From Eucommia ulmoides (Eukaryota > Streptophyta > Magnoliopsida > Garryales > Eucommiaceae), in contig CM028336.1 in assembly GCA_016647705.1 (NCBI GenBank), forward strand, positions 13,586,880-13,650,879: a stretch of DNA of 64,000 nucleotides, in the 5' to 3' direction. Shown here in pieces: positions 1-64,000 of this stretch (the stretch's first letter is position 1; each line of letters starts with the position of its first letter). The position numbers were made by a program, and so were the translations under genes. Under the pieces are notes generated by a model, which was given only the letters and a program-made list of their open reading frames with translations, searched no databases and was not told the origin of the DNA.

Positions 1-736
1 ATGTTTATCTGCTTCGGCAGAGTGATGTTAGACGTTTATACTGCGCAGTAATTATCCGCTTCGGCAGAATGATGGGTGTTCGTAGGAAGGCATATCCTAC
101 GGATGGTATGGTACCGTTGCAAACTCCCGATCGTGAGGTTAAAACGATCACTAGGGCTGGCCAGTGTGTGTGTGTTTATAGATGATATTTTGAGATGTGG
201 TGTTTTACTTATATCGAGTAATTTATTATTTACTTTGGTGATTGATATGATTTTATATTAGATGGATTTGGATGAAAATTATACTTATGGGTTTATTTCC
301 ACTGCTTATATTATGGAAAATTTTATTAGTTACGCGTTGTTTACGTACCTACGCTTGATCCATTTAGATATTGTAGGGTGATTTATTACTACAAAATATT
401 TTTACTAAGAAGGCAGTACACTCGTAGGTAAAACAGTTAGGAGTCGGTCGGTCCCCTACTGGCACTAGATAGAGTTATGCGGGTCATACGATGGAGTCAT
501 TTAGAAGGGATTTTGAGGCGAGGTGTCAGCAATGAATCTAAGTGAGATTCATGGGATTCGAATTTTGGTTATTATTATAGTTCGGACATTGTATCCCTAT
601 TAATGGAAATTATGTATATATTGTACTTATCATTTGTTTGTATATTTTTTTGTGGTGGTTGTCTAGTTAGTTAGGTGATATCATGTTGACGTCATGCCGA
701 CCCCAGGGCGACGGGAGTCCGGGGTGGGGTGTGACA
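1..736 (+). mobile_element. Ty3/gypsy LTR, 3' part (fossil)
   Basis: The stretch ends in a GC-rich segment and the terminus GGGGTGTGACA, the usual 3' end of long plant gypsy LTRs of the Tekay/Del kind (family knowledge). The left part lies outside the window, so neither its full length nor a partner LTR can be seen. The small open frames here are not genes. It directly abuts a hAT fragment that starts at about 741. Confidence 0.55.
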
Positions 737-740
737 TATA

Positions 741-954
741 GATATATAAAATGACATCGTTTTATGTCCTGCGGTTCGGCGCGGTTTAAACAGAGGTTCA
801 AGAAATGTAAACCGCTCCCTGAACCGGAGATGCGGTTTTCGGTCCAAAAAAACTGAAACAGGCGATTTTTTTTTGGTTTGGTTTTTTTTTCGATTTTTTT
901 TTTCCGTCGGTTTGGTTCAGTTTTTCGGTTCGTCGGGTTTTTTGAACACCCCTA
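741..954 (-). mobile_element. hAT transposon end fragment
   Basis: On the minus strand this begins TAGGGGTGTTCAAAAAACCC and continues with the same AACCGA-rich subterminal sequence and the same stretch containing AAAACGACGT-like sequence as the left end of the complete hAT at 37611. It is therefore the left end of a related hAT element, cut off where it meets the LTR terminus at 736. No transposase sequence remains. The base order of the terminal region is clearly the same, with scattered substitutions and different lengths of the A/T runs. Confidence 0.75.
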
Positions 955-1276
955 GTTGTGATATTGAACCTTTTATTTTCAATGTAGTATTTTTATTACG
1001 ATTTTAATTAATCATTCCGTCTAATTTTTTTGTTAAAATAAATAAAAATGAAGAAAAAATTGTAAATTTATGTTTATTTATTTTTTCTTTTTTTCTTTTT
1101 CTTTCTGTCTTTTTTTTTTTTTTTTTTTTCTTATTCATGTTCTAGCTTTACCTCATTCCCTGGTACCGTGCCCTGCCCGTCATTGTCGAACCAAAATCAC
1201 CATCACCGCACCACCACCCTCAGGCTTCTCTTTCTCTCATAAGATCTGTAAATCTCTGTGTGTGTGTGGGTGGGGG
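955..1276. other. AT-rich spacer with pyrimidine run
   Basis: This holds an AT-rich segment, a T/C run around 1080-1130 ending in about twenty T residues, and a short (GT)n tract near 1256-1275. No gene is visible. The open frame at 1070-1279 is a translation of the pyrimidine run. Confidence 0.6.
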
Positions 1277-2603
1277 TAGAGATGCGACTGGTTCGGTTTT
1301 GATCCGTTTTCATATAAAACCAAAACTAAAACCACTAGAAATATATCAAATCAAAACCATAGCCAAAACCACCAATTTTTTATAAATGATATTAAAACCA
1401 AACCATTTAAATTTATACAAAATCAAAACCACGAACTATGAAACCATTTACGATTTTTCAATTTTATAAAAAACAAAACCACAAGTGCTTTAGAAGACAT
1501 TGTAACTTATATCAAATAAAAAACAAACTAAAAATCTAAACCAAATCAAAATCAAAACCAAAACTCAAATATTCTAGACCTATTCCAAAATAAACACATA
1601 ACCCAGTTTTTAAGTTTCCAAAACCACGAGTGCTTACTTGATGAGGAAGGTCATGCTCTGCTGAACATGACATCTCTCAAAGTTGCTTAAGAAACAAACT
1701 AATTAAACAAAAAGTGAAGAACACAACAATGAAAATTACAAAAGAGAGCAAAAGAAGAAAAAATAGGGTATAGCTAGATTCATGAACACCCAAATGAGGA
1801 TTCAGCAAAATGTTCAATCCAGCTATATAACTATTAGCAAGAAAATGTATCGGGCCAAAATGGATTTATTTCTAACAAGTAACAACAGAAAATTTTCAAC
1901 TGACAACCATCTAGGCATCAGCTAAAACTCAACATAGCGAGTGCTTATAAGATCCATATGCAAGAAGTAACCACTAACTTGTTATTTGCTTCCACGCAAA
2001 CAGATAAGTTGAACAATGGTAAGGTAAAGATCTGGTGACTGAGGTCCAGATCTGGTCAGTGTGGTTCCAATGCCGAGTCGTCGATGATAGTGGTGGGCTA
2101 GTGGCAGCTGAGTTCTAGCTCTAGTGGTTGGCTGGTTGCGAACCTGCGATGCTGATTAGAGAAAGAGAAGACTCAAAAAAGAGAGAATGAGGGAGGAAAT
2201 TAATGGAGGAATGAGACTTTGAAAGAACAGAGCCGAACGATTGCAACGATTTGTGAAATGAAAATTATGAAACCCTAACACCTTTTACCCATATATATAT
2301 AAGAGGGGCTAAAAGTGTGTGTGTGTGTGTGTGTGTATTTTGGTTAAAATATAAATATATATAAAAATAAGGGTATATATGTAATAAAAATATTTTTAAA
2401 ATATTGGTTTTATGGTTTTACTGTTTGATTCGTGGTTCGGTTTTGCAGTTCAGTTTCACAGTTTCTATTCCAAAACCAAAACCACTTCGGTTGCTAATTT
2501 CAAAATCAAAATAGCAACAAAACCATTTCGTCAATTTTAAAATCGGACTATTTGGTTTGGTTCTTCTCAGTTACCCATCGGTTTGATTTTTGTGGCATCC
2601 CTA
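1277..2603. mobile_element. Non-autonomous hAT-like element
   Basis: The left end reads TAGAGATGCGAC and the inverted right end TAGGGATGCCAC, matching at 10 of 12 positions. The flanking 8-mers GGTGGGGG (1269-1276) and GGTGAGAG (2604-2611) match at 6 of 8, which fits an aged hAT target duplication. Both subterminal regions are rich in AACCA/AAACC motifs, as in other plant hAT elements. The 1.3-kb interior has no transposase-like frame. It includes a (GT)n tract near 2315-2336. It is probably mobilised in trans, which is an inference. Confidence 0.6.
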
Positions 2604-2777
2604 GGTGAGAGTGGAGGCTAGATTTGGGGTAACAATTGTACTGGAGACTAGATATGGGGCAGTGACTATTATGGAGGTAAATCTGGTAGTTACAAACAAT
2701 GTTTTAAAAACTGAACTGGAAAAGTCACCAGGTCATGGGTCATTGGTTCAACCGGTAGGTGAATCGCGATTGAATCG

Positions 2778-2825
<48 letters not shown>
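2604..2825. repeat. Fragment of a dispersed repeat plus (AT)n
   Basis: Positions 2698-2790 show a GTTTTAAAAACTGAACTGG-like start followed by GGTTCAACCGGT, the form of a dispersed repeat common in plant genomes (recognised from memory, family not certain). An (AT)n microsatellite of about 42 bp (2784-2825) leads into the next element. Confidence 0.4.
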
Positions 2826-2830
<5 letters not shown>

Positions 2831-3330
2831 GTGGTCATAGGCCAGGATTTAACTAGGATATTACAAAAAAAATATTAGGCCCTAGCTCGGCCCATCTTAG
2901 CCCTATGGTCGGGCCCTACTTTCATGTCTAAGCCCAGCCATACCAAAAAAAAATCAAGCTCAAGCCCAGCCCTAGGGCAGGCCCAATCCTATATTTTTTT
3001 TTAATTTAAAAAATAAATACCTAAACATAAACAAAAACACTATAACATAAATACTAAAATATAAACAATAAATACTAAATACATAAACATAATCATAAAA
3101 ATAATAGTGTGTTGGGTTTGTTTGATGTGTGTGTGTGTGTATTAACTTATAGTCCTTGGGCCGGATGGAGCCTGTCCTAAAAAAAATATGGCCTTGCTCA
3201 AGCCTGGCCCTAAATTTGATCAAGCCTGAAAATCAAAACTCAATGCTTGCTCATGGGCTTAAAACTAAAGTCCAAGCCCTAAAAGAATAGGGTCATGTTG
3301 GGCAGGCCCCTGGGCCCATGACCACTCCTA
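2826..3330. mobile_element. hAT-like MITE, 505 bp
   Basis: The left end TAGGGGTGGTCATAGGCC and the inverted right end TAGGAGTGGTCATGGGCC match at 16 of 18 positions. The terminal regions are full of GGGCC/AAGCCC motifs and the core is AT-rich with a (GT)n tract. There is no coding capacity. The right flank ATATTATA also occurs near 2780 on the left, just before the AT tract. That would fit an 8-bp target duplication whose left copy has since expanded into the microsatellite; this last point is inference. Confidence 0.6.
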
Positions 3331-4060
3331 ATATTATATTAAAATAAAGAAAAAATGGTAAAAATCGACAGATTCCCCGTTTGCCAAGAACTAGAGAATC
3401 TTTCTCCGTTCTTCTCTCTTTACTCTTGTTTCTCCTTTTGATTTATCGCATTACATCTATGTTCTATTACTTTTGTATTCGTCTTTATTTTCGAGCTAAA
3501 ATCCCTCAAAATCCGACCAGTTTCTAGCCAAAAAATGTCGCCGGAGAGTCGATAAAATTGGTATATTCGTCTTCTTTTAGAAAGCTCTCTTCTTCTATGA
3601 ATGAAGAAAACCCACATTTAATTTCAAAAACCCATTTGTCTCTTCTCCATAAATCACATAGTTTGATGTTTAACACAAATGTTTCTTCTACTAAAACGTC
3701 ATCGGAATGGAAAGACAAAGGCATTGGACTACGAGAAGTTAACCGTGTTCATGGAAGGCATGTCCGGGAATCTCCACTTTAGATCTGATTATCAACGATG
3801 ATCTGATCGGGCATGTCTGAGAATCTTCTCTTCAGATCTGATTATTGAAGAGAGAGATAGAGCAGCTGGACCGAGAGATGACTCTGATAAGAGAGAAACA
3901 TGAATGAGATTGAAGCAAATGATTTAGGGTTTACACAGAAGAAATTAAAGCATTCTTCAAAATCTCCTTTTCAATTCAACTTGGCCTGACCTTCTCTCTT
4001 ACTCTTCTTCTGGGGCTCAGCCACCACCTCGATCGTGCTTACTTTTCTCTTACTCTTATC
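3331..4060. other. Unrecognised, imperfect duplication
   Basis: No gene is recognised. The stretch is pyrimidine-rich at first. It carries an imperfect tandem duplication of about 55 bp around 3755-3850, with GCATGTC(C/T)G(G/A)GAATCT repeated and each copy followed by AGATCTGATTAT. Open frames of 65-74 codons exist on both strands but resemble nothing known to me. It could be a captured gene fragment or an old repeat. Confidence 0.3.
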
Positions 4061-5911
4061 TCTCATTTCAACAGAGGTTGGGCTTCTCCTCTAGTGATAT
4101 TGGCGCTACCAGGGTTGAGGTCATTTCTACCGGTATTGAGGCCTTGTTCTCTGGCGCCAACCTCGCCAAGGTCCCTTGAGGGGTTGCCCAGGTAGAAGTG
4201 TATTCCTCCCCCTAACTTCTCCCGCCGGGATAGGAGCCCTGCTGCGAACCCAGCTGTGATCCCTACTGGGAACAACTAGCTCAGCGGCATCCTACTCGGC
4301 CTGCTCCAAGGCTAATCTCTTCATCGCCTCTATTTCCATGATTTAAGATAGAAAATGAAATTAGTCAAAACAAAAATTATGACAAATGAAATGAAATTAC
4401 TGAGCTAAGGTATAAAAACTTATTGTTCTTGGATTTCTTGTTGAGGACCGAGGTAGGGAGAGATGAGTTGCTCCAGAAATAGATGTCATATAGGTTTGAT
4501 GAAATTAGCGTCTTCACGTGATTGAAAGGCATCTTCACCACTCGATCTTTCTCATCAATATCTTTGGGCTAGGCTTTTTTTTTTTTAGGCTGAAAATACG
4601 AAAAGAAAATAAGTCAAAAAGAAATACCGGGAAGAAAAATTGAACTCACGCTAAGACTGGTACTTACCTGCAGTCCCCTAGTGCATCTGGATTAGGTGGT
4701 CCATGTTCGCCAGCGAGCTGAACTCCCACATTTTTCCTCCGAGAAAGAAGAAGTTGGGCTTCTAGTACTTAATGGATTTATTGTAGCCTTGAAGGAATTT
4801 TTACTAGGTTGTGATTTAGCACCAGCCCTTGCCACCGGGTATCGATTTTGTAAGAAAAAGAGATCGGAATAATTCTAAGGATGAGATAATACCCTCAGTT
4901 GTGAATATAATGTGGACTGCCATCACTATCCTCATACTGTTAAGGGTGAGTTGTGACAGACACAGCCCGAGGTCCTAACAGACGGCCCGCACCCAAGGAT
5001 GGATGGTAAATCACAAGTCGGCCAAGAGTTGCTCCACCTATACCTAGATGTACCCCTTCGAAGGAGCACAAGCTCAGTCCCCTTTCTTGGGAACCCTCAG
5101 GTCCACTAAGCTAGGGAACACGTACTTCAAGCGAAATTTGTTCATATCCTTCTCTGTCAGATCTGATTGAAATCGCCAGACTAAAGTTTCAAGAGAAACC
5201 TCGCATATAAGTTGGTCAAGAACCGGACCAATCGACAAGGCTCGACTCAATAGGGATAGAAGAGCAACAACTTCTAGAACGAATGAGCTCGTGGCACCAA
5301 GCTCGTTGGTAGGACCCGTGTCGAGCTCAGTACAGGGGCCCTTAGAAGAACCTGCCTTACTCCTGGATTTTCGACGTCGAGGACTGCTGGTCGTATCTAG
5401 GAACTGGGGGGTCCCACTCCGACTGACTTGCTAGCCCTCTCAAATGACGAGGTCATCCACTCAACCTCTGTTCCAAACGCGTTGAGCTCAATCTGCTTTA
5501 TGGGAGGTCTAATCTAGTCTTTTCAGAGTTAGATGGTTGTACCTCGAAGAATAAGAATAAGGCATGTTTGAAGAAGAAAATAGAATAGTACCGTGCTCAA
5601 AGGTCGGGAGGAGTGCTCACGTTACTCTGGTGCGAAAGAAATAAGTGTTTATCTATAGGCAGGCTGGGAAGTCGAACAATCACATTAATCAAACGGTGGG
5701 CGGTACTTCAATTCTCGTGCTGTTAGGTCACATGTTGTGCGTCAACTCAGATGCCAGCGAGGCTTCTTGCGTAAGCCAGGTAATAATCGGTCGAGCTTAT
5801 TTTTGGTACTGAGCAGTTCTATCCTGAGCTCAAAACTCCGTTTTTCGACAGGTATAGATCAGAATCCTCAGTGTTTCATGTTCCTTTTCCACGTTAAGGC
5901 TTGGGGGCAAC
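4061..5911 (+). mobile_element. Tat-like gypsy element, 3' internal part (fossil)
   Basis: This ends in the polypurine-type tract GCTTGGGGGCAAC just before an LTR start at 5912, so the element reads on the plus strand. Broken protein-like sequence on the minus strand, roughly 4063-5200, recalls the antisense frame carried between pol and the 3' LTR by Tat/Grande-type plant elements (family knowledge; the match is by eye and weak). The element is broken, with many breaks, and the pol region is not in the window. The 70-codon minus frame at 4063-4275 is part of this and not a host gene. Confidence 0.45.
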
Positions 5912-7934
5912 TGGTGTAGGTGAAAATCAACCGATCTTTAGTTGGATACACCTAGGCCTGCCACATAGGCAAGAGTTGGACACATTATCAGACGGTCTGA
6001 TTACCCCAGTCTAGTGTCCTGACAGGTTGGTCGTCTTGAAGGACTTGAACTATCCCCGAGTAGAAATCTCCAACATTGACAACGGATACTACCAATGAGG
6101 GTCATGTCAACATGACTATCTCAGTGTCCGTTCTGGTGCCTGGGCCAACCCACTAATCTTAATAACTTGGCCCATGGGATTCTCTATCAACAATCAAAGG
6201 CCAGGTGGTATTGGAATATTACGTTGCTACTTTCATCACAAGTGTACGGGTCAAGTTTTAGTATAATAGAAAGAGTAGGGGTTGTCGTATCTATAGGGAT
6301 TGGATTAAATCATCACTAAGTACTGCGATTGTCATAACCTAACTTTATCTAAGCGACTCAAATGTAGTTTTTGTTAATAAAATATACTAAACTAAATTAA
6401 TTACTATAATCCTATAATACTAATATGACGTTTAAGAAAATATATTGTCTAGGGATTAACTTCATTCACTTAATCGTATTTGATTCAATCTAGTTTATAT
6501 TAACGACATTCAAATCTATCCGGCAATCTAGGTATCGAAAACTCACCCACTACCTCTTCCGAGTGTAAAGTGAATGAATATGAAACTTCGCGTCAATGTC
6601 AAAGTCCCCCTCTAGCGTCTATATGACACTTGGTCATATGAGTCTCGCCCCAACCTCATGGATTGCACACTTTCTAATATCTTATCGGGTCATTAAATCG
6701 TCGCGTTGTGTTTAAACTCTAGTCCGAATCCGGGGTTACATCTCCCGAGTGTCAAACCCCGTATTTTCAATATATCTTAACAAGCATATAAAAGTGAAAG
6801 AATGGTAAACGCAATTGAATAGGCAAGAACAACTGATAACGAAACAAAGATTAAACAAACAACGTTTTCATACACGAATCGTTTCCTAGACAATTTATGT
6901 TTAGTTTCGCATGGCCATAACCACATATACAACAATATACTAGCTAAATATATACAAATATATTAACCAAAACTAAGAAATAAAGAGAGAAACAATGATA
7001 CTAGCCGTTATTCGAAGAACCAAGGCTAAAATCGCTCTGAGATTGTTTCTTTTTCTTAGATTTGTGATCTTATCTTGATTGATAGGGTTTGGAGATCCCA
7101 AAACCTTCCCAAAAATGTGATCTAAGTGTTGGGGAAAAGGGATGATAAGAAGGGATCCAAAATATCCTAGAAAATATCCCAAAATATCAACAAAATCTGG
7201 TGTCGGACTGCTGCAGCGGTGGGAATCATCGCTGCAGCAGTGAGAATCAATAGGCATTATGCTGGATGACCATTGTAGCACTGAGAAGCACCGTTGTAGT
7301 GGTGGAAGGGCAAAATATTTCTGTTTTATTGATCGCTGCAACGGTGGTTTCACTCAGCAGTGGGCCTACAGTTGTGAACTTGCCTTCTTTGCTCTTTTTC
7401 CAACGTTCTTCCACTAACATTCCATCGATTTACTCGATTATGAACTGTTTTCGTCCCTTTTCGTCTCAAACACCTGATTTATAACAAAACAAATAAAAAC
7501 GTATTAAAACATATTAAAACACTATAATAATACTTGAAAACTACCAAAATCGGTTTGTGAATAAATAGATAAATTCCATCTATCACTAGGCCCATAGCTC
7601 TAATCCCCTCACACGCTCTCCATGTGCCATTTAAGGGCTGGTAACTGAGCTTAAGACCTTAATTTCAAGAATGCTAATCATGTTCTCACCAATAAAAAGA
7701 AGGTGTGGACAAGCCTTTTAGTAGGTTCCAACGCCCGCAAGTCCTTGGTGCAGGTACCAACCTGAAGGTCAGGCCGGACAACACTACCCCAACTTGGTCA
7801 AGCACTGGGTCCAGGAATGCAAAGCCCAAATGACTCAATTCTAGCAAAGATAATTTCCAAATCGCCAGGAACTCTTCACGCGAAAGCTAACCAGACCATA
7901 CTGTTGGTTGATCTAGTGTTTGACACGAACAACA
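5912..7934 (+). mobile_element. Tat-like gypsy 3' LTR (fossil), interrupted
   Basis: This starts TGGTGTAGG directly after the polypurine tract and appears to end in GACACGAACAACA near 7934. A solo LTR of family A (6206-7585) is inserted in it. Without that insert the LTR would be about 640 bp. The right edge adjoins a partial LTR of the family B element. Confidence 0.45.
6206..7585 (-). mobile_element. Solo LTR of family A (fossil)
   Basis: This is a 1380-bp LTR in reverse orientation, closely similar to the LTRs at 8702, 57989 and 62053. On the minus strand it starts TGATAGATGGAATTT and ends in TACCA. It is flanked by CCAGG (6201-6205) and CTAGG (7586-7590), a 5-bp target duplication with one change. 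With no internal region or partner LTR, it is best read as a solo LTR left by LTR-LTR recombination. Palindromes of the CCGCTGCAGCGG type lie at 7210-7342. Confidence 0.85.
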
Positions 7935-8701
7935 TTAAATGAAATTTAATGAATCCATTAATGACATGTACTAATTAGGAGATCTTTAAGAAAAAATTTG
8001 TTAAAAAATATCATCATTAAGAAAATCTCATCATTACCTAGCATAACCTAGTAAATCTTCATAATTCACTAGCCTTAATCAGCATTCAATGGCATATAAT
8101 AATCATTAAATGGTTATTTAATGCAGGTTGACTATGCCTACGCATTAGGGAATGCGCAGGCCTGCCATTGCCTATAAAAGACAGCCTATTTTCTTAAGGG
8201 CCATACATTGAACACACATTTTCTCTCTCTAAACTCGAAAATTTCTCTTGGTTTCCTCACATCCTAAGCTTTTCACCTCTGAAACACATCCAAAATCTTC
8301 CTAAAAACCTCTCAAAGGTGATCATGATATACAAATAGTTTAGGAGACTTTTCAAGAATAACCAAGTAAAGAAGGAGAAAAAGTTGAAGAAGGAGAATAA
8401 TGAAACATCACTTGGGGAAAGACCACTCCCCTAAGTTAGGTAAGTTTCCTTAAACATCTCTTTAGTTTGTTTGTATGTTATCTTTTGGTTGTTTGTACAT
8501 ATTTTCTTTCGGTTATCTTTGTTGTCTTTGTACATATTGTCTATGTTTTTTGTCAAGAACAACAAGAACTCTTGGTATATATAGCATCTTTGGTTTTGTC
8601 AAGAAAAACAAGAAACCAAACACAATAAACCTAAAATAAATCGACTGACTATGGACTACTAACTACTAACAGCTAACTATTTATTTTTTCTACTCTACAC
8701 C
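7935..8701 (+). mobile_element. Family B left LTR, first segment (fossil)
   Basis: This matches the LTRs at 33466 and 54854 starting from their ATTAAATG-rich part, through the TATA box CCTATAAAAG at 8171 and the CT-rich leader that follows. The LTR resumes at 19056 after the inserted A1 element. The beginning of the LTR is absent here; the segment abuts the Tat-like LTR. Confidence 0.7.
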
Positions 8702-9753
8702 TGATAGGTGGAATTTACCTATCTATTTCTAAGACGAATTTGGTAATTTTTGAGTGTTTTATTAACATTTTAAAGTGTTTATGTTTGTTTTTTTGTAAAT
8801 CAGGTGTAGGGATGTAAACAGTTGATAATCAAGCAAATTGGTAGAAAATCGGTGCAAAAAATGATGAATATGATCAAAGAATAAACCAGTAGCTTCACCG
8901 CTGTAGCGGCGAAAGATTAGAAACTTCAGAAACTTTCTGCCTGTCAACCTCTATAGCAGTAGCTCTCACCGCTGCCGCAGTGAAAGGGCAGAATGCCCAC
9001 TGACTTCCCAGCGCTGCAGCAGTCAAGCCCACCGCTGTAGCGGTCAATCAGATAGCTGGATTAGATATTTTTTAGATATTTTTTATCCTTGTCTTATACC
9101 TTTCCTCCTACCCATTGAAGAGAGTGTATTCGATTGTGTTTACTGTTTTATGACTTCCATTATATGCTTATTATGGTATTTTGTTTGGTTTGAGAATACA
9201 GAGTTTGATACTTAGGAGAGGTAACCCCAGATTCGGACTCGAGTTTAAACACAACGTGACGATCTAATCACTCGGGAGAGTATTAGAAAATATGCAATCC
9301 GTGAGGTTGGGGCGAGACTTATGTGATTAGTGTCGTTTAGATGCTAGATGGGGACATCGACATTGACGCGAGGTTGTATATTCATTTACTTTACACTCGG
9401 GAGAGGCAGTGAGTGAGTTTTCGATACTTAGATTGTCGGATAGTTTGAATACCATTAATGTAAACTAGATTGGATCAAACACGTACAAGTAAACGAAGTT
9501 AATCCCTAGGTAATCTATTCTCATGTAGTATACTTAGTATTGTAATTTAATTAGTTATTAATTTAATTTAGTATATACTAAAAACAGAAACTGTAATTTG
9601 AGTCGCCTAGATAAAATTCGGTTATGACAATCGCGGTACTTAGCTACAATATAATCCAATTTCTATGGATACGACAACCCTTCTCATTCACTATTGTATA
9701 AAATTTAACGCGTACACTTGCGATAAAAATAGCGACGTAATATTCCACTACCA
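8702..9753 (+). mobile_element. LTR of A1 (fossil)
   Basis: At 1052 bp it is shorter than the 1378-1387-bp LTRs of A2. Palindromes of the CCGCTGCAGCGG type occur at 8897-9044, for example ACCGCTGTAGCGGT at 9031-9044. Confidence 0.8.
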
Positions 9754-9889
9754 AGTTTTTGGTGCCGTTGCCGGGGATTGACTTTTAGATTGTTGTTGAT
9801 ATTGTGACTAAGTAACTTGATTTTAATTTAGGCATTTATTTTTTTTATAATTTTGTTTTTAGTTTGTTTTGTTTTTCGAGGTACTTGGG

Positions 9890-10893
9890 GATGGCGCATC
9901 AACAAGTCCTCTTAAATTTTTCTTAGTGAGATTCCGAGTCGTTTTATTGTGCTTGGGATCGATATAAGGAGTTACTCATCCGGTTCTGAAACCATCATTT
10001 CCAGAGGGAGTATTAACTATTGAATCTCCTCGATGGGTTACTAGCTGCAACAAAAATTTGGTCAAATGAGGAAATGGTACCACCTCATTTGACCAACTAA
10101 CCGCGGATGAAGCCTATTGGTTGCTGGAAGACATGGCGGAGTTTGATTTTCATAGTTAAAATTATTCAACAAGCTACCAAAGCTTGGGGGGGGTAATTCC
10201 ACCATTTCGATGCCATGGATTGACACCCCTGAACAACATTTAGAGTCTTTCCCCACCTTGGAGGAAATATTCGCTGAATTTATGGCAGAGACTCAGGCTT
10301 TCTAGAGGAAAACGAATGACTGTCTCAACGAGCATAAGGTTTATCTTGACAATATTGAGACGACCTGCATTGAAATTGATGTGATCGCAATATCTCTTCA
10401 GACGCAAATTTGTCAGCTTATCTGCTTTATTCAAGCCGAGTCAGAAACAGTGGCACTGAGAGACATAAATGCCATATGCATTGAAAGCCACCGTAAGGAA
10501 CCGAATACAAATGGGAGGACATTGGGTTTGATTGTTGATGAAGATTCTAATGAGGATGAGACCCAAAAATTGAGCAATGATGAAGAATCACAAGGTAACA
10601 CTTGTGATTATCCACCATTTGAGATCCACATTGTGATTCCGACACCGATCAAATATGAACATTTATATGAGGATCCAATGTGGCTCACTTGTCCTCCACC
10701 ACTTCCAACTTCGTTCATCCATGCCTACCAAGCACAAAATTTGGAAAAGGATCAAGTTGAGAGTACGGGCCAAATAATGCCAAATCTTGCCAATCTTAAG
10801 GGCGTTCTAAATCAAGACCCGTATGTTGTGTTGTATGACACATACAATAGGTGGAAGCCGCTCTTTGACAAGCCCTTATCCATGTCTAGCTGA
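9890..10893 (+). pseudogene. A1 gag-like coding region (fossil)
   Basis: The first part corresponds to the gag segment of A2, with a weak Retrotrans_gag-type match. The second part is open as it stands at 10381-10893 (170 codons). It has an acidic, asparagine/glutamate-rich middle and a C-terminal segment ending in NLKGVLNQDPYVVLYDTYNR. The same segment closes the A2 frame at 60369-60440. Function of the C-terminal segment is unknown. No protease, reverse transcriptase or integrase follows. Broken, with several breaks. Confidence 0.55.
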
Positions 10894-12128
10894 GGACATT
10901 AAATCAAGCGCTTCTTGGAATGCAGCCCAAGTTTTCAAAAAAATTAATCCATCACCACCGACTTCATTCGAAGGCGAGACTGTCTCGCCTCCTAGGTACG
11001 TGTTCTAAACCCCCTTTGTCGTCATGCTTTATTTCTATTGTTGAGTTCGATGTTGGGTCGTTGTGGACACTACTCGTTTTAAGTTTGGGGGTGATATGTA
11101 GTATGCTATTATGTTTTCTTGTTATTAGTTATATAATTTAAGTTAATTTATTATTTAATTGTGTGCATGTTTGTTTAGTTTAGTTTAAGTATATTATGTT
11201 TATAGTTGTTGTAATTGTGTTTTGAGTTGTTGATTTCTTTTGGGCCATTATCCGATGATGAAAATTTTCCCCTAGTTGTATATCGAGGTCAGGTTTAATG
11301 CCCATTCATGTGTGTTCTATGTGCTTAGCATGTCAATTAGGTAAAAGTCATTTTGATCCTAAATTGCACGATCACGTAGATTCATTGTATAGCTATTCAA
11401 ACGATTTGACACCGATTATTCAGTAGCAAGTTCATGATACTTTTAAGGAATCTAGAACTTGATTGGAGGAAACTTGAGGCGAAATCATAGACGAGGTCGT
11501 TCAGGAGACATGATTTAGACATTCATTTTTATTGCTTGAGCCGTTGAAGCCTACCATGTTATATGTTTTATCTCTTGTTAACCTGTCAATTCCCGTTAGC
11601 CGTTTTAATTCTGAACATGTAACAAATATCCTAGCCAAATAATTTTTTTCCAAACCATTATCGCTAAACCTAAGGCACAAATCGAGTGAAATCAAGTTAG
11701 CATTTGTTTATGCTACTTGAAATGAGCGGTTGGGTTTTGGGTGAACTATTGATTGGTTCGGTATTCTAGTACTCACTTGTCATTTTTCTATCATATTCTC
11801 ACACCCGTTTATTTGTAAAAATATAATACATTTGGGGGTATGGTTGTTGGTTTAGAAAACAAAAACCACCATATGTAAATATAATTATATTTTCGTTTCT
11901 TTTGACAAGTGAGTACAATGCTCTTAAATGTTTGTTCAGGGTTGTGTTTCTTAAATGTTTGGGGTTATGAGTGAGATTGAGCACCAAGTGTCGTGCCTCA
12001 GGTATCGTTGAATTATAATGGTTACTTGTTTTCTATTCTTGACATACCCTTGGCCATTTTCCAAAAACCGAACCAAGTCCTATTGATCTTTTTGAGCTTC
12101 CAAGCCTACATTAGTCGAGAATTGAACC
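10894..12128 (+). mobile_element. A1 internal, non-coding part
   Basis: This is sequence downstream of the gag-like region, collinear with 60499-61680 of A2. It begins with GAGGCGAGACTGTCTCGCCTCC at 10971-10992. That 22-base segment is nearly self-complementary (GAGGCGAGA and TCTCGCCTC arms) and is conserved in A2 at 60568-60589. No coding sequence is seen. It ends where element C is inserted. Confidence 0.6.
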
Positions 12129-14362
12129 TGTTGGGCCAATGAGCTACTCAATAGGGGGGGGGGGGTGAATTGGGTAGTATTAAAAATTATCAGAGAAATA
12201 ATAATACTTCAAAAATCAAACAATTAATTTTATCCTAAAATTAATTTTTATCTTTATAGCAGCGGATAAGTGTAATAAGCTCTAAGTGCACACCCAAACA
12301 ACGCAAGATAAAATAAAGCAAATAAATAATGTAGTACACACCGATATATCCTGGTTCACCAACCTACTTTTAGCTAATCTAGTCCTCCGAGCCCCACGGA
12401 GATTCGCACCCACTAAATTTAAGATTCCTTAACAGGTAGGAACCAAACCCTCACAATTATTCTTTTACAGGCACAAAATCAACCTTTACAAAATCCTTTT
12501 CACAGGCTAAGGAAGAACTGCTACTTTTACAGACTCAAGAATAACCTAATTCTATTATAGGGAGAATCACAACCTAATTCTTTTTATACCTTAGGCTCAA
12601 GAATCAAAACCTCACAAAAATACTCCAACTATCTTTTTCCAGGTAAGGATGGAACCTTTATAAAACACTCACAATTAATTCTATAAATGAAGAATTAACA
12701 CCTCAATCTCTTTATCGAAAGAGATTAAAACCAAGCTACCCCTGATTAGATACCCCCAATAGTACCTAATCCGCACACAACTCACCAATTACAAAAATTG
12801 ATAAGTTCTTCCCACTCAAAACTTCTACAACCTTAGATTAATTAATACTCAATTAATGTCACAATACTAGTGATAGAAATAAAGTGAGGAAACAAAATCT
12901 GATTATAATAAAGAATGCGGGTGACACAATTAAGTACGTAATCAGATTAACACAAATCGTTTTAAAAGATTTTTATGCTTTTAAAGTTCAAAAACGATTT
13001 TATCAAGATCTTATCAACCAAGTAAATATAGAAAAATAAATATGCAGTAAAGATTAATAGCCTGGAAAGATCTCACCCAAATAATACTGAAGAATTATAG
13101 ATTGGAACGCTAGACAGCTCAACTCGGTGACGTTTACACAATCAGCGCTTTAACTCAAGAACTCCGCAATAATTGATCTCACAATTTAATATCTCGAAAT
13201 AATATCAGAATGATTACTCTTATAAAATTTTATGAACTGAATAGTTCTTGATATTATTACTTTGTTATGTAAAATCCCCAGATTTATATATAGGGGATTG
13301 AAACAAGCCCTATAACGACTAGTTTCCACAAGATATGTCTTTTAAAATCACCTATAGACCCCATATATTAATACCTTTTGTTTAAGGTATATTTCACTTA
13401 ATAATATCTTTCAAAATATTCAATTTAGTCCCTCAAAATAATTTTCAAACCCAATTCAATAAGATAAGAAGTATTAAAAGGACTAATTTGAAAAACACTT
13501 TAATTCCATGTATCAAATCTATAGGAATATTAAAATAAGAGTATTATATCTTAAAGATATCCATATCCCTAAAATCACTCAATCAGGTAACCAAATAACG
13601 GCTAGTTTTGGATCAAATCCCAAAATTCCATAAAACTTGACACAAACTCATCAATCGACCGACAAACACTCATAAGTCAACCGCCCGATTCAGGTTGTAG
13701 CCCAAGCCAAACATTTCTTGCCCATTAGTCGAACCGGTAATTCACAGTCTGTCGACCGAATGATACAAAGAGTTTATCCTCCAAGCATAGGTCGACCTCC
13801 CTATCGACTGATCGATTCAGAGAGTTCACTTTCTACACTAGGTCGACCTATCTGTCGATGGATCGATTCAACAAGTTTGTCTTATATGCTTCAGTCGAGT
13901 CCTCATTTCTGAACACTTCTCTCCAATTTATTTTTAATACATTCTCATTGACATTTTCGCCCCTTTAACTAATTTTTTTTTTCTCAATTAGCTCTACTAA
14001 ATTCTTAAATTCAATTTTAATTAATTATCAATATTTTTTTTTATCAATTACACATAAGCAGATAATGTCACTAATTAGAATCCTATCAAAATAAACAAAA
14101 AATTAAAAAAAAAAATTGTGTCATGTGTGATCCTAATCAGGATACATTAAGAGTAAAAATTAACTAGAGTTGTTTTCCCTTAGATTTTTCAAACTCTTCG
14201 GTCTCTTAATGTCCATCATCTTTGTCAGTCTCTTTAGCATGTATTCATTACTTGTCATCATATCTTCATCATTGAAACTAATAAACTGAAACACTTAATC
14301 AAACCGTTAGTTCCACAAAAAACATCAACCTTTAATTGTTCATCAAAATCTTAGGATCAACA
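12129..14362 (-). mobile_element. Element C 3' LTR (fossil)
   Basis: On the plus strand it starts TGTTGGGCCAATGAGC, followed by a G tract (12156-12168) and GTGAATTGGG, an arrangement typical of SIRE/Maximus LTR ends. It ends GGATCAACA. A GTCGAC-rich segment lies at 13650-13900. Confidence 0.85.
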
Positions 14363-16418
14363 ATCTCTCCCTTTTTGATGATGACAATTAACTTTGATAT
14401 TTTCTTCAAAACAATAATGTAACCACGCTCTTCCTAAATCTGAGGATGGGTTTTTTAACTTGTTAAAGCATAGTAATGAAGATAATCATAAGATTTTTAA
14501 CAAAGCACAAATTTCGATATACAATAAACTCCCCCTTAAGATATTCAACAAAATATAAACTAATTCTCCCCTTTTGTCATCTCAAAAAACAAAAAAAAAA
14601 AAAAAAAAAAAATTGGGGAGGGGGAAACCAAAAACATCACTTAGAAATGTAATCTCCGCGTAGGGCAATCAAAACATCTTAGTAATGTAGCATGATATTA
14701 ATATTTCACAAGCATACTAACTCTTTTGATTTATCAACAATACTCATCTTTCAATATAAGCATGACATAATATTACCTCTCTTATAAACGCTTATCCCCA
14801 TATATAATTGTAAACAAGTCTATTCATGCTTAAGAGAATAAACCTAAGGCAATCAAAATGCTTTAACAATATAACATGTAATCACATAATTTCAGTTAAG
14901 TTCTCATGTCTTACTCATGATACCAAATAATGTCTTCCTATTAGCTAAAATCAAGTCATGTAATATTTAATGCACTAGAATAAGAATCATATCTCAAGAA
15001 TAACTTAGGATCGATCAACATAAATCTAATACATGCTTTAAACTAAACACATGATCACTACTTGATATAAGGATATAAAGACATGTTAATACCCCTTAAC
15101 TAAATGTGATTTCTAGAATCACCATATAATGTTTCTAAGACAACAAATAAATACATCATTGAAATTAGGTCTTAGAAACTATCACCAACTTACCTATTTG
15201 GCAAGTTGGGTACCTCCCTCTTTAACAAATTTAATGAATTTAAAATGTAGAGGGTTAGGAGTACTTTTTCTATCGTTTGGGACAACTTTGCTCTTTACCT
15301 CATTTATACCGATGATTGATTTGGGTGTGCAATTTTTCTTTGCTTATCCGTATCCTCTCAACCTTTGATTTTTGTCATTTGATTCATTGACGATTTCCTT
15401 TGCACGTATCGCTTGTAGCTTCCTGGTGATATCTCTCATCTTGGCTTTTGTACAACTTTTCTCTTTACAAATTTCTCTTGTGGCTTCTTTGAAACTTCAC
15501 TTCTTGTCTTTAATGCATTTTTTCGCTTTGTATGCATCGCTTGTGGATCCTTGGTGACTTGACTTGGCTTTGATATAACTTATTTGTTTGTTCCTTCGGG
15601 TCCACTTCTGACATTATGTAACTCTGCACAAGACATTGCAACAGTTCTCTTCGATATCCATTTCATTTTAGATCCGTCCTTTTTAGACATAAACTTAAGG
15701 TTCCTGAATGGACATGACACTTTAAAATGCCCAACCCTATTTCAATAATAACATCTCAAATTTGATTTATCATAGAAACACAAGATGTAAAACATAAATC
15801 ATTTCTAACAATAGAAGTATAACTATCACTGGCCTGTGATGAAGGATAAGACGATGAAACATATCCACTTTGCCTAGAAAAATCATTTTCAGAAGCTCTT
15901 GAAACAGACTTGAGGTCAGATTTTGATTTTTCAAAATTTTTCTTAAGTAAATCGATTTTTGAATCAAGATCTGACCTTTACTTAAAAATCATGTTAAGAT
16001 TATTTTTTAAAACTCTATTTTCATTTTCAAGAGAATCTATTTTAGAGAGAAAATTATTAATTTAAAAAATAACGTCCGAAAACTCTTTTGTACCACAATA
16101 ATTAACCAAATTCACTTTAGATTTTCTAACACTTTCTCCACCATGTTCAAAAGAATCAATTTTTCTTTTTAAACTCAAGTCCTCTTTAGCAAAAATTAGT
16201 GTGAAAGAAAGTACTTTTTCTATAACAATATGGACATCTTCATTATTATCATCTGCATCAATACCATTAAAATCATAAGAATCATAAACCACATTATCAT
16301 ATAAGGATCTATCACCATCAAGAGAAGATACATAAAAAATATTATCCATGGTGTGTACACATGATCGGTTTAGCTAGGATGTTAAACCTAACGAGCTAAA
16401 ACCAGCTCTGACGCCAAT
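14363..16418 (-). pseudogene. Element C gag-like internal region (fossil)
   Basis: The stretch 16062-16349 (minus) encodes an acidic segment (YDSYDFNGIDADDNNED), then a lysine/glutamate-rich helical stretch, as seen before the zinc knuckle in copia gag. Further heptad-like sequence (SKIDSLENEN) and a zinc-knuckle-like segment (NRVGHFKVSC) follow down to about 15600. The remainder towards 14363 is non-coding. The region is broken, with several breaks, and no protease, integrase or reverse transcriptase is seen. Confidence 0.6.
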
Positions 16419-18664
16419 TGTTGGCTTAGTGAGCTACCCAAGAGGGGGGGTGAATTAGGTAGTATTAAAAATTATCAGAGAAATAATAACACTTCAAAAA
16501 TCAAACAATTAATTTTATCATAAAATTAATTATTATCTTTATAACAGCGGATAAGTATAATATGCTCTAAGTGCATAACCAAACAACGTAAAATAAAATA
16601 AAGCAAATAAACAATACAGTATACACCGATATATCTTAGTTCACCAAGTTACTCTTGGCTAATCCAGTCCTCCGAGCCCCACGGAGATTCGCACCCACTA
16701 AATTCAAGATTCCTTTTTAGGTAAAAACCAAACCTTTACAATGATTCTTTTACAGTCTCATAATCAACCTTTACAAAATCGTTTTCACAGGCTAAGGAAG
16801 AACCTCTACTTTTTACAGGCTCAAGAATAACCTAATTCTATTATAGGGAGAATCACAACCTAATTCTTTTTATACCTTAGGCTTAACAATCAAAACCTCA
16901 CAAAAATACTCTATCATTTTCCAAGTAAGGATGAAACCTTTACAAAACACTTACAATTAATTTTATAAAGGAAGAATTAACACCTCAATCTCTTTACCGG
17001 AAGAGATTAAAATCAAGCTACCCCTGATTAGATACTCCCAATAGTACCTAATTCGCACATAACTCGCCAATTACAAAAAATGATAAGTTATTCCCAGTCA
17101 GAGCTTCTATTACCTCAGATTAATTAATACTCAATTCATGTCCCGATACTAGTGATAGAAATAAAGTGAGGAAACAAAATCTGATTGTAATAAAGAGTGC
17201 GGGTAGCACAATTAAGCACGTAATCAGATTAACATACAAATCGTTTTAAAAGATTTTTATGCTTTTAAAGTTCAAAAATGACGTTATCAAGATCTTATCA
17301 ACCAAGCAAATATAAAAAAATAAATATGCAGTAAATATTAATAGCTTGGAAATATCTCACCCCGAATAACACCAAAGAATTATAGATTGGAATGCTAGAC
17401 AGCTCAACTCGGTGACGCTTATACAATCAGCGCTTTAACTCAAGAACTCCTCAATAATTGATCTCAAAATCTAATCTCTCAAAATAATATCAGAATGATT
17501 ACTTTTATAAAAACTCATGAACTAAATAGTTCTTGATATCATTACTTTGTTATGTGAAATCGCAGGTTTATATATAGGGGATTGAAACAAGCCTTATAAC
17601 GATTAGTTTCCACAAGATATGTCTTTTAAAATCACCTATAGACCTCATATATTGATACCTTTTGTTTAAGGTATATTTCACTTAATAATAACTTTCAAAA
17701 TATTCAATTTAGTTCCTCAAAAGAATTTTCAAACCTAATTCGATAAGATAGGAAGTATTAAAAGGACTAATTTGAAAAATACTTTAATTTCATGTATCAA
17801 ATCTATAGGAATATTAAAATAAGAGTATTATATCTTAAAGATATCCATATCCCTAAAATCACTCAATCAGGTAACCAAATAATGGCTAGTTAACAACTAG
17901 TTTTGGATCAAATCCCGAATTTTCATAAAACCTGACATAAACTCATCAGTCGACCGACAAACACTCATAAGTTGACTGCCCAATTCAGGTTGTAGCCCAA
18001 GCCAAATATTTCTTGCCCATCGGTCGAATCGATAATTCACAGTCTGTCGATTGAACGATACCGAGAGTTTATCCTCCAAGCACAGGTTGACCTCTTTGTC
18101 GACTGATTGATTTAGAGAGTTCACTTTCTATACCAGGTCGACCTATCTGTTGACGGATCGATTCTGCAAGTTTGTCTTATACACTTCAATCGACTTATCA
18201 GTTGACTCCTCATTGCTGAACACTTCTCTCCAATTCGTTTTTAATACATGCTCATTGACGTTTTCTTCCCTTTAACTAATTTCTTTTCTCAATTAGCTCC
18301 ACTAAATTCTTAAATTTAATTTTAATTAATTATCAATATTTATTTTTCAATTACACATAGGAGCAGATAATTTCACGAATTAGGATCCTATCAAAACACA
18401 CATAAATTTAAGAACTTTTTGTGTCGTGTATGATCCTAATCGAGATACATTTAGAGTAAAAATTAACCTGAGTTGTTTTTCCTTAAATTCTTCAAAATCT
18501 TCGGTCTTTTAATGTCCATTATCTTGTTAGTCTCTTTAGCATGCATTCATTACTTGTCATCATATCTTTATCATTGGAACTAATAAACTGAAACACTTAA
18601 TTAAACCGTTAGTTCTACAAAAACTATCAATCTTTAATTGTTCATCAAAATCTTAGGATCAACA
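16419..18664 (-). mobile_element. Element C 5' LTR (fossil)
   Basis: At 2246 bp it matches 12129-14362 along its length. A minus-strand TATA box TATATATAAA lies at about 17567-17576. The GTCGAC-rich array (17943-18200) lies some 370-630 bp upstream of it in element orientation. Confidence 0.85.
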
Positions 18665-19055
18665 AAACCCAGTCAAGCATATGGATTTCCTAATCCTTTA
18701 TGGTTAAAGTCATGAGCTTGGTTAAAGAATAATCCAATCCGGTGTTTGGATTGTTATATATTTGAGTTTTCACACACACACTTCGAATGGATCTAGAATG
18801 GTCTTTACTGATATTGAGTTTTGAAATTCTAGAATACTATGTGGTGTGTTTTATTCTTGAACTTGATTTGATTAGAGGTCGTTGAGGGAAAAACATTTTG
18901 GTTTATTAGGTGAATTCAGAACTCGCATGCCGTTACTTCTAGTTTATTTATGTTTTTTTGTGTTTAGTAATAAAATTAGTTAATTAGTCGTGGTAGTTTA
19001 ATTTATTGCGTGGGTGTTTTGCTCGAGGACTAACAAAATTCTAAGTTTGGGGGTA
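18665..19055 (+). mobile_element. A1 internal domain, right segment
   Basis: This continues A1 after element C. It is collinear with 61670-62050 of A2 (ACCCAGTCA...CACACACAC...GAGGGAAAAA) and ends in the purine tract of A1 at 19055. It is non-coding. Confidence 0.75.
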
Positions 19056-19305
19056 GCGCATTTCCCTTCTAGTCTAGATCATGGTCTGGCCCTATGTCTC
19101 AACTTGTGGATTGGAACCCCTATATATATAAGCCTACATTTCAGATTAGCCCTACATCTTAGATCATAGACTAGCACCCTGTATATATTACTATGTCGAG
19201 TCCTTTGTGGATAAAAAGCAGAATAAATGGAGTCCCTCTATCCTTTTTTGGAATAAGTGTTTTTTCTTTAGAAACATTTCCTCATTCTTAGTTATGAGTA
19301 AGACT

Positions 19306-19375
<70 letters not shown>

Positions 19376-20294
19376 CACTTTCTTTTCTTTTAAGTAACAA
19401 AAGTAAACAAAAACATTAAACTTGCCTAAACAAGTAAGTTTGGTTGGAGTGTTCTTGACAAGAATCAAATGTGCATATCATTTACCATTAGTATCATGTC
19501 CTTTTCTTATTTTTTTTTCCTAAATAAACAAAAAGAACAAAAAAAGAAAAAACATAAAAAAGAAAAATGAGTTTTTACATAGGGAGTTTTACAACATGAA
19601 AAGACTTTATGTTTTACTCTAAAAATAAATCATTTTTTTAGATTATTTTTCAAAAATAAATATTTTTTATATACGCTAAACAAATAAAACTCCCGGGGCT
19701 AAACTTGTTGATTATTCCACAATCGATAGGCAGTATAAAAGGGGGACTTTTGTTCTTTATTTTAATCTATTTTATCTATTAGTGTTTTTTCTTAAATATT
19801 TTTTCTTATTTTCTTGAACAAAATAAACATAAAAGATAAACAAATTTCAAAATGGGAATCAGTGTGTTAAGCGAAATCGAAGAAAATTTCTTAGACTAGT
19901 TTGATCCTAAAGATTTATTTAAACTTATGTACCATCTTTGAACGAGTGTCTTGGGGTGCCTAACATGTTTCCCGAGCATAACTGACCCCTGAACTTTAAA
20001 GAAATCTTTGGTTAAGACCAACTGTTTTTGAGTCAAAACGTGGGCCATTTCTAAACTAAAAAAATGAATTTCTAAATTCTGGTGACTTAGCACTCCATTT
20101 AACTCAATCTTAAGTGGAAACTCTATTTTTTAAACAAATCCCACCCAATGAATGTTTTTCAAAACCGACGTCTAGAAAATTCTCTGAAACTATTTTTCTA
20201 AAATGAACGGATTTTGAGGATTTTGAGATGAAGGAAATCAAATTGCATTTTCCTATTCTCACTTTCTCTATTTTCCAAAATTCAGGGTGCTTCA
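19056..20294 (+). mobile_element. Family B left LTR, second segment (fossil)
   Basis: This is collinear with 56550-57732 of B copy 2: GATCATGG(T)CTGGCCCTATGTCT, the downstream AATAAATGGAG, and a terminal TTCAGGGTGCTTCA. The primer-binding site follows at 20295. It contains a compound microsatellite at 19310-19374. Confidence 0.7.
19310..19374. repeat. (AC)n(AT)n microsatellite
   Basis: An uninterrupted AC tract of about 44 bp is followed by an AT tract of about 20 bp, inside the family B LTR. The corresponding place in B copy 2 (about 56785) has only ACACCTATATAA, so the tract expanded after the copies diverged. Confidence 0.9.
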
Positions 20295-22189
20295 GCTCGC
20301 GATTCCGTTGGGGACTTTAGAGGTTCAAGCCTAATTGTAGTTTAAATCTATCTTCAAGATCAAACAAAGTCCAAGAAATACATCTTCGGTTTTTAAACAT
20401 AATAATTTCCTTTTATCTATTTTTTTTTTTTAAATTTTACTCACATATTTCTTGTTTTATATATTGCATTCTTTTATTTCATGTCTTTACGTTTCTTCAT
20501 TTACTTTACAGTCTTTACATTTTTGCATTTCATTTTCTTTAAGCTCTCTCCAAGGCACGAGCACCACGTTGCATTTGCATATCATGAGAAAAACCCAAAG
20601 TTGTGGACCTCATTAGGAGGCCAGTAATAAAGGCTGAAGTCGTGCAATTTCATCACTCAGATCTAAGCCTCAAAACCCTATAGGATTAGAAAGATAAGTT
20701 GGTAGAAGTAAGGCCGTGTGGTATATACGTCGCGATCTGGCTTCAGAACTCGCTTCACTTGGATCACCAACCAAACATGGATGTTCCCCTAGAGAGGACG
20801 CCAGAGGTTTGAAGATCTAAGAGCCGAACCTTTGTAGGATGCGTCAGTAGAAAAGTTGTGAACCTCATATAGTGAATATAGGATGGAATGATACCCAACA
20901 ATCCATTTTGCATTAGGACACTATTTTGGAGAGAGATATTTTTCTTTTACCTTATGTATATATATATATATATTTTTTTTATAGATTTGTTGTTTAGGAT
21001 CTATAGAAGAAAATTGCTAGGACTAATAAGGTGCATAATAGACAACATAATAGTTCTTGCTCTATCTTTTATTTCGCAAGCATGCTTGCTGTCGAAAACT
21101 CTTTCAAAATCAGACTAGGGAGGAAGTTACAGGAGAAGAATTGGAATCCTTATTTTGGCTAAATACAAGAAACTCTTCAAGATGACATTAACCTCATATA
21201 AATCATAAATATGTTTCGCATCTGAAATAATGCTCATAAAAAGCGTGCCTCAATAATTCCTGAACGTTTTTGCCTCTTAAATAATATACATAAAAACCAT
21301 GACTTAGTAATTCATAAAAAAATAGCCTTTGGAAAACAACCGTCCAAAGGTTCGTCCACTAAGACAACAAGATAGAATCTACTAGGATTGCACACAACTG
21401 CATCAAGCTTACCAAGATACAATAAAGTGTCACCACCCAGTCAAATCAAAACTCTTTGATCTAATAGTAAACATACCTTAAGTCGCACCACCTTAGGATT
21501 TAAATGTCACATCCTAAGCATGACATATGAGAGTCTTTTCTCGTAATCATGTACAATAGAGGTCATACACCATAAGGAATAATGTACATAAAGCCTGTTC
21601 CAATAGTTCATTAAGTAAGATTTAGGTTGAAAACTGCTTAGGTAAGTCAAAACCTTTATGCTAAGAGTCTAGCTAAGGTTCGCTAGTCAGATTGTTAAAA
21701 TAGATTCACCCTCAGAGAGACATCATGAATTCAAAAAGTATTTTAGACCCTTTATTGAATCCTAGAAGTAATGATCTATATTTTTAGGAAGAAAAAGACA
21801 ATTCTTCCATAAAGTCCTAGGAGCAATGATTCATATTGTGAGGAATAAAATAACAATTTTGCCATAATCCTAGATGACTATAACTTTAAAGTCAAGGATA
21901 ATCCAAAAAAATTCCAAGTTACTTTGTCATACAAAACTAAGTCCAAGTCAAGGTCTATCTAGAACATATCTTAAAATTGCCTGCTAGAGCAACATCTTCC
22001 TAGGATTGCATACATACATCATGAATATTATCATCCATTCATATAGACTTATTCCTACATAGGCAAAAATACGCAAGGATAATTTGCATAAGAAAACCCA
22101 TATAGTTCATTAGTCAAAGTCTAGGTTTATAATCACTTAATAATATAAGAATTAGGTAACTTTTGCTAAATGTCATCTAAGATCCGCTC
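20295..22189 (+). mobile_element. Family B internal leader, non-coding
   Basis: This runs from the primer-binding site to the first gag-like sequence. Positions 20540-21110 match 63440-64000 of B copy 2. No coding sequence is recognised; the 76-codon frame at 20888-21118 contains a translated (TA)n tract. Confidence 0.6.
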
Positions 22190-23100
22190 ACAAGATCATA
22201 AAATGGACTTGATCCATCCCTCTATCAGAAATACTCAAAACAACACTAACATTGCTATGATACAAGAAAATATTACCTCTCTAAAACAAACTTTGAGCCA
22301 AATGAACCCAACCTCGCTATTCCAAGAAAGATAAAGAAAAACCAATCAATGCCACTTGAAGATACACTTAGCATGATAAAGGATTAGGACATATTACAAA
22401 TCAAGATGCTTCTTTATGGAAAATGGATTTCTAGAAAATTACAGTAGCTTTGCTAGATAGGAGGACGACATTGATCAGGAAAATTCAAACACTAGACACG
22501 AAGTCGAATTGACCAAAATCTCAGTAAACATTTTGGCCACTACCACAAGCCAAGAACTACTTAGCTGGGAGAAATACCCCAAACCTATGGAAAACTCAAT
22601 TCAAGGAGAAATTTTCAAAATATAAAAGCAGATAGTTTACATGGACCAATCTATAAATAAGGTCAAATAGTCCATACCAACCTATCAAGAAGGGAACTAG
22701 CATATGACCCCAATAATCAGGACCTCTATTCTCACAGAACACCAACCTTTCATCTCTTCTCCTTACTTTGCTTATCTGAGTAACTCTTCTCAAACCTACA
22801 ACAAACTTTGAACTCTAATTCTACTACCTCATCAAATTTGTAAGCCTATTTGAGCACCTAACGAGAAGAGATGGTTCATCCCGCTCCTTGTTCCACTCTC
22901 TCAAATCTACCACAAACGCTTCAAAAATAAATAGTTAGTACTCATTCGCCCCTAATGTGGAAACTTTTAAGATTCGAGGTTTAACCCTCGAACTTTATGC
23001 CAATACTACTCTGGAAGAGTTGTCTATCATACTGATCAGTGCTACGCCTTCAAGAACCACGTCGAGGATCTCATCCAACTAGGGTCATAAGCTTCTCAAA
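22190..23100 (+). pseudogene. Family B gag remnant (fossil)
   Basis: The plus strand carries gag-like sequence of the Ogre/Tat kind. Its clearest part is near 23000-23090, where a zinc-finger-like segment with CQYYSG...HTDQCYAFKNHVEDLI resembles the CxYHSG...HDTExCYALKxxVQDLI motif of those elements (family knowledge). Fainter similarity extends to about 23600 (PNRRFIVDVPNQEELEKNL). It is heavily broken, with many breaks. Confidence 0.55.
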
Positions 23101-26100
23101 AGACCTGAAACTTTAAGGATTCATTATCTATCTTTATTTTTTCCTTTAGTTTCTTAAGTACTTCCTAATGAATTAGGTATTATCTTACACGCCTATGTAC
23201 TAGATCTACTTATCACTAAATGCAATGCTTATTTTATCTAAAGTCGACTTAGGTCTTTATATTCAAACATTCAAGTAATTAATTTGCTTGTTGTAATTCG
23301 CACACTGCGAACAATCAAAGTTATGAAAATATGATTTCAATACTAAATTATACCAGCATCTAAAAAATGTTAAAAGAAATGTCATGTTTCAACTAGACGA
23401 GGGTGAGATAGTGAATAAAAAAAAAATTAAAAAAGTTAGAAAGAAAATTGAGAATCCTGATGTGGAATTGTTACATATGTTCTAACCTGAGAACTATGAA
23501 GGAATCCATAGAGAACCAAATAGAAGATTTATAGTTGACGTACCTAATCAAGAAGAACTCGAGAAAAACCTTTAGCTGATATCATTCTTGAGGAACCCTG
23601 AGAAGAAGAAAGTAACCTTAGAACCTACCCTCAACCTAAGAAAATTCTTAAGAGGGGGAAAGGTAACCATTAACTCTTCTCAAGGGAAAATCAAGCAGCT
23701 AGGATCACATAGGGAAAAATTAAAAGTTTATCGAAGAAGTACATAGATATAGAAAGACCTAGTCTTACCCGATTTTCTCAAAATAGAGTAAGACTGGTTG
23801 TCTTAATGATCTAGATGATCCAAGAAAGAAGAAAGATAGGGAAAAATAAACAATGACCTGAGGTTGACTCAAGTTTTTTCATTTATGTAATGTCTAGCTA
23901 GTATGTGTTGAGAAAAGAAATAATAATAAAAAAATCCGGTCTTAGGAAGTTTTTAAATAGTGAGTGGTTACACGAGGGTGATCCAATTAATCAATCCTTC
24001 TTCATAGTCCAAGTATTAAGTCGTACGGGTGTCTCAACACCTAGTAACTTGGGGCAACTAGACCAGGATTGCTAAATAAATCTGTCTCGGGAAGGCCCAC
24101 TCCAGTCTTCGTCAAATTCAAGATATAAGTCAGTCCAAATGCCGAAGAAATCTCGAAAAACATACAGGATTGTAAGAAATCTCGATAACAATTTCAGAAA
24201 ATATCAATTATCAAAACTTGATAGAATTAAGCGAGACAATCTCTTCAAACTAATAACTACGGATATTCAGTCTAAATTACTATTGAAATCATATTTTTCA
24301 TAATCTAGATTAATCTGATGTCAAAATCGCAGCAATTATTGAGATGATTGAATGTTTCAAAATGATTACTTGAGTATACTTTAGACCAAATAATCTTGTA
24401 TAAAAGTAAAAAAGAAATATACATAGAATGTATAGGTATATATCTCAAAACATTAGAACTGAACTCTAGAAAGTAAAGGAAAAGGGACAGAAAAGACTCA
24501 TTGTTAAGCAAGTTATTCACTCGAACCCTCTCCCAAATCTAATCAGAAAGTTATTTAAAGCCAAAGTTATGTAGACAATGATTTCCATCCTGAGACAGAT
24601 TTTCTCATTCCTAGACATTCCGAGCTCAACCAATCAACATAAAATAACCTTCCACCATTCTTATCCAAACCATTCCATCCTATAACAAAAGTTGCACATA
24701 ACATTCTTAAAGAGAAATCTTAATCTTGGGCCTGACATTAAGTTGTACCGAAAGCCAAAGCCAATGAACTAAAAGCCTCTCAAAAGTACCGGTCAGTCTT
24801 CCATATCAAAGACAATGTGAAAATATCTAGGGGAGATAGCTAATAGAAAACGTTACCTAATGAAAAAAAAAATCCCATAATTTTTTTTACATCTTTGGTT
24901 AAGACTATGTTCCCTAGGAAAACATTCTAGTTAAAAATCATACATCATTATGTTTAGGTACATATAACAAAAAATGAAGGAAAAATGAAGAAAAAATGCA
25001 TTCATTTACACAAGTGTCAGTCTGCAATGTCATTGTGTAGATCATTTACTTGCCAGACATGTTTCTTACAAATTCACAATACATAGTATCCAAATACTAC
25101 ATAAGCATCGTATGTCACGCTTAGGCATGCATAATTTTCATACACAGGAGAAAAATAAAATAAAATTTAGACATTATATTTCACAAACTCCTCTGGTATC
25201 CTGCATATCATTTTGTATCAATAGGTCATCATCGGTATAAATTTGCAGCCATACATCTTATTCGGAAGCTTTAATAGGTTAACAAGAAGCCCTCGAACAT
25301 GTAACCAGGCAATTACCTCACCAGTCATAGTACTATTGTTAGCCTCTAATAGTGATTTCAACCAACTCAGAAGTTAGATAAGGAGTCCACCTTAGATGAA
25401 TTGTCTCTTGATAATAGACCTTACCCAATCTTACAAAGTGTTAGGGTGTAGCAGAATGTCATTAGAAAAGTGAACTTACCAATATCAAATAGAATTCTCC
25501 TAACTGACAAATTTTGAGTACCAGTTAAGTGGTACAAGCACCAGGCCACCAATAGAAAAAGTTAGAACACCGACATTCAAAGACTTTAGGAGACCAACAA
25601 TCAAGACAACGGTCAATCTTACCTAGCTAATGTTCATGCAAGAGACTTGATCCACTAGGCTGGAGCAAATTGTTGCCAGTGAACATAGCTATCATTACTT
25701 GTAATCGGTATGCCTCTTAAAATCTTTTTGTTGTTCAAAACTACGTTACGACCTAATTCTTGGTAACTCGCTAAGGTATATAGGAGACCCAAGTGGGTTC
25801 GGTCGAATCAAAGAGAGGTGCTAACTTTACGATATTCTCTCAACCCTATACTAGGGCACATCTCTGGGATAGTCCCTTAACATTCCTCAAGAAGCCATTT
25901 TCGCTCTCCTTAATATTCAAACAGCATAGGATACTTGTACAAAAACTATGCTTAACTTGATCCTTGGAAACTTGCCAAGTTATGTAAGAAACCTATGAAG
26001 GTTCGATCGTCCAACTATAGAAACCCCAGCATTGGGTTGGGGAATATCCTCATAGTTTTTATCATCATGGATGGATTTGACTGGATAAAATCCAGCGTAA

Positions 26101-26699
26101 AACTAAATCAAAATTAAAATAAAGAAAAGGAAAAAAATAAGCATTTGATTTCAGTCACTTTGTCGTCACTTAAGGAACTTTTTGGGTTTGTCTAAAAACA
26201 ACCATTCCTTTTTTAGGTCAGGAAACCAAAGAATTCGACTGGTAATTCAGAATACTTTGGGTTTTGGAGGAAAAATGGTTGAAAACTTCTACAAATCTAG
26301 AAACTTTCGATAAATGACTAAGTTCAAGATTGTACTCCTAAGAAGAAAATGTTTATACTACAATTATGCAAATACTTGCATTACTTTCGATTGTCTATAT
26401 ATTATTTTTCATTTATGACTAATATTGCAATACAGATAATGGAAAGAATGAATGATAAAAATCAAGGGGAAGAAGTGCAAGAAGGTTAGAATATCATATT
26501 TTGAGAATATTTTTTTGCCTTAGAAAAGGAAAAGCCGAATACTGCTACTAAGTTCACGATAAGCAAGCCCCAATCTTCGACTAGGGAATATTTTATCTGG
26601 TGTAACTTCTTCTGAGAAGTTTTCTAGTTCTCTTTGGCAGTCCCAGGTGGGAATTCGCCTTGAAACTCCATTGAATGTTGAGTTTCCCGGAGGGCTTCT
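23101..26699 (+). mobile_element. Family B internal, no clear pol
   Basis: Apart from the faint gag-like tail near 23390-23600, no protein domain could be recognised. Two diverged copies of a motif occur at about 25745-25815 and 25945-26015, each with TTCTTGG/CCTTGG, then TATRTAGGAGA-like sequence, then GGTTCG(G/A)TCG. A third copy lies in the B LTR at 56990-57050. Element D is inserted at 26700. Confidence 0.5.
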
Positions 26700-28334
26700 T
26701 GTACGCGCGGGGGATTCGCACCCTCGGTGTATCTAACTACTCGCAAGTGTACAAGATCAAAGTTTTAGTATAGTATGATCGTTAAGATTGGGTTATTGTA
26801 TCCACTGGGATTGGTGTCGTTACTATCGAATACCGCGTTTATCATGACCTAACTTTATCTACACGAAAAATAAATGTATTTAATTAATTAAACTACTACT
26901 AATATAACCTAAATTAACTACATTAATATGCTTAATATGTTTTAGGGTAATGAATTGCCTAGGGATTAACGTGTTTATAAATACGTGTTCGATTTCAATT
27001 TACTCACGTTTACGGTGTTCGACCTATTTGACAACCTCGGTATGTAAACTCCACCGCCACCTCTTCCGAGTGTAAGACAGGCGAATACATGACTTCGGGT
27101 TAATGAAGAAGTCACCCTCAACGTCTTAACAATCCTAGGTTACATGAGTCTCGCCTAGCGTTATTGATTGCACACAATCCAACTCCTAACTAGGTCATTG
27201 GATCGTGCGTTGTTTTTACCCTATCGACAATCTCCGTTCTAAAACTCCCTTGCCACCTCTCCTGAGTATAAGACGAGGGATATAACACGAATTTGTGTCA
27301 ACGAAGAAGTCCCCCTCAAGGTCTTAACAACCCTAGGTCACATGAGTCTTGCCCCAACGTTATCGATTGTCCACAATCCAAACCCTGACCGGGTTATAGA
27401 ATCGTGGCGTTTGTTTACCCAAATCCAAATCCGGGATTTGTCAAAATCCCGTATTCTCCATTTATCTAACTAAGCATGATAAACAAACAACACGATAAAT
27501 ACAATCAAACTACGAAGAACAAACATAAACGCAACACCGAAATCATCCAAACAACGTATTTATAAATTATATGTTAATCCCTATACAATCTATGTTTAGC
27601 TAAGGCCATAGCCGCATTTACAATGAAATAATAAGCTAAACATGCTCACATGATCCTAAGTTAAAGAAATAAGGAAAAACAATCGAAGAACTTAGCCTCG
27701 TCTGAAGATAAACCACTAAGAATGCTCAATGATCGATTCGCCGTCTTCTCCACTTCGGGATGTGAGATCCACCTCTAAAACTTCTAAACCCTAGCCTAAA
27801 TATAGATTAAGGTGTCCAAATGGCTGGGGTGGGGGGTTTACAATGAGGGGAAAGAGGATGGTATTTATAAACAAAATATCTCAAAAAATATCCTAAAAAT
27901 ATCTAGGCTGTGCTGAGGTTCTCCGCCTAGGCGAAGGGATTTTCCGCCTAGGCGGCAGTAGGTTGGTTTGGCTGATCACCTAGGTGCTAAAGTTGGTGGT
28001 GGACTTTGAAATCTTTATGCTGGATTTTCGCCTAGGCGATGGATTGTCAGTAGCCTTTTGTCATTCTCAGCTTTTTCATTGCCTAGGCGGTGGTTTGGAC
28101 ACCTGGCGGTGGGCCTGTTTTACAATTTTACCTTCGATCTTGTTTATCCACCATAACTTCGACCGCTTTTGGTTCAATCTCCTTGTTTTTGGTTCAGTTT
28201 TCTATCTTTTTGCCCTATATACCTGATTTATACAAAAAGTATGAAAACTAATTAAAATATAATAAAATACTATATAAACACACGAAAACTAACTTAATTC
28301 GGTTTGGAAATACGTAGGTAGATCACACCTATCA
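26700..28334 (-). mobile_element. Element D 3' LTR (fossil)
   Basis: This 1635-bp LTR has a minus-strand TATA box TTTATAAATACC at about 27862-27873. Palindromes with the form CCGCCTAGGCGG lie at 27923-28110, upstream of that TATA box in element orientation. Confidence 0.85.
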
Positions 28335-30268
28335 AATACCCCTAAACTTGGAATTTGGATAGTCCTCGAGCCAAACACACACACGAAAATGAAAAATACA
28401 ACTGAATTAAATAACAAACAATCTAAACATAACAACATATGAGTTTTAAATTCTTCTAACGGCCAAGTTATTGTTGTCCCTCAACAACCGTCAGTCATAT
28501 CGAGTTTAGGCGGTAACACACACCATGTAATGTTCTAGATTTTTGACATGCAATAATGGTGAATGCCATTCTAGATCTTGTAAACGTGTATGTGCGAGAC
28601 TTAATAGTATGACTATATAACGATCGGATTGGATCATCCACCAACTAAACTCATGACTTAGACCGTGAAGGAGTAGGATTTCCATAGGCCGGATTGGGGT
28701 CCACTCTCCACTAATGTAGGTTAAGTATTTTAAAAAGATCAGAAGGACTTGGTTCGGTTTAGGAATATTCGGCCAAGGGTACTTCGGAATAGAAAATGGG
28801 TTAACGTTGTTAACATAACGTTACCCAAGGCTCAACGCGTGACACATTCACTCTCGGAGCCTCATACTTAGATTGGAAACAATCCTGAACATGCATTTAA
28901 GACCGACGTACTCACTTGTCAAAAGCAATGGAAATAAAAACTGTATTTACATTTGATTTTTTTTTTTCTTTTCTTTTCAACGACCACACCCCCAAACTTA
29001 TTTGATTGTTACAATTGAAGGGGTGTGTGAAATACAAATGAAAAATGACAAGTGAGTACTCAAATACCGAATGAATTAGAAGTTCTTCCTAAACCCAACC
29101 GCTCACATCAAGTAGCATTTACAATTGCTAACTTGATTTACTCAAATGTGCCTTTAAATTCAGCGATTTAGGTTTGGAAAAAGATCCACTGGCCATGGTA
29201 TTAGTTTATGTGTTCTGACTTGAATTTTCATTTAGACTTCAACAGGGTGACGAGAGATAAACATGTATCAAGGTAGGCTTAAAAAGGCTCAAGCGACAAA
29301 GAGAATGCCTAAATCACGTCTCCTGAGCTACCTCGCCTAGGATTTCACCTCAAGTTTCCCCTCAATCAAGTTCTAGAATCCTTAATGTGTCATGAATTTG
29401 GCTAATCGATAATCGTCCTCAAATCAATTGAATAACTATACATTGAGTTTATGTGCTCGTGCAAATTAGGATCTACAATAATTTTGACCAAAAAGTATTA
29501 TCAAGCACACAGAACACATATGCATAGGTATTACCCTTAACTTCGAAAACAACCAGGGGTAATCTCATCATCGGGTAACGGCCCAGATGAACACAAAACT
29601 CAGCATGCAAACAACAACACAAAAATATAAACACATTCTAACCTAAACACACATGCACACAAGAAAACAATAACACATAACTAACATACTACATACTACA
29701 CATCACTTCCGAACTTAAAATGGACAGTGTCCTTAGCGATCCCAATCATTAATCTCAACATATGGAATTAAAGCATGCTGACGAAGGGTGTTTAGAACAC
29801 TTACCTAGGAGGCGAGAGGATATCGCCTCTGAATCAAGTCGGATGTAACGAATTTAACTTATTTGACCTTGGGTTGCCTCCTAAGAAGAATGTGGTTTAA
29901 TGTCTTCGACCCGACATTTTCAGAACGCCCTCAAGATTGGTGAGGTTTTGCTTTGGATGGCTCAATCTTTCAACAAAATGCCTCACCGGGTTATGTGCAT
30001 GGCCCTGTACCATAAAACGATTTGAAATCCCGTCGAAAGGGATACATCAATACCTATCGATCTAACATCGGCAAATACCCTGCATAAGAAACAAAAATAA
30101 AACTACAAACAAATACAAAATAAATGCCTAAAGTAAAATTAAGTCTTTTACTCACAATATCGACAATAACGACATCGCCAATCCCCAAATACAATACACT
30201 TGCTTCTCCTATCTAAAACTTAAGTCTCTGGCCGTTACCACGTTTCTTCGGTAATAACATCAAAACAA
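28335..30268 (-). mobile_element. Element D internal region (fossil)
   Basis: This is collinear in reverse with the non-coding tail of family A, including TCCTCGAG near 28364, AAAATGACAAGTGAGTACTC near 29043 and GGAGGCGAGAGG near 29809. A short remnant of the A-type frame (NLTNLEGVLK) reads on the minus strand near 29930-29960. Nothing else is recognised as coding. Broken. Confidence 0.65.
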
Positions 30269-30408
30269 TCATCGATAACGGCGCCAAAAACTTGGTGGAC
30301 GTTGACGGAAACTGAATCTGACAAACCAATCCTCGGCAACGACGCCAAAAACTTGGTGGACGTTGCTGGAAACTGAATTCGACAAACCAATCCTCGGCAA
30401 TGGCACCA
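30269..30408 (-). repeat. Three tandem primer-binding-site-like units
   Basis: On the minus strand three 18-bp sequences similar to the tRNA-Asp primer site end at 30408, 30347 and 30286, exactly 61 bp apart. They match TGGCGCCGTTGCCGGGGA at 15, 16 and 14 of 18 positions. The sequence between them is also repeated (GGTGGACGTTG, GGAAACTGAAT, GACAAACCAATCC), so a 61-bp unit was amplified. The unit next to the LTR would be the functional site. Confidence 0.85.
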
Positions 30409-30414
30409 AAAACT

Positions 30415-32000
30415 TATACGCGCGGAGAATTCACACCCTCGGCGTATCTAACTACTCACAAGTGTACAAGGTCAAAATTTTAGTATAGTGTGATCGTTAA
30501 GATCGGGTTATCGTATTCACAGGGATTGGTGTGGTTACTATCGAATACCACGTTTGTCGTGACCTAACTTTATCTAGGTGAAAAATAAATGTATTTAATT
30601 AATTAAACTAATACTAATATAACCTAAATTAACTACATTAATATATTAATATGTTTTAGGGTAAAGAATTGCTTAGGGATTAACGTGTTTACAAATACGT
30701 GTTCGATTTCGATTTACCCACGTTTTCGGTATTCGACTTATTTGACAATCTCGGTACGTAAACTCTACCGCTATCTCGCCCGAGTGTAAGACGGGGAAAT
30801 ACATGACTTCGAGTCAATGAAGAATTCCCCTTCAATGTCTTAACGACCCTAGGTCACGTGAGTCTCGCCCAGCATCATTGATTGCACACAATCCAATTCC
30901 CGACCGGGTCATTGGATCGTGCGTTGTATTTACCCTATCGACAATCTCCGTTCTAAAACTCCCTGTCCACCTCTCCTCGAGTATAAGATGAGGGATATAA
31001 TGCGACTTCATGTCAACAAAGAAGTCCCCCTCAACGTCTTAACGACCCTAGGTCGCGTGAGTCTTACCCCAACGTCATCGATTGTCCACAATCCAAACCC
31101 CGACTGGGTTATAGAATCGTGGTGTTTGTTTACCCAAATTAGAATTCGGAGTTTTTTAAAACACCGTATTCTCTATTTATCTAACTAAGAACGATAAACA
31201 CAATTGAACTACGAAGAACAAATATAAACGCAACATTGAAATCATCCAAGCAACGTATTTATAAATTATATGTTAATCCCTATACAATCCATGTTTAGCT
31301 AAGGCCATAGCCTCATTTACAATGAAATAATAAGCTAAACATGCTCACATGATCCTAAGTTAAAAAAATAAGAAAAAACAATCGAAGAACTTAGTCTCAT
31401 CCGAAGATAAATCGTTACGAACGCTTAACGATCGATTCGCCGTCTTCTCCACTTCGGGATGTGAGCTCCATCTCTAAAACTCCTAAACCCTAGCCGGGGG
31501 TTCACAACGAGGAGAGAGGGGATGGTATTTATAAACAAAATATCTAAAAAACTATCCTAAAAATATTTAGGCTGTGCGGAGGCTCTCCACCTAGGCGAAG
31601 GGATTTTCCGCCTAGGTGGCGGTAGGTCGATTTGGCTGATCGCCTAGACGCTAAAGTTGGCGGTGGACTTGGAAATCTTTCTGCTGGATTTCCACCCAGG
31701 CAGTGGGCTGTCAGTAGCCTTTTGTCATTCTCAGCTTTTTCATTCCCTAGGCAGTGGTCTGGATGCCTAGGCGGTGGGTCTGTTTCATAATTTTGTCTCC
31801 GAGCTTGTTTATCCACTGTAACTTTGACCGCTTTTGGTTCAATCTCATCGTTTTCGCTCCGATTTTCTATCTTTTTACCCCCACACACCTGATTTATACA
31901 AAAAGTATTAAAACTAATTAAAACCTAATAAAATACTATATAAACACACGAAAACTAACTTAATTCGATTTGAAAATATGTAGGTAGATCACACCTATAA
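30415..32000 (-). mobile_element. Element D 5' LTR (fossil)
   Basis: At 1586 bp it is collinear with 26700-28334. Palindromes of the CCGCCTAGGCGG form lie at 31587-31780 and are more diverged than those in the partner LTR. The 114-codon minus frame at 31544-31888 is LTR sequence and not a gene. Confidence 0.85.
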
Positions 32001-32104
32001 TTTCTCAATTGAGAATTCTCTCAGTCGTCTTCAATCTTGGATTGTGAGATGACAACCCAGGGATCAGTTTCTCTAATCAAGAACCTTTGCCTACCCATTT
32101 CTCA

Positions 32105-32400
32105 TTTACTTATTATTGATCAGCGATACATAGGAACATTCATGGCTTCGTTTTCCTAATTTATTTAAGTCGGCCATACCTAGGAACATTCCTGTCTTTG
32201 CTTACTTAGTTCATTCATGGCAGCGATGCCCAGGAACATCCCTGGATTTACTTAATTAGTTCATTCATAGCATTGATGCTCAGAAAATCCCTGGATTTAC
32301 TTACATTAGTTTACTTATAACAACGATGCTCAAGAATATTCCTGGTATTGCTTAATTAGTTCATTCATAACTGCAATACTCAGAAGCATCCTTGGCTTCA
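32105..32400 (+). repeat. Degenerate tandem array, about 60-bp unit
   Basis: About five copies of a unit containing TTCATTCATRGCAGCGATGC, CCAGGAACATCCCTGG and TTTACTTA can be seen. The AGGAACATTCCT part is itself a palindrome. Confidence 0.7.
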
Positions 32401-32819
32401 CTTTTCTAGTCATTTATTTCGGTGACTTCTGGCTAACCTTGGAACACCATTGCTAGAACTACATCTGACCTGATTATTATCTATCCTAAGATATGTAGGG
32501 AAACCCCTGGTCGGGTTTAGTCAAAACTAAGGAGATGTTGATGAGTCAACATTCTTTGCCTCTATGCTACGATGTATCCCCGCTAGGACTGTTCAGTTGA
32601 CCCTCCTTAGAGTTTATTCCTAGTCTTTAATGGTAGGACTTATTAGAACTACATTTGACTTGATTCTTAGTAAGACCGAAACATGTAGAGAAATCACTAG
32701 TTGGGTATGGTCATAACTCAGGAGATGTTGATGAGTCAACATTCTCTGTCCCCTATACTGCGGTATATTCTTTTAGGACTAGTTAACTAACCCTCCTTTG
32801 AGATGATTCCTTATCCACT

Positions 32820-33300
32820 TGGTAGGAATTTACCATTCGTAGTGTTTCTCTCTATCTTTGGACCACTATTTATGTTTACCATTCGTAGTGTTCCTTGATA
32901 TCTTTGGATCACTATTTACATTTACCATTCACAATGTTTCTCGCTATCTTTAGATCACTATTTAAATTTCCTGTATGCAGTGTTCTTTGGATACTCTTAG
33001 ATCACTATTTAATTTTTCTGTATGTGGTGTTCCTTGGCTATCCTTGGATCACTATTTAAATTTCATGTATGAGGTGTTCCTTGCCTACCCTTGGATCACC
33101 ATTTGAATTTCCTGTATGCGGTGTTCCTTAGTTACCCTTGGATAACTATTTAGATTCCATGTCTGTAGTGTTCCTTGGCTACCCTGGGTTCACTATTTAG
33201 ATTTCTTATTTTCAGTGCTCATAGGCTACCCCGAGATTACTATTTAGATGTATTACTCCTGGGCTAACCCTAGATTTCCATTTGTGTACTTAATGTTGGT
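32820..33300 (+). repeat. Degenerate tandem array, about 45-bp unit
   Basis: Roughly ten units share GTGTTCCTTGGCTA, CCTTGGATCACTATTTA and an AATTTCCTGTATG-like link. Unit length drifts between about 42 and 50 bp. Confidence 0.75.
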
Positions 33301-33465
33301 AATTTCCAAAGATACTTCGGAAAATACCATTTTTATTTCCCGATAAAAATCTTATCTGGACTACTTTGGGTTAGGTTCCTTTACTTTTCATGTCTCGTGG
33401 AACAAAATATTTGTGTCTCTTATCTTTGTTATTACGAGTGAACTTGCATGACAAAGAGAGGATGT

Positions 33466-35261
33466 TGTAGACAATGCATTTTATCCTGCTCGTTTAGTTT
33501 TCAAAAGTATCAAGTCCATAGTGTAAATTCAAATAAACTTTAAACCGAGGTTTAGAGGGAACAAATTTTTGCCTTAGATTATATTTGATGCTAAAAAGAT
33601 GAAAAACATAAAAAGCCTCATGAAATCGTTAATTTGATCAAACTTCGGTATAAACAAAAGTTTTGGCTCAATTTGGAAATTTCTGAAGTTAATGGGGACT
33701 AAATGATAGAATTAAAAGTGAATTTTATATGTATATCAGTTTAATATGTTTAATTTAATTTCTATCTTTTAATTTGAAGAAATTTCACTAATAACAATTA
33801 ATTCACATTTTGACCCTTAAAATTCTTGTTTTCATCGGTTTTGTCAAATTAATGACTAAAAATATTTGTTTAAATGCATGTTTAATATTAATTTTTAAAA
33901 TCAAAGTAATAAACCCTTAGTTATGCTATTGGGTGCCCAAGACACTAAATTTACTAAGAGCACACATTTCAAGCCTAGTAAGAAGCATCTGATTTATCTA
34001 CAGGAGTGCCCCTAGCCAAATTGGGAGCTTCCCAAAAAAGATATGCATTTAATGTCAAGCATTAAATGATGATCTTATGGAAATATTTTCTCTATAAAAT
34101 ATCATCATTTTCTATGAAATGTTATCATGCCTAACCTAGCTTGTTAGCCTCCAATCATTCAAGACCATTAAAAGGTATTTAATGAAGTCATAAATGACAA
34201 ATATTAATTAGGCAATCTTATGAAAATGTTGTGCTCTCATCATTTTCTATAGGTTATTATTGCCTAAACTTAGTGTAAGTAGCCCCCCCAATCAATCAAA
34301 ACATTCAATAGCATTAAATGACATTTAATGAAGCCATTAATGACATGCATTAATTAGGAGATCTTTTGGAAAGATTTTGTTCAAAAAATCTCATCATTAC
34401 CTAGCATAGCCTAGTAAATATTCATCTTCACTAACCTTAATTATCATTCAATGACATTTAATGATTATTAAATGGCCATTTAATGTAGGCTTACTACACC
34501 TGCAAATTGGGATTATGTAGGTATGCCATTACTTATAAAAGACAGTCTATTTTCATAAGAGCTATACACCAAATGCACGTTCTATTTCTCTCTAAACTCG
34601 AAAATCTCTCTGGTTTCCTTATTTCCTAACCTTTTAACCTCTCAAATACATCCAAAATCTTCCAAAAGAAACCTCTCAAAGGTGATCTTAACACTCTTTT
34701 ATAAAGAGTTTAAGAGGCTTCTCAAGAACAACTGAGCAAAGAATGAGAAGAAGTTAAAGAAGGAGAAGAAGCAAACATTACTTAGGAAAATAGCACTCTC
34801 CTAAGTTAGGTAAATTTACTTAATCGTCTCTTTAGTTTGTTTGTTTGTTATCTTTTATTTATTCGTACATATTTTCTTTTGGTTGTCTTTGTTGTCTTTG
34901 GTTTTGTACATATTGTCTTTGTTTTGTGTTAAGAACAACAAGAACTCTTGGTATGCATAACATATTTGTCTTTTGTCAAGAAACACAAGAAACTATACTC
35001 AATAAACCTAAGATAAACTGACCTGCTATGGACTATTGACTATGGATTGCTAACAATTAACTATTTATTTTTCTTGTTCTGCGTCTTTCCGCGCTAGCCT
35101 AGATTACGCCTGGATCTATGTTTTAGGTTGTGGACTGGCACCCCTATATATATAAGCTTAGATCACGGACTGACCCTATGTCTCAGATCATGGACGAACA
35201 CCTTGCATGTATTACTATGTTGAGACCCTTATGGCTTAAAGGCGGAATAAATGGAGAATTT
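33466..35261 (+). mobile_element. Family B right LTR (fossil)
   Basis: This starts TGTAGACAATGCATTTTATC, the same start as at 54854, and has its TATA box at 34534. It is collinear with B copy 2 until AATAAATGGAG near 35257, where copia sequence takes over. The terminal part of the LTR is therefore not seen. Confidence 0.75.
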
Positions 35262-37105
35262 CAATATGAATAATATTGAGTGCTTTAGTTGTCATAAAAT
35301 TGGGTATTTTCAATTTGATTGTACTGATCAAAAGAAGGAGAAAAAGGAGAAATAAGAAATACATGAAAGTCACATGGGATGATTCAGAATCAAACAGTTC
35401 TAAAAAATCCAGCTATAATGATTCATGAATGCTTACTCTAATGGCCACTAGAGATGAGGTTATTTTGACAGCATTGTTAAGTAAGAAAAATAATTTCTAG
35501 ACAATAGTTATTCTCAAGCATATGACGGGTATTGACACCTAAAGATAGAGGTCATTTGACTTTTAGAGACAATGTTAAGGGTAAGATCATCGGTATAGGT
35601 AACATTGGTAATGGCTCTACTACTATTGAAGATATTTTGTTAGTAGATGGTCTTAAACATAATTTATTTAGTATTAGTCAATTATGTGATAAAGGTTATA
35701 ATGTTATTTTCAATAATAATAAGTGTATCATTAAAAATGATAATGATAGTAGCATCTTAAATGTTGCATCTCGTGTTGAAAATGTTTATACTTGCTCATT
35801 TGAAGATTTATCTGTACAAAATTTGTCATGTTTGAATACTTTATCTAATAACAGTTAGTTATGGCATAGGCATTTTGGGCATGTTAGTATGAAATTAATT
35901 TCAAGTTGTTTAAGAAGAGTCTTGTATGTGGTTTACCTGTTCTTAAGTATGTTAAGGATAAAATATATAATGTTTGTCAGTTGGGTAAATGTCTTGAATT
36001 ATTGCATTTAGATTTATTTGGTTCTAACTTAATTGCTAGCTTGGGTATTCTTCTTATCTAAGAAAAGTGATATTGCATCCATATTTTCTATATTTTGTAA
36101 ATGTGTGCAAAATGATAAATAGGGATGCATTGTAAATATTCATAGTAATAGAGGTAGATAATTTAAGAATGATGAAATTATTAATTACTGGGATGAGTAT
36201 GGATATTCACATAATTGTTTTGCACAGAGAACTCTACAACAAAATGGTGTTATGAAAAGGAAGAATAGGACGCTGCAGGAAATAGCCAAGACTATGCTAA
36301 ACGAGAACAATCTTCTTAAATATTTCTAAGTCGAAGTGGTAAGCAATGCATGTTATGTTATTAATCGAGCTTCTATCCGAAGAGATTTTAATAAAACTCC
36401 TTATGAGATTTTGAATAGAAAAATCCCAAACATATCATATTTCAATTTTTTTTTTTTTTTTTTTTTATTGTAAATACTTTATTTTAAATGATAAAGATAA
36501 TTTGGGAAAGTTTGATGCAAAAAAAAAACACTCCAAATATATCATATTTCAAAAATTTTGATTGTAAATGCTTTAGTTTGAATGATAAAGATAATTTGGA
36601 GAAGTTTGATGGCAAATTTGATCAAGGTATTTTTCTTCGGTATGTTTCGGATAGTAAATCATATAAAGTTTTGTAATAAACGATCTTTGGTTGTTGAGGA
36701 GTTTATGCATATGGTCTTTTAAGAGTTTAATCCATTTGTGTCGAGAAAGGATTTGGATGATGATCATACAGATGTAATGACAGAACAAAAGAATCAGAAA
36801 GTTGAATCTAAAAAAAAAAATCATCAATTCCTTAGGAAAAGTTACCACTAAATGAAGGGATGACTACACCACGAGATATATAGACTATTCGAGGTCATTC
36901 AGTAAAGGAGATTATCGATAATTTCAAAAGAGGTGTAAGTACTAGGTCATTCCTTAGAGATGTTGTTAATCTTGCATTTCTATCTCAAATTGAATCTAAA
37001 AATGCTAATGAGATTTTAACTGATGAATTATGGATTTCTTCTGTGCAAGAAAAATAGCTTCAATTTGAGAGAAATAAAATCTAGGCTATAGTTCCTAGAC
37101 TTGAC
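35262..37105 (+). mobile_element. Copia gag-pol fragment (fossil)
   Basis: Plus-strand protein-like sequence runs in copia order: a zinc knuckle (CFSCHKIGYFQFDC, about 35281-35322), protease-end/pre-integrase sequence (GLKHNLFSISQLCDKGYNV, within 35532-35858), integrase-core-like sequence to about 36680, and the start of a reverse transcriptase (NANEILTDELWI near 37009). It stops abruptly near 37105, and no LTR belongs to it. It is broken, with many breaks, and looks old. It is a separate lineage member from element C as far as can be judged. Confidence 0.7.
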
Positions 37106-37602
37106 TTTCATCTTGTGATATCGAATTTTTACTATGAATATTTGTCATGATGGTGACGGTAATGATAGTTAATATTTGTTTTATTAGTGGCGACGGTAAT
37201 AGCGAATATTTGTTATGGTGGTCACAGTGATAAAAATATTTACTGTGTTTGTAACGGGATGATAAATATTTTATGTGATAATTAATAATTATTATTTAAA
37301 AAATAATTAAGGGATTATTTTTGTTATATTTTTTAAATTGAGATTTTTATAAAATAAAAAAGAAGAATGGGAATGACAAGTAGTGGGTTTTAGGGCCAAC
37401 CAAAATCACACTTTAAGCCTAACAACTAAAAAGGCTCAAGGTCAATTGGGTTATTGGGCCATACATGGATCCTCCTTTTCATAAAGATGGATGGGGCTAA
37501 TTGAGTTAGCAGTATTAGCCCAAATGCCTTACCGAAAAAGCAACTCCCAGTCCCGGGTATGTTTGTCTAAAGTTACATTTTGAACACCAAAATGTGAACA
37601 CA
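37106..37602. other. Unrecognised spacer left of the hAT element
   Basis: Imperfect repeats of a GGTGACGGTAAT...AATATTTGTTATG type occupy 37125-37260. The rest has no coding sequence. The last 100 bp join directly to 41389 if the hAT element is removed. Confidence 0.5.
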
Positions 37603-37807
37603 AGAAAAGTTAGGGGTGTTCAAAAAACCCGACGAATGGAAAAACCGAACCAAACTGACGAAAAAAACCCAAAAAAAAACTAATCCGAAAAAAACCGCCC
37701 GGCTTAGTTTTTTTGGTGCCGAAAACCACAACCTCAGTTCGGCCTGTGGTTTTAGATTTCAAAAACCGTGAAAAAACCACACTGAACTGAGGCATATAAA
37801 ACGACGT

Positions 37808-37844
<37 letters not shown>

Positions 37845-38182
37845 TTAGCAAACCCTAGGCTTTTATTCCTCATTTTTCGTCGCCTCCAAATTTGCAACTC
37901 TCCAGTCTCCAGGTATTCCTTCTCTCTCCTGTCTCTATTCCTTTCAGATCTTAATCGATCTTCTTCTTCTAGTTTGATTTCATCTTTAGCTCTCCTTCAT
38001 CATTCCAACTGCACTCATAGAGCTTCGCCTTCAGTGAAGAGAATTGCGTGTTCGCATAAAAATGGCAAACACAGAGCTTCGTCATCACTGCTGTTACAGA
38101 TCCTGAGATCCAAACGATCGCAACCGAAGTTCAGATATCCCTCAATCGAACAAATGCCTTCATTCCTCAGATTTCTTTTTCG

Positions 38183-38375
38183 GTGAGTATCACTCTCCAA
38201 TTTCTTCTTTTTATGTGCACATATTTGATAGTTGTCATCATATTTGATCGAAACCCTAGTGCTCTTATCATATTAGTACTATTCTATTTTGTTGACGTTG
38301 GATTTGGATGTATAAATTAATAGGATATGTCTATATCTTTGTTTTAGTTTCTGTTTTTGTTTTCTTAATTGTTAG
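38183..38375 (+). other. hAT 5'-UTR intron
   Basis: A donor TTTTTCG|GTGAGT at 38183 and an acceptor TTAATTGTTAG ending at 38375 bracket an AT-rich 193-bp segment just before the transposase start codon at 38383. Introns in the leader are common in plant hAT transposase genes. Inferred from splice-site sequence only. Confidence 0.55.
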
Positions 38376-38382
38376 ATATTTG

Positions 38383-40589
38383 ATGGCTGAAAATGTTGAC
38401 AACACTCCTGCGGTTGTTACCAATGATGAACGCCCATCACAATGTAAATGAAATAAGAAGTCCTTTGTTTGGAAATATTTTACAGAATTGAAATCTGAGG
38501 ATGGTAAGGGTCCTAGGGTAGCTTGTAATTACTGTTCTAAAGATTTTGCATGTGATTCGAGAAAAAATGGAACTAAGACAATGGCAGTTCACCTAGAGCA
38601 AAGATGTGATAAATACCCGTTTAGAGTCCCGGATCCCAAACAAACAAAGATTGCCTTTAAAGCGAAATCGGATTGTAGCGGTAGTGGTCCATTATTACCA
38701 TGGTCTTTTAGTGCAAAGGATTGTAGAAAAACACTTGCTATAATGATAATAATTGATGAATTACCATTTAGGTTTGTTGAAAATGAAGGATTTAGGGACT
38801 TTATGCGTGTTGCTCAATCTATGTAGGTGAATATTCCTTCTCTCACTACGATTGCTAGGGATTGTTTGAGACTTTATAATGAGTCAAAGGAGAAGTTGAA
38901 ATCTTTTATGAAGGGTAAGAGAGTTTGCCTAATAATCGACAGATGGACGTCTTTGCAAAATTTGAATTACATGTGTCTTACTGCGCACTTCATTGACAAT
39001 GATTGGAAATTACACAAAAAAATCATCAATTTTTGTTTAGTTCCAAATCATAAAGGCAAAATTGTTGGTAACACAATTGAAAATTGTTTACTTGATTGGG
39101 GAATTGGAAAATTTCTTACTATAACAATAGATAATGCAAGTTCAAACAATGGTGCAATTAATTTCTTGAAGAGAAAGACCAAAAATCTGAAGGGTATTGT
39201 ATTGGAACATGAGTTTCTACATTTTAGATGTTGTGCACACATTTTAAATCTTATTGTGTGCGAGGGGTTAAAAGAAATGGATGAGTCTATCCTCAAAATA
39301 AGAAATGTAGTAAGGCATGTGAGGTCATCTCCATCTAGATTGGCAAGTTTCAAGATTTGTGCTGAAAAAGAAGGTATTGATTGTAAGAGTCAAGTTTGTC
39401 TTGATTTGCCAACTAGATGGAATGCTACTTATTTCATGTTGGAGAAGGCAATTAAATTTGAAGTAGCATTTGACCGATTGGTGGAAGAGCGTACACAAAT
39501 GAATAGAGTTTTTGATGATGATGATGAAGAAGATGATGTAGATGATGCTGAGAATGTGAGAGGAAAAAAGGCTAGAAGGATTTTGGGTCTACCAACTAGT
39601 GGGGTTTGGGAAAAAGCTAAATTGTTTGTAAAATTTCTTAAATTATTTTACAATGCAACTTTACGGTTTTCCGGTTTCTTATTTGTCATATCTAATAATT
39701 TTTTCATGGAGCTTATGATAATCCAAAATGGAATAAGTAACTTGGGTGAAAATTCCGATGCGTTTTTACAGTTAATGGCAATTGGAATGAAGGAAAAATT
39801 TAACAAATATTGGAAAAATACCAAAAAAGTAAATCCGTTGTTGCTTGTGGCAGTTGTTCTTGATCCTCGATACAAGTTAAAGTATGTTGAATGGTGTTTT
39901 GGGGAATGTTACGATAAATCCATTGTGCTTGAGTTAATTAATAAGTTGAAACGATGTTTGAATTAATTGTATACTTGGTATTTTGAAAATGGGATAGTAA
40001 ATGTAAGTGAATCCCAAGAAACAAGCGTACTCTCGATTGATTTAGACGTGGAAGAAGAGGATGAACGTAAATATTTCGTTGCCAAATTTCAAAAACACCT
40101 AATAGACGAGGGTGATATGAGTTATAAATCGGAAATGGATAAGTTTTTGCTTGATTCCTGTTGAGAAGGAAAGTAATAATTTTGATATATTGGGGTGTGG
40201 AAGATAAACTCGTCGAATTATCCGATTCTCTCTCAAGTAGCGAGGGATGTGTTAGCCATTCTGGTATCTACCGTCATTTCAGAATCTACTTTTAGCACCG
40301 GTGGACGCATTCTTGATCCATTCCGAAGCTCATTGTCAACAAAGATGGTGGAAGCCTTAATTTTCTCTCAAAATTGGTTGCGGCAATCAACTCCTATCAA
40401 TCTTCGAGAAACAGTGGAACAAGTTGAACAACTTGATCTTATTGACGTGGAGGAAGGTAATAAAAAATAGAAAATGTTTGTTTACAATTCATAGTTTCTT
40501 TTCCTTGTTAATACATTAATTTCTCTCCTTTTTTAATTATAGATCTTGGTCAACCTTTTTTTTCGGAATTAGAGACTATTAACGAGTGA
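38383..40589 (+). pseudogene. hAT transposase (zf-BED, Ac-like), decayed
   Basis: This would cut and rejoin DNA at hAT ends in the nucleus. The frame starts at ATG 38383 (MAENVDNTP) and runs to 40456. A probable 86-bp intron (GTAATA...TTATAG) leads to a last exon 40543-40589 ending SELETINE and TGA, about 706 codons in all. In order: BED zinc finger (SFVWKYF...CNYC...HLEQRC, 38467-38620); RNase-H-like core with candidate acidic residues in LIIDRWTS and ITIDNASSNN, RCCAHILNL and TRWNATY; and the hAT dimerisation region (NYPILSQVARDVLAI...STFSTGGRILDPFRSSL, 40213-40340). Stops lie at 38449 (TGA), 38824 (TAG) and 39964 (TAA). A +1 shift near 40162 is offset by a -1 shift near 40195. Each stop is one C-to-T change from CGA, CAG and CAA respectively. 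Confidence 0.9.
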
Positions 40590-40890
40590 CGGATCATCCA
40601 GAATCAAAGATTATTTTTTGGGACTGCTGTTATTTTTTTGGGACTGTCATGTAGTGACGGATCATCCTATCAGAGATTATTAACCAGTGAGTAGTGATTG
40701 TTAATTTTTTGGGATAGGGACTGCTGTTAATATTTTGAGACAACAAGTTTGAGTTTTTGGGAGACTGCTGTTAATTTTTTGGGAGACTGATGTTAATTTT
40801 TTGGGACAACAGGGATTGTTAATTTTTTGGGACAACAAGGACTACTGTTATTATTTTTTGGGACTGTCATGTTAATGGTTTGGGATTGTA
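40590..40890 (+). repeat. Degenerate tandem repeat in hAT 3' region
   Basis: About eight loosely spaced units share TTTTTTGGGA followed by CTGCTGTT or CAACA. A second motif, GTGACGGATCATCC, occurs at 40587 and 40656. It follows the transposase stop codon directly. Confidence 0.75.
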
Positions 40891-41388
40891 AATTTTTCAA
40901 AATTTTTGTGCTGTATTGTATTGTTGAAATGTGTTGTGTTGGTGAATTTTGTTATGTGCTAAAGTTATTGATGAATTGTAGTTTTTGGACTATTAATTAC
41001 TAAATTGTATTTTATGTATTTTTAATTAGTGAATTATATTGTGTTATAAAACAATATTTGAAAATATAATTTCTATGTATTATAAAATAATCATTTTGGG
41101 CCATTAAAAATTTTGTTGGTTAATGAGCTGAAATTGAATTTGAATTAATTCATTAAGGAAATGGGTTGTGGTAATGTGGGTTGTGCAAAAAAACTCACGA
41201 AAATAATTTCAGACCCAAAATCGAAAATCACACCGAACCAAGAGAAACTGCAGTGATGGTTTTTTTCACCTATTGAAACCGAACCGTTAGGGAGTGGTTT
41301 TCAATTTGTGAAAACCGAGAATTTCGGTTCAGGGACAAAAAATGGCAAAACCGCATCGAACCGAACGGTAAACACGCCTGAGAAAAGT

Positions 41389-42190
41389 GGAACATTTTGG
41401 GCGGACCACGGCGCGTTTATGGGCAAATGCAGCCCACCGCACTACCAAGCTGGCCTTCTCTGCAACTGACTGCTCGTTGTTCAATGCCTGACAATCAACG
41501 CCCTTCGAATTATAACTTCAACAAACTCAGTTTCGTCGATTAATAATTTGCACGCAGTTTCATCGGAGACCTGCGGCAGTGTGTCAACCTCTGCTACTTC
41601 AACCTCTCGTCGATGGCAACTGCGTTACCTCTACAGTAGCTCTTTCAGATGCAGTTGTCGATGTCCCTGCTGCCTTCTTCCACTTTCGACAGGAAGTGTG
41701 CTAGTATTCCTTCGGGTTGTCACATTTTCAATCGTCGGATTGCTCTCTATACAATTAGGTTTATCGAACTATTGGATTTCGATACTCTGCGGAATTGAAA
41801 TTGCACTTCGATGCTTAAGCTTGGTATCATTTTTCAATACTCTTGTATTCAAAGAGGCAGAGAAATCCTGAATTTTCGGTCCGTTAGGGTTTGGTCGATC
41901 AAGAGTGGATGAACGAAATTGCATTAATAGGGTTCTTATGCGAGTAGATGACAGAAAGAGAACTGAATTGGAGTGTTATGCTTCTGGATGATCAAATTAT
42001 GGAATTGCATTCGCTTTGAAGCAGGCATTTGAGTCACGAGTATAACTTGCTAAGTGACAAGGTGAGTCAATTATAGGTTTTTTATTTTGATCTTTTTCCC
42101 TGATGGTTTTCTTGATAACTTCAATCCTCTTCCTAGTGTTTTATTTATTTTTCGTTTGGTGATGGATTAAGCATGGGTATGCAGGTTGGA
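41389..42190 (+). other. Transcript-like sequence, gene not recognised
   Basis: Base composition is higher in GC than its surroundings. Open stretches of about 100 codons occur (41548-41871 starts at TTG, so its start is not credible). A good donor GACAAG|GTGAGT lies at 42061 and a possible acceptor ATGGGTATGCAG at about 42185. I recognise no protein. It could be the 5' end of a host gene whose promoter received the hAT element, a non-coding RNA, or a decayed gene. Nothing downstream supplies an obvious continuation. Confidence 0.3.
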
Positions 42191-43749
42191 GGTGAATTTG
42201 GGGTTTTGTTCAATTTCCATTTATTAAGGAGCAATATGCTTCAAGCTTGATTTCATATATCAATAGAAAAGATGCGATCTCTTAAAATGAATGAAAATAT
42301 CACTTCAATTGATTTAGTCCACGTCCAATAATAGGTGTCAATTGTCCTGTTGACAAAAACTATGATCCTCTAATTTATAATAAAATTAGCTTATAACCCG
42401 TGTCTAAAGGCATAAACTAAAAATAATAACCTTAATTTGGGAAAAAAATAACTTGACAATGAAACAAAAACACCAACTTTAATATTGAAGAGATTTTGAG
42501 AATATAGTTTCAATGCATATCCTTTCATATTCTATTATATAAATACGTAATAAACAACCTTTCTAGTTATTAAAAAGAAAATTAATCACTTTGCTTAAAC
42601 TATTTTGCATTTTGAAGAAAAATAGTAATTATACACAAATCTATACTAATAAGTGCCCAAAAAATAAATGTAATGTAGATATGATATTTTGTCCGCCGAA
42701 CAAAAATTAAAATAATATTAGTGGTGATGTTATTATAAAGTCTCATATTTAATATTTTACCTTTTCTCTATTTTAGATCAATTTATTTTTTAGTCTTTTT
42801 CAACTTACTTTTTAAGGTTTACTTGATATTAACCATAAAAATTTAAGGATGAATTTCAATCAAACCACATGTCTTTTACAAAAGTAACAACTTGACCGCT
42901 TGTTATTTGAGGCCTCTCTCATTTGCTAACAGTAAGTTCTTGAGATTTATTTTGAGGTTAATTGATTGATAATATCATTTTTTTATGAACTAGGGATTCC
43001 TTGTGCCTAAAGGCACTACATTGATTTTTTGAATTTATAATTGTAAAAATCATTAAAAAAAAGTGTATATATATATATATATATATATTAAACTTGAAGG
43101 GTATAAAGTATAATTAAGTCATTGAGTGGGTTGAGTGGTATAAAGAAATTTGAAGTTAGTGGGTTAAGAGGTTAAACAAGTTCAATTTCAACCATTCATC
43201 TTTTAAACTTAAATATGGACCAGTAAAATGTCTTTCCATTCTGATTTATTAATAGATTTTGTCCCAATTGAAGTCATTGTTACGGAAAACTAATTCTTTA
43301 CCCCTATTAATTTTTTTTTCACCTTTAATTTCTATTTTTAATTTTTTTCCCCTTTCTAATATAACTTTTTAGTTTACTTTCTAAAAACAAATTAATAGAA
43401 TATATAAAACAAAGAATAAATCAAAATTAAAAAATTGAAAACAAAAAAGAATAAATCAAAAGTAAATATTAATTTCTTTCCCCTAAATTAATGTTATACT
43501 TTTTTTGTTCATGTCCTCAGGTACGAGTTATACGATAGTCTATTCCATAAATCAGGACATATTTTACATTTTAGATATTTTTGACCATTGGATCGTATGA
43601 GACATTTTCAACTGTTGCTTTATATTTTGTTGAGAAACAATATAATAAACTCTCATAATATCTTTTGATGATTAATGTATTTGAACTAATTCTAAGATAT
43701 CTAAGATTAATATATTAAATTAAAATCTATATAATAAAACAACTCAATA
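42191..43749. other. AT-rich spacer, nothing recognised
   Basis: This is AT-rich DNA with homopolymer runs and a (TA)n tract at 43066-43089. A short hyphenated repeat, GTGCCTAAAGGCAC, at 43003-43016 is a perfect 14-bp palindrome. No gene or full transposable element is seen. Confidence 0.5.
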
Positions 43750-45520
43750 TTTATCCCATGAGCCATTTTACATCGTATTTTGTCCAATCTGCTCCATTTC
43801 TTCCGTGAGCTACACTTAGAGTTGCACACCTGTGTTTATTCCCCGCAAACGGCATTTCTAACATACCACAATTATCGATGCAATCTAATACATCCACAAT
43901 AGCCTGACTATCAAAACGAGTATATCTTAGTTTCCCCGATCTATCAAGAGTAACATTAAAATTGTCCGCCACAAGCAAAGGAAGAGAAAAACAATTGTGC
44001 ACCTCCCCAACCTGCTCCCACGGCTCCAATCTCTCCCTTCTCGTACAATTAGCACGAATCACTGCCACTAGGAAATCCAGTCTTATGAACCTATGAGTTA
44101 CCTTAGCTACCACGAGTTGGTCTTTGTTGACAATAATATTAGACTGAATTGGATCTCTCCAAACCGCTCAAATCTTACTGACTTCATTATAAATCTAGCA
44201 TCAAAATATACCTAAAATTTTCCACAGCTTGAGCTTCCATTATGGGATCTAAACGGACAATGAAAAATCAATACAAAAATTCTAAATGACTTTTTAATTC
44301 TTTTCTAGTGGCTGAGTTGGCAGCCCCCCATGCATTACAAATGAACGATTTCAACATGTAAAGAGTTGAAAATTTGAGTATCACCCTTGCCCCTTTTTCT
44401 ATATTTGCCCCTTCTCTTAGAAATCCACTCCAAATCACCCCTTGCTATTTAGTATTGCTCTGTAGTATCAGGATCCACAACTCTAGGTGAAAGGGAGAGT
44501 CGTTGAACAACATCATGTGTTTCCTTCAGCATCAAAGACTCTGAAGACTCATCTAGATTTGATTTTTCATGGGAAGCAAGCTGATGCGTTGAGGATTTGG
44601 CTGCTTCTTCTTTGAGTCTTATCAACAACCTTAATTCTTCCTTTGATAAACTGAGATTACACCTTTTGCTCTCTCTGTTTCCTCGATTTTCCTTCCTTGG
44701 CCATCCTTTCCATCTTCCCTGTTTTCTCCTTTATCATCATTTTCATCTTCTCTTTGGGTACCTTGTGAAGAAGTTTCACCTTGCTGTGTCAATGTTATAT
44801 TCGTTATTGGCATAGATTCTTTCACTGCATCACCCACAACCTTATAAACTTGCACCAACTTTTTGCCATTATTGAATTCATCCTCTGTCTTCTTGATGTT
44901 TTTAGGCTTAGCTGCCACATTGACAGGGGGTTCTTATGTTTGCAATCTTGAACGGAATGCCCCTATCTATAACAGTGAGAACAGTATTTGGAAAGTGCTT
45001 GATACTTGATCGACTGCCAAAATCCTATCGCACCTTCGTCAATCCAAACTCTATTTGGGAGTTTCTTTTGAAGGTCCACTTCTACACAGATTCGGGCATA
45101 ACTAGGCCTTGACAATTTAATAGTTGTAGCATCCAATTTCATAGGTGATTCCATTGCTCTAGCTATGGAGAATAAGATCGAGTTATTATGTAGACAAATT
45201 AGAAGAAACTCTAGTTCAATCCACCTCAATTCTTTTAAATACCAAAGATTTTTTATCCAAAAACTTTGAAAATGATTGGAATCAGAAATCTCATGTCAAA
45301 TGCAGCGTTCAGTCCAATCGGATGAAAAAAAAAATCGTAACTAATCGAAGGTTAGCCTACCGTGTGAAAACTTACTGAGCAGGCCATGTTGGAAGGGAGC
45401 CGTGAGCAGATTGACTTCATCACCAGAAAGGAAAATGGTCACTGTTCCCTTATGTGATGGCAAGGGCTTCAATTCTGCAATAGCAGTGGGGTTGGAACCA
45501 GAAACTAAGCTTGCGAAATA
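43750..45520 (-). mobile_element. LINE (L1-type), ORF1 and start of ORF2, 3' half missing
   Basis: On the minus strand, 45420-44600 is ORF1-like. It has a DUF4283-type segment, then SPMKLDATTIKLSRPSYARICVEV and GFWQSIKYQALSKYCSHCYR (45163-44963), the approach to a CCHC knuckle. A charged, glutamate/lysine-rich tail follows (44918-44631). ORF2-like sequence begins near 44360 (CNAWGAANSATRKELKSHLEF). It reaches the endonuclease segment LLVADNFNVTLDRSGKLRYTRFDSQAIVD (44113-43751), where the usual G of GDFN is changed. Similarity ends abruptly at 43750, before the rest of the endonuclease and the whole reverse transcriptase. Several in-frame stops and frame changes are present. Confidence 0.75.
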
Positions 45521-45960
45521 TTGGCTTCGAACGGGACAGAGCTAGTATTAGTTTGTAGTTGGTTCGCCGTAGGAGGAAGGGCTGAAGCTAGTGTTTGCCG
45601 CAAGAGGAGGGGGTATTCTGGCCATCGCCAACAGTAACCATAGCTACACCACCAGGAAAGCAACTGCTGGAGATATGGTGGCTCGACAGTGATGGCTCGA
45701 CTGGCTATGGTGCGAAACGGCTGAGGTCAGCGGGTCGCTGGAGGGTTGCTATGGCTGGTGAGGGCCGCTGGAGGGTTGCGACCGCTGGGGATAGGCGGGG
45801 ACTGCTGCTGAGTGTCGCTGGAGGGTTGCGATGACTGGGGAGAGACCGAGCAGGGACAGCTAAGCTCGGGGGTCGCTGGAGGGTTGTGATGACTGGTGAG
45901 GCTCGCTGGAGGATTGTGACGGCTCGGGGAGGCTTGCATGACAGGAGGCTGGTGGTGGCC
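45521..45960. repeat. GC-rich minisatellite next to the LINE 5' end
   Basis: At 45733-45930 five units share CGCTGGAGGGTTG(C/T)GA followed by TGACTGG(G/T)GAG. The block is far more GC-rich than anything else nearby. It sits upstream of ORF1 in LINE orientation and may be the LINE's 5' untranslated region, or captured host sequence. Open frames on both strands here are translations of the repeat. Confidence 0.6.
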
Positions 45961-46351
45961 AAAACTTAGGTTGTTTCTTGATCATTGGGTAGGGAAGCCA
46001 ACTTTCTATGATATTTAAAGTCCTAGATATGCTTATGATATGGCGAGGCTAAAGTATGCTGTATACTTTTAATATTACTGAATGAAATCCCTTTACGTAG
46101 CTTTTGGTATCATTAAATTCAAGCCTTGGAATGGAAAATAAACGATATTTTATTGGAAAAATTCACAGAAGGTTACTTCCACTTTTCCAGTGAACCTCTT
46201 TTTCTATTCTATATGAATAAACGGATGAGTTTACTAAGTATCTGGTATTATCACATCTTTGTCTGGCATTTTATTAGTGTTTCTGTTTCAAATTTTCTGA
46301 GAACAGAAACAGAAATCAGGGAGCAGAAACATTGAACAAATGGGGCCTTAT
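45961..46351. other. Spacer, nothing recognised
   Basis: This is AT-rich sequence without a recognised gene. The 69-codon frame at 46126-46335 has no features that support it. Confidence 0.4.
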
Positions 46352-46940
46352 GTGGCGTTTGGTTAACATATCTGTTTTCCTTTCTATTCAAAAAAATGGG
46401 ATGAATATTATGTTTCTATTGTCAATAATTCTGGGAATAGAAATACGTTTTGTAACGACAATTGATCTTAAATTATTTTATAATTTTTTAGAATAAAATC
46501 CAATAAACACGGTTGGTTACAACAATTATTCCCATTTTTTGGACGTTCTATTTTAAATATAAAGAATAGACTTACATATTTCTTTTAGAAAATCAATTTT
46601 TGCAAATGATAGCAAAACAAAAACACATTTATACGATTAATTATAACTAAATAAAGTAATTATAGTAAAGTACTTTATTGTGTTTCTCTTGACCTAAATT
46701 GATGAATTAAAGGGATTTTTTTTTTTTGTACCATTTCTCTATAATTAAGACTAACAAGGTTTGAAGGGGGGTGTCATTGAGAATTTCAAAAATGCCGACC
46801 CTCTTCCTTGTAAATTGAGAATTCTTTTTTGGAAAGAAATGGAAACAAATTTTTTCTCCTTAAAATCTCAAGATTTTTGGGATTATTCTCAAAATTTTAA
46901 AAATATTTGAAAACATAAATACGTTAACTAAACATGTTTC
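46352..46940. mobile_element. Possible MITE with inverted ends
   Basis: The left end contains GTTTGGTTAACATA and CTGTTTTC (from about 46358). The right end, inverted, contains GTTTAGTTAACGTATTTATG and TTTTC (from about 46933). The interior is AT-rich and non-coding. No clean target duplication was found, so family and exact borders are unresolved. Confidence 0.35.
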
Positions 46941-48702
46941 TCTTTTAAAATTTTGGGAATCGGACTAAATATTTTGGAGCAGAAACACTTTTTTTTTTTG
47001 GGGGGGGGGGGATGTTATTTTGTGTATCTTTGAAACTCAAATGCAAATTTCTTGGCTAATAGAAGAAAAGAGTGGTAGGTAGCTTTCAAATGTTAGTATT
47101 ATATTGGACAGTAGTCATTATTTTACGGCATTAGTAATAAGATGACGGTTTGGGTGGTAGACAATAAATGATCTTCAAAGGGTTGATTAGATTAGATTGT
47201 GGTAGTTGATTTTGTTTTGTTTTTTTAATTAATGATGTTTGCTTAAACACCTTTTTTTGTGGATTTGTTTCTTGGGTGACCCTTTAAATGAGGGGAAGCA
47301 GGCCATAAATTTCCGGAGAGGGACAAAAAGCATGAGACCCGGTCACAGAGAGAGAGACTTTCTTTAATCAAATAAATAGTCACCTCCCAAAACAGGGGAG
47401 AAACGCCTTAAAAATCACCCTTGGACTGTCTGCTCTCTGTGCGTGTGTGAGAGGGAGATGTCAGAAATAGGATGTGAGAAGCTTTCAAAAACATCTGTCT
47501 TGCTTTCGCAGTGAACTCAATGAGGGGAGGGAGCAGACAAAAGCTTCCACTCCTCCATTTACCATTTTAGAGAGACTAGTAGTCTTGCGGCCTGGTGATC
47601 GCTGAGTCTTACTTTCACCGTTTCTTCTTCTGCTTCAAATCATTATCTTTTTCAACTGTTTAACAAAATATAAAAATTGAAAGATTCAACTGTGTGCGCC
47701 TCTCCTTGTAAGTTTAAACAATAATATTTCATTCTTTTTATAGAAAACATGATATATCCCATTGCAAATACTTCTTCGTGGACACATGTCCTCTCTTTTC
47801 TACGCAGCTGAGGTCAATCTAGAAAATTAATTGAGGGATGACTAATTTTTTTTCTCGGATATTTATATAAATCAAGAGGAATTCTAATAATTTTTTTAAG
47901 GATTTTTTTATACAAATATAAAAGAAAAAGTAGAAAATTTCAAAAGTTAAGGGAGGAGTTTAAGTCTCCCTTGGCTCAGCCAGTACTTACATGCATGTGT
48001 ACAGAGGTTAATTTTTTATTTTATTTTTTTAAATGGTTCGTGGACGATAGAGTTTTTTTTTTTTAATATTGTATTACTAATGTGACATTTCTTTTGTTGG
48101 TTCTTCCAAAATTGAAAATAAAAATAAAATAGAAGGGGAAAACTTTGTCCTATTCTTAATTTTTTAGGAAAAAAAAGTTTAGAGTTGAACAAATAAAATA
48201 AGTGAAACCGACAGATTTAGAATTATAAATTTAAAATGTATATGAAATATAGAGTCAACAAACTAAAAATATACGTTAAAATGTCCAAATTATAAAATTT
48301 AAAATGACTTTGTAAAAAATATATTTAAAACTTATTTTGTTGACTATACCATTTCAAATATTATTTTTATTTTAAAAAACAATATTTCATTTCTAATAAA
48401 AAAAAAAAAAATTTAAATTTATTGATTTGAAATCTATTCATGAAAGGAACACTTTTGTGTTTTCTTCAAATTTTTCTATTTCGGGTCCTTAATTTCTGAA
48501 GCAGCTGTAAAGCCAAGGAAACCACATTAGGGGTGTAGGGAAGACAAAAGAAGAAACAAACTTAAACAAAGAAATTAATTTAAAAAAAAAAAAAAAAGAA
48601 GCAAAACAGTACAACCACCTCTAACAACTGATTTCCCTACTATTTTTTTTTTCTTCTTAATATTTTGCTCCCTTTTTCCAAACACACAACGTTCTCTCTC
48701 AT
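46941..48702. other. Intergenic, downstream of the BPS1-like gene
   Basis: This holds a T/G homopolymer pair (46990-47010), a GC-richer stretch 47280-47700 with GAGAGAGAGA and several CTCT runs, and AT-rich DNA up to the gene's 3' end. The 47280-47700 part has the look of a transcribed leader (pyrimidine runs ending TTCTTCTTCTGC) but no coding frame or hairpin convincing enough to name. Confidence 0.4.
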
Positions 48703-49779
48703 CTACCTGTGACTGCAAAAGTCCAAAAGCTTCTTCCTTCCTTCCACAATTTCATCAAAGAAATCATCAAGCTGCCCAACAATATTCTCCGCTCCAGATC
48801 TCAGCACTCCAAAGCACCCTTTCAGATTCTCCACTCTCTCTCTCAACCCAATCCCCACCTCCGTTTCCCATTCCGCCACCGTACTCCGCCTCTCCATCTC
48901 CGCCCTCAACTCCTCCATCGCCGCCTTCGATCTCCGATACTCGTACAGTAAAACTCCCCCTGGCCTAATCTGATTGATTTCCGCCGCCACCCTCTGCTGC
49001 AGCCTCGCCGTCGATATCATGAACGCCGATCCTAAGAACAAACACCCCTCGCACCCTCCCCGGAGAAAATTCGATTCCGGCCAGCAGTAGACCAGTCCGT
49101 AGAGCAAGATCATGAGCAGAAGAGAGCTCACGTTTCTCATTGCGTATAGAACTCCCCTGAATCCGCTGAACCCGTTCAGTTTCGATTCGATCGACACCTT
49201 CTCGTCGAACCGGAGAGCCAGCGGCTCAATTCGCGTCTCCATCAACGCCCTGTTTTCCTCTTCCATTCCGACGGCCTCCCGCCGGCACACCGATATCGCC
49301 CTAATCACCTGTTCTCCCAACAAATTCAATCAAGAAAAAGGAAATCGATCACCCGCATAAAACAAAATAAATAAAAAGAAGATGAATTTCAGTCCCAATT
49401 GAAATCACTCATTCCGAACCTGACGGGAGAGCTGGGGACTGAGATTCCGATGGCCCTCGATCGAAGAAATGATGGTGAGGCCGGCAGAATAGTAATTCTC
49501 CATGCCAGAGATACCAGACTTGAGGACATGGCAGACTTCCCAAAGCTTGGAGCTCTCGTCCATGTACTCGTCGAGCCATTTCTCGCCGACAGGCAGGTGG
49601 AGCTTCTGAACGAGAAGGGTCAATTGGGTGTGGAAGGATCGGAGGAGGGAGAGGACTCTCTGGATGAATTGAATGGACATGAAATTGGTGGAGAGGAAGA
49701 CGCGTTCAAGATCGTCGATTCCGCGGGTGATGAAAGAGTAGAAGCCATTAACGGAGTTGGTGGAAGTAGGATCCATCAT
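48703..49779 (-). CDS. BYPASS1/UPF0496-like protein, two exons
   Basis: This is the only confident host gene. Coding exons are 49779-49420 and 49308-48703 (minus), with a 111-bp phase-0 intron: donor CGTCAG|GTTCGG, acceptor GAGAACAG|GTGATT. The product is 321 residues. The first ATG of an ATGATG pair is used, though the second is equally possible. Residues 1-120 hold helical sequence with [22 protein letters not shown], the conserved block of BPS1-like/UPF0496 proteins. A hydrophobic segment (about 180-196, [16 protein letters not shown]) and a second at 208-220 suggest membrane association. The C-terminal 100 residues are charged and coiled-coil-like. BYPASS1 in Arabidopsis restrains a root-derived mobile signal that arrests shoot growth. 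This gene may be a more distant member, so its exact role is unknown. The frame is unbroken and codon use is ordinary, so it looks functional. Confidence 0.8.
49309..49419 (-). other. Intron of the BPS1-like gene
   Basis: This is a 111-bp, T-rich intron with GT...AG ends and a TTGATTGAATTTG branch-like stretch before the acceptor. Splicing keeps the frame open (SRQ|VIRA). Confidence 0.8.
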
Positions 49780-49860
49780 GAATTTAGAGAGAGAGAGAGA
49801 CGATGGGTGGACAGAGAGAAAGGGGTATTTAAATTGATTGAGTAAAGGAAAAAGGGAATG
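49780..49860 (-). promoter_or_regulatory. Leader and possible TATA box of the BPS1-like gene
   Basis: On the minus strand a TTTAAATA box (49833-49826) lies about 50 bp before the ATG. It is followed by a CT-rich leader (CTCTCTCTCTCTC at 49787-49800 on the minus strand). Pyrimidine-rich leaders are common in plant genes. The implied 5' UTR is short, so the real start may lie further upstream. Confidence 0.4.
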
Positions 49861-52420
49861 AATGGAAGGAGGGAATATCTTTCTTAGAAGCTCAGGTTTC
49901 TAAGGTTGAATAGGATTGTTGGGAGCAATGATGGGTGTTTCCTCTAGAGGGGAAGGGATGATTGGTAATCTGCCATTTTCATTGTTTAATGAGCATACAG
50001 GATGATGTGAAGAAAATTAAAAAAAAAAAAAAAAAAAAAAATTCTAAATAAAAATACACACACACACACACAGAGAAAGAGGCAAACTCAAAGACATGAA
50101 TTTCGCATGAGCGAGACTTCCAATTTTCGTCCTTTTTTCTTCCTTCATTACTTGCATTACTTTAATCTCTTCTTTATGTAAAAGGTTAAATAGCAATTCG
50201 TACATATGTGTTGGGAGAAGGATGGAAACCTATCGCAATATTACATGTAATCCTAAACTTAGGTGTAATTTCTCTCTACTACATTTTTTTTTCTCCACAC
50301 ATTTGAATTCCCTTCACAAAAATTTGGATCAATATGCGGGTCAAAAAAATAAAATATTAGGATGTGATTGGTTGGATGGAAAAAGGATGAAAAAAAAAAA
50401 AATGAATAGAAAATAGAAGGAAAAAAAATAAAAATCAAGCATAATAACGATGAAAAAAAAATTATGGAGAAAAATGCAATTACATCCAAACTTGGGGGGT
50501 ACAATATGTAATATAACATTTATTAAAGCATGAGGAGGGGAGCCAAGTGGAGTAGTGGAGTGGTGTTTAAATCTTGTGGGCAAATTTCTATAATGTTAGA
50601 TTGAGTTTCATTGGGTTGTAACAAGAATAAAGAACATAAAAATAAAAATAAATATTTTGACTACATTGACTTGGGGTTTGTGTTTCTACTAATTCTTCCA
50701 TTTTGGATGTTGAGTTCCCCCAAAATCCAACCCCACCCTTTTGATTTGAGTGCTTTTCCCCCTTTTCTTCCTCGAGCAACTAATTTGCTCCTCTATTGCT
50801 ATTGAAATTTGTGGGTTTGTTTCTCCTAGATAGATATATGTATCCTAGGTCTCTTTTGTTTTTTTGTGTGTGTTTTTTAAGGGAGAAAATGATGGGGTTA
50901 TTTGCATTAAGGATCAAGACTTTTTAGAGAACCCCCCCCCCCTTTTAATATATGGTACGAAGGTATGATGCCCCTTACCATCCACAAAACCACATGATAT
51001 TGAAGCATAGTTTGTAATTAGTGGCCCTAGGCACACATCAATCATCTTATGGCCCTATCTCACTGTATTTGATATTTTTGTTTAATTTTCATTTGGGGTA
51101 AATTTTTGTCTATGAGGATCTCTATTTAAGTAGAAAAGACTTTCTTAAGGTGTTCCTCAAAAAGTTAGATTTGATTTACCTACAAATTATTTTGATTTAT
51201 GTCTCATCTAATATGTATTCTGATGTATAAGTTTTTTTTTTTTTTTTAATTTGCAAATCAGTACAAATAATTATTTTCTGTCATTATTTTTGTAATTGTA
51301 GGATTTTTATATTTTTATTTTTGGATCACTTTTTAATGGGGGTATCGTCAAAGATCTTTTCATCCGTATTTCGGCTTTCTATGTTTTAAAAATTAATGGA
51401 ATTTTGCTAGATTTGGAGCGAATTCCATGAAAGAAAATGACCATGACCAATTTCTCTAAGTATTATGTTACAATAAAATGTTGTTCCTATGCGTTATTAT
51501 GATTTAAATTTGAATTTCAATAACTTTGTATACAGAAATCGTGATGTTTTTATAAGGATTTCTTCATGATTTTTAAGGTTTTGTTATATTTGTAATTTCT
51601 TTTAAATAAAGTTAAATTTTTTAAAATTTTATATTCACAATCAAATCATATGAGTTACTACTAGAATATTGATTCCACTTACTTTTAAATAACCTAAAAA
51701 AATTCAAGAATATTATGTCTATGATAGATCTTTGATGAGGCGGGTTGAATTGTATTTTTTGTTTCTTGTGAATTACACTAGAAGTTATAGAGTTATTTGC
51801 TATTGAAGTAGTAGGTGTATAGAATTACAACCAAAAAAAGTCCTTTTTTCCATAGTCACAATCTTTTTATTTATATTACCCTAACAAACTTTCCCTACGT
51901 CTTTCCATCACTATCCCTAAATTTCGGTTGCTCTGTCACATCTGACTCCCCAAAAATCATTGGAGTAACGGAACATAACATGCCAGAGAAACAAGTTCTT
52001 AAATCAAGTTGTCTATATTTTCAATGTGTACGCGGAAGTTTCAAATGAGAAAGACAACTGACAAAAATGAAATATAATATTTACGTAGTCCCTTGATTCA
52101 TCTAAGTCAAACATGAGTACATAACATGGTGTCCAAGGTACTGAAAACTGAATCTACCCCATTGCTGATATATAGATTATAACGTTAGTCTCTATCTACA
52201 ATTTTGTGCCGTATCATGCGAATGAAGTTGGTGATCTATATTCATAATTATTCTGGAAGTACTTGTGATATTTATCACGAGAGCCACACAATATAATGTA
52301 TATGCATACACATATTTCTGAAACCTTTTGAGAGTGCCAGGTCATTCACATATTGATGGAACAAATGTTGGATATAAGCCCTATAATGAATCTCATTTTA
52401 TATTGATGGAGGTGAATTTA
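49861..52420. other. Intergenic, upstream of the BPS1-like gene
   Basis: AT-rich DNA with an A tract at 50020-50041, a (CA)n tract at 50053-50071, a C tract near 50932-50943 and a T tract near 51232-51248. No gene, RNA or complete repeat was recognised. Open frames of 60-86 codons are in low-complexity sequence and are not supported. Confidence 0.5.
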
Positions 52421-53160
52421 GTCGTGAAGCCCACACATACATAAAGACCAAGTTCCTCCAAAACCCCAAAGTATGGAGAATGGGCCGAGCTGAGGGCTCC
52501 AAGCACCCTTAGCTTTGATATGTGCAAAATGGTGGACCTAAAACCATTTAAGGCTCCTCTAATCTCCAAGTATTGAAGAAGGGCCGGGCTGAGGGCTCTG
52601 AGCACCCTTAGCTCGAATATTAGCAAAGTGGGAGGCCCAAGACCATCCTAAAGGCCAGGATCCCTCCAAATTCCCAAGTATGGAGGATGGGCCAAGCTGA
52701 GGGCTCCAAGCACCCTTAGCTCAGATAGTCATCAAATTGGTGTCCAAGATACAAGGGTCGAGATGAGGGATTTGAGCACTCTTATCTCGGATTACCCTCA
52801 AAGTGGACCATCGTGTAAGCCAACAAGGTTGTATGTCAGAGAAGAGAGATATGAGCACCCTCAACTTGGATCATCTTCTATTTGGCAGCCTAAAGTCATC
52901 TTGAAGATCAAAGAAGGCGAGATGAGAGATCTGAGCACCCTCATCTCGGATCATCCCATAATTGGACCCCCCAATTCCAAGATGGAGATTGAAACACTGA
53001 GATGAGGGATTCGAGAACCCTCAGCTCGAATTTCCTCCAAAAAGAGCCTCCCATCTAACGATTGAAGCTTCATGTCCGAGTTCAAGGATTCGAGCACCCT
53101 CAGCTCGGATTTCTCTCTAAAGGAAGCTCTCAATGCCGTTTTGACGTCCTCTCCATCTCT
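52421..53160. repeat. Complex minisatellite, about eight units
   Basis: A core of the form GCTGAGGGCTC(C/T)(A/G)AGCACCC or GATGAGGGATTYGAGCAC, then TTAGCTCGGAT, recurs near 52485, 52590, 52700, 52760, 52845, 52925, 53005 and 53085. Units are 75-110 bp because the linker varies (AAAGTGG, CCAAGACC, CCAAGTATGGAG). It lies upstream of a gypsy tail and may belong to that element. Confidence 0.75.
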
Positions 53161-54210
53161 TGATCGGCTGAAGGGGCTAAAAACAAGCCATTCGTCTCCA
53201 TTTCTAGTGGGCTAGCCCATGGACTTCTACTAGTGGGCCCAAAAGCTTAGTCTAGGTGCTTAAGACCCTAATATGCAAGCTCATTGGTTGTCACTTGAAT
53301 TAAGCTAATTAACCGGGCTGAGGTCCCTAATTTCATGGCACTAATCGAGTCTTGCACCCTATGTATACCCCTTGGCATCCACTGCCACAAGTTAATGCTT
53401 ATATTTCACTCTAGAGCACTTATCTTTTTTCCTCGGATACTTACCCTCACGCTGGAGGAGCCTCACCGGGCACAACCTCTGTAGGCGTTTGTACAGGTGC
53501 TCGAAGATTAGAATAGCTCATTCATTCATTTATCGAGTCTCCAAAATCAGCTCATCAAGTCAAACCCAACTACTCAGATTAGGTCATCAAATACGCACTT
53601 GGAGACACAACATCAGGTCTCAAAGCTTATACCGGGCCGTGTAGATTAATTCGCCAAGAGAGCCAAGTTGTTTAGAATAGTTAATCCAAGAAATGATTGG
53701 TGACAAGTCTATCTTTGGAAAAACGTTATTCTTGGAATTCCCGCACTTGTTTACGATAGAAAAAATACAACAGTTTTTTATAAACAACGGATACAACGTT
53801 ACAATCCGAAAAGAAGAAAGGTACTTTACATTATTCGTCCAACTTAACTATACCTTTTTCCAACAAAAAGCAGGCTACATCACCACGGGAATGCTTCCAA
53901 TGAGAATTACTCTTTCATCTTGTTATATGACATCCTTCTCAAGGTGTTGTTCTTTTCCAATCTTAAACTCATCACTCCTTGCTATGGAGTTAGTACAGAG
54001 TCAAATGTGTGTCTGGACTTCAACCGTGGTTGATTGAAAACCAAGTGACTTAGATCAATTTGTCAACGAAACCGAGCTACTCAGATTGACTCATCAAAGT
54101 ACACGCTTGTAAAACTGACAAAAACGATTTGGAGCAATAACAAAGCATAAGAAGAAAAGTTGACCTTTCGTCTCACTTCTTCGAATCAACTCTCAAATCA
54201 AGGGGGCAAA
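53161..54210 (+). mobile_element. Gypsy element 3' internal tail (fossil)
   Basis: This ends in the polypurine tract CAAGGGGGCAAA right before an LTR at 54211. Within it, CTGGAGGAGCCTCACCGGGCAC near 53451-53472 resembles the U5 of a gypsy LTR, so an older LTR piece may be nested here. Repeated phrases (CTACTCAGATT, AGGTCATCAAA/GACTCATCAAA) occur at 53571 and 54076. The 114-codon plus frame 53693-54037 is open but unrecognised. Broken. Confidence 0.45.
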
Positions 54211-54629
54211 TGATGAGGGAAAAATTTATGCCTAGTAGAAGAACCGAAAAAGAAATAACTCTCCACTAAATTAGGGTGTAACTCCCTAATTAATAGAAAC
54301 ATAAATGGGGGTATAACTCCCCATTAATGAGGATGTAATCATGAGCCAAAATTGGGTAACTCTCAGGAGGTGATCAGTCTATAAAAGCGAGGTATCACAT
54401 TTACATATGTATTCAACCCTAAGTTCTCTCTAAATATTATACTGATATATAGTTAAGCTTTCATTTTCTCTATGAGTAGTATGACCTTATTCTCATGCCG
54501 GAGGTTCTTTGGCCGACACCATACCAGTGTCTCCCATAGAACTAACTAGTTTTGCAGGTCAGGTTGTAGGTTGCAGAGGTTTCTAGCACATGAGGCCTTG
54601 TAACACGTACCGGGTAATTTTTGGTAACA
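54211..54629 (+). mobile_element. Gypsy LTR, about 420 bp (fossil)
   Basis: This starts TGATGAGGGAAAAATTTATG after the polypurine tract and ends TTTTGGTAACA. It contains a TATA box (TCTATAAAAGCG, about 54380) and the CATGCCGGAGG...TTTGGCCGACACC block that marks the transcript region of many plant gypsy LTRs. No partner LTR was found in the window. Confidence 0.6.
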
Positions 54630-54853
54630 TCAATGTAAAAATAGAATATTAGAGATGTGATGGTTCCTGTAATTTTCAAACTTGAGGTACTGGGTAATTA
54701 TATATGTACGTTTCTATACTTTGATAATACTAAGCGTTGTTTTCTAGACACGAAACTTTAAAAGTATTCATTGGGTGTGGTGAAACATGTATATGCATAT
54801 TAGAGTATGAAAGAAAGAATATATCACTATCAACAAAGAGGGACATGTCCTAT
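54630..54853. other. Short spacer, nothing recognised
   Basis: AT-rich sequence between the gypsy LTR and family B copy 2. The last bases (ACAAAGAGGGACATG) loosely resemble the purine tract before the other B LTR at 33466. Confidence 0.4.
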
Positions 54854-57732
54854 TGTAGACATCGCATTTTATCCCGCTCATTTAAACTTTGAAAGTATGG
54901 GACCTAAAGTGCAAGTTCGGATAAAATTTAAATTGAGGTTTAAAGGGAATGAATATTCGTCTTAGATTACATTTGATACTACAAAAAGGATAAAACTAAA
55001 AGAAAACATAAAATCATCAATCCGATCGAAATTCGGTATAAAATAAAAGTTTCGGGTCAATTTTGAAATTCATAAAGTTAATGGGAACTCAAATGATAAT
55101 ATTAAAAGTGAATTTTCCATGAAATATCACTTTTAATATTATTAAATTAGTTTCTACCCTTTAACTTAAGGAAATTTCACCAATTACAGGTGTTTTCCGT
55201 TTTGACCTTTGAAACTTGTATTTTCACCAATTTTGACTAATTGACAACAAAAAATATTTAATTTAATTTCTTGTTTAAAATACTAATCTCCTAAATCAAG
55301 CAAAAAATCCTTGATTAGCCAGGATTCCATCATGAAACTTAGTCACCTAGAGTAATTAGTGCCTAAAAACTTAGTCCAAAACTAACTAAACTTGCTAAAG
55401 ATAACATTAAATGGCAATAAATGCAAAATTCAATGACTGTATCAATGATGAATTTAATAGGATGTCTTTTGGCAAGATTTCCAAGCAAAATCTCATGATA
55501 AAGTCTAGTTACTTGGAGTAACTAGTGATTACAAAGCTAACCAAACCGATTTCTATCATGACAAGCATTTAATACCTTTCAAATCATGCATTTAATCAAT
55601 CATTAAATGGAATTTATGGAGGAATTAATGGCATTCAATAAGAGATAGTTTGACAAGATTCTCTTACGAAAATATCATCATGTAACCTAATTATCAAGAG
55701 TAACTAGTCCTTACAAAGCCAACTGAACCGAATTCCATCAAATCGAGCATTAAACATGGATTTAATGGCATTAATGGGAGTATTTAATGAGGTATTTATG
55801 ATAAAAATTTAGTAAAATTTTGGTGATCATTATAAAATCTTCATGATTGCCTAAAAAATCTAGGAAAATCTTGAGCACATGCCTAGTGGCTTACATTGAA
55901 TGACTTTTAAAGGCATTAAATAACATTAAATAACCATTGAAAACAGGCTGGTCATGCCTGCGCATTGGTGAATGCACAAGTATGCCGTTTCCTATAAAAG
56001 GCAACCTGAATTCATTTGGAAACAAGCTTGTCCAAATCCATTATCTCTCTATGCTATAATTTCTCTCTCGGGTATTGAGATTTCTTAAGCTTTCTACCCC
56101 TAAAACACCCACATATTTTTTGAAAAAGGCTCCTGAAAGGTGTTCTTAATACTCTTTTAATAAGACTTCAAGAAGTTGTTGAAGAACAATCAAGAAGAAG
56201 GAAAAAGATTCAAAGAAGGAGAATAAGGAAATCACTTAGGGATAGACTACTCCCCTAAGTTAGGTAAGTCTTCTTAAACTCTTCTTTAATTTTGATTGTT
56301 TAGTATTTAAGTTTTGTTTATACATATTGTTCTTATGTAGTTCTTAGAGTCTTAGATCTTGTGCATAGTGTAAATAACTTGTTTTGTGTCAAGAACATCA
56401 AGAACACTATGGTATATGAATAGTATTTTTGGCTTTGTCAAGAACACATGAAACCGAACTCTAATGAACTTAAAATAAACCACCAATGATGGAATACTAA
56501 CTACTAACAACTAACAACTAACATATACTTTTCTTGCTTTATGCATTTTCATGCTAGCCTAGATCATAACTTGGCCATACGTCTTAGGCTTGTGGACTGA
56601 CACCCTTATGTATATAAGCCTAGATTATAGACTGGCCCTATGTCTTAGATCATGGATTGACACATTTTATATATTATTATGTCTAGACTCTTGTGGCTAA
56701 AAGTCAGAATAAATGGAGGACCTCTATTCATTCGGGGGATAAGTGTGTACCTTCTTCAGAAATGTTTGAGTAGGACTGACACCTATATAATATATTTTCT
56801 CTCCTTCGGACTAATAACATAAACCTTAACACTAAACTTGCTTAAGCAAGTAAGTTCGATTAGAGTGTTCTTGATAAAATCAAACATACATATTCACTTA
56901 CCATTTGTGTTATGTTTTGTTCTTACTTAAGTAAACAAGAAAAAAATTTAAAACAAATGAATAAATAAATAAAATCATCTCTCAGTGAACGACGTTTCGA
57001 CCTAATTCCTTATGAAAACAGGGATACGTAGGTAACCTTTGCAGGTTCGGTTATCAACTAAAAAATAAATAAACTATTTTTGTTAAGTTAAGTGTCTAAA
57101 TAAAAAAAAAAAAAAAAAAAAAAAACCGAGGCGAAACTTGTTTATTTTTCCATAATCGATAGGCGGTCTAGAAAGGGGACGTTTGTTATTTATTATTAAA
57201 TCTATTTTATCTATTACTGCATTAAATAAATAATTTTTTTTCTTGTTTTTCTTACATAAAATACATAAAAAGACAACAAATATAAAAGAAATGGGAATTA
57301 GTGTGTTAACCAAAATCGAATAAAATTACTTGAACTTGTTTAAACGTAAAGATTCATTTAAACTTAGGTATTGTCTTCGGACAGGAGGTTTGAGATGCCT
57401 AACACCTTCCCTGAGCATAACTGACCCTTTAACTTTAAAGAAATATCTGGTAAAGATTAATTGTTTTTGAGTAAAAAACGTGGGTCATTTCGTTAAAATA
57501 AAAATGATTTTTCGAAATCCTGGTGACCTAGTGCACCATTTAACTCAATGTTAGGTAGAGACTCTATTTTTTAAATAAATCCCAGCCCAAAGAATATTTT
57601 CAAAAACCAGTGCCTAGAAAAGCCCCTGAAATTTGTTTTCTAAAAATAAAAGAATTTTTGTGGATTTCAAGAGGGAGGAAATGAAACTTTATTTTCCTTT
57701 TCTTCATCTTTTCCAAAATCCGGAGTGTGCCA
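54854..57732 (+). mobile_element. Family B LTR, full length (fossil)
   Basis: This runs from TGTAGACATCGC to GAGTGTGCCA. The TATA box is at 55993 (TATAAAAGGC), then a CT-rich leader. It includes CGACCTAATTCC...TACGTAGGTAACC...GGTTCGGTT at 56995-57052 and an A tract at 57102-57124. The small frames within are not genes. Confidence 0.75.
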
Positions 57733-57988
57733 GTTGACGAATCCACGAGGGACTTTTGAGGGTCAAGCCTAGTTGGATTTTAATTTTATCTTTTGATATT
57801 AAATAAAGTCCAAAGAATATGTTTGTGGTTTTTTTTAGATATAAATAATTCCCTTAAAAAAAAATTATTTTTTGTTGCTTCTTATATGATTCATGTTTAT
57901 ATATTTCATTCATTTATTTACTGTCTTTACTTTATCGTATTTACTTTACCGTTTTTAAATTTTGACATTTTATTTTCTATAAGATCTT

Positions 57989-59366
57989 TGATAGGTGTAA
58001 TTTATTTATTTATTCCTAAGCCGATTTTGGCAGTTTTCGAGTATTTTTATAACATTTTAATATGTTTTAATACGTTTTTATTTGTTTTATTATAAATCAG
58101 GTATTTGGGGGTGAAAAAGGACTAAAACGGTCTATAAACGATCAAGTCGGTAGAAGAACAATGGAGAAAAGGGCAAAAATGTCAATATTCAGGACCTGCA
58201 TTCATTGTTGCAGCGGTGAAAATAAAGAGAGTTGTTGATTCTCCACCGCTGCAGCGGTCAAAATACAGAGAACTCCACCGCTGCAGCGATGAAACCACCA
58301 CTGTACCAGCCACCCGCCAAAAATCCATTGACCTCTCAACCGCTGCAGCGGTTATCCAACAGACAGTTTAGATATTTTAGGATATTTTGTTGATATTTTG
58401 GATCATATAAATATCATCTCTTTTCTCCCAAACAAAGAGTAGACGTTTTTGGGAGTTTTGAGAGCTCTAAGGCCATTCAACCAAGAGAAGATCATCAAGG
58501 CCAAGAGGAGGAAGCGATCTCGAAGTGGTTTTAGCATCGGATCTTCGGATAACGGTTAGTCTCCTTGTTTCTCTCCTTTATTTCTTAGTTTGGTTCAATG
58601 TTTTGAATATGTTTTGCTTGTTTCTAGTTGTATATATGGCTACGACTATGTGTAGCTAAACATATATTGTCTAGGGCTTGATTGAGTTCATGAAAACGTT
58701 GTTTATATAAAATCGATGTTTTGTTAATGGTTGTTCTTGTTGATTCGATTGTGTTTACCATTTTTCCATGTTTATATGCTTGTTACGATATATTCAGAAT
58801 ACGAGGTTTGACACTTGGGAGGGGTAACCCCGGATTTGGACTAGGGTTTAAACACAACTCGACGATCTAATAACCCGAGAGGAAATTAGAAAGTGTGCAA
58901 TCCGTGACGTTGGGGCGAAACTCATGTGACCAAGTGTCGTATAGATCGAGGGGGATTTTGGCGTTGATACGAAGTCACATATTCATTCACTTTACACTCG
59001 AGAGAGGTAGTGAGTGAGTTTACGATACCGAGATTGTCGAATAGATTAGAATGCCATAAATGTAAGATAGATTGAAACGAACATGTTTAAGTGAACGAAG
59101 TTAATCCCTAGGAAATATTTTCCCATAAATGTCATACCACTATATTAGTATATTAGATTAATTAGTTTAATTAGATAATTAATTTAGAATATTTATTATA
59201 AAAACCTATTTTTTATCGCCTAAGTAAAGTTAGGTTATGACAATTACAGAACTCAACGATAATCTACACCAATCCTTGTGGATATGACAACCCTTACTCT
59301 TCTCACTCTACTAAAAATTGACCCGTATACTTGCAGTGAAAGTAGTGACGTAATTATGCGCTACCA
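57989..59366 (+). mobile_element. A2 5' LTR (fossil)
   Basis: This runs TGATAGGTGTAATTT...CTACCA. Palindromes lie at 58204-58353, including the perfect 16-mer AACCGCTGCAGCGGTT at 58338-58353. A TATA box (ATATAAAT) lies at about 58405, 50-200 bp downstream of them. Confidence 0.88.
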
Positions 59367-59505
59367 ATTTTTTGGCCCCATTGCCGGGGATTGGTTTTTA
59401 GATTGTTGTTGATATTGTAAGTGAATAACTTGATTTTAATTTAGACATATATTTTGTTTATAATTTTTGTTTTGTAGTTTTATTTTTCTTGCAAGGTACT
59501 TGAAG

Positions 59506-60498
59506 ATGTTAGATCAACAAGTGCTTTTGCATTTCTTTCAACGAGATTCCGAGCTATTTTATTGTGTTTGGGATCGATGCAAGGTGTTGTTATTTCGGTT
59601 TTCGAATCATCGTTTCCCGAGGGAGTGTCAACTATTGAACTTCCTCGATGGGTTACTAGCCACAACAAGAAATTGTGTTGAAGAAGGAAATGGTATCACC
59701 TCTTTCAATCAATTAACCGCGGACAAAGCCTATCGATTGTTGGAAGACATGGCGGAATATGATTTTCACTGTTGGAATTATTTAACAGGCTACCAAAGCT
59801 TGGGGGATAGTTCCACCGTTTCAATGCCATGGATTAGCATCCCAGACAAATAGGAGGAGTCTTTCCCCGCCCTAGAAGAGATATTTGCTACAGTTGTGGG
59901 AGAGACTCAGATTTTCTGGAGGGAAACGAATGACCGGCTAAATGAGCACAATGATCATTTTGACAATATTGAGACGGTCTGCGCCGAAATTGATGCGAGC
60001 ATAACGTCTCTTCAGACGCAAATCGGTCATCTTTTTTGCTTCATTGAGGCCGAGTCCGAAGCAGTGGCACTGAGAGATGAACATGCCATATTTATTTGTA
60101 AACGTCACCGGGATGAACTGGAACTGAGCGGAAGGAGCTTGGGTGAGTTTAATGATGATTATTCGAATAAGACGGGAACCCAAGCATGGATCGACGATTG
60201 TGATTGTTCACCATTGGAGATTCGCATCGTGATGCCACCATCGATCCAAGAAGATTACATCTACGAGGATCCGATATGGCGTACTTGTCTTTCGCTGCCA
60301 TTTGCAACTTTCTTTCATGCCCACCAAGCACATGAGCCGATGATGAGTCTTGTTGAAAACTCAAGCCGATCAGAGCCAAATCTCGCTAGTCTTGAGGGTG
60401 TTCTGAACCAAGACCCATACGTAGTGTTGTACAACACTTACTATGGGCGGAAGCCGCTCTTTGACGAGTCATTCTCCATGTCAGGCCGATTACTTTAA
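59506..60498 (+). pseudogene. A2 gag-like coding region (fossil)
   Basis: The first part has the plant gag signature NFLDGLLATTRNCVEEGNG...FNQLTADKAYRLLEDMAEYDFHCWN, comparable to the FYNGL...EAYELLEEMA block of Athila-type gag. A helical segment with ITSLQTQIGHLFCFIEAESEAVALRD and an acidic middle follow. The C-terminal segment SLEGVLNQDPYVVLYNTYYGRKPLFDESFSMSG is shared with A1. No protease, reverse transcriptase or integrase follows, so movement would need help from a full element. About one break. Confidence 0.65.
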
Positions 60499-62052
60499 AC
60501 CAAGCACTTCTTGGGAGGAAACCCAAGTTCAAAATAAGTTAGATCTATCACCGCCGACTTCATTCGGAGGCGAGATTGTCTCGCCTCCTAGGTACGTGTT
60601 CTAAATCCCATTCGTCATTATAATGCATGCAAAATGTTGAGATTGATGATTGGGTTATTGTGGACATTGCTCGTTTTAAGTTTGGAGGTGATTTGTAGTA
60701 TGCTATTACGTTTCATTGGTTAATTATTTGTATGTTTGTTTAGTGTAGTATGTGTTTATGTTTGTAGATGTGTTGTTGTGTGCTGAGTTTTGCGTTCATC
60801 TGGGCCATTACCCGATGATGATATTATCCCCTGGTTATTTGTCGAGGTCAAGGGTAATACCCATTCATGTGTGTTCTGTGTGCTTGGCATGTCGTTCTGG
60901 TGAAAGTTATTGTGGATCCTAATTTGCACGAGCACGTAGACTCAATATATAGCTATTCAATTGATTTGAGGCCAATTATCCATTAGCCAAATTTATGACA
61001 ATTTAAGGGATTCTAGAACCTGATTGGAGGAAACTTGAGGCAAAATCCTAGGCGAGGTTGTTCAGGAGACGTGATTTAGGCATTCATTTGATTTGCTTGA
61101 GCCTTTTAAACTTACCTTGTAATATGTTTATCCCTCGTTACCCTATCGAAGCCTATAATGGCGTTTAAATTCTGAACACATAACAAATACCCTGACCAAT
61201 TGAACTTTTTCCAAACCTAAATCGCTGAACCGAAGACACAATTTGAGTGAAATCAAGTTAGCATTTGAATATACTACTTGAAGTGAGTGGTTGGGTTTAG
61301 GGAGAACTTTTGATTGGTTCGGTATTGGAGTACTCACTTTTCATTTTTCTTTCATTTTAACCACACCAGTGAAATTGTAATAATCGAATAAGTTTGATTG
61401 TGTGGTACGTTAAAAAAACATATGTAAATATAGTTCAATTTTCGTTTCTTTTGACAAGTGAGTATGTCGGTCTTAAATGTATGTTCAAAGTTGTTTCAAA
61501 TTTATCTATAGGGGTTCGAGTGTGATTTTGTGCCAAGCGTTTGCCTTGGGTGTCGTTGAGTTAACATAGTTAACCTGTTTTATATTCATGATATACCCTT
61601 GGCCATGTTCCAAACCGAACCAAGTCTTATTGATATTTTTGAACTTCCAAGCCTACATTAGTGGAGAGTAGAACCCAGTCAGGTGTATGGATATCCTAAC
61701 CCTTTACGGTTTAAAGTCGTGAGCTTCGTTGGTGGATAATTCAATCAAATTGTTGGATAGTTATATTATTGAGTTTCGCACACACACATTGAAAGGATCT
61801 AAAATGGCATTTACCATTATTGAATGTTGAAATTCTAGAACATCACATGGTGTGTTTTACTCCTGAACTCGATATGATTTGGGGGTTGTTGAGGGAAAAA
61901 TGTTTTGGTCGATAGTTGAATTCAATACTTGCATATCGTTATGTTTAGGTTGTTAGTGTTTAGGTTGTTTATGTTAGTTATTTCGTTGTATTTTTTATTT
62001 TAGTGTGAGTGTTTTTCTCAAGGACTAGCAAAATTCTAAATTTGGGAGTATT
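60499..62052 (+). mobile_element. A2 internal non-coding tail
   Basis: This is collinear with A1 (10894-12128 and 18665-19055) and, in reverse, with element D. It starts with a near-palindrome GAGGCGAGA/TCTCGCCTC at 60568-60589 and ends in the purine tract before the 3' LTR. No coding sequence is recognised in about 1.5 kb, although the order of short blocks is preserved between copies. Confidence 0.65.
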
Positions 62053-63439
62053 TAATAGATGTAATTTATCTACTTATTCCCAAGTTGGTTTTGGTTGTTT
62101 TCGAGTATTTTTATAACGTTTTAATATGTTTTAATAAGTTTTTATTTGTTTTATTATAAATAAGGTATTTGGGGTGAAAAGGGACTAAAACGGTCTACAA
62201 ATGGTCAAGTCGAAGAACGGTGGAGAAAAAAGGCAAAAATATCAATATTTAGAACCTGCATCCACCGCTGCAGCGGTAAAAATATAGAGAGTTACTGATT
62301 CTCCACTACTGTAGCGGTCAAAATACAGAGAGCTCCACTATTGTAGCGGTGAAACCACCGTTGTAGCGATCACTCACTAGAAAACCACCAACCTTTCCAC
62401 TACCGCAGCGGTGATCCCACAGCTGCAACGATCACCCAGCAGACGGTTTAGATATTTTAAGATATTTTGTTGATATTTTGGATCCTATAAATATCATCTC
62501 TTCTCCCCCAAACATAGAGTAGTCGTTTTTGGGAGTTTTGGAAGCTCCAAGGCCATTCAACGAAGAGAGGATCATCAAGGCCAAGAGGAGGAGCGTTCTC
62601 GGAGTGGTTTTAGCGTTGAATCTTTGGATAACGGTTAGTCTCCTTGTTTCTCTCCTTTATTTCTTAGTTTGGTTTAATGTTTTGAATATGTTTAGCTTGT
62701 TTCTAGTTGTATATATGGCTACGGCCATGTGTATCTAAACATATATTGTCTAGGGCTTGATTTAGTTCATGAAAACGTTGTTTATGTAAAATCGATGTTT
62801 TGTTAATGGTTGTTCTTGTCGATTCGAATGTGTTTACCGTTTTTCCATGTTTATATGCTTGTTATGATAATATTGAGAATACGGGGTTTGACACTCAGGA
62901 GAGGTAACCCCGGATTCGGACTAGGGATTAAACACAATGCAATGATCTAATAACCCAGGAGGGAGTTAAAAAGTGTGCAATCCGTGACGTTAGGGCGAGA
63001 CTTATGTGACCAAGTGTCGTATAAACGCTTGAGGGGGACTTCAGCGTTAACGCAAAATCACATATTCATTCACTTTACACTCGGGAGAGGTAGTGAGTGA
63101 GTTTACAATACCGAGATTGTCGAATAGATTGGAATGTCGTTAATGTAAACTAGATTGAAATGAACACGTTTAAATGAACGAAGTTAATCCCTAGACAACA
63201 TTTTCCCATAAACGTCATACCACAATATTAGTATATTAGATTAATTAGTTTAAGTAGATAATTAATTTAGTATATTTATTATAAAAACCTATTTTTTATT
63301 GCCTAAATAAAGTTAGGTTATGATAATTACGGTACTCAACACCAATCCCTGTGGATACGACAACCCTTACTCTTTCCACTCTACTAAAACTTGACTCGTA
63401 TACTTGCAGTGAAAGTAGCAACATATTTATATGCTACCA
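62053..63439 (+). mobile_element. A2 3' LTR (fossil)
   Basis: At 1387 bp it is collinear with 57989-59366. Palindromes lie at 62264-62430, more diverged than in the 5' LTR. The changes are mostly C-to-T or G-to-A within the CpG and CTG/CAG sites of the palindrome. Confidence 0.88.
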
Positions 63440-64000
63440 CTCTCTCCAAGGCACGAGCACCACTTTGCATTTGCATATCATAAGAAAAATCCAAAGCCGT
63501 AAACCTCATCTGGAGGCCGGCAGTAGGGGCTGAAGTCATGCAATTTCGTCACGCCAATCTAAGCCCCGATACCTAATTAAGATTTAGAAAAAGAAGTTAG
63601 TAGAACCAAGGCTATGTGGTATATTTGTTGGGATTCAACTTCGAAACTCACCTTACTCGGATCACCAACCAACGATGGATGTTTCTCGGGAGAGGACGCC
63701 AGAGGTTTGAAGATTTTGGAACCAAACCTTTCTAGAATGCATTAGTAGAAAAATAGTGAACTACATATAGTAAGCCTAGCATAGAATGGTACCCAAAACT
63801 CTTCTGTATTTAGGACACTATCTTGGAGAGAATTTTTACATTTACTTTGTATACAATTGTTTATACATTTGTTATGTTAGGTCTGTAGAATGAATTTCTT
63901 GGACTAATAGGGGATAAAATAAACAACGTAAGAATTCTAGTTCTATCTCACGCATCGCAAGCTTGCTCAAATCGAAAACGTTTTCAAAATTAGATTAGGG
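63440..64000 (+). mobile_element. Family B copy 2 internal leader, continued
   Basis: This is collinear with 20535-21110 of B copy 1 (CTCTCCAAGGCACGAGCACCA, then GAGGACGCCAGAGGTTTGAAG). Non-coding within the window. Confidence 0.75.

Follow-up and report, generated by a model that had tools for sequence, protein, structure and literature searches.

Helix-phased arrays of palindromes with variable cores in the LTRs of related elements of Eucommia ulmoides

Two described systems come closest to the arrays reported here. The first comprises the repeated motifs (RMs) of Sirevirus (Ty1/copia) LTRs, which are palindromes clustered in the LTR's upper half, on the upstream side of a conserved TATA box (Bousios et al. 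2010, PMC2829016). In the sections of that account drawn on here, most RMs have a common CGG-CCG signature with family-specific intervening bases and are present in 3-14 copies per 3' LTR (PMC2829016). RM clusters also define CpG islands. An excerpted second-hand account adds that Sirevirus palindromes, in the cis-region of plant LTRs, fold strongly and are linked to small RNAs (Bousios et al. 2016, via PMC10760457). The second system is VANDAL/VANC, which in the parts of the source used is the best worked case, among those compared, of a motif and its binder changing together (PMC5735166).

We analyzed a stretch of 64,000 nucleotides of Eucommia ulmoides DNA, hereafter the window, which looks like plant repeat DNA, judged from its LTR elements. 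By self-comparison and reading of element ends, we identified four insertions of related LTR elements (A1, E1, E2, and D):

6206-7583, minus strand: E1, A-type, a single LTR (self-comparison, alignment)
8704-9755, plus strand: 5' LTR of E2, A-type, with its primer binding site (PBS) at about 9762
26698-28334, minus strand: 3' LTR of D (self-comparison, end reading, LTR alignment)
30391-30408, minus strand: PBS of D, TGGTGCCATTGCCGAGGA, tRNA-Asp-like (read from the sequence)
30413-31998, minus strand: 5' LTR of D, a direct repeat of 26698-28332 (ends read)
57989-59366, plus strand: 5' LTR of A1 (self-comparison, ends, alignment)
62053-63439, plus strand: 3' LTR of A1 (self-comparison, ends, alignment)

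The two D LTRs are 86% identical (BLAST), and the interior of E2 is interrupted by another element at 12129-18665. A1, E2, and D have in common a primer site of type TGGYSCCRTTGCCGRGGA, which is the complement of tRNA-Asp, whereas Sireviruses, in the account used, have a tRNA-Met PBS. According to the part of the source drawn on here, tRNA-Asp is among the primers of non-chromovirus Ty3/gypsy elements, and Ty1/copia lineages with complete tRNA primers use tRNA-Met (PMC6317226). The D interior has no stop-to-stop frame longer than 104 aa, and the two longest frames of A1 (129 and 214 aa) stay below the cut-off of every Pfam family. With LTRs, PBS, and polypurine tract present and no gag-pol recognised in D or A1, the four elements are best called LARD-like (LARD, large retrotransposon derivative), with a putative place in the non-chromovirus lineage of Ty3/gypsy. 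No plasmid record was similar to the D U3, none of the viral contigs had the PBS pattern, and four viral contigs carrying the 16-mer had no similarity to the window.

The palindrome arrays, and the TATAAATA boxes next to those of D, lie as follows:

about 7207-7345, minus strand: array of E1
about 8897-9044, plus strand: array of E2
27862-27869, minus strand: TATAAATA box of the D 3' LTR, 59.5 bp from the nearest palindrome centre
27923-28110, minus strand: array of the D 3' LTR (motif search, alignment), six CCGC-CTAG-GCGG-type sites centred at about 28105 (with a 2-bp deletion), 28084.5, 28033.5, 27981.5, 27949.5, and 27928.5
31526-31533, minus strand: TATAAATA box of the D 5' LTR
31587-31780, minus strand: array of the D 5' LTR, six sites centred at 31768.5, 31748.5, 31697.5, 31645.5, 31613.5, and 31592.5
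58204-58352, plus strand: array of the A1 5' LTR, TGCA core, centres at 58210.5, 58251.5, 58283.5, 58303.5, and 58345.5
62264-62432, plus strand: array of the A1 3' LTR, six sites with TGCA-derived cores

A preliminary description of this DNA had placed arrays at these two intervals of D, in both LTRs, and had read D as a relative of A. Both points are borne out, with six array positions per LTR in place of the five or so first counted. D LTRs are 58-63% identical to those of A1, E1, and E2 (MAFFT, six LTRs), the internal tail of D is 79% identical to that of A1 (A1 vs E2, 78.7%), and the primer site type is common to both. The first ~150 bp of the LTR reach 66-71%, so A and D are related outside the array. 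The arrays proper align poorly (42-49%). Both array types are placed between the conserved LTR start and a block containing GATATTTT and TATA in the six-LTR alignment. The palindrome centre nearest to TATAAATA is 59.5 bp away in D and 60.5 bp in A1, this box being found in four of the six window LTRs and not in E1 or E2; from the first GATATTTT box the nearest centre is 25.5 bp in five of six LTRs and 26.5 bp in E2.

The unit of each array is dyad-symmetric: its arms (ACCGC....GCGGT) are for the most part constant, and its 4-bp core varies. Within the window, CCGCCTAGGCGG, the perfect D 12-mer, is matched with up to three mismatches at 11 places, nine of them inside the two D arrays; shuffled 64-kb sequences give a mean of 3.4 and at most 9. 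Only one of the 12 D copies, at 27944-27955, is perfect, the other 11 being imperfect. When the 11 D copies other than that with the 2-bp deletion are tabulated, ten have the core CTAG and one has CTGG, and the arms agree with the consensus in 65 of 88 cells (8 arm positions x 11 copies). The 23 misses consist of 19 C>T/G>A and four other changes; because each arm has a CpG and most misses are of this kind, decay of methylated C after insertion looks likely in the D arms. Among the 21 A copies of the window, the cores are TGCA (10), TGTA (6), TACA (2), CGCA (1), TGCC (1), and TATA (1), the 11 that are not TGCA being one or two steps from it. No called D copy has TGCA, no called A copy of the window has CTAG, and no called window array mixes the two. 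The claim that D keeps the arms of A and exchanges the core therefore stands as to the core, which differs at the same place; the arms are alike by consensus and not in every copy.

These arrays resemble Sirevirus RMs in several respects, as far as the excerpted account of the latter goes: (i) both are dyad-symmetric palindromes in many near-identical copies; (ii) the outer letters CACCG/CGGTG seen here also occur in OPIE-2 and PREM-2 (PMC2829016); and (iii) the cluster lies upstream of TATA in U3, here at 59.5-60.5 bp from TATAAATA in four of the six window LTRs. As Sirevirus RMs already have them (PMC2829016), family-specific cores in shared arms are not new in kind. The half-sites differ, however: most RMs (the published table has 13) have the CGG-CCG signature, whereas here the half-sites are reversed, CCG-N6-CGG. 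The likeness to VANDAL/VANC, in the parts of that source used, is that arrays of short motifs lie in non-coding DNA of plant mobile elements, that related families have different versions, and that the motif copies evolve together (PMC5735166). VANDAL motifs are nonetheless non-palindromic, in one orientation, and carried by DNA transposons, where ours are palindromes in LTR elements, and their binder is known and element-encoded (PMC5735166), whereas no protein was recognised in D or A1.

We counted motif copies in the host genome (946,670,599 bases), each against a control. CCGCCTAGGCGG occurs 9,932 times (reversed control 10), CCGCTGCAGCGG, the perfect A 12-mer, 2,838 times (control 36), CCGCCATGGCGG, with a CATG core, 201 times (control 5), and CCGCNNNNGCGG 41,499 times (control 6,112). 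Perfect D copies lie 16-46 bp from one another in 158 pairs (control 0). D-A pairs at this distance number two, where random mixing in proportion to the counts would give about 90 by a rough estimate, and perfect cores are thus strongly segregated. Simple decay was rejected as the source of the core difference, CTAG being unreachable from TGCA by C>T/G>A changes. TGTA and TACA can be explained as deamination products, and the TGCA of A may in turn derive from CGCG through a pair of CpG transitions. CATG lies at an equal distance from CGCG but is outnumbered 14 to 1 by TGCA (201 vs 2,838), which suggests that more than mutation decides which cores spread; the excess could be a founder effect. 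Nine papers containing one of four motif strings appeared unrelated, judged by title.

The wider sample comprises 80 loci, each selected through a perfect 12-mer of D or of A and located with few exceptions on contig C1: 38 stretches covering 48 of 50 D places listed (every one on C1), two further mixed places, and 40 stretches with 42 of the 50 listed A places. Scored by arms only, these loci contain 372 sites; this scoring gives 37 sites in the real window and 24 in one shuffled 64-kb window. Read towards the dyad, the inner dinucleotides of the 744 halves include CT (289), TG (258), TT (59), TA (55), and CG (50). A TT half is a single C>T step from CT. The core consists of two half-site dinucleotides, mostly CT, TG, or CG, and like pairs with like above chance. 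With perfect 12-mers removed, 33 of 39 sites in 14 mixed arrays have like halves when D is scored against non-D (23.7 expected; 1 of 10,000 shuffles as high), and 24 of 39 when D, A, and G are kept apart (16.8 expected; 23 of 10,000 shuffles as high).

To relate core types to descent, we built a tree from LTR sequence outside the array (the first 150 bp and the 300 bp after the array) for 73 of 86 rows, the rows being the 80 loci and the six window LTRs; 4 of the 13 left out were not oriented and 9 had no U3 match. We called an array uniform when at least 90% of its classified half-sites agree, with L035 represented by one site only and one hybrid present in L021. The tree divides into 26 TGCA-uniform, 6 nearly TGCA-uniform, 29 CTAG-uniform, and 12 mixed LTRs. 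A tree of this kind had been called for in the preliminary description. Most arrays are near-uniform (55 of 73), and the CTAG-uniform LTRs are not one clade. They fall in two parts of the tree, with A-type LTRs between them. The first part is a set of 19 rows (support 100/100) with 13 CTAG-uniform, three A-type, and three mixed LTRs; the second is a set of 27 rows (100/100) with 16 CTAG-uniform, four A-type or near-A, and seven mixed LTRs. A single clade for the 29 CTAG-uniform against the 32 A-type LTRs, a constraint named after the first tree was seen, is rejected (log-likelihood difference 110, p-AU 3.1e-6). Taken singly, the two blocks require no fewer than 3 and 4 core changes, and the four core classes need 17 on the whole tree. 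Gain is not told apart from loss, since the tree has no outgroup. Three histories would fit: repeated fixation of CTAG, its repeated loss, or movement of the array between lineages.

Mixed arrays, counted within our 12-mer-based selection, make up 12 of the 73 tree LTRs, 10 being CTAG-type with TG- or CG-type halves and two (L063 and L081) TG with CG; L049 and L070 are mixed arrays outside the tree. The cores found in them are CTAG, TGCA, CGCG-type, and the hybrids CTCA/TGAG (CT+TG), CTCG/CGAG (CT+CG), and TGCG/CGCA (TG+CG). CTAG stands with other cores in L012, L013, L030, L036, L037, L042, L043, L049, L050, L057, and L066, and with TGCA in one array in L049, L050, L057, and L066; L063, L070, and L081 mix TG and CG types only. 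The preliminary description had taken mixed cores within single arrays as evidence against its reading, and outside the window, in other subfamilies, they do occur.

L012, L030, and L057 form one clade (100/99), and their spacers remain alignable (76% for L012 and 74% for L030 against L057). The homologous palindromes of L012/L057 read CTAG/CGCG, TCAG/CGCG, CTAG/CTAG, TGCG/CTCA, and CTAG/TGCA, and those of L030/L057 read CTAG/CGCG, CTAG/CTAG, TGCG/CTCA, and CTAG/TGCA. In these two comparisons the arms are 84-85% identical and the cores 40-44%, with transversions in 5-6% of arm and 14% of spacer positions; arm identity is favoured here, because sites were called by their arms. L037 and L063 differ in core at four of four homologous sites (spacers 67%, arms 72%, cores 44%), L021 and L036 at one of four, and L030 and L012 also at one of four, the last pair having arms less alike (84%) than spacers (92%). 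In just one of the five LTR pairs compared is identity higher over whole palindromes than over spacers. On a plain reading of these sequences, cores would have been replaced in place, one site at a time. The mixed arrays and the in-place differences rule out a single concerted replacement, and the earlier suggestion that every copy was replaced in concert falls with it, as homologous palindromes differ singly.

Transfer of whole arrays has a modest chance of accounting for the two CTAG lineages. Under this explanation the CTAG array would have arisen once and moved by template switching or gene conversion, the swap in D being a replaced block. It would fit the CTAG-uniform arrays held by two lineages that their flanks keep apart (p-AU 3.1e-6), as well as the poor alignment of the A and D arrays (42-49%). 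Between the two lineages the spacers show a weak likeness (z>4 in 10 of 28 pairs, against 0 of 35 for lineage 1 versus A), which makes exchange possible. Lineage 1 spacers are, however, closer to those of adjacent mixed arrays (16 of 28 pairs with z>4), and single-site differences among alignable spacers, together with hybrid half-sites, need no block exchange. As the spacers between copies are mostly dissimilar, conversion-like homogenisation, one of the mechanisms proposed earlier, probably did not act alone in the window; spacers 1 and 2 of A1, which are duplicates, are the exception.

Neighbouring palindromes also follow a spacing rule. In TGCA, CTAG, and mixed arrays alike, neighbours tend towards multiples of 10.4 bp, one turn of DNA, and hence towards one helix face. 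The gaps between centres are 41-32-20-42-20 in A1, 42-21-41-21 in E1, 50-21-42-21 in E2, and 20-51-52-32-21 in D; their order differs between elements, and all are within about 2 bp of 2, 3, 4, or 5 turns. For 18 gaps from the four insertions the best period is 10.3, and none of 20,000 random sets does as well, with the A1_5 site at 156.5, the A1_3 site at 356.5 (which overlaps another site), and the D site at 430.5 (both LTRs) omitted beforehand. Automatic site calling at six thresholds, with gaps of at least 80 bp omitted, likewise gives 0 of 20,000 at each, also when array lengths are fixed in the null; the loosest, which retains a D hit 24 bp from its neighbour, lowers the mean cosine from 0.91 to 0.84, still with 0 of 20,000. 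Element by element with a free period, the random sets as good number 274 (A1), 143 (E1), 1,672 (E2), and 241 (D) of 20,000, and a threshold-free spectrum peaks at 10.3 or 10.4 in each element. Reduced most strictly, to four gap classes, the window phase becomes no more than suggestive (p about 0.02 at periods of 10-11, 0.12 for a free period).

The same tendency holds in the wider sample. Across the 80 loci, 199 of 292 gaps (68%) lie within 1.5 bp of a multiple of 10.4 bp, compared with 29% expected for integer gaps of 17-110 bp; the observed gaps are not independent, owing to shared descent. The share is 104 of 128 in loci selected by the A 12-mer, 91 of 157 in those selected by the D 12-mer, and, for the tree's 12 mixed arrays, 38 of 51. 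The lower share in D-selected loci is due mainly to steps of 70-71 bp, which fit 10.2 better than 10.4. Among the 50 listed of the 158 perfect D-D pairs (allowed range 16-46 bp), 39 are at 19-21 bp and 11 at 41-43 bp. When distinct gaps above 25 bp in the 38 D stretches are counted once, the mean cosine is only 0.36 at 10.3, barely more than the 0.35 at 6.4 (25 values). Gaps above 110 bp were omitted from the gap tests in both the 38 D stretches and the 80 loci. Beyond 200 bp, whole-array phase is lost (-0.19 at 10.4, 34 offsets). Neighbouring palindromes are phased, with noise, and distant copies are not. A limited literature search found no report of helical spacing of LTR palindromes.

What sets the present arrays apart from Sirevirus RMs is the orientation of their half-sites, the class of element, the phase, and the core change seen directly; helix phase and change of core in place are both absent from the portions of the Sirevirus account drawn on here. 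The palindromic LTR arrays of Sireviruses may perhaps be one case of a wider design that includes Ty3/gypsy-type elements, with helical phase an added rule that can be checked in Sirevirus families.

On balance, we think it probable that the arrays are phased, enhancer-like operators in U3, close to the promoter, for a putative dimeric DNA-binding protein, in a large clan of LTR retrotransposons with no recognised proteins. The enhancer role is suggested by position, symmetry, and phase, and co-evolution with a putative binding partner is in our view the best reason for the last two. The dimer, or a side-by-side oligomer, would read the half-site (C)ACCGCNN, whose leading C did not enter the scoring, and the helical phase would let dimers cooperate on one face of the DNA. 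An inner dinucleotide would change in one half, then in the other half, and then in further copies, giving the array a new specificity; CG could become TG by plain CpG deamination, and reaching CT would take a transversion or some other path. Arrays could then be made uniform again by selection for a single specificity, perhaps aided by unit duplication and U3 exchange. The protein might come from the host, as an activator or as a repressor that the elements are escaping, or from the elements themselves, our first guess being host activator paralogues. LBD/LOB proteins, a candidate binder, were dropped, as no usable motif paper was found. The distinct-gap cosines and the arm identities of the LTR pairs weaken the operator reading slightly.

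A bolder version of this reading, which we offer tentatively, is a lock-and-key code. The half-site CACCGC would serve as a constant address, and the dinucleotide inside it (CT, TG, or CG) would be a specificity digit open to exchange, recognised by putative dimeric proteins of a family that is diversifying. Subfamilies would switch digits in place, half by half through hybrids, with the helix face kept, and one partner would have led them to CTAG on separate occasions. The arrays as such give a natural record of an operator-like array changing its recognition sequence, with thousands of copies in uniform, mixed, and hybrid states in one genome, which makes the co-evolution of multi-site operators with a binding protein directly testable.

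A neutral history, in which short units duplicate, elements spread by copy and paste, methylated C decays, uniform cores mark subfamily founders, and no binding partner changes, seems to us rather unlikely. It would explain why many differences between copies are C>T/G>A (40 of 49 mismatches in A and 19 of 35 in D, the two end letters included) and how TGCA can be reached from CGCG by CpG transitions. It would also fit the duplicated A1 spacers and the repeated steps of ~70 bp in some CTAG arrays, which suggest tandem units. It does not predict a 10.4-bp phase kept across differing gap orders, like-with-like halves, or TGCA far above CATG, nor arms more alike than spacers where cores differ (L012/L057 and L030/L057, less so L037/L063).

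The operator reading has a neighbour in which the sites are bound by a putative host silencer or by an element-encoded, VANC-like anti-silencing protein, the core change being escape or re-targeting; we hold this to be unlikely. VANDAL motifs and VANC specificity change together, in the parts of the source used (PMC5735166), and core type changes at several points of our tree (17 changes, four classes). VANC motifs are, however, non-palindromic and in the same orientation, and an element-encoded binder would have to be supplied by a partner element, since neither D nor A1 showed a recognisable protein.

Action of the palindromes as RNA or single-stranded hairpins (in packaging, in dimerisation, or as small-RNA precursors) is improbable, even though Sirevirus LTR palindrome clusters attract small RNAs in the excerpted account (PMC10760457) and the four A1 and D arrays fold better than shuffles, for any row of repeated palindromes folds well, the arrays lie upstream of the TATA box, and a B-DNA period is meaningless for single-stranded RNA. 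Strong folding of palindrome clusters in the LTR cis-region is itself a further likeness to Sireviruses, within the same excerpt (PMC10760457). For the four A1 and D arrays, RNA folding gave z-scores of -5.3, -6.1, -3.8, and -3.9 against shuffles, with 0, 0, 1, and 0 of 200 shuffles folding as well.

Between the array of arm-matched palindromes and the TATA box, the six LTRs of the A-type elements and of their CTAG-core relative D carry two to three GATATTTT boxes each, which connect the two (e.g. 58371-58400). Neighboring boxes lie 10-12 bp apart, except in the 5' LTR of D, where the middle box is gone and the distance is 23 bp. Across 70 LTR rows, the spacing between the last palindrome and the first box groups at about 26 or 36-37 bp. 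The boxes are possibly phased, curved DNA.

Self-comparison of the window revealed a 195-bp tandem duplication in each D LTR (copy-to-copy identity, 76-77%), which is absent from A LTRs aligned to D:

27030-27221 / 27226-27420, tandem duplication in D LTR
30744-30935 / 30940-31135, tandem duplication in D LTR

Self-comparison and reading of the ends also showed that the repeat hosting A1, a plus-strand A-type insertion, has a second copy at 19678-21120. Because this copy lacks A1, it provides an empty site, with 20544 corresponding to 57987/63440.

Two further features of transposon type were found, the first an LTR element distinct from A and D that lies inside the A-type insertion E2:

12129-14363 and 16419-18665, minus strand, LTRs of the element nested in E2
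38827-39966, plus strand, 379-aa open frame with a hAT-like RNase-H domain (PF14372, E 8e-23)

The LTRs of the nested element are 89% identical by self-comparison, and its PBS-like sequence is TTGGCGTCAGAGC. It contains palindromes AGGTCGACCT, with the variant AGGTCAACCT in one copy, spaced at 51 bp and followed downstream by a TATA box. These are similar to the Vitis Sirevirus motif, which PMC2829016 gives as CGGTCGACCG. The open frame is, as judged from its predicted domain, a hAT transposase fragment.

Among the first 100 matches listed in the host genome, other sites matched by their arms have cores CGAA/TTCG, CGTA or TACG and are paired at 23 bp (e.g. C1:632363/632386, 740448/740471, 1205181/1205204), which does not fit well with centers spaced at multiples of 10.4 bp. 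Two host-genome stretches, L024 and L039, each hold an array of nine CTAG-type palindromes; neither showed BLAST similarity to either the D or the A LTR probes. An LTR/PBS junction of plant type was also observed in a 3.9-kb contig (BMWJ01000030.1; GC 37%) of a Streptomyces clavifer assembly; the contig looks like plant contamination.
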